A DNA stretch of 49,355 bases, from contig NZ_LT904908.1 in NCBI RefSeq assembly GCF_900199705.1, positions 1,401,642-1,450,996 on the forward strand, written 5' to 3'. Position 1 is the stretch's first letter. Each line of letters starts with the position of its first letter. The notes below the pieces were generated by a model. The model worked only from the letters and a program-made list of their open reading frames with translations. It searched no databases and was not told where the DNA came from. Shown one piece after another: positions 1-49,355 of the stretch. A program made the translations under genes and the position numbers. Source of the DNA: Collinsella provencensis (lineage in GTDB: Bacteria > Actinomycetota > Coriobacteriia > Coriobacteriales > Coriobacteriaceae).

Positions 1-27
1 CTCCCCTTTTTTGGAGACGGAGCTCGA

Positions 28-59
28 GGCCCCGGCCCTTATCGGGCCGGGGCCTTTTT
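28..59 (+). terminator. Rho-independent terminator of an off-window gene
   Basis: A perfect 11-bp GC-only stem (28-38 with 44-54) encloses a 5-base loop and is followed by five T. The T run lies on the right, so it ends rightward transcription that began before the window. Confidence 0.85.
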
Positions 60-320
60 CTTCAAGGGTCTTCAACTCTGCGGCGCGCGCAGCGTGGCGC
101 AAAAAACCACCCGCTATGCGGCTAGTTATGATTTATGCCTGAGTATATTTTACAGTTCCTGCATAACATACTTTGCTTTGTTGCTATCATAGGAAATGTC
201 TGTCGCAACGGGTGGTTGAAAGGTCGCTATCGGCCTACAGACCTTTTCTGCCGCTGCTAGAATATGCAGTTTGCAATCATCTTGCGTGACGGTAAGGACG
301 CTAATAAGAACGGGGGTACG
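60..320 (+). promoter_or_regulatory. Leader region of the surface-protein gene
   Basis: No gene is supported here. The stretch at 120-200 is AT-rich compared with its surroundings and would suit a promoter, but I see no convincing -35/-10 pair. A 7-bp stem-loop (219-225 with 240-246, AAAGGTC/GACCTTT) is followed by TCTG. It might be a leader hairpin of the long gene that follows. Confidence 0.3.
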
Positions 321-3300
321 GTGTTTTCTGCGCATAAACTCCAAAACAAAATGAATTGTCTGCAGAAGAGGCGAAGGTCCGTGCTTTGTGCGGCACTCTG
401 TGCCATCTTGTTGGGCTGCAGTGCGATGGCGGCGCTCGCCGTTGAGGCTGATGCCGAATCTGGTCAAGAACTGCATTGCGCGGTACCAAATCTAAACGGG
501 GGGGGGGTATCTAATCTCCCTGACCAAGTAAAGATCCTAGCGAGCGCACAGCAGTCTCGAGCTGAGACGTATCCGGGCACCCGGCGACTCCTTACTCCTG
601 ACGACCTTCTGAGCGATCACACTGTCCAGGGCATGCAACCGGCAGACGTGACGGTCAACCTCTTCAATTACACCACAACGAAATATCGCGACAATGGGAA
701 GAACGATTTGCTTCCCGGCAACTCTTCGCATGATAACAGCGTATGGGATTTTGGCATCAATAAAAATGCCCTTCTGCTTTTTGGCGATGGCATGATTGAG
801 GCGGGGTATTGGAACCTCGGCTCGGGCGCCGGGCGCCCGTGGGGCAAAATACATACCAATATGAAGGGGATCGTCGAGGCTAAGCTTCAAAATGGCTACC
901 CGATGCTGAATCTTGCAGATGCGCGTCAGAAGCTGCCCGATGCAACGGGAATCCCTAATGACAATTGGGGTACGGGCCAGCGTACGGATATTGCGTACTT
1001 GTATGATGCGGAGAAACGGGGTTCTGGAGTTGATGCAGCTCGTTCACTGTCAACGAAGCTTCTAGAAAGCCGTGGGATAACAGTGAATGGCGACACCGTC
1101 TCCGGTACATGCGATAAGGCATCGCTCGCTTACCTGTTCGATCCGAATGTTCATGATGAATACAAAGAAACCTATACGGACGTGAAGAATCTCTTCCAGA
1201 TGAGCGACGATGGCTATTACTACTACGACGCGCGCGAGAACTTTGCCGAGCTTACGACTGACGCCAACGGTGACCATGCCTTCACGCTGTACGACGGCCC
1301 CGCTGTTTGGCGCACCGACGGAGGATACGATCCCCAGACCGGCGACTTCAACGGCGAGAAGAGCTTGGGCAACTTCTTCCCGTTTAATAAGGCCAAGGAT
1401 GTGTTTGATTCCATCCAAACCGCTGATAAAGACGGTAATCCTACCAACATCTTGTCAAGTAGCGAGAGCAAGACCAATGTAAATAACCAGGTCCTCGCCG
1501 ACCATCACATGGGTATGACCATGACCTGCGATTTCGTCCAGCCCCTGAATGGGCGAATCAACGCGGGAACAGCGGGATTGGTACCCATGACGTTTGAATT
1601 CTCCGGTGATGACGACGTGTGGGTGTTCGTCGACGATGTGCTGGTGCTCGACATCGGCGGCATTCACAGCGAGCTCTACGGCACGATCGACTTTTCGACG
1701 GGCGATGTCTATGTCGGCCAATCGTGGCGGAATAACGGCGCCATTTCCAACAATACGGGAAAGCAGTCGCAAAAGGGTGACCAGGGCACTGAGGCGATCG
1801 ATTATACGACGCTCAAGGATCTCTTTACCGCGGCGAACGTGGCAGATGATTTCAACTGGAATGGTAATACCTTTGCCAGCAACAGCTCCCACACGCTCAA
1901 GATGTTCTATCTTGAGCGCGGCAATTACGACTCGAGCCTCAAGGTGCGTTTCAACCTCCAGTCCCAGCTCTACCACCAGATCAAGAAGGTCGATCAAAAC
2001 GGTGCACCGCTCGAAGGCGTCGAGTTCGAGCTATACGACGCAGCATTGTCGACAAGTGATGACCCCTCAGCATTGAGCTGCAGGAATGCAAGTGGCGCAA
2101 CCGCCGACCATCCGATTTACGTCAAGCAGTCCGGTGCAGATCCCCTAACGACGCTGACCACCGATGAGAACGGCATCGCACAGTTCACCACGGTGGAGGA
2201 GGGAAAGGAGCGCCCCTTCAATTTCGCCGACCGTTACGATGGGGCAACCGGAGAAGGCACGTACTATATTCTTAAAGAGGTAACCTCCCTGCCCAGCTAC
2301 CGCAGCCTCCCGACGGATATCGTGCTTGAGTACAACCCCGATACCTCGATGCTCATCGTGGCAAATCGTTGGATAACGGGTTCGTATGCTAGCTTTACGA
2401 GTACGATCACCGGCAACCAGAACATCTCGTACGGAAGGATCGAGGATACGGGCGAGGTTTCCCCCACGGACGACGTCGTACAGGCTAACTATCAAAAGGA
2501 TGGCCTCGTCGTCGCAATTCCCGCCATGCGCCAGGATGATGGATCGCTGATCGCTCTTTATGGCGACAACTTGAGCGGCTTCCGTGCATGCAGGCCGGGT
2601 GACCGTGCGAAAGTCTTTTCCGCCGCCGAGCTCCGCAAGGCCGCACTGAAGGCGGCGCTGTATCAAATGGCGAATGCGCAGACGGATGAACTTGTTCCCG
2701 CGTGGTATCTGTCATGGAACGATACGAATGGGCGTCTTGAGGGAACACTATCCGACCTTCCCGGCCGAGCAGATCGCTACGAACTCATGAACAGCGAAAA
2801 CGCGGATATGCGCATGGTGTATGCCGTGATTACCCCTTCGGCACTTCAAAAGCTCGGAGTTGACGGTGCGAATGCCGCGGAACGCTATGAGGGCTTGGGG
2901 AACGTGTTGCAAAGCAAGATCGCGGATGGCGCAGATGTCGATAGCGTCGTTGATGATGCGGCCGACGAGATTCTCTCGACCGCTGATGATGCGACTGCAA
3001 ATAACATGGCGTTCAGCTTCCTGAACGTCGGAACGTTCCAAAGAACGTTCCGCTCGTTGATTTACGTTCCCAATGAGCAGCGTGAGCTGCGTGTGCAGAA
3101 AATCAGCGAGGATGGCGTGCTGCTGAACGGCGCGGAATTCTCCCTCTTCAAAACTGAGGCGGACGCAAAAGCCGGTACCGATCCAGTTGCTTCTGGCACC
3201 ACGGCCCGCGTTGGCGACGAAGATGGCGTGCTGGTTTTCAGCCCGCATCCCACAACAGGAGAGGTCGGAGGCCCCGTTGCCGGCTACGCGCAGATGATCT

Positions 3301-4403
3301 GGCCGAATACCGGCGAATGGCTCTATCTCAAGGAGACGAAGAGCCCTTCGGGTTATAGGATAAACGATACGATTGTTCCCGTGGTGGTGGGCAGATACTC
3401 AATTTATGCCGATGCGGGTTCCGAACAGGACGGCATCACTGTTATGGCGGGTGTGGGCAAGCTCACGCAGACGATGGTCAAATACGCAAGCGATGGCGAG
3501 GTCAACATCACGCTGCAAGATATCTCGGCCTATTGCCAGCAGCAGGATTCTGGCGCGTTTGACATGGACGGCTGGAAGGATTCCACGCTTGAGGGCACGT
3601 CCGTCAAGCGCTCGATGAACCTGCACTATGGCATGAACGCACTGGTGGATTACGGTCGTCACGATAGCGAGGGCGGAGCCAATACCAAGCCGTTCTTCAT
3701 TGCGGACACGGGCTTTATTCGAGCTCGCGTTGAGCAGAATCTCTCTGATATCGACGACACGCACCAGATGGATCAGCGCGAAGACCTCAAAGACAGCGAT
3801 ATCACAAGTCTGTTTTCGCTGCTCAACACAGTGGTTGTGGCAGATGCCCCACATCGCGCGAGCAATACGGGAAGGCTTGCCATAAGCAAAAAGGTTGTGG
3901 GCGGCAATTTGGAAGATGAAGACTATACAAGGAACTTCTCCTTCGAGATCGCACTAACCGACGCGCAGGGCAAGCCTCTGGGTGGCGAGTACAACTACAT
4001 CGCAACAGATAAAGCCGGTCAAATAAAGAACGGCGACACGCTGTTGCTGCATCACGATGAGGGCGTTGTTATACTGGGGCTGCCGGTGGGTACGCATTAT
4101 GTCGTCAAAGAGAAGGGCGAAGAGGGATGGTTTACGTCGCCGACGTCGCGCACCTTCGAGGGAGTGATTGAAAAGAACCAGACTATCGAGACTTCGTTTG
4201 AGAACAGTAGGAACAGGCTGCCAGATAAACCTGTCGATCCAGATGATCCCAACAACCCAGGTGATCATGAAGGCGGCAAAAGGCCTTCGGATAATCTACC
4301 CGGTACGGGCGGTTTGATGGGATGGACGTCGGCTGCGCTGTTTGCCGCTGGATTGCTTTGCATCGGCGCACACGCGCTCCATAAGAAAGAGATCGACCGA
4401 TAG
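321..4403 (+). CDS. LPXTG cell-wall-anchored fibro-slime/SpaA-type surface protein
   Basis: Large secreted protein predicted to be linked to peptidoglycan by a sortase; probably an adhesin or pilin-like protein. From the GTG at 321 (1360 aa), residues about 11-45 form a signal peptide (KRRRS, then a Leu/Ala core). Residues about 427-470 carry the fibro-slime signature (SGDDDVWVFVDDVLVLDIGG). SpaA/Cna-B-like repeats start near 550 (KKVDQNGAPLEGVEFELYD) and near 923 (VQKISEDGVLLNGAEFSLF). A further Ig-like region lies near 1183-1300. The C-terminus has LPGTG (about 1326), a membrane segment and the tail HKKEIDR. The start is uncertain: GTG 321 has GGGGG four bases upstream, while ATG 351 gives a tighter signal peptide and ATG 264 is also in frame. 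A G10 tract at codons 60-63 could switch expression. No sortase gene lies in the window. Confidence 0.9.
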   Translation: MFSAHKLQNKMNCLQKRRRSVLCAALCAILLGCSAMAALAVEADAESGQELHCAVPNLNGGGVSNLPDQVKILASAQQSRAETYPGTRRLLTPDDLLSDHTVQGMQPADVTVNLFNYTTTKYRDNGKNDLLPGNSSHDNSVWDFGINKNALLLFGDGMIEAGYWNLGSGAGRPWGKIHTNMKGIVEAKLQNGYPMLNLADARQKLPDATGIPNDNWGTGQRTDIAYLYDAEKRGSGVDAARSLSTKLLESRGITVNGDTVSGTCDKASLAYLFDPNVHDEYKETYTDVKNLFQMSDDGYYYYDARENFAELTTDANGDHAFTLYDGPAVWRTDGGYDPQTGDFNGEKSLGNFFPFNKAKDVFDSIQTADKDGNPTNILSSSESKTNVNNQVLADHHMGMTMTCDFVQPLNGRINAGTAGLVPMTFEFSGDDDVWVFVDDVLVLDIGGIHSELYGTIDFSTGDVYVGQSWRNNGAISNNTGKQSQKGDQGTEAIDYTTLKDLFTAANVADDFNWNGNTFASNSSHTLKMFYLERGNYDSSLKVRFNLQSQLYHQIKKVDQNGAPLEGVEFELYDAALSTSDDPSALSCRNASGATADHPIYVKQSGADPLTTLTTDENGIAQFTTVEEGKERPFNFADRYDGATGEGTYYILKEVTSLPSYRSLPTDIVLEYNPDTSMLIVANRWITGSYASFTSTITGNQNISYGRIEDTGEVSPTDDVVQANYQKDGLVVAIPAMRQDDGSLIALYGDNLSGFRACRPGDRAKVFSAAELRKAALKAALYQMANAQTDELVPAWYLSWNDTNGRLEGTLSDLPGRADRYELMNSENADMRMVYAVITPSALQKLGVDGANAAERYEGLGNVLQSKIADGADVDSVVDDAADEILSTADDATANNMAFSFLNVGTFQRTFRSLIYVPNEQRELRVQKISEDGVLLNGAEFSLFKTEADAKAGTDPVASGTTARVGDEDGVLVFSPHPTTGEVGGPVAGYAQMIWPNTGEWLYLKETKSPSGYRINDTIVPVVVGRYSIYADAGSEQDGITVMAGVGKLTQTMVKYASDGEVNITLQDISAYCQQQDSGAFDMDGWKDSTLEGTSVKRSMNLHYGMNALVDYGRHDSEGGANTKPFFIADTGFIRARVEQNLSDIDDTHQMDQREDLKDSDITSLFSLLNTVVVADAPHRASNTGRLAISKKVVGGNLEDEDYTRNFSFEIALTDAQGKPLGGEYNYIATDKAGQIKNGDTLLLHHDEGVVILGLPVGTHYVVKEKGEEGWFTSPTSRTFEGVIEKNQTIETSFENSRNRLPDKPVDPDDPNNPGDHEGGKRPSDNLPGTGGLMGWTSAALFAAGLLCIGAHALHKKEIDR
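498..507 (+). repeat. G10 homopolymer inside the surface-protein gene
   Basis: Ten consecutive G encode three Gly and the first base of a Val codon. Losing one G brings a stop at 529-531 into frame. Gaining one G brings the TAA at 512-514 into frame. The tract can therefore act as an ON/OFF switch by slipped-strand mispairing. Confidence 0.85.
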
Positions 4404-4450
4404 CTTCGCCACCTAAGGCGTGGGATGAGATAAAACTCTTTCCTTGGAAA

Positions 4451-4484
4451 GGGCCTCCGCTTTCAGGTGAGAAGCGGAGGCCCT
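4451..4484 (+). terminator. Terminator of the surface-protein gene
   Basis: A 12-bp stem (GGGCCTCCGCTT with AAGCGGAGGCCC) closes an 8-base loop about 48 bases after the stop codon. The T run after it is poor (TCATGT), so it may be a weak terminator or act from either side. Confidence 0.6.
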
Positions 4485-4784
4485 CATGTATAGAGGTTTT
4501 CATCGAAGATGCTTCCAGCTGGTAGCGACTCTGGCGTTATATCTCCTTGCCGCGCGGCCCCACGGGGGCCCGGGCGGGTACCTTGAGAACCGGCTCGAGT
4601 CCCGCCTCGGCAAGCGTGAGGGCGGCAAAGAGGACGGCACAGCCCGCACCCTCCGCGACGGGGCGCCACATCGCATCCATGCGGTGCCGCACGCCGACGC
4701 GACGCGATACAGGTCGAGGAGGTCCGCCGCCGAAGTCGCTGTGCGGCCCCCAGGGCACGAGAGGTCTCGAGATCCCGGGTGGAC

Positions 4785-4818
4785 GGCTCCCTTTCGCTTT
4801 ATATGCGAGGGAGCCTTT
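4785..4818 (+). terminator. Hairpin, probable terminator
   Basis: GGCTCCC pairs with GGGAGCC, extended by TCGC/GCGA, around a short AT loop and followed by TTT. It is the first of two hairpins ending the GC-rich stretch. Confidence 0.5.
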
Positions 4819-4879
4819 GCCAATGTGGAGCCGACATCTATTCAATGCTTTTTCTCGTCTCATTGAATTTGATTGCTGG

Positions 4880-4906
4880 GGCACCTGTTCGACAGGTGCC
4901 TTTTTT
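4880..4906 (+). terminator. Rho-independent terminator
   Basis: Perfect 8-bp stem GGCACCTG/CAGGTGCC with loop TTCGA, followed by six T. It is a strong rightward terminator, yet no recognisable gene lies directly upstream. Either a short transcript ends here or it shields acpS from read-through. Confidence 0.8.
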
Positions 4907-5124
4907 GTTAGAAATTGAAATTAGTTATTCGTTGCAAATTCATGCCTCTATGTGCAATAGCCGTCTATTCGCACTGCTTGTTTTCTTTTGATTCGTATTC
5001 TTTTTTCTTTTAATCCTGGTACGTGCATGTTGTGAGCCTTGCGTTTCTCATGCGTGCCGCCTCATCCACAAGTTCTATGGATACAATAGGAACGTTGTAT
5101 GCGTGCGCTCAGGAGGGGGTGTAT

Positions 5125-5673
5125 ATGGCAGAAGCTGGAATTGGCGTCGATCTGGTTGAGATTGCCCAGATGGAGCGCATTATGCGCGTGACCCCTGCAT
5201 TCATCCCTCGCATGTTCACCGAGGAAGAGCGGGCATATTGTGACGCGGCCGCTCGTCCTGCGGCGCACTATGCGTGTCGGTTTGCCGCACGTGAGGCGGT
5301 TCTTAAATCCCTGGGTACGGGCTTTGGACAGAATGGTGTTGGTCGTTGTGACGTTTCGGTTTCCCGTGACGCCAATGGACGTCCCATTGCTGTTTTGAGT
5401 GGTGGCGCACTATGCGTTGCGCAGGAGCTCGGGGTGCTCGAGGTCGCCATTTCCCTTTCGTTTACCGGGGAGCTTGCCGTTGCCAACGCGATGGCGATTA
5501 CCGCCGATGCTCGGCCAAAGCCCAAAGAGGACAAGCTTACTGAGCGTCAGCGTATTGCGCAATCCTTTAAAGAGGCTCGCTCCGTACTTGACGAATTAGA
5601 GCGCGTACAGGAGAGCGAACTGCTGGAAACCACAGGTGAATCTCCCATTACGGAAGAGAGGAACGCGGAATGA
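5125..5673 (+). CDS. acpS: Holo-[acyl-carrier-protein] synthase
   Basis: Transfers 4'-phosphopantetheine from CoA to acyl carrier protein, activating it for fatty acid synthesis in the cytoplasm. The N-terminus GIGVDLVEIAQMERI carries the family's metal-binding Asp, and FAAREAVLKSLGTG carries the conserved Glu. The ATG at 5125 follows AGGAGGGGG at 5111-5119, so the longer frame back to 5023 is not needed. The protein has 182 aa against about 120-130 for the family. The surplus is a charged C-terminal tail of about 55 residues (from KPKEDKLTER on), probably helical and of unknown role. The stop codon overlaps the start of nnr (ATGA), so the two are translationally coupled. Confidence 0.93.
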   Translation: MAEAGIGVDLVEIAQMERIMRVTPAFIPRMFTEEERAYCDAAARPAAHYACRFAAREAVLKSLGTGFGQNGVGRCDVSVSRDANGRPIAVLSGGALCVAQELGVLEVAISLSFTGELAVANAMAITADARPKPKEDKLTERQRIAQSFKEARSVLDELERVQESELLETTGESPITEERNAE

Positions 5674-7280
5674 AGCCGGTCTTAAGCACTGAGGAAGTCA
5701 TTCGACTCGAGGATCTCATCGAGAAGGCTGGCACATCAAAAGCGCAGCTCATGGAGTTTGCCGGCGAGTTTGCCGCCGCAACGGTTGAAGGCTTTAAGCC
5801 CAAGCATGTTGTGGTGTTGACTGGTTTTGGAAACAACGGAGGTGACGGCTGGGTTGCGGCCGATATCCTCCAGCACAAGGGCATCTCCGTTGACGTGGTG
5901 ACGCCTCTTGAGCCGGATGAGATCAAAAGCCCCATCGCTCGTCATGTTGCGCGTCGCACTGCCGGTCGCGATGTCAACATTGTGGTGGGTCCGTCGCGCG
6001 ATGAGCTCATTGAGCTGTTGGGCAAGGCGGATGTAGTGCTCGATGCTATTTTGGGAACAGGTTTTTCCGGTGCGGTTCGCCCGCCGTTCTCCATTTGGAT
6101 TCCCACGCTCAACGAGCTTGAGATGAACGTCGTTTCGGTTGATGTGCCCTCAGGCTTGGACGCCGAGACGGGCGAGGCGCAGGGCCCGTGCGTGCGCGCC
6201 ACGAAGACCGCGACCATGTTGGCTCCCAAGATCGGTCTATACAGTGCCGACGGCCCTGAGTACGCGGGCGACGTCGTGTGCGGCAAACTGTATGACAAAC
6301 TTGACGAGGTCATCGATGACGTCGACCATGCGGCCGATGTGGTCGACGCGGCTGACCTGCTCGACTACCTGCCCGTTATTCCGGCCAACGCACACAAGTA
6401 CAGCCGTGGCTCCGTGCTCGTGGTGGCGGGTTCCGCGCGGTATCCCGGGGCCGCGATGATGGCCGCCAAGGCCGCTTTGCGTGCAGGTGCCGGGTATGTC
6501 ACGGTTGCCACGCCCGATGCCTGCGCCAACCTCATCCGCATGGCGCTGCCGAGCGTTCCCGTGGTGGGGGTGCCGTCCGATACGCGTGGCTCCTTTGGCT
6601 CTGCGGCGAGCAGCGCCGTATGTGATTTGGCTAAGAAATACGATTGCGTGCTGTGCGGTCCGGGCATGACGACCGCATCCGGATGCATGCAGGTGGTAAC
6701 GGACCTGCTTGCCATGGACGACGTCCCGCTGGTGCTCGACGCCGACGCGCTGAACTGCATGAGCCGTTTGGCGATTGGCGGCATCGACCAGACGCCCGAG
6801 CTCTACCGTCGTGATGCGCCGCTCATCTTGACGCCACACAACAAGGAACTCTCCCGTTTGGCCAACGATGTGCGCGTGGATGACCTGGGTACCGCCATCT
6901 CTGCAGCTCAGCGCTTGGTGTGGGCCGCTGGCTCGGAAGACATGGTGGTGGTGGCCAAGGGCCCCTCAACGGCGATTGTGGGCGTTGAGAAAGTGCTGCT
7001 GCCCATGAGCGGGCCCGTCTCGCTTGCCACGGCCGGTTCGGGAGACGTGCTCTCGGGCATCATGGCGGCAAATGTGGCAACGAGCCATGGCGAGGTCGAT
7101 CGCTGGGAGATGCTTTGCGCATACGCGGTGGCTGTCCATTCCTATACGGGCTATGCCGCGGCAGCCGAAATGGGCGAGTACAGCGTGATTGCGACCGATC
7201 TGATCGACCAGATTGGCACTGCGATGGGGCTCGTTGAGGCCGAAGCATGCAAGGCGTTTGATTTGGAAGCGGGGGAGTAG
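5670..7280 (+). CDS. nnr: Bifunctional NAD(P)H-hydrate epimerase / ADP-dependent dehydratase
   Basis: Repairs damaged NAD(P)HX: the N-terminal YjeF-type epimerase interconverts the R and S forms, and the C-terminal kinase-fold domain dehydrates S-NAD(P)HX using ADP. The epimerase half (about 1-215) shows GFGNNGGDGWVAA. The dehydratase half (about 235-520) shows GSARYPGAAMMAAKAALRAG, the Asp-rich VLDADALNC, LTPHNKELSRL and the nucleotide-site loop TAGSGDVLSGIMAA. Length (536 aa) is normal for the fused form. It overlaps acpS by four bases and is followed by alr after three bases, so it lies in a tight operon. Confidence 0.95.
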   Translation: MKPVLSTEEVIRLEDLIEKAGTSKAQLMEFAGEFAAATVEGFKPKHVVVLTGFGNNGGDGWVAADILQHKGISVDVVTPLEPDEIKSPIARHVARRTAGRDVNIVVGPSRDELIELLGKADVVLDAILGTGFSGAVRPPFSIWIPTLNELEMNVVSVDVPSGLDAETGEAQGPCVRATKTATMLAPKIGLYSADGPEYAGDVVCGKLYDKLDEVIDDVDHAADVVDAADLLDYLPVIPANAHKYSRGSVLVVAGSARYPGAAMMAAKAALRAGAGYVTVATPDACANLIRMALPSVPVVGVPSDTRGSFGSAASSAVCDLAKKYDCVLCGPGMTTASGCMQVVTDLLAMDDVPLVLDADALNCMSRLAIGGIDQTPELYRRDAPLILTPHNKELSRLANDVRVDDLGTAISAAQRLVWAAGSEDMVVVAKGPSTAIVGVEKVLLPMSGPVSLATAGSGDVLSGIMAANVATSHGEVDRWEMLCAYAVAVHSYTGYAAAAEMGEYSVIATDLIDQIGTAMGLVEAEACKAFDLEAGE

Positions 7281-7283
7281 GTT

Positions 7284-8441
7284 ATGCAAACGTTGAGCGA
7301 ACCCCCCACACGCTGGTCGTGGGTTGAGATTGACACCGGCGTGCTGCGCCGCAATACGCGCGCGTTTAAGAGTCTGATTGGCTCGCGTCAGCGTTTGTGC
7401 TGCGTGGTGAAGGCGGACGCCTACGGACACGGAGCCGCGGCCTGCGCCAAGATCATGCACGCGGCGGGTGCGGATATGTTTGCTGTCGCTACGGTGCTCG
7501 AGGGCGCTGCCCTGCGCGCTTCGGGTGTCAAGCTCCCCATTTTGCTGCTGAGTGAGCCGCCGGTCACGGCTATCGATATGCTTCTTGAAAACGATATCAT
7601 GCCGTCTGTCTATACGCCTGAGTTTGCTTGGGCGTACGGCGAACGCGCCGCGGCATTGGGACGCGTGGGCAAGTACCACATGGCCATCAACACCGGCATG
7701 AACCGTATTGGCGTGCATTATGCGGATGCTGCCGAGTTCCGTCGGAGCGTGGATTTTCACATGGGCTTGGAGTGTGACGGAACGTTCACGCATTTTGCGA
7801 CGGCCGATGAACCCACGGGCTGGGATCATCAGCTGCAGTGCAAGCGCTTTACCGAGGCGATTGATAACCTGCGTGCGGAGGGCTTCGATCCGGGCATCGT
7901 GCATTGCGACAACACGCCGGGTTCCATCCTCAACAAGAACATGCACTTTGACATGATTCGCGCAGGTATTGGCTTATATGGCCTGCAGCCGTGCGAGCGG
8001 ACGAGGAGTGTGCTTCCGCTTGAGCCGGTCATGAGCGTGCGTGCTCGTGTGACGAACACGATGTATCCCGCGATGGGCGAGGGCGTTGGCTACGGTTTTA
8101 CATTCCGCGTGCCCCGCTCTCGCATGGAGATCTGCACGCTGCCCATTGGCTACGCCGACGGTTTGCCGCGCATCCTCTCCAACCGTATGGAAGTGCTTTT
8201 TGACGGTCAGCGCATTCAGCAGGTGGGTAACATCTGCATGGATCAGTTCATGGTGGCCATTGGGTCGACGTCGTTCCGCCCGGTGCCGGTCCGTGAGGCG
8301 GAGATCGGCGATTTGATGACCGTGGTGGGTCGCGATGGCGATGCCGAGATCACCCTCGATGAGCTGGCGGCGAAGTGCGGAACGATCAACTACGAGCTGG
8401 CATGTGGGTTTGGCATGCGCTTGGAGAAGATTTACGTGTAG
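7284..8441 (+). CDS. alr: Alanine racemase
   Basis: PLP enzyme that makes D-alanine for peptidoglycan. The PLP lysine is in VVKADAYGHGAAACA (about residue 41). The catalytic Tyr region is GVGYGFTFRVPRS. PIGYADGLPR and GNICMDQFMV match conserved blocks of the family's C-terminal beta domain. The length of 385 aa is typical. The start ATG follows the nnr stop after three bases, with GGGGGAG just upstream inside nnr. The surrounding acpS-nnr-alr-tsaE order is classical for Actinomycetota. Confidence 0.96.
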   Translation: MQTLSEPPTRWSWVEIDTGVLRRNTRAFKSLIGSRQRLCCVVKADAYGHGAAACAKIMHAAGADMFAVATVLEGAALRASGVKLPILLLSEPPVTAIDMLLENDIMPSVYTPEFAWAYGERAAALGRVGKYHMAINTGMNRIGVHYADAAEFRRSVDFHMGLECDGTFTHFATADEPTGWDHQLQCKRFTEAIDNLRAEGFDPGIVHCDNTPGSILNKNMHFDMIRAGIGLYGLQPCERTRSVLPLEPVMSVRARVTNTMYPAMGEGVGYGFTFRVPRSRMEICTLPIGYADGLPRILSNRMEVLFDGQRIQQVGNICMDQFMVAIGSTSFRPVPVREAEIGDLMTVVGRDGDAEITLDELAAKCGTINYELACGFGMRLEKIYV

Positions 8442-8605
8442 CGCGAGGACGGTGTGCGGTCTCGGCACTGCAAAGGACGCGGTGCGGGCTCGTGCGATGG
8501 GCGCTGCGAGGCATGCGGCACGGAGCTGTACGGCGCGTGTTACGGAGGACACAGCCTGACGCTGCGCGATGGATGTTTCGAACGATTGTGACGTGGAGGG
8601 AAGCC

Positions 8606-9307
8606 ATGGGCGTTATGCATATCCCCGGGCATGAGGGGCAAAAGCCGCGCGAGGTCTCGCTTAAGGAAATTCGCGCCGTATTGGGCGATTGCCGCCTGTG
8701 CCAGTTGTGCCAAACGCGTACTAACATCGTGTTTGGCGTGGGCAATCCGCATGCGCGCGTCATGTTTGTGGGCGAGGCACCGGGCAGGAACGAGGATCTG
8801 CAGGGCGAGCCCTTCGTGGGGCGTGCGGGTGAGAACCTCAACGGCATTTTGTCGCTTGCGGGCCTGCGCCGCGAGGACATCTACATCGCCAACGTGCTCA
8901 AATGCCGCCCTCCCGGAAACCGCAACCCCGCCGCTGACGAAGTGCTTGCCTGCTCGCCGTTTTTGCGCGAGCAGATCCGCAGCGTGTGGCCGGAGATTAT
9001 CGTGACGCTGGGCAACCCTGCCTCGCATTTTGTGCTCAAAACCGAGGTCGGCATTACGAGGTTGCGCGGCAGGTTCCATCAGATGGGACACTTCACGGTG
9101 ATGCCCACGTTCCACCCTGCCGCCGCGCTGCGCAATCCGGCGTGGCAGGAGCTGCTCGAGGCGGACTTCCGCATGCTGGGACAGTATCTGGCGGAGCATC
9201 CGGCGAGCGATGGTGTGGCCGGTGCTGGTGCGGCTGGCGCCGTTGGCACGACCGGGTTCGGGGCTGCCGGGGTCGGGTCCGATGCGCTGCCGCGGGCGGT
9301 TGAATAA
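8606..9307 (+). CDS. udg: Uracil-DNA glycosylase, family 4 (Fe-S)
   Basis: Removes uracil from DNA. Motif 1 is VGEAPGRNEDLQGEPFVGRA and motif 2 is HPAAALRNP. The four likely Fe-S ligands are the CRLC and C residues near positions 31-37 plus the cysteines in NVLKCRPPGNR and ACSPF. The ATG at 8606 has GGAGGG at 8595-8600. The open frame runs back to 8375 into alr, but that extension has no family match. The C-terminus after about residue 205 is a low-complexity Ala/Gly/Val tail outside the fold. It sits between alr (164-base gap) and tsaE (1-base gap), probably in the same operon. Confidence 0.92.
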   Translation: MGVMHIPGHEGQKPREVSLKEIRAVLGDCRLCQLCQTRTNIVFGVGNPHARVMFVGEAPGRNEDLQGEPFVGRAGENLNGILSLAGLRREDIYIANVLKCRPPGNRNPAADEVLACSPFLREQIRSVWPEIIVTLGNPASHFVLKTEVGITRLRGRFHQMGHFTVMPTFHPAAALRNPAWQELLEADFRMLGQYLAEHPASDGVAGAGAAGAVGTTGFGAAGVGSDALPRAVE

Positions 9308-9308
9308 C

Positions 9309-9815
9309 ATGGCACTGAAACGCTTGGATCGTCGTTGCTACGCGAGCTCGTGCGTGGAGGACACCATAACCTTCGGCGAACTCGTTGCCGAGTTTGCAGC
9401 CGAGGGTGACGTCCTGGTGCTCACAGGCGGCCTCGGTGTGGGAAAAACGCACTTCACCAAGGGTCTTTCGGCGGGTCTCGGCGACGCGCATCCCGTGACG
9501 AGCCCAACCTTCGCCCTTATGGCGGTGCATGATGAGGGGCGGATTCCGCTTTTCCACTTCGATCTGTATCGCTTGGAACACGCGTATGAGCTCGAGGATA
9601 CCGGCATTTACGACGTACTGGGGTATGAGGGTGTATGCGTGCTCGAATGGGGCGAGCAGTTCCAGGACGAGCTGACCGACGAGTATTTGGGCGTGGTTAT
9701 CACGCGCGTGGACGACGATCCGGATGCGCGTGAGATTGCGCTTGAGTCCCATGGTCGCCGCGCGGATCTATTGGCGGAGGCTATCGACCAGGCCTGTGCG
9801 GAGATAACGGCCTAG
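9309..9815 (+). CDS. tsaE: tRNA t6A biosynthesis ATPase TsaE
   Basis: ATPase that works with TsaB and TsaD to add threonylcarbamoyl to A37 of ANN-decoding tRNAs. Walker A is GGLGVGKTHFTKGL (about residue 38), then SPTFALM, HFDLYRL and VLEWGEQ, all typical TsaE blocks. The length of 168 aa is normal. ATG 9309 begins one base after the udg stop. The next gene encodes its partners TsaB and TsaD, which supports the call. Confidence 0.95.
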   Translation: MALKRLDRRCYASSCVEDTITFGELVAEFAAEGDVLVLTGGLGVGKTHFTKGLSAGLGDAHPVTSPTFALMAVHDEGRIPLFHFDLYRLEHAYELEDTGIYDVLGYEGVCVLEWGEQFQDELTDEYLGVVITRVDDDPDAREIALESHGRRADLLAEAIDQACAEITA

Positions 9816-9909
9816 GGTTTACGTTGATTTTGGACCTCGCGAGAGCGCTCCGAGCATTTCCTTTGGCCAGTTCTATGAAAGATGCTGTTCAGAACAGTGG
9901 AGAATCACG

Positions 9910-12345
9910 ATGAAGCTTGATCAGTTCCGAACCTTGATTGTGGCGATTGACACCTCGACGGACATGCTTGCGTGCACCGCGGCATGGTGGATTCCCGAGG
10001 TCTTTTTTGACGATACGCCTTCGCGTGCCTGCGTGGAGGTGCTGGCGAGCCGTGACCATCTATGCCGTCGGCAAGCCAACGTGGAACTGGTCGAGACCGT
10101 TCAGGGCGTGCTCGCGGATGCGGGTATGCGCATGGAGGACGTCGGCGGCTTTTTGGTCGGTCGCGGTCCAGGCTCGTTCACGGGCGTGCGCATTGGCATT
10201 TCCACGGCAAAGGGCCTGGCACGGGGCGCGAATGTCCCGTTGATGGGTGCCTCAACGCTCGATGCGTGTGCATGGACCGCCTGGGGCGCAGGCACGCGCG
10301 GTCTGCTGGGTGTCGCGGCGGATGCCATGCGCGGTGAGGTCTACCCCGCGCTGTATGCTTTGGATGATGTCGGCGCGCATCGTATGTTCGAGCGCGAGCG
10401 CGTGGTGAAGGCCGCGGTTGCGGTGGAGGAATGGGCCGCCCGCTCCGATGCGTCCGAGTTGCAGCTTACGGGCGACGGCCTGGTGCGTTACGGCAAGCTG
10501 TTCGAGGAAGCGGGGCTCATGGGCCGTGCGCTTGACCCTGAGCTGTGGCGCCCCACGGGCGAGGGGCTGCTGCTCGCTGCTGCCGATCCCGAGGCGTACA
10601 ACCGTATTGAGAGCGGGGATCCGGCGCTGGTGCTGCCCATCTACACGCGTCTGTCCGACGCCGAGGAAAATGAACGCAAGCGCTTGGGTTTGGCCGAGAG
10701 CGTGAACACTGCGGTAACGGGCGTTGCCGAAGAGCTGGCCGGACGTCACCTGCAGTTCCGCCCGATGGCTGCGGCTGATGCCGAGCCCATGGCCGCGCTC
10801 GAGGAGCGTGTGTTCGCGGACGCAGGGCACGAGGCCTGGAATGCGTCGATGTTCCTGTCTGAGCTTTTCTCCGATGCCGCCGCTGCTCGCTCATGGTGGG
10901 TGGCGCACGACAATGGCGAGCTCATTGGATATGCGGGCGGCATGGTGGTCGACCGCGACATCGAGATCCTCAACATGGCGGTTGCGCCCGAGCACAGGCG
11001 TGCGGGCATTGCGCGCAAGCTGCTGTCGCATGTGAGCTACGATGCCCAGATGCTCGGCTGCACGAGTGCCTCGCTCGAGGTGGAGGATGGCAATACGGCG
11101 GCGATCGCGCTGTACCAGAGCCTGGGCTTTACCGAGGTGGGACGTCGTCGTGGCTACTACGGTCCCGGATGCGATGCCTTGGTGATGCAGGCGTCGTTGC
11201 CGTTGGTGCTGCCGGTTGACCCAGCGTCGCCCGAGCCTACGGCGGCAGTGCAGCGCGAATGGCCGCTGCCCGAGCCGGAGCGCACTCCCGAGGAGAGCGC
11301 GGAGCTCAAGCGCCGTCAGCTCATCCTGGCCATTGAGAGCTCGTGTGACGAGACGGCGGTTGCCATCGTGGACGCTGAGGGCAACCTGCTGGCAAACCAG
11401 GTTTCCACGCAGATCGATTTCCACGCTCGTTTTGGCGGCGTGGTACCCGAGATCGCCTCACGCAAGCATGTCGAGGTCATTGTGGGTGTGGTGGATGCCG
11501 CACTTGAGGAGGCCGCGACGTCGCTGGGCCTGGCGGGCGGGGCCGTTGCGCCTGCTGAACTCGCTGCCGTGGGCGTGACCTATGGTCCCGGTTTGGTGGG
11601 CGCACTCGTGGTGGGCGTGGCGTTTGCCAAGGGTTTTGCCGCTTCGGCGGGTCTGCCGCTCATTGCGGTCAACCATCTTGAAGGGCATCTCTTTGCCAAC
11701 AAGCTCACGACGCCCGATTTGGAGCCGCCGTTCATTTTCACGCTGGTTTCCGGTGGTCATACCATGCTCGTGCATGTGCGCGCCTGGGGTAATTACGAGG
11801 TGCTCGGCGAGACGCTCGACGATGCAGTGGGCGAGGCATTTGACAAGGTGGCCAAGGCTCTGGGCCTGGGCTATCCCGGCGGCCCGATCATCTCTCGTTT
11901 GGCTGAAGACGGCAACCCCTGTGCGATCGACTTCCCGCGTGCTCTGAACAGCCGCGGCGATTATCGTTTCTCGCTTTCGGGGCTCAAGACCGCCGTGACG
12001 CTCTACATTGAGCAGGAAACCAAGGCGGGCCGTACGATCAACCTGCCCGACCTGGCAGCTTCGTTTGAAGCGGCCGTTTTCGATGTGCAGTACAAGAAGG
12101 CGAAAAACGCCCTGCGTGAGACCGGTGCGCGCGAGTATTGTATCGGCGGCGGCGTGACGGCCAATCCGCATCTGCGGCGGATGATGATCGAGAAGTTGGG
12201 GCGCCAGGGCATCCGCGTGACGGTGCCGCCGCTCAAGGCGTGCACGGACAATGCGGCGATGATCGCAGTTGTGGCACGCGAGAAGTTCTTGCGCGGCGAG
12301 TTTGCCCCTCTGGACATCGACGCCGATCCGAATCTGACGTTGTGA
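9910..12345 (+). CDS. tsaBD: TsaB-RimI-TsaD triple fusion (t6A synthesis and protein acetylation)
   Basis: One 811-residue polypeptide contains three enzymes. Residues 10-240 are TsaB (VAIDTSTDMLA, VGRGPGSFTGVRIGISTAKG). Residues about 280-430 are a GNAT acetyltransferase of the RimI type (LNMAVAPEHRRAGIARKLL, ALYQSLGFTEVGRRRGYY). Residues about 471-811 are TsaD (AIESSCDETAVAIVD, the metal-binding NHLEGHLFAN, VSGGHTMLV, GGGVTANPHLR). TsaB-TsaD form the catalytic core for t6A37, and RimI acetylates the N-terminus of ribosomal protein S18. All motifs are intact and no frameshift is visible. A weak Shine-Dalgarno (TGGAG) precedes ATG 9910. The 94-base gap to tsaE holds no gene. Confidence 0.95.
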   Translation: MKLDQFRTLIVAIDTSTDMLACTAAWWIPEVFFDDTPSRACVEVLASRDHLCRRQANVELVETVQGVLADAGMRMEDVGGFLVGRGPGSFTGVRIGISTAKGLARGANVPLMGASTLDACAWTAWGAGTRGLLGVAADAMRGEVYPALYALDDVGAHRMFERERVVKAAVAVEEWAARSDASELQLTGDGLVRYGKLFEEAGLMGRALDPELWRPTGEGLLLAAADPEAYNRIESGDPALVLPIYTRLSDAEENERKRLGLAESVNTAVTGVAEELAGRHLQFRPMAAADAEPMAALEERVFADAGHEAWNASMFLSELFSDAAAARSWWVAHDNGELIGYAGGMVVDRDIEILNMAVAPEHRRAGIARKLLSHVSYDAQMLGCTSASLEVEDGNTAAIALYQSLGFTEVGRRRGYYGPGCDALVMQASLPLVLPVDPASPEPTAAVQREWPLPEPERTPEESAELKRRQLILAIESSCDETAVAIVDAEGNLLANQVSTQIDFHARFGGVVPEIASRKHVEVIVGVVDAALEEAATSLGLAGGAVAPAELAAVGVTYGPGLVGALVVGVAFAKGFAASAGLPLIAVNHLEGHLFANKLTTPDLEPPFIFTLVSGGHTMLVHVRAWGNYEVLGETLDDAVGEAFDKVAKALGLGYPGGPIISRLAEDGNPCAIDFPRALNSRGDYRFSLSGLKTAVTLYIEQETKAGRTINLPDLAASFEAAVFDVQYKKAKNALRETGAREYCIGGGVTANPHLRRMMIEKLGRQGIRVTVPPLKACTDNAAMIAVVAREKFLRGEFAPLDIDADPNLTL

Positions 12346-12379
12346 TGCGCGTTGGAACGCCCGACGCTGCGAGGCGTGT

Positions 12380-13429
12380 CTAGGCAGAGCGGTTGACGAA
12401 GAAATCGGCCATGTCGCAGAGCAGGGCCCCCGCTTCGGGAGCAATGTGATGCTGTGCTACAAGGTCGCGCGCTTGCTGTTGGGCTTGCGCTGCCTCTTGT
12501 GCGGCGAGGTCGTAGCAGTGTTCGATGCCGCCTCCGAGCTCGATGAACTTGACAGCGCGCTCCAATTCGGCCGGGTCTTTGGTGCCAGCGCGTAGCAGCG
12601 CAATCAACTCGTTGCGCTCGGGCGGATTCAGCCCTTGCAGCGCCGAGACGACCGCCAGCGTGCGCTTGCCCTCGGTGATATCGGAGCGGAAGTCCTTGCC
12701 CTGTGCGTTCGCGTTGCCAACGAGGTTGAGCAGGTCATCCTGGATTTGAAATGCGATACCCGCATGCACGCCGATTTCAATGAAGTCGCGCGCCGTGTCC
12801 TCGCTCGCGCCTGCTGCAAGTGCGCCCAAATACAGGGGGCTGGCAACGGTGTACCAGGCGGTTTTCCCCTCAACCATATAGAGGTAGTCCTCGGGCGTTA
12901 TATCCCAGTGACCGTCGCGCGCCCAGCCCAGGTCGAGCGCTTGGCCCTCGAGCGTGTGGCGTTCCATGCGGGCGAGTTCCTTGAGAACGCGCAGCTTGCG
13001 GTCCGCGGGGAGGTTCGCATCGTCCAGCACAACCTCAAACACGCGCGTGAGCGCCAGGTCACCGATGTTAATGGCAACGCCTGTTCCCTCGACGCAATGT
13101 ACACATGGATTGCCTCGGCGCAGTTCGCTTTCGTCGGCGATGTCGTCGTGAATGAGGGCGGCGCTTTGGAACAGCTCGACGGCGACAGCGGCAGACAGGG
13201 CTTGTGCGCCATCACCACCTGCCGCTTCGGCGCCAAGCAGCACGAGTGCGGGGCGGACGCGCTTTCCGCCGCTCGCGGTGAAGCGGGCGAGTGGATCGTA
13301 GAGGTAGTCTTCCAAGTCCCGAGCGATGCGCGTACCGGGCTTTGCGAGGGAAGCGGGGGCCGCGGCGGCGAGCGCCTTCTCCACGAGAGGGAGGCGCGAC
13401 TTGAGATATTCAACAAACGAGCTGGTCAC
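12380..13429 (-). CDS. Polyprenyl (E-isoprenyl diphosphate) synthase
   Basis: Trans-isoprenyl diphosphate synthase that condenses isopentenyl diphosphate onto an allylic primer for quinone side chains or lipid carriers. The first Asp-rich motif is LIHDDIADESELRRGNP and the second region is FQIQDDLLNLVGN, where the last Asp of DDxxD is Asn. GGKRVRPALVLLGAEA and EGKTAW are further family blocks. Start chosen at GTG 13429 (349 aa), 11 bases after the galE stop. The open frame extends into galE, but that part is not family-like. Product chain length cannot be judged from sequence alone. It converges with the TsaB-RimI-TsaD gene across 34 bases. Confidence 0.88.
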   Translation of the reverse strand: MTSSFVEYLKSRLPLVEKALAAAAPASLAKPGTRIARDLEDYLYDPLARFTASGGKRVRPALVLLGAEAAGGDGAQALSAAVAVELFQSAALIHDDIADESELRRGNPCVHCVEGTGVAINIGDLALTRVFEVVLDDANLPADRKLRVLKELARMERHTLEGQALDLGWARDGHWDITPEDYLYMVEGKTAWYTVASPLYLGALAAGASEDTARDFIEIGVHAGIAFQIQDDLLNLVGNANAQGKDFRSDITEGKRTLAVVSALQGLNPPERNELIALLRAGTKDPAELERAVKFIELGGGIEHCYDLAAQEAAQAQQQARDLVAQHHIAPEAGALLCDMADFFVNRSA

Positions 13430-13440
13430 AGAATGTGTCC

Positions 13441-14496
13441 CTATCCCTCGTAGCCGTTGGGATTGTGCGACTGCCAGTTCCAGGCGTCGCGGCACATGTC
13501 GCTGATGTCGAACTGCGCCTGCCAACCCATAAGCTCGTGCGCCTTGGAGCAGTCGGCGTAATTTTCGGCTACGTCGCCAGGGCGGCGCGGATCGATGACA
13601 TAAGGGACCTCGTGGCCGCATGCCTCGCTAAACGCGTGGATGATCTCGAAGACCGAGGTGCCGCGACCTGTACCAAGGTTGAAAATTTCGACGCCGGTGC
13701 GACCGTTCATCCACTGGAGTGCGGCGGCGTGGCCTGTGGCCAGGTCGACGACGTGGATGTAGTCGCGCACGCCCGTGCCGTCGGGGGTGGGGTAGTCGTT
13801 GCCAAAAACGTGGACGACCTCGCGTTTGCCGATGGCGGTTTGCGCCACGTATGGCAGCAGGTTGTTGGGGATGCCCTTGGGGTCCTCGCCCATAAGGCCG
13901 CTTGCATGCGCGCCGATGGGGTTGAAGTAGCGCAGCAGCACGACGTTCCACTCGGGATCGGCGGCGTGGAGGTCGGAGAGGATCTCCTCAATCATCCATT
14001 TGGTCCAGCCATAGGGGTTGGTAGCAGGCTTTTTGGCGCTTACCTCGGTGAGTGGCAGGCTCTCGGGGTCGCCGTAGACGGTGGCGGAGCTCGAGAAGAT
14101 GATGGACTTGCAGTCATGGTTGCGCATGACGTCCACGAGGGTGAGCGTGTTACCGATGTTGTTGCTGTAATACTCGATAGGTTTGCTCACCGATTCGCCC
14201 ACGGCCTTATAGCCAGCGAAATGGATGACACGGTCGATATGGTGCTGGTCGAAGATCTTGTTGAGCGCATTGCGGTCGTTGACGTCGGCGATGTAGAAGG
14301 TGAGGTTGGCTGCCGCCTCGCTGCCCACGATGGTCTTGATGCGGTCTTCGACCTTGGCGGACGCGTTGGAAAGGTTGTCGACTACGACTACCTGATAACC
14401 GCCTGTGAGCAGCTCGACGACGGTGTGAGAGCCAATAAAGCCGGCGCCGCCGGTGACGAGGACGCAGGTATCGGAGGGCGTGAGGGCCTGTGACAT
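13441..14496 (-). CDS. galE: UDP-glucose 4-epimerase
   Basis: Interconverts UDP-glucose and UDP-galactose using bound NAD, serving galactose use and cell-surface polysaccharide supply. The Rossmann glycine motif GGAGFIGSHTVVELL is at about residue 14. The catalytic Ser lies in SSSATVYGDP and the Tyr-Lys pair in NPYGWTKWMIEE. The length of 351 aa is slightly over the usual 330-340. ATG 14496 follows AAGGAG with an 8-base spacer. The upstream flank has a TATACT-like -10 at 14532-14537 (minus strand) but no good -35. It is followed directly by the polyprenyl synthase gene. Confidence 0.95.
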   Translation of the reverse strand: MSQALTPSDTCVLVTGGAGFIGSHTVVELLTGGYQVVVVDNLSNASAKVEDRIKTIVGSEAAANLTFYIADVNDRNALNKIFDQHHIDRVIHFAGYKAVGESVSKPIEYYSNNIGNTLTLVDVMRNHDCKSIIFSSSATVYGDPESLPLTEVSAKKPATNPYGWTKWMIEEILSDLHAADPEWNVVLLRYFNPIGAHASGLMGEDPKGIPNNLLPYVAQTAIGKREVVHVFGNDYPTPDGTGVRDYIHVVDLATGHAAALQWMNGRTGVEIFNLGTGRGTSVFEIIHAFSEACGHEVPYVIDPRRPGDVAENYADCSKAHELMGWQAQFDISDMCRDAWNWQSHNPNGYEG

Positions 14497-14638
14497 GCGG
14501 AGGGCTCCTTTCAAGAGTTTTGCCAGGAACAAGTATAGCGTAGGGGTATCGCTACTCTGTGAAGGGAGGATTGCAGAGTCCGTGGCGCATTCTTGTCGCC
14601 TCAACGGTGTCTTTTTAGCGCCCTAGCCCGTTCCGATC

Positions 14639-14785
14639 TGCAACGAGGTCGGTTATTCGCACTGTTTGGGCGATTCGTTGAGTAGACGAGGGATTTGAGG
14701 GAGCGCGACCTGCGGTTTTGGTCCCTAAAAATGAGTGCCTACTTTGCGAAACCCCGAAACTATGCGAATAACCGACCTCGTTGCA
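14639..14785 (+). repeat. Nested-stem intergenic element, copy A
   Basis: 147 bp bounded by perfect 23-base inverted repeats (14639-14661 with 14763-14785). Inside is a second short stem (AGTAG near 14681 with CTACT at 14739-14743) and the core ACCTGCGGTTTTG at 14708-14720. It contains no gene. The same inner stem and core recur at 27558, 30706 and 36061. Orientation is given by the core. Confidence 0.8.
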
Positions 14786-14800
14786 AGTTAGATGCGCCGG

Positions 14801-14877
14801 CGTCGCAGCCCCGCGCCCCGGACGGGGTTCGAATCCGTGCGCGTTCCGACAAAAAGCGAGCCGCCCGGGCTCGCTTC
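14801..14877 (-). repeat. tRNA-Ser tail repeat, distal copy, with terminator
   Basis: 77 bp, nearly identical to 14898-14975. Read on the minus strand it has a terminator hairpin (GCGAGCC/GGCTCGC, then TTTTT) followed by a T-arm-like stretch in antisense (GGATTCGAACCCCG) and a GC-rich end. Confidence 0.75.
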
Positions 14878-14897
14878 GCTGGCCGATGCTGCCGCAT

Positions 14898-14975
14898 CGT
14901 CGCAGCCCCGCGCCCCGGACGGGGTTCGAATCCGTGCGCGTTCCGACAAAAAAGCGGGCCGCCCGGGCTCGCTTC
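14898..14975 (-). repeat. tRNA-Ser tail repeat, proximal copy, with terminator
   Basis: 78 bp. It differs from the distal copy at two places, one extra A in the T-tract and a C/A change in the stem. Its hairpin plus TTTTTT starts about 15 bases after the tRNA-Ser CCA end and is the likely tRNA terminator. The unit repeats every 97 bases. Confidence 0.75.
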
Positions 14976-14986
14976 TCAAACCTAAC

Positions 14987-15076
14987 TGGCGGAGAGAGGG
15001 GGATTCGAACCCCCGAGGCGCGTAAACGCCTAACGGTTTTCAAGACCGCCGCATTCAACCGCTCTGCCATCTCTCC
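14987..15076 (-). tRNA. tRNA-Ser (anticodon TGA)
   Basis: On the minus strand the acceptor GGAGAGA pairs with TCTCTCC, followed by discriminator G and an encoded CCA. The anticodon loop CTTGAAA gives TGA. A long variable arm (about TTAGGCGTTTACGCGCC) and GGTTCGAATCC in the T-arm fit a class II serine tRNA of 90 bases including CCA. Confidence 0.96.
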
Positions 15077-15133
15077 ATGTGGTTAGTAATGATAGCATCG
15101 AACAAGAAAAAGATTGGCAAGTTGGGAGGAGCT

Positions 15134-15811
15134 ATGGAGCATCCATGCGAAATAAGCGAGCTCGCGCAAACGAGTGCAAATTGCGCAACGGCTGATGGGC
15201 AAACCCCTACATGCGCGGGTGCCATGGCTGATAACGAGCGCACGGTTACAGGTGCGGGTATCTCGTTCGATGATGAATGCGTGGCGACAGATACGGGCGC
15301 TTTATCGGAAGACGAACACTTCATGCGCGAAGCGCTCGCGCAAGCGCGTGCAGCGGCCGAGTTAGGCGAGGTCCCCATCGGTGCCGTTGTGGTTTACGAG
15401 GGCAAAATTATCGCCCGTGCGCACAATCGTCGCGAACTCGACGAGGACCCTTCGGCGCACGCCGAGTTCGCGGCGATGCTCGAGGCTGCACGCGTGCTGG
15501 GTCACTGGCGACTCACGGGCTGCACCGTGTACGTGACGCTCGAGCCGTGTCTCATGTGCGCGGGTCTAATGGTCAATGCGCGCATCGATCGCTGTGTGTA
15601 TGGCGCTCCCGACCCAAAGGGCGGAGCGGTAGGAACGCTCTACGACGTGAGCCACGACCCGCGCCTCAATCACGAATTTGAGGTCACGATTGGTGTTTTG
15701 GAAGAGGAGTGCGCGGCGGAACTCAAAACTTTCTTCGCGCAGCTTCGCGAACGCCGTGCGGAGGAGAAGCGCGCTCGGAAAGCGGCTGCGGCGCGGGAGG
15801 CACTTGCGTAG
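15134..15811 (+). CDS. tadA: tRNA-specific adenosine deaminase TadA
   Basis: Zinc enzyme that converts the wobble A34 of tRNA-Arg(ACG) to inosine. The zinc ligands and catalytic Glu are in SAHAEFAAMLEA, and the other ligands in TLEPCLMCAGLM. GEVPIGAVVVYEGKIIARAHN is the usual N-terminal strand. GGGAGGA precedes ATG 15134, giving 225 aa with a roughly 60-residue N-terminal extension before the normal family start (SEDEHFMREAL). The extension contains four Cys and has no recognised fold. ATG 15225 is an alternative start without a comparable ribosome-binding site. The C-terminus is Arg/Lys/Ala-rich. It diverges from tRNA-Ser. Confidence 0.92.
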   Translation: MEHPCEISELAQTSANCATADGQTPTCAGAMADNERTVTGAGISFDDECVATDTGALSEDEHFMREALAQARAAAELGEVPIGAVVVYEGKIIARAHNRRELDEDPSAHAEFAAMLEAARVLGHWRLTGCTVYVTLEPCLMCAGLMVNARIDRCVYGAPDPKGGAVGTLYDVSHDPRLNHEFEVTIGVLEEECAAELKTFFAQLRERRAEEKRARKAAAAREALA

Positions 15812-15947
15812 CAGCTGCAGTGGGAGACGCTTGGGTAGCCACTGTGGCGGTGCGCGCCCAGAGAACCGCTGCGGCGGAGGAGATGTCTGAGTAGATGCCG
15901 TTTTACGTTTCGCCGCCTTATCGCCGCATGTCCTTTGCACAAAAACG

Positions 15948-15977
15948 TTGGACGCGGACGGAGTGAACGGGTATCAT
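15948..15977 (+). promoter_or_regulatory. Promoter of the SRP RNA
   Basis: TTGGAC (15948-15953), an 18-base spacer and TATCAT (15972-15977) put the transcript start at about 15984-15987, where the folded SRP RNA begins. Confidence 0.75.
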
Positions 15978-15986
15978 AGCTAAACA

Positions 15987-16103
15987 CGCCTCGCGCGTTC
16001 GATGGGTTCGGGTGACGATATGTTCCGAACCTGGTCAGGTCCGGAAGGAAGCAGCCATAAGGAGCCTCTGCCGGGCACCCGTTCCCATCGAGCACACGGG
16101 GCG
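15987..16103 (+). ncRNA. ffs: Signal recognition particle RNA, 4.5S type
   Basis: RNA scaffold that binds Ffh and targets nascent membrane proteins. The diagnostic apical domain is GGTCAGGTCCGGAAGGAAGC at about 16033-16052, with the GGAA tetraloop and the symmetric and asymmetric internal loops (AGCAGCC). The outer helix pairs TTCGATGGG (15998-16006) with CCCATCGAG (16084-16092). CGCC at the 5' end pairs with GGCG at 16100-16103. A T-rich run (TTTCCTTTTCC) after it probably terminates it. Ends are approximate. Confidence 0.95.
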
Positions 16104-16231
16104 TTTCCTTTTCCATTTTGGGAAAAAATGGAGCGTAGAGCCCCTTCAGGTAGATAAAACAATAAAGCAAGGCATTTCAAGCGCTACACTTAGGAACATT
16201 GGAATCGCGACAGGGATGTCAGACGATTGGT

Positions 16232-18238
16232 ATGTTTGAACTGCTTAAACAATTCGCTCCGCCGTACCGCCGCTGTATAGTGGTCGGTCCGCTGTGCAAA
16301 TTGGTCGAAGTCGTCTTCGACCTGCTCACGCCTTTGGTTATCGCGCGCATGATCGACCAGGGCATCGCAACGCACCGTGTTGACCTGGTTATTCACTTCG
16401 GATGTGTACTGGCGGTTATGGCCTTGGTGGGCTTTGGATTCACGCTCGTCTGCCAAAAAATGGCGGCACGCGCGTCGCAGGGTATGGGCACGGACATGCG
16501 CGATGCGCTCTTTTTCCACATCAACACGTTGTCTCATGCCGAGATCGACCAGTTTGGCACGCCGTCGCTCATCACGCGCATTACCAGCGATGTCAATCAG
16601 GTGCAGCTTGCCGTGGCGTTGGGAATTAGGCAGTTGGTGCGTTTTCCGCTGCTCGCCGTGGGGTCCATGGTGGCGGCCCTGCTTATCGACATCAAACTTG
16701 GGCTGATCTTCCTCGTCGCCACGCCGCTCATCGGAGGAATCTTCTGGGTGGTCATGGCTCGATGCATTCCATTTTTCAAGCAGATGCAGCAAAAGCTCGA
16801 CCGCATCGCCCTTGTTACCCGCGAGGGCTTGAGCGGTGCACGTGTGGTTCGCGCATTCGTGCGTGAGGACCATGAACGCGAGCGGTTCCGCATTGCGGCG
16901 GATGAGCAGGCCGGCGTGGCGATCGCCGTCGGCCGTCTGACGAGCGTGTTGAATCCCGCGACGTTGCTCATCATGGACGGTGCCGTTTGCGCCATCCTGT
17001 GGGCGGGCGGCATACAGGTTGACGCAGGCGAGTTGACGCAGGGCCAGGTCCTGGCTTTTGTAAATTACATGACGCAGACGCTGCTTGCTATCGTTTACGT
17101 GGCAAATCTGGTGGTCGTGTTTACCAAGGCGAGCGCGAGCGCCGTGCGCATCAGGGAAGTACTCGATCGCACGACGAGCATCACGAGCCCGTCTGTTCAG
17201 GGTCGTGCCGAGCAAGAGGGGGCATGTGCGGCCGTTGGCGCGGAGCGCTCGGATGTTGATGGGGCGCGTACGGGTGCAGCTGCGGCTTGTGCAGGTGCCT
17301 CTGGTTCCGGCATCACGGCAGGCGCGACGCCCGCAGCGTTCCCAGCGCTTCGCATGGACAAAGCGACCTTTGCCTTTGCGGGTGCAAGTGGAAATGCCCT
17401 GCAGGATGTGTCACTTGAATTACCGACTGGCGGTACACTCGGCGTGATTGGCGGCACGGGCTCGGGCAAGTCGACGCTCGTGAATCTTATCCCGCGTTTG
17501 TACGACGTGACTTCGGGGCGCGTCGAGGTGTTTGGCCGCGATGTGCGCGCTTGGCCGCTCGAACAGCTTCGTCGTGCAATTGGAATGGTGCCGCAACAGG
17601 CACAACTGCTGAGCGGCACTGTTCGCTCGAACCTGCAATGGCGTAGAGCCGATGCGAGTGATGATGAGCTGTGGCATGCGCTCGAAACGGCGCAGGCGGC
17701 TGACTTTGTTCGCGCGCTTCCCGCGGGACTTGATGCTCCGGTGGAATCGGGCGGTAAAAACTTCTCCGGTGGCCAACGCCAGCGCCTGACCATCGCCCGC
17801 GCGTTGGTGGGGAATCCGCAGGTCCTCATCTTGGATGACTCCGCCTCTGCACTTGATTTCAAAACCGATGCCGCTCTACGCTCAGCTGTCGAAAAGCTGG
17901 ACCTCACCACGGTCATCGTGAGTCAGCGCGTGTCGTCCGTGCAGGACGCGGACCTCATTTGCGTGCTACATCATGGCAAGGTCGTTGGCTTGGGGACGCA
18001 CGAGCATTTGCTCGAAGACTGCGCCATCTATCGCGAAATCGCGGTGTCGCAACTTGGTGGGTCAGGTGCCTCGGGTGCAACGGTTTCGTCGCAACTCGCC
18101 GGCCGGGTCGACTCGACCCCGTCGCAACTTGATGGGTGGACCGCCCCGAACGCTTCGGCTGAGCCGCAGCCCGACACCTCAAACACTCCCGTCCCATCGC
18201 ACCTCGACGATGAAGGCGGGGTGAGTGGCAATGCCTAA
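16232..18238 (+). CDS. ABC exporter half-transporter with degenerate ATPase site
   Basis: Type IV ABC exporter subunit of 668 aa with a six-helix membrane domain (about 1-325) and an ATPase domain. Walker A is GGTGSGKSTL (about 407) and the signature is FSGGQRQRL. The residue after Walker B, usually the catalytic Glu, is Asp (LILDDSASALD), and the switch His is Gln (VIVSQRVSSV). This matches the noncanonical partner in heterodimeric exporters such as TM287/288. An Ala/Gly-rich insert (about 330-370) precedes the ATPase, and a C-terminal tail of about 65 residues carries three SQL repeats. ATG 16232 was chosen; TTG 16199 is in frame. It overlaps the next gene by up to 14 bases. Substrate unknown, perhaps lipid, drug or peptide. 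Confidence 0.92.
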   Translation: MFELLKQFAPPYRRCIVVGPLCKLVEVVFDLLTPLVIARMIDQGIATHRVDLVIHFGCVLAVMALVGFGFTLVCQKMAARASQGMGTDMRDALFFHINTLSHAEIDQFGTPSLITRITSDVNQVQLAVALGIRQLVRFPLLAVGSMVAALLIDIKLGLIFLVATPLIGGIFWVVMARCIPFFKQMQQKLDRIALVTREGLSGARVVRAFVREDHERERFRIAADEQAGVAIAVGRLTSVLNPATLLIMDGAVCAILWAGGIQVDAGELTQGQVLAFVNYMTQTLLAIVYVANLVVVFTKASASAVRIREVLDRTTSITSPSVQGRAEQEGACAAVGAERSDVDGARTGAAAACAGASGSGITAGATPAAFPALRMDKATFAFAGASGNALQDVSLELPTGGTLGVIGGTGSGKSTLVNLIPRLYDVTSGRVEVFGRDVRAWPLEQLRRAIGMVPQQAQLLSGTVRSNLQWRRADASDDELWHALETAQAADFVRALPAGLDAPVESGGKNFSGGQRQRLTIARALVGNPQVLILDDSASALDFKTDAALRSAVEKLDLTTVIVSQRVSSVQDADLICVLHHGKVVGLGTHEHLLEDCAIYREIAVSQLGGSGASGATVSSQLAGRVDSTPSQLDGWTAPNASAEPQPDTSNTPVPSHLDDEGGVSGNA

Positions 18239-20126
18239 TCCTTACGCGTCCGTCGGTTCAGTTGCAACTGTCACCGCAAACGTTTCGGGCAATGACAACC
18301 TCAACGATTTCAACGACCTGCCGGGCCAGGGTGGTCCAGATTCCTCCAACGGCCGGGGCGCTTCCCATCGCGCTATGGCAACAGGCGAGGTCGTACGTCG
18401 CGTTTTCGGTTACGTACGTCCTCATCTCGTGCTGCTTGTCGCGTCGTTTGTTGCCTCGGCGGCAACCATCGTGCTTCAGCTGTACGTTCCCATTTTGATC
18501 GGACGGGGCATCGACCTCATCATCGGTGCGGGCAAGGTCGATTTCGACGCACTTGCTCCGCTGCTTGTGCGTCTTGCGGCAATCGTTGTCGCGGCTTCGG
18601 TATTCCAATGGTTGCAGGGATATTGCGTCAACCGTCTCTCATATCAGACAGTGCGCGATCTTCGTGTCGATGCGCACGAAAAGCTCACCCGTGTGCCACT
18701 TGCAGTTATCGACCGCCATGCCCATGGAGATCTGATTTCGCGCGTGACCAATGATGTCGACCAGGTGGGCGACGGCCTGCTCCAGGGGTTGACACAGCTT
18801 TTCTCGGGCATTGTCACAATTGCCGGCACTCTGCTGTTCATGTTCACGACGTCCGTTCCCATGGCGTTTGTTGTGGTGCTCGCCACGCCTCTGTCGATGC
18901 TCGCCGCTGGCGCTATGGCGAAATTCTCCAACAAGAGCTTCACGGAGCAGATGCGCATCCAGGGCCAGCTCTCGGGATACATCGAGGAGTACGTGGGCAG
19001 CCAAAAGCTCGTCGACGCCTTTGCGTACGGCGACCGCGCGTGCGAGGGGTTCTCGGCCATCAATCGTGCGCTATACACCGTGGGCGAGCGGGCACAGTTC
19101 TTAAGCTCGCTTTCCAATCCTGGAACGCGTTTCATCAACAACATCATCTATGGACTGGTTGCGGCCATTGGCTGTGTGGGCATCATCACGGGTTTCCCCG
19201 CAGCGCTCACCGTGGGCCAGGTTCAGATCTTCCTTTCGTACGCCAATCAGTACACCAAGCCGTTCAACGAGATCACGGGCGTCATCTCGCAGATCCAAGC
19301 GGCCTTCGCCTCGGCCCGCCGTGTGTTCCTACTGCTTGATGCCCCTGAGGATAAACCGGATGCAGCAGATGCCATCGAGCTTTCCGCCCCGCGTGGCGAG
19401 GTCGAGTTCGACCACGTGGACTTTTCCTACGTGCCCGGTCGCACGTTGCTGCAAGATATCTGCATCCACGCCGAGCCTGGCATGCGCATGGCACTCGTGG
19501 GCCCCACGGGTTGCGGAAAGACCACGCTCATCAACTTGCTCCTGCGCTTTTACGACGTCGATAAGGGAGAGATCCGCATCGACGGCCATCCGCTTGCGGA
19601 GTGTACGCGCGATAGTCTGCGCCGTGCGTTCGGTATGGTGTTGCAGGAGAGCTGGCTGTTCGAGGGCACCGTTCACGAAAACATCGCGTACGGCAACGCT
19701 CGGGCCACGCGCGAACAAGTTGAAGCAGCGGCGGCCAAAGCGCATGCCGATACGTTCATCCGTGCGCTGCCGCAGGGCTACGACACGGTGTTGTCCGAAG
19801 GGGGAGGCTCCCTTTCCCAAGGCCAGCGCCAACTGCTGTGCATCGCTCGCGTCATGCTGGCCGATCCTGCGATCCTACTGCTCGACGAGGCGACGAGTTC
19901 CATCGACACGCGCACCGAGCTGCAAGTACAAGCGGCGTTCGACGAGCTCATGCAAGGCAGGACGAGCTTTGTGGTGGCACATCGCCTGAGCACCATCCGT
20001 GAGGCCGATTGCATCTTGGTCATGCGCGACGGGCGCATCGTGGAGCGTGGGACGCACGACGAGCTGCTCGCGGCCGGCGGGTTCTACGCCGAGCTTTACA
20101 ATAGCCAGTTTGCAACTGCTGAGTGA
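18225..20126 (+). CDS. ABC exporter half-transporter, canonical ATPase partner
   Basis: Second subunit (633 aa) of the exporter begun by the overlapping upstream gene. After an N-terminal extension of about 60 residues, the membrane domain spans about 60-370. Walker A is GPTGCGKTTL (about 426), the signature LSQGQRQLLC, and Walker B with the catalytic Glu is ILLLDEATSSID. The switch His is present (VVAHRLSTI). This subunit should therefore supply the active hydrolytic site of the heterodimer. Start GTG 18225 or ATG 18231; the start lies inside the end of the upstream frame, so translation is coupled. Confidence 0.93.
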   Translation: MAMPNPYASVGSVATVTANVSGNDNLNDFNDLPGQGGPDSSNGRGASHRAMATGEVVRRVFGYVRPHLVLLVASFVASAATIVLQLYVPILIGRGIDLIIGAGKVDFDALAPLLVRLAAIVVAASVFQWLQGYCVNRLSYQTVRDLRVDAHEKLTRVPLAVIDRHAHGDLISRVTNDVDQVGDGLLQGLTQLFSGIVTIAGTLLFMFTTSVPMAFVVVLATPLSMLAAGAMAKFSNKSFTEQMRIQGQLSGYIEEYVGSQKLVDAFAYGDRACEGFSAINRALYTVGERAQFLSSLSNPGTRFINNIIYGLVAAIGCVGIITGFPAALTVGQVQIFLSYANQYTKPFNEITGVISQIQAAFASARRVFLLLDAPEDKPDAADAIELSAPRGEVEFDHVDFSYVPGRTLLQDICIHAEPGMRMALVGPTGCGKTTLINLLLRFYDVDKGEIRIDGHPLAECTRDSLRRAFGMVLQESWLFEGTVHENIAYGNARATREQVEAAAAKAHADTFIRALPQGYDTVLSEGGGSLSQGQRQLLCIARVMLADPAILLLDEATSSIDTRTELQVQAAFDELMQGRTSFVVAHRLSTIREADCILVMRDGRIVERGTHDELLAAGGFYAELYNSQFATAE

Positions 20127-20167
20127 CGCAAGCTTCCGAAGGCATGTCGTTTTACGCGCAGTTCCGC

Positions 20168-20203
20168 ACGCAAAGAAGCGTCCAGTGGACGCTTCGTCTT
20201 GCG
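20168..20203 (+). terminator. Terminator after the ABC exporter operon
   Basis: GAAGCGTCC/GGACGCTTC forms a 9-bp stem with loop AGT, extended by CGCAA and TTGCG. The T-tract is weak, so efficiency is uncertain. Confidence 0.55.
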
Positions 20204-20336
20204 CAGGACTGTTTGAGCACGGAATGATATGTCCGATTCGCATGTCGATTCGCTCGATGTTTCTCCTTTGTGCTTGGCATATCTGCCGTATCATGGATAA
20301 ATGCCAGCACCGCCAACGAGGGGATGGGTTGAAGCG

Positions 20337-21590
20337 ATGAAATACACCAAGCTGGAGCGCAACTGGGTCATGTACGACGTGGGTAATTCCGCGCTCGTGC
20401 TGCTCAACACCTCGGTTGTGCCCATTTACTTCAATTCCATCAACACCGGCGCGCATCCGGCGGAGCTCGTGGCGGCATGGGCGAATGCGCAGACCATCGC
20501 GAGCCTCGCGGTCGCGCTGCTCATGCCCATTCTGGGTTCGCTCGCCGATTACGCCGGCAACAAGATCAAGTTCTTCGCAGGCTTTTTCTTCACGGGCCTC
20601 ATCCTCTGCCTTACGCAGGCGATTCCGATGGGCGCGCTGCCGTTCTTGGTGGTTTACGTGCTGTGCACGATCGGTCTCAACTCGTCCATGACGTTCTATG
20701 ATGCCATGCTCACGGACGTCACCACCGATGACCGCATGGACATGGTGTCGAGCTCGGGCTATGCCTGGGGCTACGTGGGTTCCACGGTTCCGTTCATCGT
20801 GTGCCTGGCGCTCATCTTCGGCGGTCCGAGCCTACTCGGTCTCGACATGGCGTTCTGCACGCGCATGTCCTTCATCATCACGGGCGCGTGGTGGCTGTGC
20901 TTTACCGTGCCGTTGCTGCGCACCTATGAGCAGAAGTTCGGCAAGGAGCGCGAGGGCGGCGCCGGTGTGATGCGCAACATTGCCAACACGTTCAAGGGTC
21001 TTGTCGTTACCATGAAGCGCATCGCGGAGGATCGCGTGCTGCTCGTGTACATGGTTGCCTTCTTCTTCTACATCGACGGCGTTCACACGGTGATTTCCAT
21101 GGCAACGAGCTATGGTTCGAGCTTGGGCATCGATTCCACGCAGCTCGTGCTTGCGCTGCTCGTGACGCAGTTCGTCGCATTCCCCTCCGCCATCATCTAC
21201 GGCAGACTCGCCTCCAAGGTGGGCACGCTGCGCATGATCATCGTCGCCGTCGCCGCCTACGTGGGTATCGTGCTGTTCGCGGCGTTCTTCCTCAAGTCTG
21301 CCGTGGAGTTCTGGATCCTCGCCATTCTGGTGGGCCTGTTCCAGGGCGGCATCCAAGCGCTTTCGCGCAGTTATTTTGGTCGTCTGATTCCCAAAGAGCG
21401 TTCCAACGAGTATTACGGCTTCTTTGATATCTTCGGTCGTTACGCCTCTGTTATGGGAACTCTGCTAGTATCTGTCGTGACCTCGCTCACGCACGATCCT
21501 TCTTTAGGAGTGCTTTCCATCGGGATCTTGCTGGTAGTGGGCTTGGTCATGCTAGTAAAGCTCTCCCGTATGCAGGTGGAGGCGGCTTAA
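20337..21590 (+). CDS. MFS transporter, UMF1 (Atg22-like) family
   Basis: Integral membrane transporter of 417 aa with about twelve hydrophobic segments. The N-terminal NWVMYDVGNSALVLL is the family's first helix (compare YDWANS), and GLFQGGIQALSRSYFGRLIP is a conserved block in the second half. The substrates of bacterial UMF1 proteins are not well established. ATG 20337 was chosen over the upstream in-frame start at 20301 because the conserved region begins immediately; a GAGGGGA lies upstream at a rather long distance. It stands alone between two hairpins. Confidence 0.88.
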   Translation: MKYTKLERNWVMYDVGNSALVLLNTSVVPIYFNSINTGAHPAELVAAWANAQTIASLAVALLMPILGSLADYAGNKIKFFAGFFFTGLILCLTQAIPMGALPFLVVYVLCTIGLNSSMTFYDAMLTDVTTDDRMDMVSSSGYAWGYVGSTVPFIVCLALIFGGPSLLGLDMAFCTRMSFIITGAWWLCFTVPLLRTYEQKFGKEREGGAGVMRNIANTFKGLVVTMKRIAEDRVLLVYMVAFFFYIDGVHTVISMATSYGSSLGIDSTQLVLALLVTQFVAFPSAIIYGRLASKVGTLRMIIVAVAAYVGIVLFAAFFLKSAVEFWILAILVGLFQGGIQALSRSYFGRLIPKERSNEYYGFFDIFGRYASVMGTLLVSVVTSLTHDPSLGVLSIGILLVVGLVMLVKLSRMQVEAA

Positions 21591-21659
21591 AGCGCGCATC
21601 GCGTAACACAACCGTGGTCGCGCCCGTCCGCGCTCACGCTCATACACTTCGCTACGTTT

Positions 21660-21700
21660 CGGAGGGTTTTGCTGGCTTCAGTAAAGCCCTCCGTTTATTT
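21660..21700 (+). terminator. Hairpin between UMF1 and QueT-like genes
   Basis: CGGAGGG pairs with CCCTCCG, extended by TTT/AAA, and is followed by TTTATTT. It terminates the UMF1 transcript, or it is a leader hairpin of the QueT-like gene, which starts 17 bases further on. Confidence 0.65.
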
Positions 21701-21717
21701 GGGAAGTGACCTGCATT

Positions 21718-22413
21718 ATGAAATCCAACAGCAACGCGCACGAGTCGGACCGCTCCGTGCCGGTATCAAGCCGTTCAGCGCACGCTTATGCCAGTCCCGT
21801 GCGCGCGTCGAGAGCATCGAGCGCTTCAATCCGCGACCCCAAATACGTCGCCTATATTGGTGTGATTGCCGCCACATATGCTGTGGCGACATTGATGGCT
21901 CTGCTCTTTTTGGGTAATTTGGCCTGGGGTCCCGTGCAATTCCGCGTGAGTGAAGCGCTGTGCGTGCTTGCGCTGTTCACGCCCGCGGCCGTGCCAGGTC
22001 TCACGCTGGGATGCATCATCGCCAATGTGGCGAACATCGCGTTTTCCGGCGCGGGCATGCTCGGCATGCTCGACGTGATATTCGGCTCGCTCGCCACGTT
22101 CATCGGTGCATCGTTCACCTGGAAATTCCGCAACCGTCCTGTGCTCGCGCTTGCCGGGCCCGTGCTTGCCAATGCCTTGATCGTGCCTGCGTACCTGCCG
22201 CTTTTGTTGCAGGGCATTGGGTTTTACACCATCCCGTTCACCTCGATCTCGCTCGATGGAGCCTATCCGTTCATGTACCTGTTCGGGTTGGTGGCAACGG
22301 GTGCGGGCGAAGCGGCTATCATGTACCTATTGGGGTACCCACTCGCCCGTTCGTTGAGAAAAACGCCGTTTGTCAAACGTGAACTTGAGCGAATGGGTAC
22401 AAAGAACTCATAG
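21718..22413 (+). CDS. QueT-family transporter (ECF S-component type)
   Basis: Membrane protein of 231 aa with five or six hydrophobic segments after a polar N-terminal extension of about 40 residues. The sequence VQFRVSEALCVLALFTPAAV, followed by GCIIAN and a helix GMLDVIFGSLATFIGA, matches the QueT family, thought to be substrate-binding subunits of energy-coupling transporters for queuosine precursors. It would need the shared EcfA/EcfT module; the ecfA-ecfT genes at 40700-43367 could supply it. GGGAAG lies about 13 bases before ATG 21718. Family call good, substrate inferred. Confidence 0.8.
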   Translation: MKSNSNAHESDRSVPVSSRSAHAYASPVRASRASSASIRDPKYVAYIGVIAATYAVATLMALLFLGNLAWGPVQFRVSEALCVLALFTPAAVPGLTLGCIIANVANIAFSGAGMLGMLDVIFGSLATFIGASFTWKFRNRPVLALAGPVLANALIVPAYLPLLLQGIGFYTIPFTSISLDGAYPFMYLFGLVATGAGEAAIMYLLGYPLARSLRKTPFVKRELERMGTKNS

Positions 22414-22513
22414 GTACGGAAAATCATCCTCGCCGTGCAAAATGCAAGGTTGGGATGGCGCTTGAACAGTGTGCGGTCGTCTTTCCGTGCCAAAAAACGG
22501 CAGGGGAGGCACT

Positions 22514-23701
22514 GTGAATCCAGTTATCGTGATTCCAAGCTATTGGTCGGGCGACCAAGCCGGCCTGACGTCTCCCGGCGCATACGACCATACGACCGAT
22601 CTGGTTGGCCAGCGCCCCGAACTCGATCGCTGCCTTGCCTCGCTCGAGCAAGTGCGCAAGCTCCCGCGGGTGATCGTCCTGTTGGTGTGCCCGCAAGCCG
22701 AGCTGGCGCGCACCGAAGCCCGCGTGCGCGACATTATCGACCAACATCCGAGCGTCGAGGTAACGCTCATTACCAATCGCGAGGCATCCGCCATCATGAA
22801 GCGTGTGAGCGAGTTGGCACCCAAGGCTTCGGGCGAGACGGTGTCTCTACGCGGCTATGGCGCGATTCGCAACATGGGGTTGGCATGCGCCGCCATTTTG
22901 GGACACAACGCCGTGGTGTTTTTGGATGACGACGAAGTGGTGCTCTCCTCCGACTTTATGGAGCGCGCCCTGTACGGACTGGGAAACGAGACGCGCCAAC
23001 GCCTGCCCATCCTCGCCAAGAGCGGTTATTTTTATGACAAGGCGGGTTCTCCGCTGGCGGATACCACCAAAAAGGCGGGTATCACCTGCCGTTGGTGGAC
23101 CAAGCGCATCGAGTTCAACCGTTGGATGGAGAAGGCCCTCGCCGGGACGCGCATCTCGCGTTCCAATTACGTGTGCGGCGGTTGCTTTGCCGTGCACGCG
23201 CGTGCGTTCAGCCGCGTGGCGTTCGATCCGTACATCACGCGTGGCGAGGACTTGGACTACTTGTTTAACATGCGACTTTTTGGTTTGGACGTATGGTTTG
23301 ACAACGCATGGGCGGTCAAACATCTGCCTCCTGCGCAAGCGGAAGAGTCACCCCGCTTTATGCAAAACGTGTATCGCTGGTATTATGAGCGTGCCAAGTT
23401 GGCGGTTGCCTCCCGTAAGCCCGAATACAATTCGGTGACTGCGGCCGCGCTCATGCCGTATCCCGGTCCATGGATTTCCGGCGGTCTGGACGAGCGCGTG
23501 CGCAAAACCGCTCTTGCGCGTGCGTTCTTTACGCGCGAGCACAGGGGATATTGGCACATTTGGCGCCATGGAATTGGCGAGGCTCAGGAGTACGCGCGCG
23601 AGCATGAGCGCGACTACCTGAGGTTTGTTAGTTTTTGGCCAAGCATTATCGATGGGCTGCGTGGAGACAAGCGTCTCGCCGCCCTGCTGGAGCGTGCATG
23701 A
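22514..23701 (+). CDS. Glycosyltransferase, GT-A fold (family 2-like)
   Basis: Cytoplasmic sugar transferase of 395 aa without membrane segments. The N-terminus NPVIVIPSYW is a typical first strand, VVFLDDDEVVLSSDFMERAL holds the DxD metal site (about 136), and RGEDLDYLFNMRLFG is the usual acceptor-loop acidic motif. GTG 22514 is preceded by AGGGGAGG at 22502-22509, which decides the start. The TGA stop overlaps the start of the sensor kinase gene (ATGA), so the pair is translationally coupled. It could act on a cell-surface polymer; donor and acceptor are unknown. Confidence 0.8.
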   Translation: MNPVIVIPSYWSGDQAGLTSPGAYDHTTDLVGQRPELDRCLASLEQVRKLPRVIVLLVCPQAELARTEARVRDIIDQHPSVEVTLITNREASAIMKRVSELAPKASGETVSLRGYGAIRNMGLACAAILGHNAVVFLDDDEVVLSSDFMERALYGLGNETRQRLPILAKSGYFYDKAGSPLADTTKKAGITCRWWTKRIEFNRWMEKALAGTRISRSNYVCGGCFAVHARAFSRVAFDPYITRGEDLDYLFNMRLFGLDVWFDNAWAVKHLPPAQAEESPRFMQNVYRWYYERAKLAVASRKPEYNSVTAAALMPYPGPWISGGLDERVRKTALARAFFTREHRGYWHIWRHGIGEAQEYAREHERDYLRFVSFWPSIIDGLRGDKRLAALLERA

Positions 23702-25125
23702 CGGAGCAGAACAACGACGCCTCGGATCGTTTTGAAGAGGGCCATCCGGTCGAATGGCATGCAAATGGCGCGGTGTATTCGCGCGCGATAGATAAGTACC
23801 TGCCAACGACCGATTCCACCGGCATTGTCCGATTTGTTTCCATCTTTTTAGTTTCCGGCCTCGCTTTGGCGTTTTGCTACGCGCTGGCAACGGGCCACCA
23901 GTCACTGACCACGCTGGTAGCCTGCGCGCTCATGGCGGCATTTTTGCTTGTGTTCGCCTATTTGATTTCGAGTCCCGATACGTTGCGCTCCCAGTACACC
24001 GAGCAGACGCTCGATGTGGCCTCGGAGATGCTCGAGGACATCACCGAGGGCCTCACTCCCGCAAGCGCCGAGGCGATTTGCCGTCGCCTTCTGCCCGAAA
24101 CGCGTGCTATGACGATTTCCGTGACGGACACGGAGCGGATTCTCGCGTGCGTAGGAGACCTGGCGGACGAATTCCCTCCCGGATCGCCCATACACACCAT
24201 CACCACGCGCTACGTAATCGAGCATGGCATTGCGCAGTCGTTCACCAGTGCCATGTATATGCGTGGTGAGCAGGGGAAATATCGCTATATTCCGGCTGGC
24301 ATCGTTACGCCGCTCAAGATTCGCGGCAAGACCGTGGGCACGCTCAAGTTCTACTACCGCTCTCCGCGCCACGTGAATCGCACGCAATATGCCCTTGCCT
24401 CGGGCTTTGCCGAGCTGCTTTCCACGCAGCTCACGGTGCATGAGCTCGAGCGGCAGGCGGAGCTTACCGCGCGTGCCGAGGTCCGCGCGCTGCAAGCTCA
24501 GATCAACCCGCATTTCCTCTTCAACACGCTCAACACGATTGCCGCGCTCACGCGCACCGAACCTCTGCGTGCTCGCGAGTTGCTGCGTGAGTTCTCCCAG
24601 TTTTACCGCGCTACGCTTGAGAATTCTGGCCAGCTCATCCCCGTGAAGCGGGAAATCGAGCAGACCATGCGCTATCTCACGTTTGAGAAGGCCCGCTTTG
24701 GAGAGGACCGCATTCAGCTTACGGTCGACGTGGACGAGGACGTTGAGGACGTGCTCGTTCCGGCATTTGTGATCCAGCCGCTGGTAGAGAATGCGGTGCG
24801 CCATGCTATGCCCGATGAGGGGCCGCTTGGGATCGGTATTACGGTGCAAAGCGCGGGTGACGAGGTCGTGGACATTCGCGTGTCCGATGACGGCGTCGGC
24901 ATGGATGAGGAGACCGCTGCTCGCTTGTTTAACGCGGCGACAACGCCTCCCGATCCGTCTGCGCCACAGGGCGGTGGCGCGGGAGTTGCCATGCACAACA
25001 TCTCTGAGCGCATCAAGCGTTTTTACGGTCCGCGCTCGCACGCAAGTGTCGAATCTACCCCTGGAGCGGGAACCACGATCGGCCTGCGTCTCGATCTCGA
25101 GGGAAGTATGTACGACGAGGGGTAG
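23698..25125 (+). CDS. LytS/YehU-type sensor histidine kinase
   Basis: Membrane sensor kinase of 475 aa. Two transmembrane helices lie at about 42-62 and 68-88 (LACALMAAFLLVFAYLI region). A GAF-like region spans about 110-250. The His_kinase block has the phosphoacceptor in QINPHFLFNTLNTIAALTR (about 272), and an HATPase domain follows (FVIQPLVENAVRHA, DDGVGMDE, GAGVAMHNISERI). This is the LytS class, which pairs with LytTR regulators; one follows. ATG 23698 overlaps the glycosyltransferase stop. The signal is unknown. Confidence 0.9.
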   Translation: MTEQNNDASDRFEEGHPVEWHANGAVYSRAIDKYLPTTDSTGIVRFVSIFLVSGLALAFCYALATGHQSLTTLVACALMAAFLLVFAYLISSPDTLRSQYTEQTLDVASEMLEDITEGLTPASAEAICRRLLPETRAMTISVTDTERILACVGDLADEFPPGSPIHTITTRYVIEHGIAQSFTSAMYMRGEQGKYRYIPAGIVTPLKIRGKTVGTLKFYYRSPRHVNRTQYALASGFAELLSTQLTVHELERQAELTARAEVRALQAQINPHFLFNTLNTIAALTRTEPLRARELLREFSQFYRATLENSGQLIPVKREIEQTMRYLTFEKARFGEDRIQLTVDVDEDVEDVLVPAFVIQPLVENAVRHAMPDEGPLGIGITVQSAGDEVVDIRVSDDGVGMDEETAARLFNAATTPPDPSAPQGGGAGVAMHNISERIKRFYGPRSHASVESTPGAGTTIGLRLDLEGSMYDEG

Positions 25126-25200
25126 AATAAGACATGACCGTACGGACGGCGCGTGTGGCGTCGGGTCACCTGAGCTGGTAAAGAAAGGTTGTTGGTGCAT

Positions 25201-25929
25201 ATGCTACGTGCGATGATCGTCGATGACGAGGCACCTGCGCGCTCTGAATTGCGCTTCCTTTTGGAGCAAACGGGCAAGTTCGGTTCGATTTCCGAGGCGT
25301 CGAGCGTCCGCTTTGCCATCGAGATGCTTATGGAAACGCGCGTTGACGTCGTATTTCTCGACATTTCCATGCCGGGCGCTTCGGGCCTGCAGCTTGCCGA
25401 GGCGCTTTACAAGCTCAAGAATCCGCCCGCGATCGTGTTCGTAACGGCATACAGCGACCATGCTGTCGAGGCGTTTGACGTAGACGCGGTTGATTACCTC
25501 ATGAAGCCCGTTGAGGAGGCGCGCCTGGATCGCGCCATCGAAAAGGTCATCGCGCGCTCCAAGCCCGCTGCGGCGGAGCCGATGGTCAAGTCTTCGAACA
25601 TTGAGCGTATCCCCGTGGAAAAGGGTGGACGCAAGGTGCTCATTCCGGTGGACCAGATTCGCTTCATCATGGCGAAGGACGACTATTCCTGCATCTTCAC
25701 CGACGATGACCGCTATCTGTCGACCACCTCGTTGGCGCAGTTCGAATCCAAGCTCGGCGAGTTCGGATTCTTCCGCGTGCATCGTCGCTACATCGTGAAC
25801 CTCGCAAACGTCGAGGACGTCGAGACGGTGCCTTCTGGCGCAATCCAGCTCGGCGTAAGCGGCGTGGATGAGCGCATCCCCGTGAGTCGCCGCCGCGTGG
25901 TGCCGCTCAAGAAGGCGTTGAATCTATAA
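25201..25929 (+). CDS. LytTR-family response regulator
   Basis: Transcription regulator of 242 aa. The receiver domain (1-120) has MIVDDEAPARSE, phosphoacceptor Asp in VVFLDISMPG and Lys in YLMKPVEEARL. The DNA-binding LytTR domain (about 135-240) shows PVDQIRFIMAKDDYSCIFT and FFRVHRRYIVNLANV. It is the evident partner of the upstream kinase. The start may be GTG 25195, six bases after AAAGG, instead of ATG 25201. The stop overlaps the next start by one base. Confidence 0.92.
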   Translation: MLRAMIVDDEAPARSELRFLLEQTGKFGSISEASSVRFAIEMLMETRVDVVFLDISMPGASGLQLAEALYKLKNPPAIVFVTAYSDHAVEAFDVDAVDYLMKPVEEARLDRAIEKVIARSKPAAAEPMVKSSNIERIPVEKGGRKVLIPVDQIRFIMAKDDYSCIFTDDDRYLSTTSLAQFESKLGEFGFFRVHRRYIVNLANVEDVETVPSGAIQLGVSGVDERIPVSRRRVVPLKKALNL

Positions 25930-26384
25930 TGGTCCGCCGAATCGACATCATTTCAGACACGCATGGGCATCTGTCTCCGGAGCTGCTTGCGACAATTGAG
26001 GGCTGTGACCTGCTCATTCATGCGGGTGACATCACCAGCGAAAGCGACTGGGCAGAGCTCGAGGCAAGTGTGTCCGAGATTCGCGCCGTGCTGGGCAACA
26101 ACGACTGGTACTACGATTACGGCCCCGAGGTCGGTAAGATTAACACCTTCGTGTACGAGGGCGTGAGTTTTTCCGTATCGCATTATCACGAGATGCTTCC
26201 GATTTTGGAATCGGATGTGGCGGTATGCGGACATACGCATCGTGCAAAGATCGAGAAAGTCGGTCGCTGCATCGTTATCAATCCCGGTTCCGCTTCCTAT
26301 CCGCGCGGTGGTCGCGGTCCCACCATCGGCCGTTTGATGGTGGATAACGGGGTCGTGCTTTCGGCTCAAATCATCGACCTTTGA
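25929..26384 (+). CDS. YfcE/MJ0936-family phosphodiesterase
   Basis: Small metallophosphoesterase (151 aa) of the calcineurin-like fold. Metal ligands are in IISDTHGH, LIHAGDIT, LGNNDWY and VCGHTHRAK, followed by INPGSASYPRGG. The GNND block replaces the more usual GNCD. Substrate unknown; family members hydrolyse phosphodiesters in vitro. It starts inside the stop of the LytTR gene, so it belongs to the same transcript. A second family member lies at 45648. Confidence 0.9.
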   Translation: MVRRIDIISDTHGHLSPELLATIEGCDLLIHAGDITSESDWAELEASVSEIRAVLGNNDWYYDYGPEVGKINTFVYEGVSFSVSHYHEMLPILESDVAVCGHTHRAKIEKVGRCIVINPGSASYPRGGRGPTIGRLMVDNGVVLSAQIIDL

Positions 26385-26498
26385 TTGAGTTGTGTGCAAA
26401 AAGCGCACGACGAACGACGGAAATATGCTCCTTTGTAATGCCGTTGAGCTGCGGTTTTGCCTTGTTTACGCATTGCGAAAGAAAGTTGGAAAAAGTTC

Positions 26499-26528
26499 TT
26501 GCATAGAAGGACTGGCTCTGTGTATACT
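26499..26528 (+). promoter_or_regulatory. Promoter of tRNA-Asp
   Basis: TTGCAT (26499-26504), an 18-base spacer and TATACT (26523-26528) put the start about 20 bases before the tRNA. Confidence 0.75.
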
Positions 26529-26553
26529 AATCCCCGCAGCAGTTGCTGCACCT

Positions 26554-26631
<78 letters not shown>

Positions 26632-26640
26632 TTGCAAATA

Positions 26641-26667
26641 AAGCCTCGTCTTCGGACGGGGCTTTTT
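26641..26667 (+). terminator. Terminator of tRNA-Asp
   Basis: AAGCCTCGTC pairs with GACGGGGCTT (one G-T pair) around a TTCG loop and is followed by a T run. Confidence 0.85.
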
Positions 26668-26776
26668 GCATTTGATGCGGCTTTAGTTGGCTTTACCGGG
26701 GCTTTACATGCCCTGCGCGGCCTTGGGCTAAGATGGTGTGCATTGTGTCTGCACCCCGCGCTTTGAAAGGCGAACC

Positions 26777-27427
26777 ATGCAGGAAGCTTTTTTTGGTTTT
26801 ATCAGCCAGTTTGGCTACATCGCAATTGCCGGCCTGATTCTGTTCGAGAACATCTTCCCGCCCATTCCCAGCGAGTTGATTTTGCCGCTCTCGGGCTTTT
26901 TGGTGAGCAAGACCTCGATGACGTTGCCGTTGGTCATCGCCTTTGCAACCATCGGTTCGGTTGTGGGCGCCTACATTCTGTACGGATTCGGTCGCCTGCT
27001 CTCGCAGGAGCGCCTGGAGGGGTTTTTCGACACCAAGCTCATGCGCATGCTCGGGTTCCACTCCGACGACGTTGCCAAGGCGATCGGCTGGTTTGACCGT
27101 AAAGGGCAGATTGCCGTGCTCATTTGCCGCTGCGTCCCCGTGGTCCGCAGTCTGATTTCCATTCCTGCCGGCACGGCAAAGATGAACATGGTTCGTTTTG
27201 CCCTGTATACGCTTGTGGGTTCGCTTGCCTGGAACACTGTATTGTGCACGCTCGGCTTCTGGGCGGGCGACGCGTGGGAGGTCATTACGGCACAGGCGGA
27301 ATGGGTGTCCACTGCCGTGAAGGTCGCCATCGTCATCATCGGCCTGATCGTCGTGGCGTGGTGGATCAAGTTCCGCATCATTCCCGCGCGTGAGGAGCAG
27401 AAACGCCGCGACGCCGAGGGCAAGTAA
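26777..27427 (+). CDS. DedA-family membrane protein
   Basis: Membrane protein of 216 aa from the DedA/SNARE-associated superfamily, members of which flip lipid carriers such as undecaprenyl phosphate. It shows FENIFPPIPSELILPLSGF, the re-entrant segment with conserved Glu and Pro, and GQIAVLICRCVPVVRSLISIPAG with the conserved Arg residues. The final helix is at about 180-203, followed by a basic cytoplasmic tail. GAAAGG precedes ATG 26777. No partner gene is adjacent. Confidence 0.92.
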   Translation: MQEAFFGFISQFGYIAIAGLILFENIFPPIPSELILPLSGFLVSKTSMTLPLVIAFATIGSVVGAYILYGFGRLLSQERLEGFFDTKLMRMLGFHSDDVAKAIGWFDRKGQIAVLICRCVPVVRSLISIPAGTAKMNMVRFALYTLVGSLAWNTVLCTLGFWAGDAWEVITAQAEWVSTAVKVAIVIIGLIVVAWWIKFRIIPAREEQKRRDAEGK

Positions 27428-27517
27428 CGCCAGTTTGCAGGGCGATTTGCGGTCGCTTTAAGCGTTTCCTTGCGCTTGGTCGCAATCCGATGGTGCTCGA
27501 TGTCATGTTTGGAGAAG

Positions 27518-27557
27518 AAGACCGCGCCTCAATGACGAGATGCGGTCTTTTCGTTTT
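27518..27557 (+). terminator. Terminator after dedA, abutting repeat copy C
   Basis: AAGACCGC/GCGGTCTT closes a 16-base loop and is followed by TTCGTTTT. The T-tract runs directly into the repeat element at 27558. Confidence 0.75.
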
Positions 27558-27699
27558 CAAAAATGACGGAAATGCGCAATTCTATTCGAGCATGGCGAGT
27601 ATAGGCACATTTAATACTCGCTTTACCTGCGGATTTGCTACTAAAAATCGCTGTCTACTTAAAAAGACGGAAATGATTTATGCATTTCCGTCTTTTTTG
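27558..27699 (+). repeat. Nested-stem intergenic element, copy C
   Basis: 142 bp with 18-base terminal arms (27558-27575 with 27682-27699, 17 of 18 complementary). An inner stem GAGTA (27597-27601) with TACTT (27656-27660) encloses the core ACCTGCGGATTTG at 27625-27637. The right arm can instead pair perfectly for 15 bases with 27661-27675, forming a terminator-like hairpin with a T run. Confidence 0.8.
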
Positions 27700-27789
27700 G
27701 TTTGCTCGCTTTTGGGGCCCGCTTGGCATCGACGGGGTGCTTGCTCGCTTGGCGCCGGCGGGGCGTTCCGTCAGCCCCGCACGTTCGCC

Positions 27790-28110
27790 TTACAGGCGTG
27801 CCTCGAGGTCTGCCTTGAGCTTTGCCTTGGGCAGCGCGCCGACTGAACGGAAGATCTCCTCACCGTCTTTAAACAGCACGAGGGTGGGGATGGACATGAC
27901 GCCGAACTTCATAGCGAGTTCTTGGTTGTCATCGACGTTGCACTTCGCAACGACCATGCGGCCCTCGAGTTCGTCTGCAAGCTCATCCACGATGGGAGAG
28001 AGTGCGCGGCACGGACCGCACCACGGAGCCCAGAAGTCAACGAGTACCGGAGCGTCGTTGGAAACGACGGAATCGAAGGTTTCGGCAGTGAGGGTGGAAA
28101 TATTGGCCAT
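27790..28110 (-). CDS. trxA: Thioredoxin
   Basis: Cytoplasmic disulfide reductase of 106 aa. The active site is DFWAPWCGPCRALSP (about residue 31) and the cis-Pro is in VMSIPTLVLFKDG. Length is typical. AAGGAGG is seven bases before ATG 28110, which decides against the longer frame to 28155. The upstream flank holds GGGTATAAC (minus strand, 28167-28175), which also occurs upstream of the universal stress protein gene. It diverges from the unknown gene at 28242. Confidence 0.96.
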   Translation of the reverse strand: MANISTLTAETFDSVVSNDAPVLVDFWAPWCGPCRALSPIVDELADELEGRMVVAKCNVDDNQELAMKFGVMSIPTLVLFKDGEEIFRSVGALPKAKLKADLEARL

Positions 28111-28241
28111 GGGAGCCTCCTTGTAAAGTCCCTCGTCCAGGTGAGGGATACTCATCTATCGCGGTTGTTATACCCACGCGATGGCATGCATTTCATGGCA
28201 GGGTAAAATGTTTGAGAGAAACACGGTGACAAGGAGCCCTG

Positions 28242-28793
28242 GTGTATACGACGACCGAGCATAAAGGGGCGCTGGCTGCGGCCGCAGCGCAAGAGCTTGC
28301 GGGATTGGAAAAGCGCGGCGTTATGATGGCGGGCAATGCGTTCTCGCCCGTGGTGCTGGTGAAAGGCGTGCTGAACGAGGCAGAGCGAGCCGGGGCGGAG
28401 CTGCTTTCCGGCGCCGATGGGGAAGCCCTGCGCTCTGCGCTTTCGGCAATCGGCTGGGCGCCGCAGGATTTTTGCGTACTTTCGGCCGTGGACGCGGAGG
28501 GCGCGGCACTTCCCGTCGAGTTGTTCCGCGAGGCGCTCGAGGCGTTGGATTCCGAGGCCGTCGTACTGCTCGATAACGCCGCGGCTGAATTGATGCGCGA
28601 GGCTTACGCAGACGGTTTGGCGATCATCGAGGACTTCGACACGGCGATGCTCATGCCGGGGTTGGTTGCGTCAGTGCTTGGACGTCGTGTGCTGGCGCTC
28701 GGCGGCTTTGAGGCGGCGCTTGCCGCACCGGCGGAGAAACAGCGCATGTGGGCGTATCTCAAGCAGCTCCCGCCGTTGGGCGCGCCGTACTAA
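28242..28793 (+). CDS. Unknown protein, possibly a degenerate uracil-DNA-glycosylase-fold protein
   Basis: 183 aa, soluble, Ala/Leu/Glu-rich, no signal peptide or membrane segment. GTG 28242 follows AAGGAG with a 5-base gap. I do not recognise a family with certainty. The order of elements resembles the UDG-4 fold: a strand (FSPVVLVKGVLNEAE), then GADGEALRSALSAIGWAPQD followed by a strand, then a helix and strand (ALEALDSEAVVLLDNAAAEL). It lacks the GEAPG active-site motif, the HP motif and the Fe-S cysteines, so it would not be a working glycosylase. It diverges from trxA. Confidence 0.6.
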   Translation: MYTTTEHKGALAAAAAQELAGLEKRGVMMAGNAFSPVVLVKGVLNEAERAGAELLSGADGEALRSALSAIGWAPQDFCVLSAVDAEGAALPVELFREALEALDSEAVVLLDNAAAELMREAYADGLAIIEDFDTAMLMPGLVASVLGRRVLALGGFEAALAAPAEKQRMWAYLKQLPPLGAPY

Positions 28794-28901
28794 AGCGGCG
28801 CAACTGCTCGCCTTACATTGCTGAAAGGTTGTGCTTTTGGCTGATCGAGCGCTCGGCAAGGCGGGATAATGATGGCGTGCTTTACGAGGGGAGACGGGTC
28901 C

Positions 28902-29576
28902 ATGGCGCGTATTTTCGTGGTCGAAGACGATACGGCGATCCGCAACGAGGTCATCGAGGTGCTGGAGCGGCAGGGCTTCGAGGTCTCGTATTGCCTGACG
29001 TTCGAGCGTGCGGTTGAGGACATCTTGCTTGCCCGTCCCGATCTCGTATTGCTCGACCTGACGCTTCCGGGGACCGACGGGCAGCTCATCTGTCGCGAGC
29101 TCCGTCAACAGTCGGATCTTCCGATTATCGTGCTCACCTCGCGCGTGACCGAGGTCGACGAGGTCATGAGTATGACCATGGGTGCGGACGACTTCATTCC
29201 CAAGCCCTATAGTGCTCGCGTGCTCGTGGCGCGCATCCAGGCGCTTTTGCGTCGCATTCAGGGCGCGGGTGATGCTGGCCGCGTTATAGAGCACAACGGC
29301 CTCTCACTCGATTTGTCGCGTTCGCTTGCCACCTCAACTGAAACGGGGGCGTCGGTCGAGCTCACCAAAAACGAGATGCGCATCCTTTCGCTGCTCATGA
29401 GCCATGCCGGTGCGATTGTGAGCCGTGAGGCCATCATGCGTGACCTATGGGATTCGGATGCCTTCGTGGATGACAATACGCTCACGGTGAATATCAACCG
29501 CCTGCGCGCCACGCTGGAAAGGATCGGCGTGACGGGTTATCTCTCAACACATCGAGGTCGCGGGTATTCGGTATAG
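28902..29576 (+). CDS. OmpR/PhoB-family response regulator
   Basis: DNA-binding regulator of 224 aa. The receiver domain has IFVVEDDTAIRNE, phosphoacceptor Asp in VLLDLTLPGTDG and Lys in DDFIPKPYSARVL. The winged-helix domain (about 125-224) ends in YLSTHRGRGYSV. ATG 28902 has GAGGGGA upstream. It lies nine bases before a BceS-like kinase and should be its partner. Targets are unknown; no ABC transporter of the BceAB type is nearby. Confidence 0.93.
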   Translation: MARIFVVEDDTAIRNEVIEVLERQGFEVSYCLTFERAVEDILLARPDLVLLDLTLPGTDGQLICRELRQQSDLPIIVLTSRVTEVDEVMSMTMGADDFIPKPYSARVLVARIQALLRRIQGAGDAGRVIEHNGLSLDLSRSLATSTETGASVELTKNEMRILSLLMSHAGAIVSREAIMRDLWDSDAFVDDNTLTVNINRLRATLERIGVTGYLSTHRGRGYSV

Positions 29577-29584
29577 GGGGTGCC

Positions 29585-30649
29585 ATGGGGCCGTTAACGT
29601 ACCTTGCATCGCTGCGGACTGCGCTTGTGTGCGAACTTATCGCTACCGCGCTCGTTGCCTTTCTGCTTTTGGTGGGCGGTGTCGGCATTGAAATCGTGTT
29701 GCTTGTCGTTGCAATCATGCTCGCGTCGTTTTTGGGGATTGTTGCGTTGGAATACAACCGCAGGCGTCCGTTTTACGGCGATTTGGCAAGCGTGCGTGAA
29801 GGCGTTGAGCATCCGCAGTGGTTTTTCGAGATGGTCGAGGAGCCGGATTATCTTGAGGGACAGCTTGCGTACGATGCGCTGAGGGCGATCGCCAAGGCCG
29901 CAAACGATGATGCGGCAACGTATCGAAGACAGGTGGAAGAATACCGCGATTACATCGAGACGTGGGTCCACGAGGCCAAGTCCCCGCTTGCTGCAGCGCA
30001 TCTCATGCTCGAAAACCTGGCAGAGGGCGTTCCGGCAGACGAGGAAGGCGAGCAGCTTCTGGCAAAGACCGAAGCGTTGGGTGAGGAATTCGACCGCGTG
30101 GAGGGGTATATCGAGCAGGCGCTGTATTATGCGCGTTCGGAGTCGGTCGATCGCGATTATCTCATTCGCCCGTATGAGCTCAAACAGCTTGTGGGTGATG
30201 CGGTCCGTGCCAATGCGCGCACGCTTATCGCCGCACATGTGGCGCCGTTTCGCGTCGACTTGGGTAAGACCGTGTTCACCGACGAGAAGTGGATGGTGTT
30301 CATCCTCGGGCAGCTGATTCAGAACAGTGCGAAGTATGCGAGCAGTTCGGGCGCGGAAATCGTGTTTTCGGGAGCGCTTATCGACCGCGGCCTTTCGAGC
30401 GAGCGTATCGAGCTCGAGGTACGAGACAACGGTTGCGGCATCCCCCAAGCCGACTTGCCCCGCGTGTTCGACCGCGGTTTTACCGGAGAGCGCGGCAGGA
30501 CGGGCAAGCGTTCTACAGGCATTGGGTTATACCTGGTAAAACGCCTGTGCGACAAGATGGGACTCGGCGTGCGCGCCGATTCGCGCGAAGGTGAGTTCTT
30601 TGCCGTGACGATTAGTTTTCCCACCAACAAGATGCATTATTTCGAGTAA
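29585..30649 (+). CDS. BceS-like intramembrane-sensing histidine kinase
   Basis: Sensor kinase of 354 aa with two adjacent transmembrane helices (about 13-35 and 39-57) and almost no extracellular loop, the layout of intramembrane-sensing kinases. The phosphoacceptor is in YIETWVHEAKSPLAAAHLML (about 130), the N box is QLIQNSAKYA, the G1 box is DNGCGIP and the G2 region is GIGLYLVKRLCDKMG. In related bacteria this class detects cell-wall antibiotics through a BceAB-type ABC transporter, which is absent here. A repeat element follows 56 bases after the stop. Confidence 0.9.
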   Translation: MGPLTYLASLRTALVCELIATALVAFLLLVGGVGIEIVLLVVAIMLASFLGIVALEYNRRRPFYGDLASVREGVEHPQWFFEMVEEPDYLEGQLAYDALRAIAKAANDDAATYRRQVEEYRDYIETWVHEAKSPLAAAHLMLENLAEGVPADEEGEQLLAKTEALGEEFDRVEGYIEQALYYARSESVDRDYLIRPYELKQLVGDAVRANARTLIAAHVAPFRVDLGKTVFTDEKWMVFILGQLIQNSAKYASSSGAEIVFSGALIDRGLSSERIELEVRDNGCGIPQADLPRVFDRGFTGERGRTGKRSTGIGLYLVKRLCDKMGLGVRADSREGEFFAVTISFPTNKMHYFE

Positions 30650-30705
30650 TTGTTTGGAATAACTTTTCGCGTGGAGGGGCGGCTTTGTTGCTCGCTCGTC
30701 CCGAA

Positions 30706-30858
30706 ATGCACAACGAAGTAGGGTTTGCGTACAGTTTGGGCGATTTGGAGAGTAGAGGCGAAGTTCACAAGCGTGCGACCTGCGGTTTTGTTTTCAATAA
30801 ATCGCTGTCTACTCGGGAAAACCTGGTCGTTGTACGAAAACCCTATCTCGTCGTGCAT
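30706..30858 (+). repeat. Nested-stem intergenic element, copy B
   Basis: 153 bp with 28-base terminal arms (30706-30733 with 30831-30858, 24 of 28 complementary). The inner stem GAGTAGA (30750-30756) with TCTACTC (30808-30814) is perfect, and the core ACCTGCGGTTTTG is at 30778-30790. It shares GTTTGGGCGATT with copy A. Confidence 0.8.
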
Positions 30859-30952
30859 CATACGTTCTTTCAACTTTGTAATAGAGCCGTTTGACCTTAT
30901 AGCTCTGTTCCATCATTCAAGTGGGCAAATGCAGGGAACATTGAGATGACGC

Positions 30953-31030
30953 AAAAAGCCCCGACATTATGCCTCAGAGCGATTTCTGAGCCGTGGGCTC
31001 AGCTGAGCGAAGAGGCGTAATGCCGGGGCC
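30953..31030 (-). terminator. Large branched terminator of the universal stress protein gene
   Basis: On the minus strand GGCCCCGGCATTACGCCTC pairs with GAGGCATAATGTCGGGGC before TTTTT. The interior folds into two small stems (CTCAGA/TCTGAG and GCTCAGCTGAGC), giving a three-way shape. It begins about 44 bases after the stop codon. Confidence 0.85.
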
Positions 31031-31073
31031 TGGGTACGTGAGAACGTACTCAACGTTCTCGCTGGAAGTGAAC

Positions 31074-31511
31074 CTACTTGACGACCAGGATGTCGCAGTC
31101 GGTGTTGCGCAGCAGGAACGTGGAGATGGAGCCCAACAGCGCGTATTTGATGGACGAAAGACCGCGTGCGCCGCACAGCACCAGATCGGGCTTTACCACG
31201 TCGAGCATCTCATCCTTAAGCGTTTCGCGAATGCGACCGGCGCGAATCATGACCTCGACCGACGGGATAGCGGGATTCGCCTTGGCCTCCTCGATCTGGG
31301 CGGCAATGGAGTTGGTGAACGCATCCTGCAGGCCCTGAATGAGGTCGGCGGGGTAGGAGCCCGCGGACTCGAGCGCGGTCGAGTCGATAACATGACCCAC
31401 CACGAGGGCGGCGCCGTTGTTCGCGGCGACCTTGATGGCGCGGGCGAGGACGAAATCCTGCTGCTCGGTGCCGTCAAGAGAAACAAATATCTTGGAATAA
31501 CCCTCGTGCAT
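31074..31511 (-). CDS. Universal stress protein (UspA family)
   Basis: Soluble nucleotide-binding stress protein of 145 aa. The N-terminal strand is KIFVSLDGTEQQDFVLARA and the ATP-binding loop is GARGLSSIKYALLGSISTFLLRN, with the G-x2-G-x9-G pattern. AAGGAGG lies just before ATG 31511. GGGTATAAC occurs 66 bases upstream. It is monocistronic, with its own terminator, and diverges from uppP. Confidence 0.93.
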   Translation of the reverse strand: MHEGYSKIFVSLDGTEQQDFVLARAIKVAANNGAALVVGHVIDSTALESAGSYPADLIQGLQDAFTNSIAAQIEEAKANPAIPSVEVMIRAGRIRETLKDEMLDVVKPDLVLCGARGLSSIKYALLGSISTFLLRNTDCDILVVK

Positions 31512-31783
31512 AACAGCCTCCTTGGCTAAGGGGCGAGGTCCGTGTACCCCGCCGCATGCTGCTTTACCTTGCCACAGTTATACCCATATAGAGGTAGGAA
31601 ATAAGAGAGATGCCGCAAACGGTTCGCTTTTTAGGTGTAACGGAGTGGTACGGGGGATAATAGGGCAGTTAGCGTGCGATGGCGCATGCATGTTGAACTG
31701 TTTTGCATCGAATGGTTTGCCGAGTGGGCGTTTGCGTGATGCCCCGCGTGTTTTCAAATTCGTTTTGAGGCTAGGAGTCGTTC

Positions 31784-32725
31784 ATGGATATCGTCGAGTT
31801 GCTTAAAGCCGCCCTGTTCGGAGTGGTTGAGGGCATTACGGAATGGCTGCCCATTTCATCGACCGGCCACATGATTTTGCTGGACGAATTCGTTACGCTC
31901 AACGTGAGTGAGAACTTTTGGAATATGTTCCTCGTGGTCATTCAGCTCGGCGCCATCTTGGCGGTGTGTGTGCTGTTCATTCGCGATTTGCTGCCTTTCG
32001 GTTTTGGCAAAAACGCCGAGGAGCGCAGGAGCACGTGGAACCTATGGGGCAAGATCGTGCTCGGTTGCATTCCCGCGGCGGCAATCGGCATCCCGCTCGA
32101 CGACTTTATGGAGGAGCACCTCTACAATGCCTGGGTGGTGGCTGCCGCGCTGGTGGTTTATGGCATTGCTTTTATCGTGATCGAGAGCTGGCGTGCAAGG
32201 AGGCTCGCTTCGTCTGTCGCGTCTGGGAAAGCGCTTCCCGGCGCTCGGCCTGCTGGCGCGCATTTCGCTGCGCCTGCTCCCATGGCTGCCACCGAGTCCG
32301 CTACGGGCGGCGACTTCGGTTCCATTTCCACGCTCGACGAGCTCTCGTGGAAAACCGCCCTCGGTATCGGATGTTTCCAAGTGCTCTCGCTCATCCCTGG
32401 CACGTCGCGTTCCGGTTCCACCATCATCGGCGGCTTGCTGCTCGGTTGCACGCGCTCGGTTGCTGCCAAGTTCACGTTTTTCCTGGCCATCCCCGTGATG
32501 TTCGGCGCGAGCTTCCTCAAGCTCGTGAAGTTCTTCTTCAAGGGCGGCGTGTTTGGCACAAGTGAGCTCGCCATCCTGGGTGTGGGCTGCACTGTGGCGT
32601 TTGTGGTTTCGCTCGTTGCGATCAAGTGGCTCATGGGCTTTGTCCGTCGTCACGATTTCAAGCCCTTCGGCGTATACCGCATCGTCCTGGGCATCGCCGT
32701 GCTCGCATATTTCATACTGGTGTAA
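31784..32725 (+). CDS. uppP: Undecaprenyl-diphosphatase
   Basis: Membrane phosphatase that recycles the lipid carrier for peptidoglycan synthesis; some members confer bacitracin resistance. The active-site blocks are EGITEWLPISSTGHMIL (about 16) and LIPGTSRSGSTIIGGLLLG (about 205). About eight hydrophobic segments. A polar, Ala/Pro-rich insert of about 45 residues (about 145-190) between helices lengthens the protein to 313 aa against about 270 for many homologues. The 272-base gap to the stress gene has no other gene. Confidence 0.95.
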   Translation: MDIVELLKAALFGVVEGITEWLPISSTGHMILLDEFVTLNVSENFWNMFLVVIQLGAILAVCVLFIRDLLPFGFGKNAEERRSTWNLWGKIVLGCIPAAAIGIPLDDFMEEHLYNAWVVAAALVVYGIAFIVIESWRARRLASSVASGKALPGARPAGAHFAAPAPMAATESATGGDFGSISTLDELSWKTALGIGCFQVLSLIPGTSRSGSTIIGGLLLGCTRSVAAKFTFFLAIPVMFGASFLKLVKFFFKGGVFGTSELAILGVGCTVAFVVSLVAIKWLMGFVRRHDFKPFGVYRIVLGIAVLAYFILV

Positions 32726-32840
32726 ACACGAGTAAGGGGCAACGCGCGCAAAGAGCGGCGCCCACGGAAGGCAGCGCGCCCGGCGGGGATGCGGCTCGCT
32801 TTTGGAATGCGGCAAAACGTAATGGATGGGGTGTCAAACC

Positions 32841-33182
32841 GTGAACATTCAAATCTTTGGAACCAAGAAAAGCTTCGACACCAAAAAGGCGCAGCGTTAC
32901 TTCAAGGAGCGCCGCATCAAGGTGCAGTTTATCGACCTGCGTGAAAAGGAAATGAGCAAAGGCGAGCTCGAGAGCGTGATGCGCGCGGTTGGCGGCATCG
33001 AGGCTCTCGTGGACGAAAAAGCCAAGGATCAGGACACCGTAGCGCTCATCACCTATCTTGCGAGCAGTCAAAAGTTCGAGAAGCTTTTGGAGAATCAGCA
33101 GGTTTTGCGCGAGCCGATCGTGCGCAACGGACGACAGGCGACGGTCGGCTACTGCCCTGACGTGTGGAAGATTTGGGAATAG
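32841..33182 (+). CDS. ArsC/Spx-like thioredoxin-fold protein lacking the catalytic Cys
   Basis: 113 aa in the arsenate reductase-like (ArsC/Spx/YffB) family. The N-terminus IQIFGTKKSFDTKKAQRYF aligns with the family start where a redox Cys or CxxC normally lies; here those positions are Ser/Phe/Thr. The C-terminal REPIVRNGRQATVGY matches the family's RPIV strand. Redox catalysis by the usual mechanism is therefore unlikely, and a binding or regulatory role is possible. GTG 32841 follows GGATGGGG. The only Cys is near the C-terminus (GYCPDVW). Confidence 0.8.
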   Translation: MNIQIFGTKKSFDTKKAQRYFKERRIKVQFIDLREKEMSKGELESVMRAVGGIEALVDEKAKDQDTVALITYLASSQKFEKLLENQQVLREPIVRNGRQATVGYCPDVWKIWE

Positions 33183-33229
33183 GCCTCTATCTGCTCAAAA
33201 AAATGGTGTTCCACCATACAAATAATGCG

Positions 33230-33258
33230 TTGCCAACCGTAAAAAAGTGATTCATACT
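33230..33258 (+). promoter_or_regulatory. Candidate promoter of the second LPXTG gene
   Basis: TTGCCA, a 17-base spacer and CATACT (33253-33258), located 82 bases before the start codon in an AT-rich pocket. Confidence 0.5.
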
Positions 33259-33339
33259 TAGAGGACTCCACTTGTGGCTTTGCCGCAAACGTACCAGAAC
33301 CGCAGCCATCCCTCAGGGAGGCAAAACCAAGGAGGAACC

Positions 33340-34950
33340 ATGGCACATTCGCGTCACAAAGCGATTGTCGCGGGCCTTGCGCTTACACTCACGCTTGGCT
33401 CCACAGCCCCTGCCCTTGCAACATTGTCCGATGAGACCCCCACTACGGATACCGACCCCAACGGTGTTGGTGCCCCCTTGCCTTCGGACTACGATAAAAC
33501 CGACTTTTACGAGGGCCAGGAGAACGTGAGGACGTTCGCCAAGGTGCGTTCGGCTTCTCGTCTGGCGCCGCTCAAGCTTTCGGACGAGATGAAATATTTT
33601 GCCCAGTTCGAAAGTCACGGCAACTATGACCAGGGTCTTTCGTATGGCGACGGCTACAATGCGATGGGCTTCTACCAGTTCGATCGCCGCTATAGCCTTA
33701 TGGGCTTCATCCAGCAGGTGTATAGCTACGACTCCGCCAAGTACGCCATGTTCAAGGGTCCTTTGGAGCATGCGGACACGCTTTCGAGCAAAACGTATAG
33801 CATGTACGATTCCGACACGCGACAGCTCACGGGCCTTGCGCAGGATCTGAATGAGGCGTGGCATGCGGCGTACAAGGCGGACCCGGAGGAGTTTTCCGCC
33901 CTGCAGGATGCCTACGCCTACAACAACTACTACCTGCCCGTACAGAGTATCTTGCTGAACTCGTACGGCGTTGATGTGCGTGACCGCGCGGATTGCGTCA
34001 AGGGCCTTGTGTGGGGCATGTGCAACATGTTCGGATCGGGCGGCGTGCGCAATTACTTCAAGGATGCGAATCTCAACGACGATATGACCGACCGCGAGCT
34101 GGTGACCGCCCTGTGCGATACCGTGGTGAATCGCGTGAGCTATTACTGCTCGAGTCAGCCGCAGTATTGGACGGGCTGGCAGAACCGCTACAAGAAGGAA
34201 AAGCAGATCTGCCTCACGTATATCGCCGAGGACGAGGCGCAGCAAAACGCCGCCGACAAGGAGGAGCAGGAGAAACCCTCCACGCCTACGACTCCCGTGG
34301 TGCCCACGACGCCGACCACTCCGTCGATTAGCGATACACCCGCGGATTCCGATAAGGACGACGCCGGCAATAGTACTACCGGATCGTCGAATGGCAGCTC
34401 ATCAAGCGGCAACGGATCGTCTGCTCAGGCGCCGAGCAATGGCGCATCGAATGGCGGTACGACGGGCAATGCTTCGAACGGCGATGCGGACGGTGTACCC
34501 CAGCAGCCTTCGGGCGATTCCGATAGCGCGGCCGGTGAGGACAACCAGAGTTCCAACGCGAACGGTTCGAATGGCGGTGCCGCGAGCGACGCCAGCGGAA
34601 ATACCGGTGGAGCAAAGGCGCCCCTCAAGAAACCCAGCTCTCAGCAGCCCTCCGCTGTCGAGGACGATGAGGATAACGGAGCCTCAGATGCCTCTGCCGC
34701 CGCGGCGGACGACAACGACGGAAAGAAGGGCGCTGCTGTGAAGAGCAGCGGAGACGATGCTGGGAAGTCGAGCGCCGAGGGCTCCAAAGAGGATGGTTCG
34801 TCCAAGAAAACCGCAGGCGACAAATCCGGCAAGGAAGGTCTGCCGCAGACGGGCGACATCGTTGGCATCGTGCTGACTGGTGCCGCGGGCCTTGCCGTGG
34901 CGGGTGGCTCGTTCGTCTCACTTGGAAAAAAGGAGCGCGACGAGGCCTAA
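33340..34950 (+). CDS. LPXTG cell-wall protein with a lysozyme-like N-terminal domain
   Basis: Secreted, wall-anchored protein of 536 aa. A signal peptide covers 1-27 (ending near PALA). Residues about 85-300 form a globular domain containing FAQFESHGNYDQGLSYGDGY then GFYQFDRRYS. The Glu followed by a GxYQF-like motif recalls lysozyme-fold peptidoglycan hydrolases; this is a weak resemblance and activity is inferred. From about 315 on there is a Pro/Thr stretch and a Ser/Gly/Asn/Asp-rich linker, then LPQTG (about 506), a membrane helix and the tail KKERDEA. ATG 33340 follows GGAGGA; an in-frame start at 33274 lacks this. Confidence 0.85.
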   Translation: MAHSRHKAIVAGLALTLTLGSTAPALATLSDETPTTDTDPNGVGAPLPSDYDKTDFYEGQENVRTFAKVRSASRLAPLKLSDEMKYFAQFESHGNYDQGLSYGDGYNAMGFYQFDRRYSLMGFIQQVYSYDSAKYAMFKGPLEHADTLSSKTYSMYDSDTRQLTGLAQDLNEAWHAAYKADPEEFSALQDAYAYNNYYLPVQSILLNSYGVDVRDRADCVKGLVWGMCNMFGSGGVRNYFKDANLNDDMTDRELVTALCDTVVNRVSYYCSSQPQYWTGWQNRYKKEKQICLTYIAEDEAQQNAADKEEQEKPSTPTTPVVPTTPTTPSISDTPADSDKDDAGNSTTGSSNGSSSSGNGSSAQAPSNGASNGGTTGNASNGDADGVPQQPSGDSDSAAGEDNQSSNANGSNGGAASDASGNTGGAKAPLKKPSSQQPSAVEDDEDNGASDASAAAADDNDGKKGAAVKSSGDDAGKSSAEGSKEDGSSKKTAGDKSGKEGLPQTGDIVGIVLTGAAGLAVAGGSFVSLGKKERDEA

Positions 34951-35035
34951 GCATGCGTTCGTCGTCTGTGCCGCAGCGCGATTTTCGTTATGCGGCATAT
35001 ACCGAGCTGTATTCATTGCGCTGATATATCCCCCA

Positions 35036-35078
35036 AAGCCCCATGCGAGCTGAAATCTTTGGCTTGCGTGGGGCTTTT
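35036..35078 (+). terminator. Terminator after the LPXTG gene
   Basis: A 15-bp stem starting AAGCCCCA and ending TGGGGCTT closes an 11-base loop and is followed by TT. The rest of the gap to pyrE (35080-35241) shows no gene and should hold the pyrE promoter, which I cannot place. Confidence 0.8.
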
Positions 35079-35241
35079 CGTGCTTGAAGTGGGCGCTAGC
35101 GCGCTTCTGCTAAGCTAGATGCGGCGAAGGTGCGCGCGGATGAAGCGCGTGCCGAGCGTGCATGCGTGTCTGTGTGGACAGACGCATGGAGATGCGAATC
35201 TCGCGCTTGCCCGGGCGGGCGCATGAAGAGAAAGGAACCCC

Positions 35242-35925
35242 ATGGAGGCTTACAAGCAGGAGTTTATCGAGTTCATGGTGGCATCTGACGTGCTCAAGTT
35301 CGGCAGTTTCACGCTCAAGAGCGGTCGCCAGTCGCCGTTTTTCATGAACGCCGGAGCCTATGTGACGGGCGAGCAGCTCAAGCGCTTGGGCGAGTATTAC
35401 GCCCGTGCCATTCACGACAACTTCGGCCTTGATTTCGATGTCGTCTTTGGTCCCGCCTACAAGGGTATCCCGCTTTCCGTGGTGACCGCCATCGCGCTTT
35501 CCGAGCTGTACGGCAAAGAGGTCAAGTACTGCTCCGATCGCAAGGAGGCTAAGGATCACGGCGCCGACAAGGGCAACCTGCTGGGTTACGAGCTCAAGGA
35601 CGGCGACCGTGTGATTATGGTCGAGGACGTGACTACCTCGGGTAAGTCCATCGACGAGACGTATCCGAAGCTCATGGCGGCGGCGAATGTTGAGGTCAAG
35701 GGCTTGATTGTGAGCCTCAACCGCATGGAGGTCGGCAAGGGTGGCGTTACGACCGCGCAAAAGGAGATCGAGGCCAAGTACGGGTTCCCCGTGGCGAGCA
35801 TCGTGAGCATGGCCGAGGTCACCGAGCACCTGTACAACAAAGAGGTGGGCGGCCGCGTGGTGATCGATGACGAGCTCAAGGCCGCGCTCGATGCCTACTA
35901 CGAGCAGTACGGAGTGAAGGAGTAA
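35242..35925 (+). CDS. pyrE: Orotate phosphoribosyltransferase
   Basis: Joins orotate to PRPP to give OMP in pyrimidine synthesis. The PRPP loop is VIMVEDVTTSGKS (about 128). The substrate block FTLKSGRQSPFFMNAG and FGPAYKGIPL also match. 227 aa, normal. AGAAAGGA precedes the ATG. No other pyrimidine gene is adjacent. Confidence 0.95.
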   Translation: MEAYKQEFIEFMVASDVLKFGSFTLKSGRQSPFFMNAGAYVTGEQLKRLGEYYARAIHDNFGLDFDVVFGPAYKGIPLSVVTAIALSELYGKEVKYCSDRKEAKDHGADKGNLLGYELKDGDRVIMVEDVTTSGKSIDETYPKLMAAANVEVKGLIVSLNRMEVGKGGVTTAQKEIEAKYGFPVASIVSMAEVTEHLYNKEVGGRVVIDDELKAALDAYYEQYGVKE

Positions 35926-36020
35926 CGCTTACCGTTACGTTGCGTTTCCAATAAAAACGGTGGTGAGCTCGAGTCTTTGCGGATGTGAGTGCATCTTCGG
36001 CAAAGCTCTGCATTTGAACG

Positions 36021-36060
36021 ACTGCCCCCTCCAAGATTTGGCAGGGGCAGTTTTGTTTTT
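36021..36060 (+). terminator. Terminator after pyrE, abutting repeat copy D
   Basis: ACTGCCCC pairs with GGGGCAG(T) across a 13-base loop and is followed by TTTTGTTTTT. As at dedA, the T-tract runs straight into a repeat element. Confidence 0.85.
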
Positions 36061-36202
36061 CAAAAATGACGGATATGCGCAAATCTTTTCGAGTGCGATG
36101 AGTATAGGCAGGTTTTGCGTTCATCTTACCTGCGGCTTTGCTGTTCAAAATCGCCGTCTACTCGGAAAGACGGAGATAATATATGCATTTCCGTCATTTT
36201 TG
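36061..36202 (+). repeat. Nested-stem intergenic element, copy D
   Basis: 142 bp, same length as copy C. The terminal arm CAAAAATGACGGATATGC (36061-36078) pairs with the right end at 17 of 18 positions. The inner stem GAGTA (36100-36104) with TACTC (36159-36163) encloses the core ACCTGCGGCTTTG at 36128-36140. A local alternative for the right arm (around GACGGA near 36169) is weaker than in copy C. Confidence 0.8.
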
Positions 36203-36376
36203 TCGATTCCGAAGCTCGTATGGGGCCCTTTCCGTGGTGCATGACGCGCCCCCTACACGTTTTCGACCCTTTACCGAAGTATGCAAAAAACCGGTTCAGT
36301 AGGGGGGTATTATAAAACTGCTGTTCACGTGCAATGCTTGCTGCATCTTTGCATTGCCGTAGTTTTGGAGGAAGGT

Positions 36377-36940
36377 ATGAAGAAGAAGTTTTGGGCTGTC
36401 CCCATGGCTCTGGCTGCCGTGCTTTGCACGGTGCTTTTGACCGCATGTGGCGGTCCGAAGGTCGAGGACCTGATTCGCGACGACCTCAATGAAGGCTTGA
36501 GCGCCATCAGCGCCGACGACGACGATTTCATGGAAGGTCTCGAGCAGGGTGCGGACGGCAGTTTCGAGCAGCTTGGTATCGATCCGCATGAGTTTGCCGA
36601 GGTCTATCTTGATGGTTACGCCTACGAGATCGGTGAGATCACGGTCGACAAGGATGCTGGAAAGGCCACGGCGGAGGTCACTATTCATATGAAGTCCCTC
36701 TCCGGCATTTTGAGCGATTTCGCCACCCGCTTCCAGGAGTGGGTTGAGGGCGTCGATCCCTCTACGCTGAGCGGCGAGGAGGAGATTTACCTCAAGGGCG
36801 GCGAGGTCCTGATGGATGCCACCAAGGACGCCGAGACAAAGGAGAGCAACGTCACCTTTACCTACACCTATGACGAGGACGACAACTCCTGGTCGATTGA
36901 CGAGGATACCGCTGAGGTCCTGTTGAGCGCTATGGAGTAA
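36377..36940 (+). CDS. Putative lipoprotein of unknown function
   Basis: 187 aa. MKKKFWAVPMALAAVLCTV is a lipoprotein signal and LLTACGG is the lipobox, so the mature protein should be lipidated at Cys 24 or so. The rest is acidic, with DDDD and many Glu residues and a pattern of strands (YEIGEITVDKDAGKATAEVT) suggesting a compact beta domain as in small DUF lipoproteins. GGAGGAAGG precedes ATG 36377. I do not recognise the family. Single-gene unit with a terminator downstream. Confidence 0.8.
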   Translation: MKKKFWAVPMALAAVLCTVLLTACGGPKVEDLIRDDLNEGLSAISADDDDFMEGLEQGADGSFEQLGIDPHEFAEVYLDGYAYEIGEITVDKDAGKATAEVTIHMKSLSGILSDFATRFQEWVEGVDPSTLSGEEEIYLKGGEVLMDATKDAETKESNVTFTYTYDEDDNSWSIDEDTAEVLLSAME

Positions 36941-36979
36941 GTTTTCGCGCTCGTGAGTGTTGTTTGCGTTTGAGTAAGC

Positions 36980-37037
36980 GAAGCGGCCCTCGAATGGCAG
37001 TCCATGTGGATGTGCTGTTCGGGGCCGCTTTTGTTTT
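36980..37037. terminator. Bidirectional terminator between convergent genes
   Basis: AAGCGGCCC pairs with GGGCCGCTT, extended inward by CGAA/TTCG-type pairs around a long loop. TTTTGTTTT follows on the plus side. It separates the lipoprotein gene from the convergent HAD gene. Confidence 0.75.
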
Positions 37038-37071
37038 GGGATGCGGGTGAAGTGGGCGAGTCTTGTTCGGT

Positions 37072-37740
37072 CTAACGTCCCAAGACGACGTCGAGCAGTT
37101 CGTCGGTGGTGTCGACCAGGTAGTCGGCGCCCGCATCCGCGAGTTCTTCGCGGCTGCGGAAGCCCCAGGTCACGCCGCAGGAGCGCATGCCGGCGTTATG
37201 TCCGCAGAGCATGTCGACGTTGGAGTCGCCCACGTAGAGGGTGGTGTCTGGATTCGCATGCAGTAGCTCGAGGACGTGCAGGGTCACGGGCGCTTCGGGC
37301 TTGGGCGGGAAGGCGTCCACACGCCCTTGGACGACGGTGAAGCAATCGCCAAAATATTGGGCGGCCAGCGGTACCGTGGCGGTGTGGTCCTTATTCGAGA
37401 GAACGGCAATCGGAACGCCGGCATCGACGAGCGCATCGAGCATTTTCTGAATGCCCTCGTATGGCGCGGTGTTGTCCTCGCGATGCGCGGCGTAGTACAC
37501 GCGGAAATCCTCGAGTGCCTCCTCAAAGACCGCCTGGTCGCCCAGGAACTCGGCGGGGATGATGCGCTCGATGAGCTTGGGCTGGCCATTGCCTACTTTG
37601 TAGCGGTACGCGTCGACGGGAAACGTGGGCCAGCCGTGCTTTTCGCATACGTGATTGCAGGCATTTGCCAGGTCATCGAGGGTGTTAAGCAGGGTTCCGT
37701 CCATGTCAAAGACGACGTGCGTGAAATTTGTTGCCTGCAT
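37072..37740 (-). CDS. HAD-superfamily phosphatase (phosphoglycolate phosphatase-like)
   Basis: 222 aa. The HAD motifs are all present: VFDMDGTLLNT with the nucleophile Asp, LSNKDHTATVPLA (motif II Ser and nearby Lys) and YVGDSNVDMLCG (motif IV). The helical cap sits between the first two. This layout fits Gph-type phosphatases, though the substrate cannot be fixed from sequence. The ATG at 37740 has AAGGAG upstream (reverse of CTCCTT). It diverges from the peptidoglycan-binding gene. Confidence 0.9.
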   Translation of the reverse strand: MQATNFTHVVFDMDGTLLNTLDDLANACNHVCEKHGWPTFPVDAYRYKVGNGQPKLIERIIPAEFLGDQAVFEEALEDFRVYYAAHREDNTAPYEGIQKMLDALVDAGVPIAVLSNKDHTATVPLAAQYFGDCFTVVQGRVDAFPPKPEAPVTLHVLELLHANPDTTLYVGDSNVDMLCGHNAGMRSCGVTWGFRSREELADAGADYLVDTTDELLDVVLGR

Positions 37741-37912
37741 ACCGACTCCTTGGTTTGGATTGAATGGGTGCGGGCGCGCGTTGGCGCCGCGTATCATGAT
37801 AGCGTGCGCATCTGGATAGGCGGTGGGCTTTCTGTAGCTTGTCGCGAGAATTGTTACACTAAGTGATGGAAACGTGCGATATCGCGCGATACGTGCCGTT
37901 AGAGGGGATCAC

Positions 37913-38830
37913 ATGGAGCCCATCAAACAGGGAATGCGGGGGCCTGCCGTTGAAGATGTGCAGACGCGTTTGACCTCGCTTGGATATACCATCGACGCTG
38001 GTGAGACCGCTGCAAAGGACTTCGGCCCCAGCACCGCTGCTGCGGTGGGCGCGTTTTGCGCTGATTGCGACCTGGAGCCGAGCGAGCAGATCGACGTAAC
38101 GAGTTGGAGTGCGCTGGTCGACGCTTCATATCGTTTGGGAGATCGCACGCTGTACCTGCGCGTTCCCAATTTCCATGGAGCCGACGTTCACGCTTTGCAG
38201 CACGCCCTCAACACGCTGGGTTTTGCCTGCGGTCCGGACGATGGCTACTTTGGTCCGCACACCGAGGCGGCTTTGCGCGAGTTTCAGGAGAATGTCGGCC
38301 TGTTCGCCGATGGCATGGCGTTCCAGGACACCTTCAATTACATCGCGCGTCTGCATCATGTGTGGGAGGGCAAGGCGTCGGTCGCCGAAGTTGGCGATGA
38401 GGCACGCATGGGATTTGCCCGCGCGGCGACTGTGCTCGAGAACTGGAATATCGCCATTTGCGGCGTGGATGCCATTGCCCGCAACGTGGCCTCGCGCATC
38501 TGGAATATCGCTACGGCCACGACCGAGAACAGCGGCGTGGTGCTGTGCGATGATTGCATTCCCGAGGATGCCGACTTGGTGGTAGAAATTGCCTCCGACG
38601 AATTGCCTGAAGACGCGGAGCCCCGTGCGACCATTTCGCTGGCAGGGTGTCAGAATCTGCCCCTGCGCATTAAGACCGCCGTTGCCGCTGCAACGCACAA
38701 GCCGGCGGTGTTGCGCATTGAGCTCACGGGTATTTCAACGTACGGCACGTTCACGTCGAGCGATGCGCAGACACTTGCAGTTCGTCTGCTCGACGGACTC
38801 TGTGATGCATTAAGCGACGAGGTGCGCTAA
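37913..38830 (+). CDS. Tandem peptidoglycan-binding-domain protein
   Basis: 305 aa with two PG_binding_1-like repeats: about 4-75 (MRGPAVEDVQTRLTSLGY, DFGPSTAAAVGAF) and about 82-150 (DVHALQHALNTLGF, YFGPHTEAALREFQ). The C-terminal half (about 160-305) has an alternating strand/helix pattern (WNIAICGVDAIARNV, VVLCDDCIPEDADLVVEIAS) reminiscent of an amidase_3-like fold, but I see no zinc-ligand motif. No signal peptide, so it may be cytoplasmic or exported otherwise. GAGGGGA precedes ATG 37913. It lies 35 bases before tRNA-Gln. Function unknown. Confidence 0.82.
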   Translation: MEPIKQGMRGPAVEDVQTRLTSLGYTIDAGETAAKDFGPSTAAAVGAFCADCDLEPSEQIDVTSWSALVDASYRLGDRTLYLRVPNFHGADVHALQHALNTLGFACGPDDGYFGPHTEAALREFQENVGLFADGMAFQDTFNYIARLHHVWEGKASVAEVGDEARMGFARAATVLENWNIAICGVDAIARNVASRIWNIATATTENSGVVLCDDCIPEDADLVVEIASDELPEDAEPRATISLAGCQNLPLRIKTAVAAATHKPAVLRIELTGISTYGTFTSSDAQTLAVRLLDGLCDALSDEVR

Positions 38831-38865
38831 ACTGTTGCAGCCGCGTTTTTTCGCGCGTGCATGTT

Positions 38866-38939
38866 GGGGTATCGTCCAGTGGCAGGACCCTGGTTTTTGG
38901 TACCAGTTACGGGGGTTCGAATCCCTCTACCCCAGCCAT
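38866..38939 (+). tRNA. tRNA-Gln (anticodon TTG)
   Basis: The acceptor TGGGGTA pairs with TACCCCA, followed by G and an encoded CCA. The anticodon stem CTGGT/ACCAG encloses TTTTGGT, giving TTG. The T-arm is GGGGGTTCGAATCCCTC. 74 bases including CCA. I see no strong promoter in the 35-base gap before it, so it may be read from upstream. Confidence 0.96.
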
Positions 38940-38981
38940 CGAGAACCCGCCCGGCCGCCACGGCGACCGGGCTTTTTCGTT
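38919..38981 (+). repeat. tRNA-Gln 3' end plus terminator, first copy
   Basis: 63 bases covering the last 21 of tRNA-Gln (from the T-arm on, including CCA), the spacer and the terminator. Repeated exactly at 39107-39169. Confidence 0.9.
38950..38978 (+). terminator. Terminator of tRNA-Gln
   Basis: GCCCGG pairs with CCGGGC around a 12-base GC-rich loop and is followed by TTTTT, ten bases after the tRNA. Confidence 0.85.
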
Positions 38982-39106
38982 TTGCTTCCACGGATTCGAA
39001 CCCCGCTCGGGGCGCGGAGCTGGGGAAACGCGGACGCGTTTCCCAGCGCAGCGCGCGAGGGCCGGAAGGCCCGAAGCGGAGGGAGGGCGGCCCTCAGGCC
39101 GCCCGG

Positions 39107-39169
39107 CGAATCCCTCTACCCCAGCCATCGAGAACCCGCCCGGCCGCCACGGCGACCGGGCTTTTTCGT
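39107..39169 (+). repeat. tRNA-Gln 3' end plus terminator, second copy
   Basis: Exact 63-base direct repeat of 38919-38981 at a distance of 188 bases. It holds only the 3' part of a tRNA, so it is not a second tRNA gene. The 125 bases between the copies fold into several GC-rich hairpins. Confidence 0.9.
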
Positions 39170-39195
39170 CCGCCCAATCCCTATGCCGTTCTTCC

Positions 39196-39350
39196 GTTGC
39201 CTGTGATTTCCTGCACTTTCAGAGCTTCAAAAGGAAGAAATCCATAGGCAACAGCAATTAGCCGCAAACAAACAGGGTTGTTTGCGGCTAACGGTCGTTA
39301 CCTACGGCATTTCTCGGATAAGTTGCCCATGGCATTCCTCGGATAATTTG
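39196..39350. other. Hairpins and tandem repeats between tRNA-Gln and the hydrolase gene
   Basis: Three structures in a row and no gene. 39196-39202 (GTTGCCT) pairs with 39246-39252. 39258-39271 pairs perfectly for 14 bases with 39278-39291 (TTAGCCGCAAACAA) and probably ends the convergent hydrolase transcript. Two 20-base direct repeats, 39306-39325 and 39331-39350, differ at two positions and share CTCGGATAA. Confidence 0.65.
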
Positions 39351-39369
39351 TCACCTTACAGCTGAAAGG

Positions 39370-40581
39370 CTACTGGAGCACCCAACCGCCGAGCCAGCCC
39401 CAACGCGGGGTGACAGTGGCGCCGTAGTAGGAGATCCATTCGTTGAGGCTGATGCTGCGGATATAGCCGATATTGTCCATAACCACGCCATTGCCCATGT
39501 AAATGCCCACATGTCCATACACAATACCGGCGGCCGTGTGCGGATGCGTCGAAACAGCGACGATCATGCCCGCGGACAGGTTGTTGCGATTGCTGCTCGT
39601 GCACCAGGCGTTGTATTGGTCGTTGGCGTTTCCGCCCGCGTAACCAAAGCCCGCGTTATAGAACACCTGGGAAACCCACATGGCGCACAGTCCGCCGCCA
39701 GGGCTTGGGGTTGCGTGCGCGGACGAAAGCACGCGCTCGAGCGAACGCGCGCCACCGGTGATGGTGCCGCCGCCACTGGGCCTGCGATTGGCCTCCGCCT
39801 CCTGACGCTGGCGCTCCTCCTCCTGCACGGCGGCGAGGTACTCGGCATCGCGCTGGGCGATGAGGTCCTTGACATCCTGGGATAGGTCGTCGAGCACCGC
39901 CTTGATTTCCGCCTGCTTGGCCTGCATCTCCGCGAGTTGGGCCGCCTGCTGCTCCTTGAGGGCTTCGAGTTCGGTCTTCTGCTGCTCAAGATCCGCCTTC
40001 TGCTGCTCAAGCTCGGCACGGATGTCTTGAATCTCGGTGATGATCTGGCGATCGGTGTCATTTATCTTGTCGACATAACGGCTATTTGAAAGCAGTTCGT
40101 CAAACGTTTTGGCGGAAAGCAGCAAGTTGAGCGTACTTGCAGGTCCCTTTTTATAACTGTCGGAAACGCGATTTCCGAGCGCCTCCTGCTTTTCGGCGAG
40201 TTTCGCCTCGTTTTCCTCGATTTTGAGTTGCGTCTCATCGAGCTTGGCCTGGACCTCTTCGATCTGCGAAATGGTTTTGTCTTGCTCGATGCTCAACGCC
40301 TCGAACTCGGCGCCCAGCGCATCGAGTTGCGCCTGGACGGCGGAGAGCTGTTGCTCAGCGGAGGCCAGGGCATCGAGCGTCTTCTTTGAGGCGGACGCGC
40401 CGAAGGCATTGCGAGGTACACCGAACAATACCGCAGCGGCGGCAGAAGCCATTACCGCACGCAGGGCGTCGCGACGCGAAATCTCGGCATGATAGGCGAT
40501 ATTGAGCAATTTGTCCTGCGTGTTGTTGGGGTGGATGCGCTCATCCTTGGCCTGGATGGGCTCGTGCGAAGTGCGTGACAT
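39370..40581 (-). CDS. Secreted coiled-coil peptidoglycan hydrolase, NlpC/P60- or CHAP-type
   Basis: 403 aa. The N-terminus has a twin-arginine-like export signal (SRRDALRAVMASAAAAVLF). Residues about 65-260 are a long coiled coil rich in Gln/Glu/Ala/Lys, as in CwlO/PcsB-like hydrolases. The C-terminal domain (about 285-403) has the catalytic Cys in GGGLCAMWVSQVFYNAG and His in YGHVGIYMGNGVVMDN, typical of a papain-like peptidase that cuts wall peptides. GGAG lies just before ATG 40581. Tat export and the choice between CHAP and NlpC/P60 are inference. Confidence 0.88.
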   Translation of the reverse strand: MSRTSHEPIQAKDERIHPNNTQDKLLNIAYHAEISRRDALRAVMASAAAAVLFGVPRNAFGASASKKTLDALASAEQQLSAVQAQLDALGAEFEALSIEQDKTISQIEEVQAKLDETQLKIEENEAKLAEKQEALGNRVSDSYKKGPASTLNLLLSAKTFDELLSNSRYVDKINDTDRQIITEIQDIRAELEQQKADLEQQKTELEALKEQQAAQLAEMQAKQAEIKAVLDDLSQDVKDLIAQRDAEYLAAVQEEERQRQEAEANRRPSGGGTITGGARSLERVLSSAHATPSPGGGLCAMWVSQVFYNAGFGYAGGNANDQYNAWCTSSNRNNLSAGMIVAVSTHPHTAAGIVYGHVGIYMGNGVVMDNIGYIRSISLNEWISYYGATVTPRWGWLGGWVLQ

Positions 40582-40699
40582 AAAGGCTCCGTTTACAGTT
40601 TGTGTACGTCACTTACTAGGACACTAGGATACCGCACTTGGTGGAAATGCGGGGGAACTTCATGAACGTCGCAAGCGTTTTTTGATGTCCCCATTCTTG

Positions 40700-41503
40700 T
40701 TACAGCAGGAAATGCGCGGCAACAAGAAGCGCGATATAGGTTATAAGCAGGGCGATGGCGGGGTAATCCCGCGAAGGGACCATGCGCAAAATATGGTAGT
40801 GGGTGCGGTCACCTCCCGTGTAGCAGCGGGCATCCATGGCGCGTCCCAGGTTCTCGGCATGGCGAAGCGCGCTCGCAAACAGCGGTACAACGAGGGGGAC
40901 GCACGCGCGGGCATAGGCGAAGGCGCCTTTGTTCTCAAGGTCGGCGCCGCGGGCCGTTTGCGCGGCAATGATGTTCTCCGTCTCCCGGGAAAGCGTGGGC
41001 ACAAAGCGCAGGGCAATCGAGAGGATAAGCGTCCCCTGGCTCACGGGAACGCCCGCGCGCTCGAGGGGCGAGAGGAGCTTCTCAACGGCGTCGGTTAGGG
41101 CCACGGGCGTCGTGGTCAGCGTGAGTAGCGATCCCGCAAGCACGAGCAGGAAGAATCGGATGGTGTACAACGCCGCAGCTACAAGGCCGTTTTGGTATAT
41201 GACAAGCGGGCCAAGCGCCACAAGCACGGGACCGGTTTGGACGAAGAACAGGTTGATGACCGACGTCACGATGAGGAAGAACGCAATGGGCTTGATTTGC
41301 GCAAGGAGGCGGCGGACGGGGACGTTCGAGGTTGCGACGGCGCCCGCTGCGACGAGGGCTGCCAGCAGCAGCGTGGCGAACGAATCGACAAACAGACAAC
41401 TCGCCATGTAGACGACGGTTCCGACGAATTTGACGCGTGGGTCAAGGCGATGAATGGGGGAGTCGACCGAGTAATACTGGCCGATGCTAGCGCGTTGCGC
41501 CAT
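40700..41503 (-). CDS. ecfT: ECF transporter T component (EcfT)
   Basis: Membrane coupling subunit of 267 aa that links the substrate-binding S protein to the ATPases. Five or so hydrophobic segments; the coupling-helix motifs ARG and ARC appear (AAQTARGADLEN, GRAMDARCYTGG). GGGAGGTG eight bases before ATG 41503 decides the start. It overlaps the ATPase gene by 17 bases and is the last gene of the riboflavin-transporter operon. Confidence 0.92.
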   Translation of the reverse strand: MAQRASIGQYYSVDSPIHRLDPRVKFVGTVVYMASCLFVDSFATLLLAALVAAGAVATSNVPVRRLLAQIKPIAFFLIVTSVINLFFVQTGPVLVALGPLVIYQNGLVAAALYTIRFFLLVLAGSLLTLTTTPVALTDAVEKLLSPLERAGVPVSQGTLILSIALRFVPTLSRETENIIAAQTARGADLENKGAFAYARACVPLVVPLFASALRHAENLGRAMDARCYTGGDRTHYHILRMVPSRDYPAIALLITYIALLVAAHFLL

Positions 41504-43367
41504 GGTTCTGCACCTCCCCATCACGAGCTTGGGCGAGCACTGCCTGCGGGGTTCCCGCCGCTACGAGCTTCCCTTGGTCAAGAAGGATCACCTGGTCGGC
41601 AAGTTCGAGGACGTCTTCCATGCTGTGCGTAACCATGAGCAGTGTGGTTCCTGCTTGTTTGAGCTCGTGCAACATGAGCCGCACATTGGCACGGCCACGT
41701 GGGTCGAGTCCGGCCATGGGTTCGTCAAGCACGAGGATAGGCTGTCCCATGGCGAGCACGCCCGCAAGCGCCACGTTGCGCTGTTGTCCGCCCGAGAGTG
41801 CAAACGGAGAGCGATTGAGTAGGTCATCGCTGGGATTCATGCCTACGGTTTCAAGCGCGCGATTGACGCGTTGAGCGACCTCTTCTTCGGGAAGCTTGAG
41901 GTTGCGCGGGCCAAAGGCGACGTCGTCAAAAACGGTCTCGGCGAACAGCTGGCGCTCGGGCAGCTGCGACACGTATCCCACCTTGCGGCGCAGCTCGGAG
42001 CGCCGAGAAAGGTCGGTCGTGTCGATCCCGTCTACCAGCACACGTCCGGAGTACGGCAATTTGAGCGCGCAGGCGAGCTCCGCGGATGTCGATTTTCCCG
42101 AGCCGGTGCGGCCGATAAGCGCGGTGAGCGTGCCGGGCGATGCGTTAAACGAGAGATGCTCGAGGGCGAGGGGCATATTGCCCGCTATGCGCTGGCGCGC
42201 CTGCTGCTGCGCCTGTAAGGTTGCGTTTTCTCCGCGCTTGCGATGCACTCCAAATAGCGTTCGCGCACGTTTGCGCGGGTTGCGCGCGGCGGTGTAGGAG
42301 AATGAGACGTCTTCGAACACGATGGAAGGGCGCGCGGCGGCGTGCGGCGCCAACGTGCTCGTGCGGGTTGCGGCCGCGTCGATCGCCGCGTGGCGCGTGG
42401 TGGAATGCAGGGTGGACGCGGCTGATGCGTTCGCGGTGCCCCGCGTTTCAGCATGCTTCCCAAAAAGCTCTTCGGCCGTATGCACCTTGTTTGGCAGTTC
42501 AAGTCCAAGTTCGCGAATGAGTTCGGGTTGGGAAAACGCCTCAGAGGGTGTGCCGTCAAAAGCCAGGCGTCCTTGGTCGAGGATAAGAACGCGGTCAGCG
42601 GCGAGGGCATCGTCCATAAAATGTGTGACGTGCATAATGGTGATACCGCAGGCGCTCAGCCGCTCGATGATGTCCGAAACTGCTCGTCTACCCTCAAGGT
42701 CGAGCATCGCACACGGCTCGTCGAGCAGCAGGATTTCCGGTTCCATGGCGAGTGCGCCCGCAATGGCGACGCGCTGCTTTTGTCCGCCCGAAAGGTCGGC
42801 AGGGTCTGCCTGCGCATGAGCGCTCATGTCCACAGCGGCGAGCGACGTCTCCACGCGGTGCTCGATTTCGGGCTGGGGGACGCGGATGTTCTCGGGTCCA
42901 AATGCCACGTCGTCTGCGACGATGCTCGTGACCATCTGGTCTTCAGGATGCTGGAATACATACGCGGCGCGGCTGCGAATCGCAAGTGCCTGCCCCGGTT
43001 CATCCGTGCGCATCCCAAAGACGGTCACGGAGCCTTCACTCGGCAAAACGAGCGCGTTAAACAGTTGAAGCAGCGTCGATTTTCCCGACCCGTTGCCGCC
43101 CAAAATGCAGACATGTTGACCTGCGGGAACGCTGAACGTGACACCACGCAGGGCCTCCTGTTCAGAACCCGGATAGGAGACGTGAACGTCGTTGCACGCG
43201 ATGAGGGACGCGCTTGTGCCCGTCGCCTGCGGGGGTGTGCAGCCGCTCGTCGATTGCGCCCCTGTGATCGGGCACGCGCCGGCACCTTCCAACGGCTCGA
43301 TATGCTTTTGTGCGTTGAGGTCGGCGTTCCCGGCGATGTTTCCTGCAGCAAGTCTCGCGGTGGTCAT
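41487..43367 (-). CDS. ecfA: Fused ECF transporter ATPases (EcfA1-EcfA2)
   Basis: Two ABC ATPase domains in one 626-residue chain. Domain 1 (about 55-290) has Walker A LGGNGSGKSTLL, signature LSGGQKQRVAIAG and Walker B ILLLDEP. Domain 2 (about 345-615) has GRTGSGKSTSAEL, LSGGQQRNVALAG and ILVLDEPMAGLDP. Both sites look complete. In most ECF systems EcfA and EcfA' are separate genes. The linker (about 295-345) is Ala/Thr-rich. It sits 32 bases after the S component and overlaps ecfT. It could also energise other S components, such as the QueT-like protein. Confidence 0.94.
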   Translation of the reverse strand: MTTARLAAGNIAGNADLNAQKHIEPLEGAGACPITGAQSTSGCTPPQATGTSASLIACNDVHVSYPGSEQEALRGVTFSVPAGQHVCILGGNGSGKSTLLQLFNALVLPSEGSVTVFGMRTDEPGQALAIRSRAAYVFQHPEDQMVTSIVADDVAFGPENIRVPQPEIEHRVETSLAAVDMSAHAQADPADLSGGQKQRVAIAGALAMEPEILLLDEPCAMLDLEGRRAVSDIIERLSACGITIMHVTHFMDDALAADRVLILDQGRLAFDGTPSEAFSQPELIRELGLELPNKVHTAEELFGKHAETRGTANASAASTLHSTTRHAAIDAAATRTSTLAPHAAARPSIVFEDVSFSYTAARNPRKRARTLFGVHRKRGENATLQAQQQARQRIAGNMPLALEHLSFNASPGTLTALIGRTGSGKSTSAELACALKLPYSGRVLVDGIDTTDLSRRSELRRKVGYVSQLPERQLFAETVFDDVAFGPRNLKLPEEEVAQRVNRALETVGMNPSDDLLNRSPFALSGGQQRNVALAGVLAMGQPILVLDEPMAGLDPRGRANVRLMLHELKQAGTTLLMVTHSMEDVLELADQVILLDQGKLVAAGTPQAVLAQARDGEVQNHGATR

Positions 43368-43399
43368 GAACGGTTGCGATTCGTCGTTGTCTGCCAGCT

Positions 43400-43969
43400 T
43401 TACGCGATGCGCTTACGGGCGTCAAAGTCGGCGCCGTGCGACTTGTTCAACACGTTCATGCAGGGATTGAGTAGCACCTGGCCCGCAACGATGTTGATGA
43501 TCATCTTGAGCGTGTTGAACGGCACGAGGATAGGCATGATCATGCCGACGACGTCTGCCATGCTCACGGCGGTATACAGCGGCGTGACCACAAGATTTGC
43601 CGCACAGGCAACCACGATCGACACCAGTGCGCCCACAACCATGCCGGCGATCGAAGCGGCGCGCGAGGAGTTCCCCCGTGCGTAGATAATCGCCGCGGGA
43701 ATCACAAAAGAGCAGGTGGAGAGCATTCCCATGGGCGCTCCGAACGGGTCGAGGAACACGCGCGGAATCCATGAGATGATGGCCACGGCGGCGCCGAGTT
43801 TGGGTCCAAAAGCCAGTGCGGCGATGAGGCACACGATGCCTGAGGGGTCGAACATGAGCCATGGAGCTGCGGGGAAGATAGGGATTTGGATGAAGCTCAA
43901 GATGAGCGAGGCTGCGGTGAACAGCGCGGCAAGAGCGATTGTTTTAGTGGAAGTGGTGGCGTTTCCCAT
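43400..43969 (-). CDS. ECF transporter S component, probably riboflavin (RibU-like)
   Basis: Membrane substrate-binding protein of 189 aa with about six helices (TIALAALFTAASLILSFIQI, then FGPKLGAAVAIISWIPRVF). The FMN riboswitch directly upstream makes riboflavin the likely substrate. AGGA of the ribosome-binding site lies before ATG 43969 and just after the riboswitch closing stem. The longer frame to 44065 runs through the riboswitch and is rejected. Part of this gene (43565-43872) is repeated exactly at the right end of the window. Confidence 0.9.
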   Translation of the reverse strand: MGNATTSTKTIALAALFTAASLILSFIQIPIFPAAPWLMFDPSGIVCLIAALAFGPKLGAAVAIISWIPRVFLDPFGAPMGMLSTCSFVIPAAIIYARGNSSRAASIAGMVVGALVSIVVACAANLVVTPLYTAVSMADVVGMIMPILVPFNTLKMIINIVAGQVLLNPCMNVLNKSHGADFDARKRIA

Positions 43970-43979
43970 GGGGAATCCT

Positions 43980-44115
43980 CCGTTTCTCTCATCCGGACTA
44001 TAACCGTCGGCCCCGGAGTTTCGCCGGGTCAACCGCTGTGCGGCTCGCGGGCTTCTGCGCGCCATGTGTCTGCGCAGTCACCGCCGGTGGGGAATTACAC
44101 CCCGCCCTGAAACGG
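43980..44115 (-). ncRNA. FMN riboswitch (RFN element)
   Basis: Read on the minus strand, all conserved blocks appear in order: AGGGCGGGGTGTAATTCCCC, ACCGGCGGT, AAGCCCGCGAGCC, GGTTGACCCGG, then CCGGGGCCGACGGTTATAGT and CCGGATG. The closing stem pairs CCGTTTC with GAAACGG. The last two bases of that stem belong to the GGAGGA ribosome-binding site of the S-component gene, which suggests control of translation start on FMN binding. Confidence 0.96.
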
Positions 44116-44119
44116 TTTC

Positions 44120-44147
44120 ATCCTAGCACATTGGGTATAGTGGGCAA
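44120..44147 (-). promoter_or_regulatory. Promoter of the riboflavin transporter operon
   Basis: On the minus strand TTGCCC (44147-44142), a 16-base spacer and TAGGAT (44125-44120). The expected start near 44113 coincides with the 5' edge of the riboswitch. Confidence 0.7.
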
Positions 44148-44174
44148 TATGTCATGTTGGAAAGAGAGGTTTCC

Positions 44175-45125
44175 ATGCACGAATACGAGTATGTGAGCGA
44201 AGAGATGCTGTGCGTGTTGGCGCAGGTCGCAGGCGAGGACAACGTGCTGATGGCCGAGCCCATGAGTGCGCACACCACGTTCAAAATCGGAGGTCCCGCC
44301 GACGTGGTGGTGACTCCACGCACTACCGACGCCCTCGTTCGCGTGCTTGATATGTGCCTTGCGAGCGACGTGCCCATGACGATTGTGGGCAATGGATCGG
44401 ATTTGCTTGTGGGCGACCGTGGGGTTCGCGGTGTCGTGGTGCTGCTACGCGATAACCTTTCAAAGGTCGAGGTCGATGCGGACCATTGGCGCGTGACTGC
44501 CGAGGCAGGTGCCTTGCTGCGTGATGTCGCACTTGCCGCGGCAGATGCGGGCCTTTCGGGCATGGAGCCGCTGTGGGGGATTCCAGCCACGGTGGGCGGC
44601 GCGTGCTTCATGAACGCAGGCGCTTACGACGGGACCACGGGTGGCGTGCTCGAGACCGTCGAGGTGTACGTGCCCAGTAAGCACGGGAATCGCGGGTCGG
44701 TGGTCACGTTTGAGGCGCGCGACCTCAACTTTGGATACCGTAAGAGTCGCATACAGGATGACGGGCTCATCGTGCTGCGTGCCACGTTCAAGCTGTCCCC
44801 GTCCACACCGGCCATGGTCCGCGCTGCGATGGACGATTACCAGACACGTCGAGAGGATAAGCAGCCGCTCGACATGCCGAGCGCCGGCTCGACCTTCAAG
44901 CGCCCCGAGGGGTATTTTGCCGGCAAGCTCATCATGGACGCTGGTTTGCGCGGCGTGCGCGTGGGCGGGGCGCAGGTGAGCGAAAAACACTGCGGCTTTG
45001 TGGTGAATGCCGGGGGCGCGTCTGCAAAGGACGTCTTGGGTTTAATTGAGCATGTGAAAGCGGAGGTCAAGGCTCAGTTTGGCGTGGAGTTGGAGCCCGA
45101 GGTCCGCATGGTGGGCGAGTTTTAG
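44175..45125 (+). CDS. murB: UDP-N-acetylenolpyruvoylglucosamine reductase
   Basis: FAD enzyme that makes UDP-MurNAc for peptidoglycan. The FAD domain has KIGGPADVVVTPRTTDAL and GNGSDLLVGDRGVRGVV, then IPATVGGACFMNAGAYDG. The catalytic Ser is in AGSTFKRPEGYFAGKLIM and the Glu near the end in ELEPEVRMVG. 316 aa from ATG 44175, which follows AAGAGAGG; an in-frame ATG at 44154 lacks such a site. It diverges from the riboflavin transporter operon. Confidence 0.96.
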   Translation: MHEYEYVSEEMLCVLAQVAGEDNVLMAEPMSAHTTFKIGGPADVVVTPRTTDALVRVLDMCLASDVPMTIVGNGSDLLVGDRGVRGVVVLLRDNLSKVEVDADHWRVTAEAGALLRDVALAAADAGLSGMEPLWGIPATVGGACFMNAGAYDGTTGGVLETVEVYVPSKHGNRGSVVTFEARDLNFGYRKSRIQDDGLIVLRATFKLSPSTPAMVRAAMDDYQTRREDKQPLDMPSAGSTFKRPEGYFAGKLIMDAGLRGVRVGGAQVSEKHCGFVVNAGGASAKDVLGLIEHVKAEVKAQFGVELEPEVRMVGEF

Positions 45126-45202
45126 GCTGGATATTGCCCGGGTTACGACTCAAGGCCGTACCCGTAGGAAGTTGGATGCGACAATTTGGAAGGGGAGCGT
45201 TC

Positions 45203-45565
45203 ATGTCCGTGTTGTTTATCGAATACCCCAAGTGCTCGACGTGTAAGAAAGCGAAAAAATGGCTGGATGACCATGGGATCGAGTACGTGGATCGCCATAT
45301 TGTCGAGGAAAATCCCACTGCCGAGGAGCTCGCAGCCTGGCATGCGCGCTCGGGACTTCCGCTGCGCAGGTTCTTCAACACAAGCGGCATGAAGTATCGT
45401 GAGCTGGGCGTAAAAGACAAGCTCGACGCGGGTATGTCCGACGAGGATGCCTATGCGCTCCTTGCCACCGACGGCATGCTGGTCAAGCGGCCGTTGGTTG
45501 TTGCCGACGACGTGGTGCTGACCGGTTTTCGCGAGGCCGCTTGGGAAGAATCCCTGCTGGGATAG
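45203..45565 (+). CDS. ArsC/Spx-family thioredoxin-like protein with CxxC
   Basis: 120 aa. The redox motif is YPKCSTCKKAKKWL (Cys 11-14), and PLRRFFNTSGMKYRELG and KRPLVV match the arsenate-reductase-like family. Unlike the paralogue at 32841, both Cys are present. The family includes arsenate reductases and Spx-like regulators; the RxxY-type context does not settle which. AGGGGAG precedes ATG 45203. Confidence 0.88.
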   Translation: MSVLFIEYPKCSTCKKAKKWLDDHGIEYVDRHIVEENPTAEELAAWHARSGLPLRRFFNTSGMKYRELGVKDKLDAGMSDEDAYALLATDGMLVKRPLVVADDVVLTGFREAAWEESLLG

Positions 45566-45647
45566 CGGAATCGACTGATGATACGCTGCATGATGTAGCA
45601 GGTGAAATGTCAAAACCTTCGATAAGGGACTCTCGAAAGGATCGGCC

Positions 45648-46217
45648 ATGAAATTCCTCATTGCTTCCGACATTCATGGATCGGCTTATTGGGCAGAGCG
45701 CCTGTCCGCCGCCATCGATGTCGAGCAGCCCGATCGTATCATCTTGCTGGGCGACCAGCTGTATCACGGCCCTCGTAATGATCTTCCGCGCGATTACAAT
45801 CCCAAGCGCGTGATTGCGCTGCTCAGCGGGTGGGCGCAGGACGGCACACTGCTTGCGGTGCGCGGAAACTGTGATGCTGAAGTTGACCAGATGGTGCTTC
45901 CGTTCCCGTGCATGGCGGACAGCGCCACGGTGCTGGACGACGCCGGGCGTCAGCTGTTCTGTACGCACGGGCACGTGTTTGGTCCGGGGTTGCATGGCGG
46001 CATTGACCGTGTGCCCGCATTGCCGCAGAGCTCGGCGCTTGTGTACGGGCACACGCACGTCAAGGTGAACGAGGCGAGCCCTGCGCACGAGGGGCTGTGG
46101 CTGTTCAATCCTGGCAGCGTGTCTATCCCCAAGGACGGAACGCATAGCTACGGTATCTATGACAATAGCAAGCCGCTTGAACAGGCATTTTCGCATGTGG
46201 TACTGAGCGAAGAATAG
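45648..46217 (+). CDS. YfcE-like metallophosphodiesterase
   Basis: 189 aa with the calcineurin-like metal motifs IASDIHGS, ILLGDQLYHG, VRGNCDAEVD and VYGHTHVKV, then FNPGSVSIPKDG. Closest in layout to E. coli YfcE, a phosphodiesterase of unclear physiological substrate. CGAAAGGA lies before ATG 45648. Second family member in the window after 25929, and the one with the standard GNCD block. Confidence 0.92.
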   Translation: MKFLIASDIHGSAYWAERLSAAIDVEQPDRIILLGDQLYHGPRNDLPRDYNPKRVIALLSGWAQDGTLLAVRGNCDAEVDQMVLPFPCMADSATVLDDAGRQLFCTHGHVFGPGLHGGIDRVPALPQSSALVYGHTHVKVNEASPAHEGLWLFNPGSVSIPKDGTHSYGIYDNSKPLEQAFSHVVLSEE

Positions 46218-46324
46218 CTCGCGCGTTCTCCTAAACACATGAAAAATCTTACGGGATGATTTTTCGGCATGTTGATGCGGTAGCATTTCAACGGTTTTGA
46301 CGCGACAGGGAAAGGAAGCGGTAC

Positions 46325-47209
46325 ATGGGCGAGTGGAGCGAGACGGGGGCCTCGAGTTTGGCGGCGATTACGCGCGACACCTCTACGCTTTCTGATGCTC
46401 GGGAAGATTTCCAGGCTCTTGTCGAGACGATTTGGCGCCTGCGCCAGCCCGACGGATGCCCATGGGATCGCAAGCAAACGCACGCTTCTATTGCGAACAA
46501 CATGATTGAGGAGGCGTACGAGGCGGTTGACTGCATCGAGTCGGCTGATCCCGCGCACTTGCGCGAGGAGCTGGGCGACGTACTGATGCAGGTTGTCCTG
46601 CATGCCCAGATCGCCGCTGATGCCGGTGAGTTCACCTGCGCGGATGTTGCTCGCGACATCAACGAGAAGCTCATCCGCCGTCATCCGCATGTGTTCGGCA
46701 CTCCTGGCGCGGACAGCGTGACGGCCGAATCCGCCGATGACGTGCGCGCCATCTGGAGCAAGGTGAAGCTTGCCGAAAAAGCCGCGAAGGACGAGGGCGC
46801 TGCCGGTGCGGGGGAACGGCCCGAGGGCCTGCTTGACGGCGTGCCCTGCGGTTTGCCTGCCCTGATGCAGGCGCAAAAGGTTTCGCGCAAAGCTGCTGCA
46901 GTGGGTTTTGAATGGGAGACCGTTCAGGACGTGTGGAGCCAGGTTGCCGAGGAGCGCGCGGAGTTTGAGGCAGAGCCTAAGGGAAGCGCGGCGCGTGAGA
47001 TGGAGTTCGGCGATTTGCTGTTCTCGCTGGTTAACGTGGCGCGCAAAGAAGGCATTGATGCCGAGAGCGCCCTGCGCGCGAGCACGATGAAGTTCCGTTC
47101 TCGTTGGGGCGCCATGGAGCAAGTCGCCTTTGAGCGGGGTGTTGCCATTGATTCGCTCTCCACCAAAGAGCTGAACGATTTGTGGGACGAAGTCAAACGA
47201 GAGCGTTAG
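46325..47209 (+). CDS. mazG: Nucleoside triphosphate pyrophosphohydrolase MazG
   Basis: Hydrolyses NTPs to NMPs and pyrophosphate, house-cleaning abnormal nucleotides. Two MazG domains: the N-terminal one shows GCPWDRKQTHASIANNMIEE and REELGDVLMQVVLHA; the C-terminal one (about 190-290) keeps EERAEFEAE and EFGDLLFSLVNVAR with the ExxE/ExxD metal ligands. 294 aa, normal for the double-domain form with a short N-terminal extension. AAAGGAAG precedes ATG 46325. Confidence 0.94.
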   Translation: MGEWSETGASSLAAITRDTSTLSDAREDFQALVETIWRLRQPDGCPWDRKQTHASIANNMIEEAYEAVDCIESADPAHLREELGDVLMQVVLHAQIAADAGEFTCADVARDINEKLIRRHPHVFGTPGADSVTAESADDVRAIWSKVKLAEKAAKDEGAAGAGERPEGLLDGVPCGLPALMQAQKVSRKAAAVGFEWETVQDVWSQVAEERAEFEAEPKGSAAREMEFGDLLFSLVNVARKEGIDAESALRASTMKFRSRWGAMEQVAFERGVAIDSLSTKELNDLWDEVKRER

Positions 47210-47274
47210 TTGCCCCAAGCGTGGCATAATAGGGGTACGTTCGCGCAAACAAACTTCAACCGCACAAGGCGCAT

Positions 47275-48432
47275 ATGGCACACATTGGCAACAACAAGGG
47301 CTTTAAGCTGCCGGGCAGTGACCCCGACAAGACCGGCGATCTTTCGGCGGCGGCCAAAGCTGCCGTCAAACCGACGCGCCGCTCGGCGCGCGGCAGCGAC
47401 GTTGCCAAGCAGGAAAAGCAAGAGAGAAAGGCTCGCCGATCCGAGCAAAAAGCGGCTAAGGCCGAGGCGAAAGTCGTCGCCTCTTCGCGTGCCTCTCACG
47501 CGCGCGCTGACGCAACTGCGTCGCACGCTTCGCGCGCATTGGGGGATGTGGGCTCTTCTCATGGCGCTGCGCGTCGTTCTTCGCGTGGCCGTAGCACCGC
47601 AGATCAGAGCGGCAATCGTCGTATTGCGGTACCCGGGTTTTCGAGCTTGCGCGCAAAGACGGCAAACGCTCGAGCCGGCGTTTCCTCGGGGACGTCGACT
47701 GACTCCGAAACTCAGCGCGCGTTTCTCAAATACGCAAATGACAACGCCGTTGTGCGTTGGTTCTACCAGCTTGTAACGGGGCCGCAGCGCCATCTGTTCT
47801 ATCTGGTGGTGGGCGTGTTTTTCTTTATGGGCCTTTACCTGCCCGTTCGTGATTTTTATATCGCCAACCGCACCGAGCAGATTTTGCAGGAGCAAAAGGC
47901 CATTCGTGACAAGTACAACGATTCGTTGGGCAAAGAGGTCAAGGGTTATATGTCGCAGGAGGGTGTCGAGGACAGCGCGCGCAAGGATTTGGGCATGGTG
48001 CTTCCCGGCGAGGAGACCATCACGGTTGAGGGCCTCGACGAAGAGGGTAATCCTGTAGTCGTGCAGGAAGGCGTGAGCGACCAGGACGGCGCGTCTTCGG
48101 GCGAGAGCGCTGACGGTGCGGATGCCGACAGCGCGGGTTCCGATGGCTCGGGTGAAAATGACACTGCCACAAGTGCTAGCTCAGGGCGCCATGGTGCACA
48201 GGGCGCCGAGGAAGAAGATTCCGGAAAGCTCAAGGGCGCCGATGCTGCAGACAAAAGTAAGACCGGATTGGGAACCACATACGATCCATCTAAGGAGCCG
48301 ACGACTCCTGCGGAAGTTGAAGCGGCAGAGCGGGCGGTGTTTGAGAACTCCCCCTGGTACTGGAGGCTTTTGGACGCGGTGTTCTTCTTCGACGGTGCTA
48401 ATGGCATGGCAGTGGTTTCCACGGGCAAATAG
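47275..48432 (+). CDS. FtsB/DivIC-like septum formation protein
   Basis: Bitopic membrane protein of 385 aa. A long basic, low-complexity cytoplasmic region (1-165) precedes one transmembrane helix (about 181-200, FYLVVGVFFFMGLYLPV). A coiled-coil stretch (NRTEQILQEQKAIRDKYNDS) then leads into a short globular part (ARKDLGMVLPGEETI) typical of FtsB/DivIC. The outer C-terminus is an acidic Ser/Gly/Asp-rich linker ending in a hydrophobic patch. The neighbours mazG and ppx are those seen around ftsB in other Actinomycetota. Start ATG 47275. Confidence 0.87.
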   Translation: MAHIGNNKGFKLPGSDPDKTGDLSAAAKAAVKPTRRSARGSDVAKQEKQERKARRSEQKAAKAEAKVVASSRASHARADATASHASRALGDVGSSHGAARRSSRGRSTADQSGNRRIAVPGFSSLRAKTANARAGVSSGTSTDSETQRAFLKYANDNAVVRWFYQLVTGPQRHLFYLVVGVFFFMGLYLPVRDFYIANRTEQILQEQKAIRDKYNDSLGKEVKGYMSQEGVEDSARKDLGMVLPGEETITVEGLDEEGNPVVVQEGVSDQDGASSGESADGADADSAGSDGSGENDTATSASSGRHGAQGAEEEDSGKLKGADAADKSKTGLGTTYDPSKEPTTPAEVEAAERAVFENSPWYWRLLDAVFFFDGANGMAVVSTGK

Positions 48433-48444
48433 CTATTTGGGCGC

Positions 48445-48453
48445 GGGGGGGGG
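48445..48453 (+). repeat. G9 tract acting as ribosome-binding site of ppx
   Basis: Nine G lie six bases before GTG 48460, and no other Shine-Dalgarno is present. Slippage would change the spacing or strength of the site. Confidence 0.7.
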
Positions 48454-48459
48454 TTTGCT

Positions 48460-49047
48460 GTGAACACACGTGAGCAGGGCAACAGAACGGGCAACTGCCA
48501 TGGAGAAGGTTTGACGGACGGCGTTTGTGACGGCGAAACGCTGCGCATTGCGGCCATCGACCTCGGTACGGTTTCCTCGCGTCTGCTCTGTGCGGAGGTT
48601 CGCGACGGCGCGATCGTGTCCTCGTCCAAGCATACGGTCATTACCGATTTGGGCGAGGGTGTGGACGCGCTTGGCGTTTTCTCCGCTGCAGCGGTGAGAC
48701 GCGTGGCAGATGCGTGTGCGGAGTTTGTTCAGGAGGCACGTGCGTTTGACGCGCAGTATGTGTGCACTACGCTCACGAGTGCGGCGCGCGATGTTTCCAA
48801 TGGCGAGGAGCTACTTTCGAAGCTTGTCGCCTTGGGGCTCAAGCCGCAGGTGATTCCCGGAGAAGTGGAAGCGGCGCTCACGTTTTACGGGGTCGCGCAT
48901 GATTTTCCGGGTCGGCGCATCGCGGTTGCCGATTCAGGCGGCGGCTCGACTGAGCTGGTTGTGGGGGCCTATGTTCCCGGCGAGATACTTGAGCTGGAGC
49001 GTGCGCAATCGTTGGATATCGGATGCCGCCTTCTGCTTGACACAACA
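48460..49047 (+). pseudogene. ppx: Exopolyphosphatase / guanosine pentaphosphate phosphatase, truncated at the contig end
   Basis: Ppx/GppA-family enzyme that degrades polyphosphate or pppGpp. About 196 residues remain: AAIDLGTVSSRLLCAEV (phosphate loop 1), TSAARDVSNGEELLSKL and VADSGGGSTELVVGA (phosphate loop 2), then SLDIGCR. The family normally runs on to 300 or more residues. From 49048 the sequence is an exact copy of 43565-43872 (the riboflavin S-component gene), so the frame that continues to 49257 is chimeric. I judge this to be an assembly break and not a real disruption. Its GTG start follows a G9 tract. Confidence 0.75.
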
Positions 49048-49355
49048 CACGGCGGTATACAGCGGCGTGACCACAAGATTTGCCGCACAGGCAACCACGA
49101 TCGACACCAGTGCGCCCACAACCATGCCGGCGATCGAAGCGGCGCGCGAGGAGTTCCCCCGTGCGTAGATAATCGCCGCGGGAATCACAAAAGAGCAGGT
49201 GGAGAGCATTCCCATGGGCGCTCCGAACGGGTCGAGGAACACGCGCGGAATCCATGAGATGATGGCCACGGCGGCGCCGAGTTTGGGTCCAAAAGCCAGT
49301 GCGGCGATGAGGCACACGATGCCTGAGGGGTCGAACATGAGCCATGGAGCTGCGG
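49048..49355. repeat. Exact 308-bp copy of part of the riboflavin S-component gene at the window end
   Basis: Identical over 308 bases to 43565-43872, same orientation, offset 5483. It starts abruptly inside ppx and runs to the last base. No inverted ends, target duplication or transposase are seen. Confidence 0.95.

Follow-up and report, generated by a model that had tools for sequence, protein, structure and literature searches.

The window analysed here, a stretch of 49,355 nucleotides from the 1.74-Mb genome of Collinsella provencensis, carries four palindromic elements, A to D, which are listed in Table 1 together with their central cores and the other features of the stretch; the functions given to the genes next to them are by-eye readings. 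A first-pass annotation of this DNA had described a family of four copies whose outer arms differ in sequence while staying self-complementary, and this description holds. All four copies begin at the positions it gave, the arms pair within each element (17/18 in C and D, with A and B as tabulated), and, while the arms differ among copies, the same sequence, ACCTGCGGnTTTG, lies exactly near the dyad centre of every one. The inner stem GAGTA/TACTC that had been ascribed to all four is found in B and D, but not in A and C, which have TACTT and G-U pairing at that place.

Table 1. Features of the 49,355-nucleotide window, in window coordinates.
Feature	Position	Strand	Remarks
Element A	14639..14785	+	147-bp palindrome; 23 perfect outer pairs
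Core of A	14708..14720	+	ACCTGCGGTTTTG
Direct repeat, ~80 bp	14805..14985		Next to the tRNA; units carry tRNA-3'-end-like GGTTCGAATCC (by eye)
tRNA	14990..15076		
Bacterial small SRP RNA	15999..16094	+	Rfam
Intrinsic-terminator-like hairpin and T run adjoining C	27518..27557	+	L011; the 45 nt preceding the element fold at -19.6 kcal/mol
Element C	27558..27699	+	C/D family; arms CAAAAATGACGGAAATGC
Core of C	27625..27637	+	ACCTGCGGATTTG
Element B	30706..30858	+	28-nt arms, imperfect; flanking ORFs converge
Core of B	30778..30790	+	ACCTGCGGTTTTG
Intrinsic-terminator-like hairpin and T run adjoining D	36021..36060	+	L013; the 45 nt preceding the element fold at -21.0 kcal/mol
Element D	36061..36202	+	C/D family; 3' of an ORF that by eye resembles pyrE
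Core of D	36128..36140	+	ACCTGCGGCTTTG
FMN riboswitch	43977..44118	-	Rfam

Exact matches to the core occur at four sites in the window, all of them in A to D, and when up to two mismatches are allowed 18 sites are found, compared with a mean of 5.27 and a maximum of 11 in shuffled sequences. Across the genome there are 14 exact cores versus none for the reversed pattern, and 46 versus 12 for the control at no more than one mismatch, and we therefore do not regard the cores as products of chance. At least 15 copies in this genome are palindromic, namely ten of the C/D kind, A, B, and three with a third type of arm (L001, L004 and L154). The direct repeats beside the tRNA are a separate feature of the window and are possibly tRNA remnants or att scars.

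The core is not peculiar to this genome. Its 13-base form is found in 42 of the 43 genomes of the genus (the reversed control gave 7 matches in total), and a 14-mer, ACCTGCGGTTTTGC, occurs in 106 of 296 genomes of the class Coriobacteriia (control, 7 matches) and in 16 of 270 genomes of Actinomycetota beyond it (control, 1 match). Pairing arms, defined by a complementarity score of at least 13, surround 77 of the 145 distinct cores present in the Coriobacteriia loci that were fetched, against 0.2 for Markov shuffles and 5 of 136 random positions, and at 75 of these 77 armed sites the dyad centre falls inside the core or no more than three bases 5' of it. The armed sites form about 25 arm clusters, 13 of which contain members of the genus; this is a working number, for by eye some related arms have been split (L092, L096, the second copy at L135, and L127/L128) and two types of the genus have been merged, and the distinct families may be nearer 20. 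A pyrimidine stands two bases before the core in all 25 cluster representatives, at a position that the search pattern did not cover. From one cluster to the next, then, the sequence of the centre is constant and the arms are replaced wholesale; the annotation had recorded this centre in its four copies. A MITE keeps its terminal repeats constant, and the arrangement seen here, with variable arms and a constant centre, is the reverse.

The annotation had offered two possible natures for the family, an RNA motif or a mobile palindromic element, and the second of these is supported by the multiple copies of the C/D element, by its restricted distribution, and by the differing arms of the clusters. 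When the genus was searched with the DNA of the D locus, the C/D element was recovered from its own genome alone, in at least ten places, and had no match in the 42 other genomes, among the best 10 candidates scored per genome. In 40 of these genomes the matches were limited to the upstream gene or to short pieces, and two matched nothing; in 29 of them, the region 3' of the upstream gene showed no C/D-type element by inspection. The whole sequence of element D had no match among phages and plasmids. As a side observation, several genomes of the genus have CTCTACCTGCGGCGTCG, part of the core, 3' of the pyrE-like gene (L344, L347, L349, L350, L353 and L354), although the intergenic sequence around it is a different one.

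A multi-copy family that is unmatched elsewhere in the genus in that search is also what would be seen if the elements were ordinary MITEs or REPINs and the internal core were the recognition sequence of a transposase or RAYT. Several clusters carry by eye the tetranucleotides GTAG or CGTC, which the available text of PMC3733652 describes as tags of REP superfamilies, and Y1_Tnp matches, many of them RAYT-sized, are present in 37 of the 43 genomes of the genus. Against this, the genome that carries A to D has no match to Y1_Tnp (PF01797), and 30 of the Y1-transposase loci found in the genus gave no core at zero or one mismatch and a single short arm match; taken as control loci, these 30 gave 2 core-like sites versus 10 for the reversed pattern. 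A transposase site would, moreover, be unexpected at the dnaA regions, phage ends and mihF promoters described below. We consider such an origin of the core improbable, and a REPIN/RAYT system, tried as a candidate on the strength of these protein and locus searches, was rejected; no RAYT or other mover tied to the repeats was found. Two observations may be recorded alongside. GTAG (of the CGTAGTAAACCGGCATAG type) or CGTC (CCGTCATTTTTG) is seen in arms at, for example, L100, L104 and L016 and in the C/D family (tags as in PMC3733652, in part), and most genomes of the genus encode many Y1-transposase-like proteins of about 250–350 aa, the size of RAYTs (L307-L328), none of which is tied to the repeats.

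The other nature proposed for the family was an RNA motif; stem positions that change on both sides between A and B had been read as a sign of selection for structure. Across 11 copies, 15 pairs are changed on both sides, whereas the shuffled mean is 5.7 and none of 500 shuffles reaches 15, and most of these changes come to light when A and B are set against the C/D type. Within the C/D family alone there are 4 such changes versus 2.8, a level reached by 133 of 500 shuffles, and further pair types are reached by 134 of 500. Covariation is strong between arm types, where it reflects the exchange of whole arms, and weak within the C/D family. The comparison with Rfam that the annotation had proposed was run on all copies, and no named family reaches the gathering score at any of A to D in the window; a relaxed search with A and D gave matches far below the cut-off only.

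If the arms and core nonetheless formed an RNA hairpin at the 3' ends of genes, as a structured RNA or a bidirectional terminator, several properties of the elements would be accounted for. The predicted folds are strong, with fold energies that differ from those of shuffles by z values of -10.6 (A), -3.4 (B), -6.3 (C) and -4.4 (D); a terminator-like hairpin lies directly beside each of the ten C/D copies of the genome (fold energies -12.9 to -33.5 kcal/mol, weakest at L005 and L007); on both strands the C/D arms finish in runs of A and T; and the covariation score of the C/D family is reached by just 11 of 500 shuffles. The absence of any Rfam family at the gathering score and the shuffle-level counts of pair changes in C/D speak against it, as does the recurrence of the core, free of such hairpins, at dnaA regions, in attP, at the ends of phage genomes and in the spacers of mihF promoters. 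The RNA-motif half of the earlier proposal is unsupported on these grounds and by the weak covariation within the C/D family, and we judge an RNA or terminator function of the elements to be very improbable. The core looks like a site in DNA.

The places where it occurs without arms point in the same direction. In other bacteria, dnaA regions, sigma54 promoters and tRNA- or att-like places are where IHF acts. Locus L052 is a dnaA-rpmH intergenic region (genes named by eye) with DnaA boxes and an armless core. Twenty dnaA regions from outside the Coriobacteriales contain 12 core-like sites at no more than two mismatches, compared with none for the reversed control, while 20 from within the order, our genome included, contain 3 versus 2 for the control, which is background, and the dnaA region of the genome under study has no site at two mismatches or fewer. 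Thirty bacterial integrase loci gave 10 core-like sites versus 2 for the control, and at three of them, nearly identical to one another, the core is flanked by TTTACTCCC repeats. Loci L047, L048 and L049 represent one orthologous locus in three families, with an armless core between a UAS-like CGACA-n-TGTCG palindrome and a sigma54-like -24/-12 promoter (both recognised by eye). RpoN is present in all three of these genomes, and in general was found in all 9 genomes tested outside the Coriobacteriales and in none of the 10 inside; nine rpoN loci, taken as controls, contain no core site. A further core lies near a tRNA-Met, where TGTTAGACA is repeated (L051), and another near a sequence resembling a tRNA 3' end that ARAGORN does not call (L044).

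Mobile DNA of actinobacteria carries the site as well. The site is present in 810 of 50,697 records of named phages; 783 of the 810 are actinophages and 27 enterobacterial phages, and the reversed pattern matches none; the two enterobacterial matches listed both lie within annotated genes. All 100 matching plasmid records (out of 72,556) are actinobacterial, so that in phages and plasmids alike the site is nearly confined to the lineages that have mIHF. In the viral contigs of IMG/VR, CTGACCTGCGGTTTTGC was found in at least 120 stretches versus none for the reversed sequence, whereas a TCTACC form was found in 36 versus 17, only about twofold above its control. When 60 of the phage rows were sampled at even steps, a set that includes many related phages, the site lay within 200 nt of the record end in 46 (counted by eye) and had no annotated gene beneath it in 58. 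We take the record ends here to be cos ends. The site is 113 nt from the right end in LittleE, 57 nt in Giles and, with one mismatch, 50 nt in RockyHorror.

In other phages the site is found at attP, lying 146 nt 5' of the tyrosine-integrase gene between TTGGGTACA repeats in Taquito and 92 nt 5' of that gene in Estave1. Two of four mid-genome sites that were checked do not adjoin an integrase; that of Waits precedes parA and that of Rey lies between divergent genes. From 42 listed viral loci, 30 ORFs were chosen, one per site, and 14 of them match Pfam, including four terminases, two tyrosine integrases, a serine recombinase and a portal protein. An attempt to reach attP through relatives of the integrase proteins in IMG/VR yielded 0 and 1 relatives, the one being L470. 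In four IMG/VR loci (L505, L567, L477 and L474) the site stands between direct repeats, AAAAGTGGGCAGAG, in an attP-like layout, the neighbouring ORFs at the first three having no Pfam match, and copies of the CTGACCTGCG type, lying in either orientation and in several cases running into nnGATGC, are clustered in unannotated DNA of the last 1.5 kb of Gordonia phage Daredevil (L647). The sequence has also been printed without remark: in the text available to us, the phiJoe Int-attP primer of PMC5311408 contains CCGCAGGTCAG and the Streptomyces albulus pls promoter of PMC8117764 contains CTGACCTGCGGTTTTAT.

Lambda has IHF sites at attP, between the integrase arm sites, and at cosB, near the packaging end. 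The placement of CTGACCTGCGGTTTTGC in actinophages is of the same kind, although the sequence is unlike the IHF consensus and the hosts here are actinobacteria. We read CTGACCTGCGGTTTTGC as an IHF-like site because it is found where IHF sites lie elsewhere, that is, at dnaA/oriC, at the attP of tyrosine integrases, at phage ends and at a sigma54-like promoter, and also in mihF promoters.

As to the protein that might occupy such a site, HU/IHF (PF00216) was detected in none of 59 Coriobacteriia genomes, our own included, while 9 of 14 control genomes were positive; this conflicts with PMC5683647, which in its accessible part assigns the Coriobacteriia an HU of one clade. The H2TH protein mIHF (PF22525), known as the actinobacterial IHF, is present in 58 of the 59, and one of the 14 control genomes, that of C. 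glutamicum, has an mIHF-like protein. The mIHF of the genome under study matches the solved structures of mIHF (6tob, E 1.9e-29) and SCO1480 (4itq, 3.8e-25), and on plasmids mIHF-like proteins were seen under actinobacterial record names only.

Promoters of mihF itself carry the site. In 50 mihF upstream regions of 200 nt each, CGCAGGTCA, the reverse complement of TGACCTGCG, is exact in 18, compared with 0.11 for shuffles and none for the reversed sequence, and 17 of these 18 come from outside the Coriobacteriales and lie in the 17-nt spacer of a promoter of the type TTGGCA-17-TAnnAT. The remaining one belongs to family f1 (one of its nine upstream regions), and neither form of the site is present in families f3 (9/9 regions lacking it), f7 (2/2) and f9 (4/4). 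Among 80 named mihF loci from Coriobacteriaceae and Atopobiaceae, which include many related strains, the core is found at no more than two mismatches in 23, versus 0 of 80 for the reversed pattern and 2 of 400 shuffled sequences, at positions that vary and on either strand. Such shifting is the turnover expected under autoregulation. The mihF upstream region of our own genome has no good site, the best having four mismatches. In Collinsella aerofaciens (L411, L412 and L430) an inverted pair, AGCCCCTGTGCCTGCG and CGCAGGTCAGGGGCT, forms by eye a small palindrome of two half-sites 5' of mihF.

We suggest that the core, in its longer form YCTGACCTGCGGTTTTGC, is probably the double-stranded DNA site of a sequence-specific, IHF-like architectural protein, most likely mIHF, and that the elements of the window are dispersed intergenic palindromic repeats with this site at their dyad. 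The grounds for this reading are all of them sequence observations: an oriented site in the DNA, located at the centre of the elements, nearly confined to actinobacteria, placed as IHF sites are and recurring in mihF promoters. That mIHF binds and bends the site is inferred from them. On balance we also lean towards the more specific and general proposal that mIHF has a defined site of about 17 bp, YCTGACCTGCGGTTTTGC, near oriC, attP, phage ends, sigma54 promoters and its own promoter, and that this site has become the centre of many palindromic repeats unrelated to one another.

Published work describes the protein differently. In the parts of these papers available to us, M. tuberculosis mIHF gave no common ChIP-seq motif and is called not sequence-specific (PMC6155035), M. 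smegmatis mIHF bound attB, oriC and GC-rich DNA with equal affinity and, although found as the integration host factor of phage L5, showed no specific binding to attP (PMC10028186), and binding was non-specific in AFM work (PMC3724605). Together with the corresponding account of sIHF in Streptomyces, these descriptions (PMC6155035, PMC10028186, PMC3724605) favour another reader of the same site, with the same IHF-like role: an uncharacterised nucleoid protein or regulator of actinobacteria that also controls mihF. The mihF operator is equally compatible with a regulator acting in trans, and several genomes have the site elsewhere and lack it at mihF. Recurrent, shifting sites in mihF promoters and the presence of mIHF in 58 of 59 genomes of the class are, however, explained more simply by autoregulation, and the description of msIHF as the L5 integration host factor (PMC10028186, in part) agrees with the site's position at the attP of two phages. 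A reader other than mIHF therefore seems to us unlikely, and mIHF is retained below as the candidate binder.

Among named repeat systems, one close resemblance is to the BIME-1/RIB of E. coli, in which, according to the consulted part of PMC2817692, two inverted palindromic arms surround the site of a host factor and the elements lie at the 3' ends of transcription units. Both traits recur here, the arms being inverted palindromes on the two sides of a central site and the C/D copies lying at 3' ends. The core is unrelated, however, about 25 arm clusters share it, and no link to a RAYT was found; furthermore, BIME-1/RIB binds IHF of the HU family, which was found in none of the 59 class genomes. 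As regards arms of the REP family, the arms here differ among the clusters and gave one short match at the 30 Y1 loci, and some of them carry by eye the GTAG or CGTC tags. The Correia Repeat Enclosed Element (CREE) of Neisseria offers a second parallel, having a 153-157 bp form, inverted repeats, an internal IHF site and evidence of mobility (PMC2649163, in part). The elements described here likewise measure about 150 bp and have inverted repeats and a central site, which to judge by its context may bind a host factor. It is the terminal repeat, however, that defines a CREE, whereas the present elements have variable arms around a constant centre, and the site and the phylum differ.

We envisage that mIHF would bind the core at the centre of the dyad and bend the DNA. 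Such a bend would bring the two arms alongside each other and might thereby aid synapsis or cruciform formation in the mobilisation of the element itself, and/or the protein-bound hairpin might act as a boundary at the 3' ends of transcription units, comparable to the role of IHF at BIME-1/RIB (PMC2817692, in part). A role for IHF in the mobilisation of Correia elements has been suggested in the available text of PMC2649163. The weakest step in this scheme is the bringing together of the arms by a central bend, with the roles that would follow from it for the element. No description of the motif was found by a literature search with the sequence of the site, or in the literature that links Collinsella, Coriobacteriia or Eggerthella with repeats, nucleoid proteins or IHF, as covered mostly outside subscription journals, and the accessible parts of PMC8040213, PMC5683647, PMC12306157 and PMC3733652 contain none.

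The elements are new ones of the BIME/Correia kind, and the site that they carry is the larger finding. It is a puzzle in print that mIHF supports the integration of a mycobacteriophage without binding DNA specifically (the available text of PMC10028186), and the core may be the missing landing site of the protein. A defined site makes this puzzle testable, and the mihF operator together with the attP sites and genome ends of phages would be natural substrates. If the proposal is true, it would provide a long IHF-type site for the chromatin of actinobacteria and a means of finding attP and cos ends, and it would present a case in which palindromic repeats with different arms have converged on one host-factor site.
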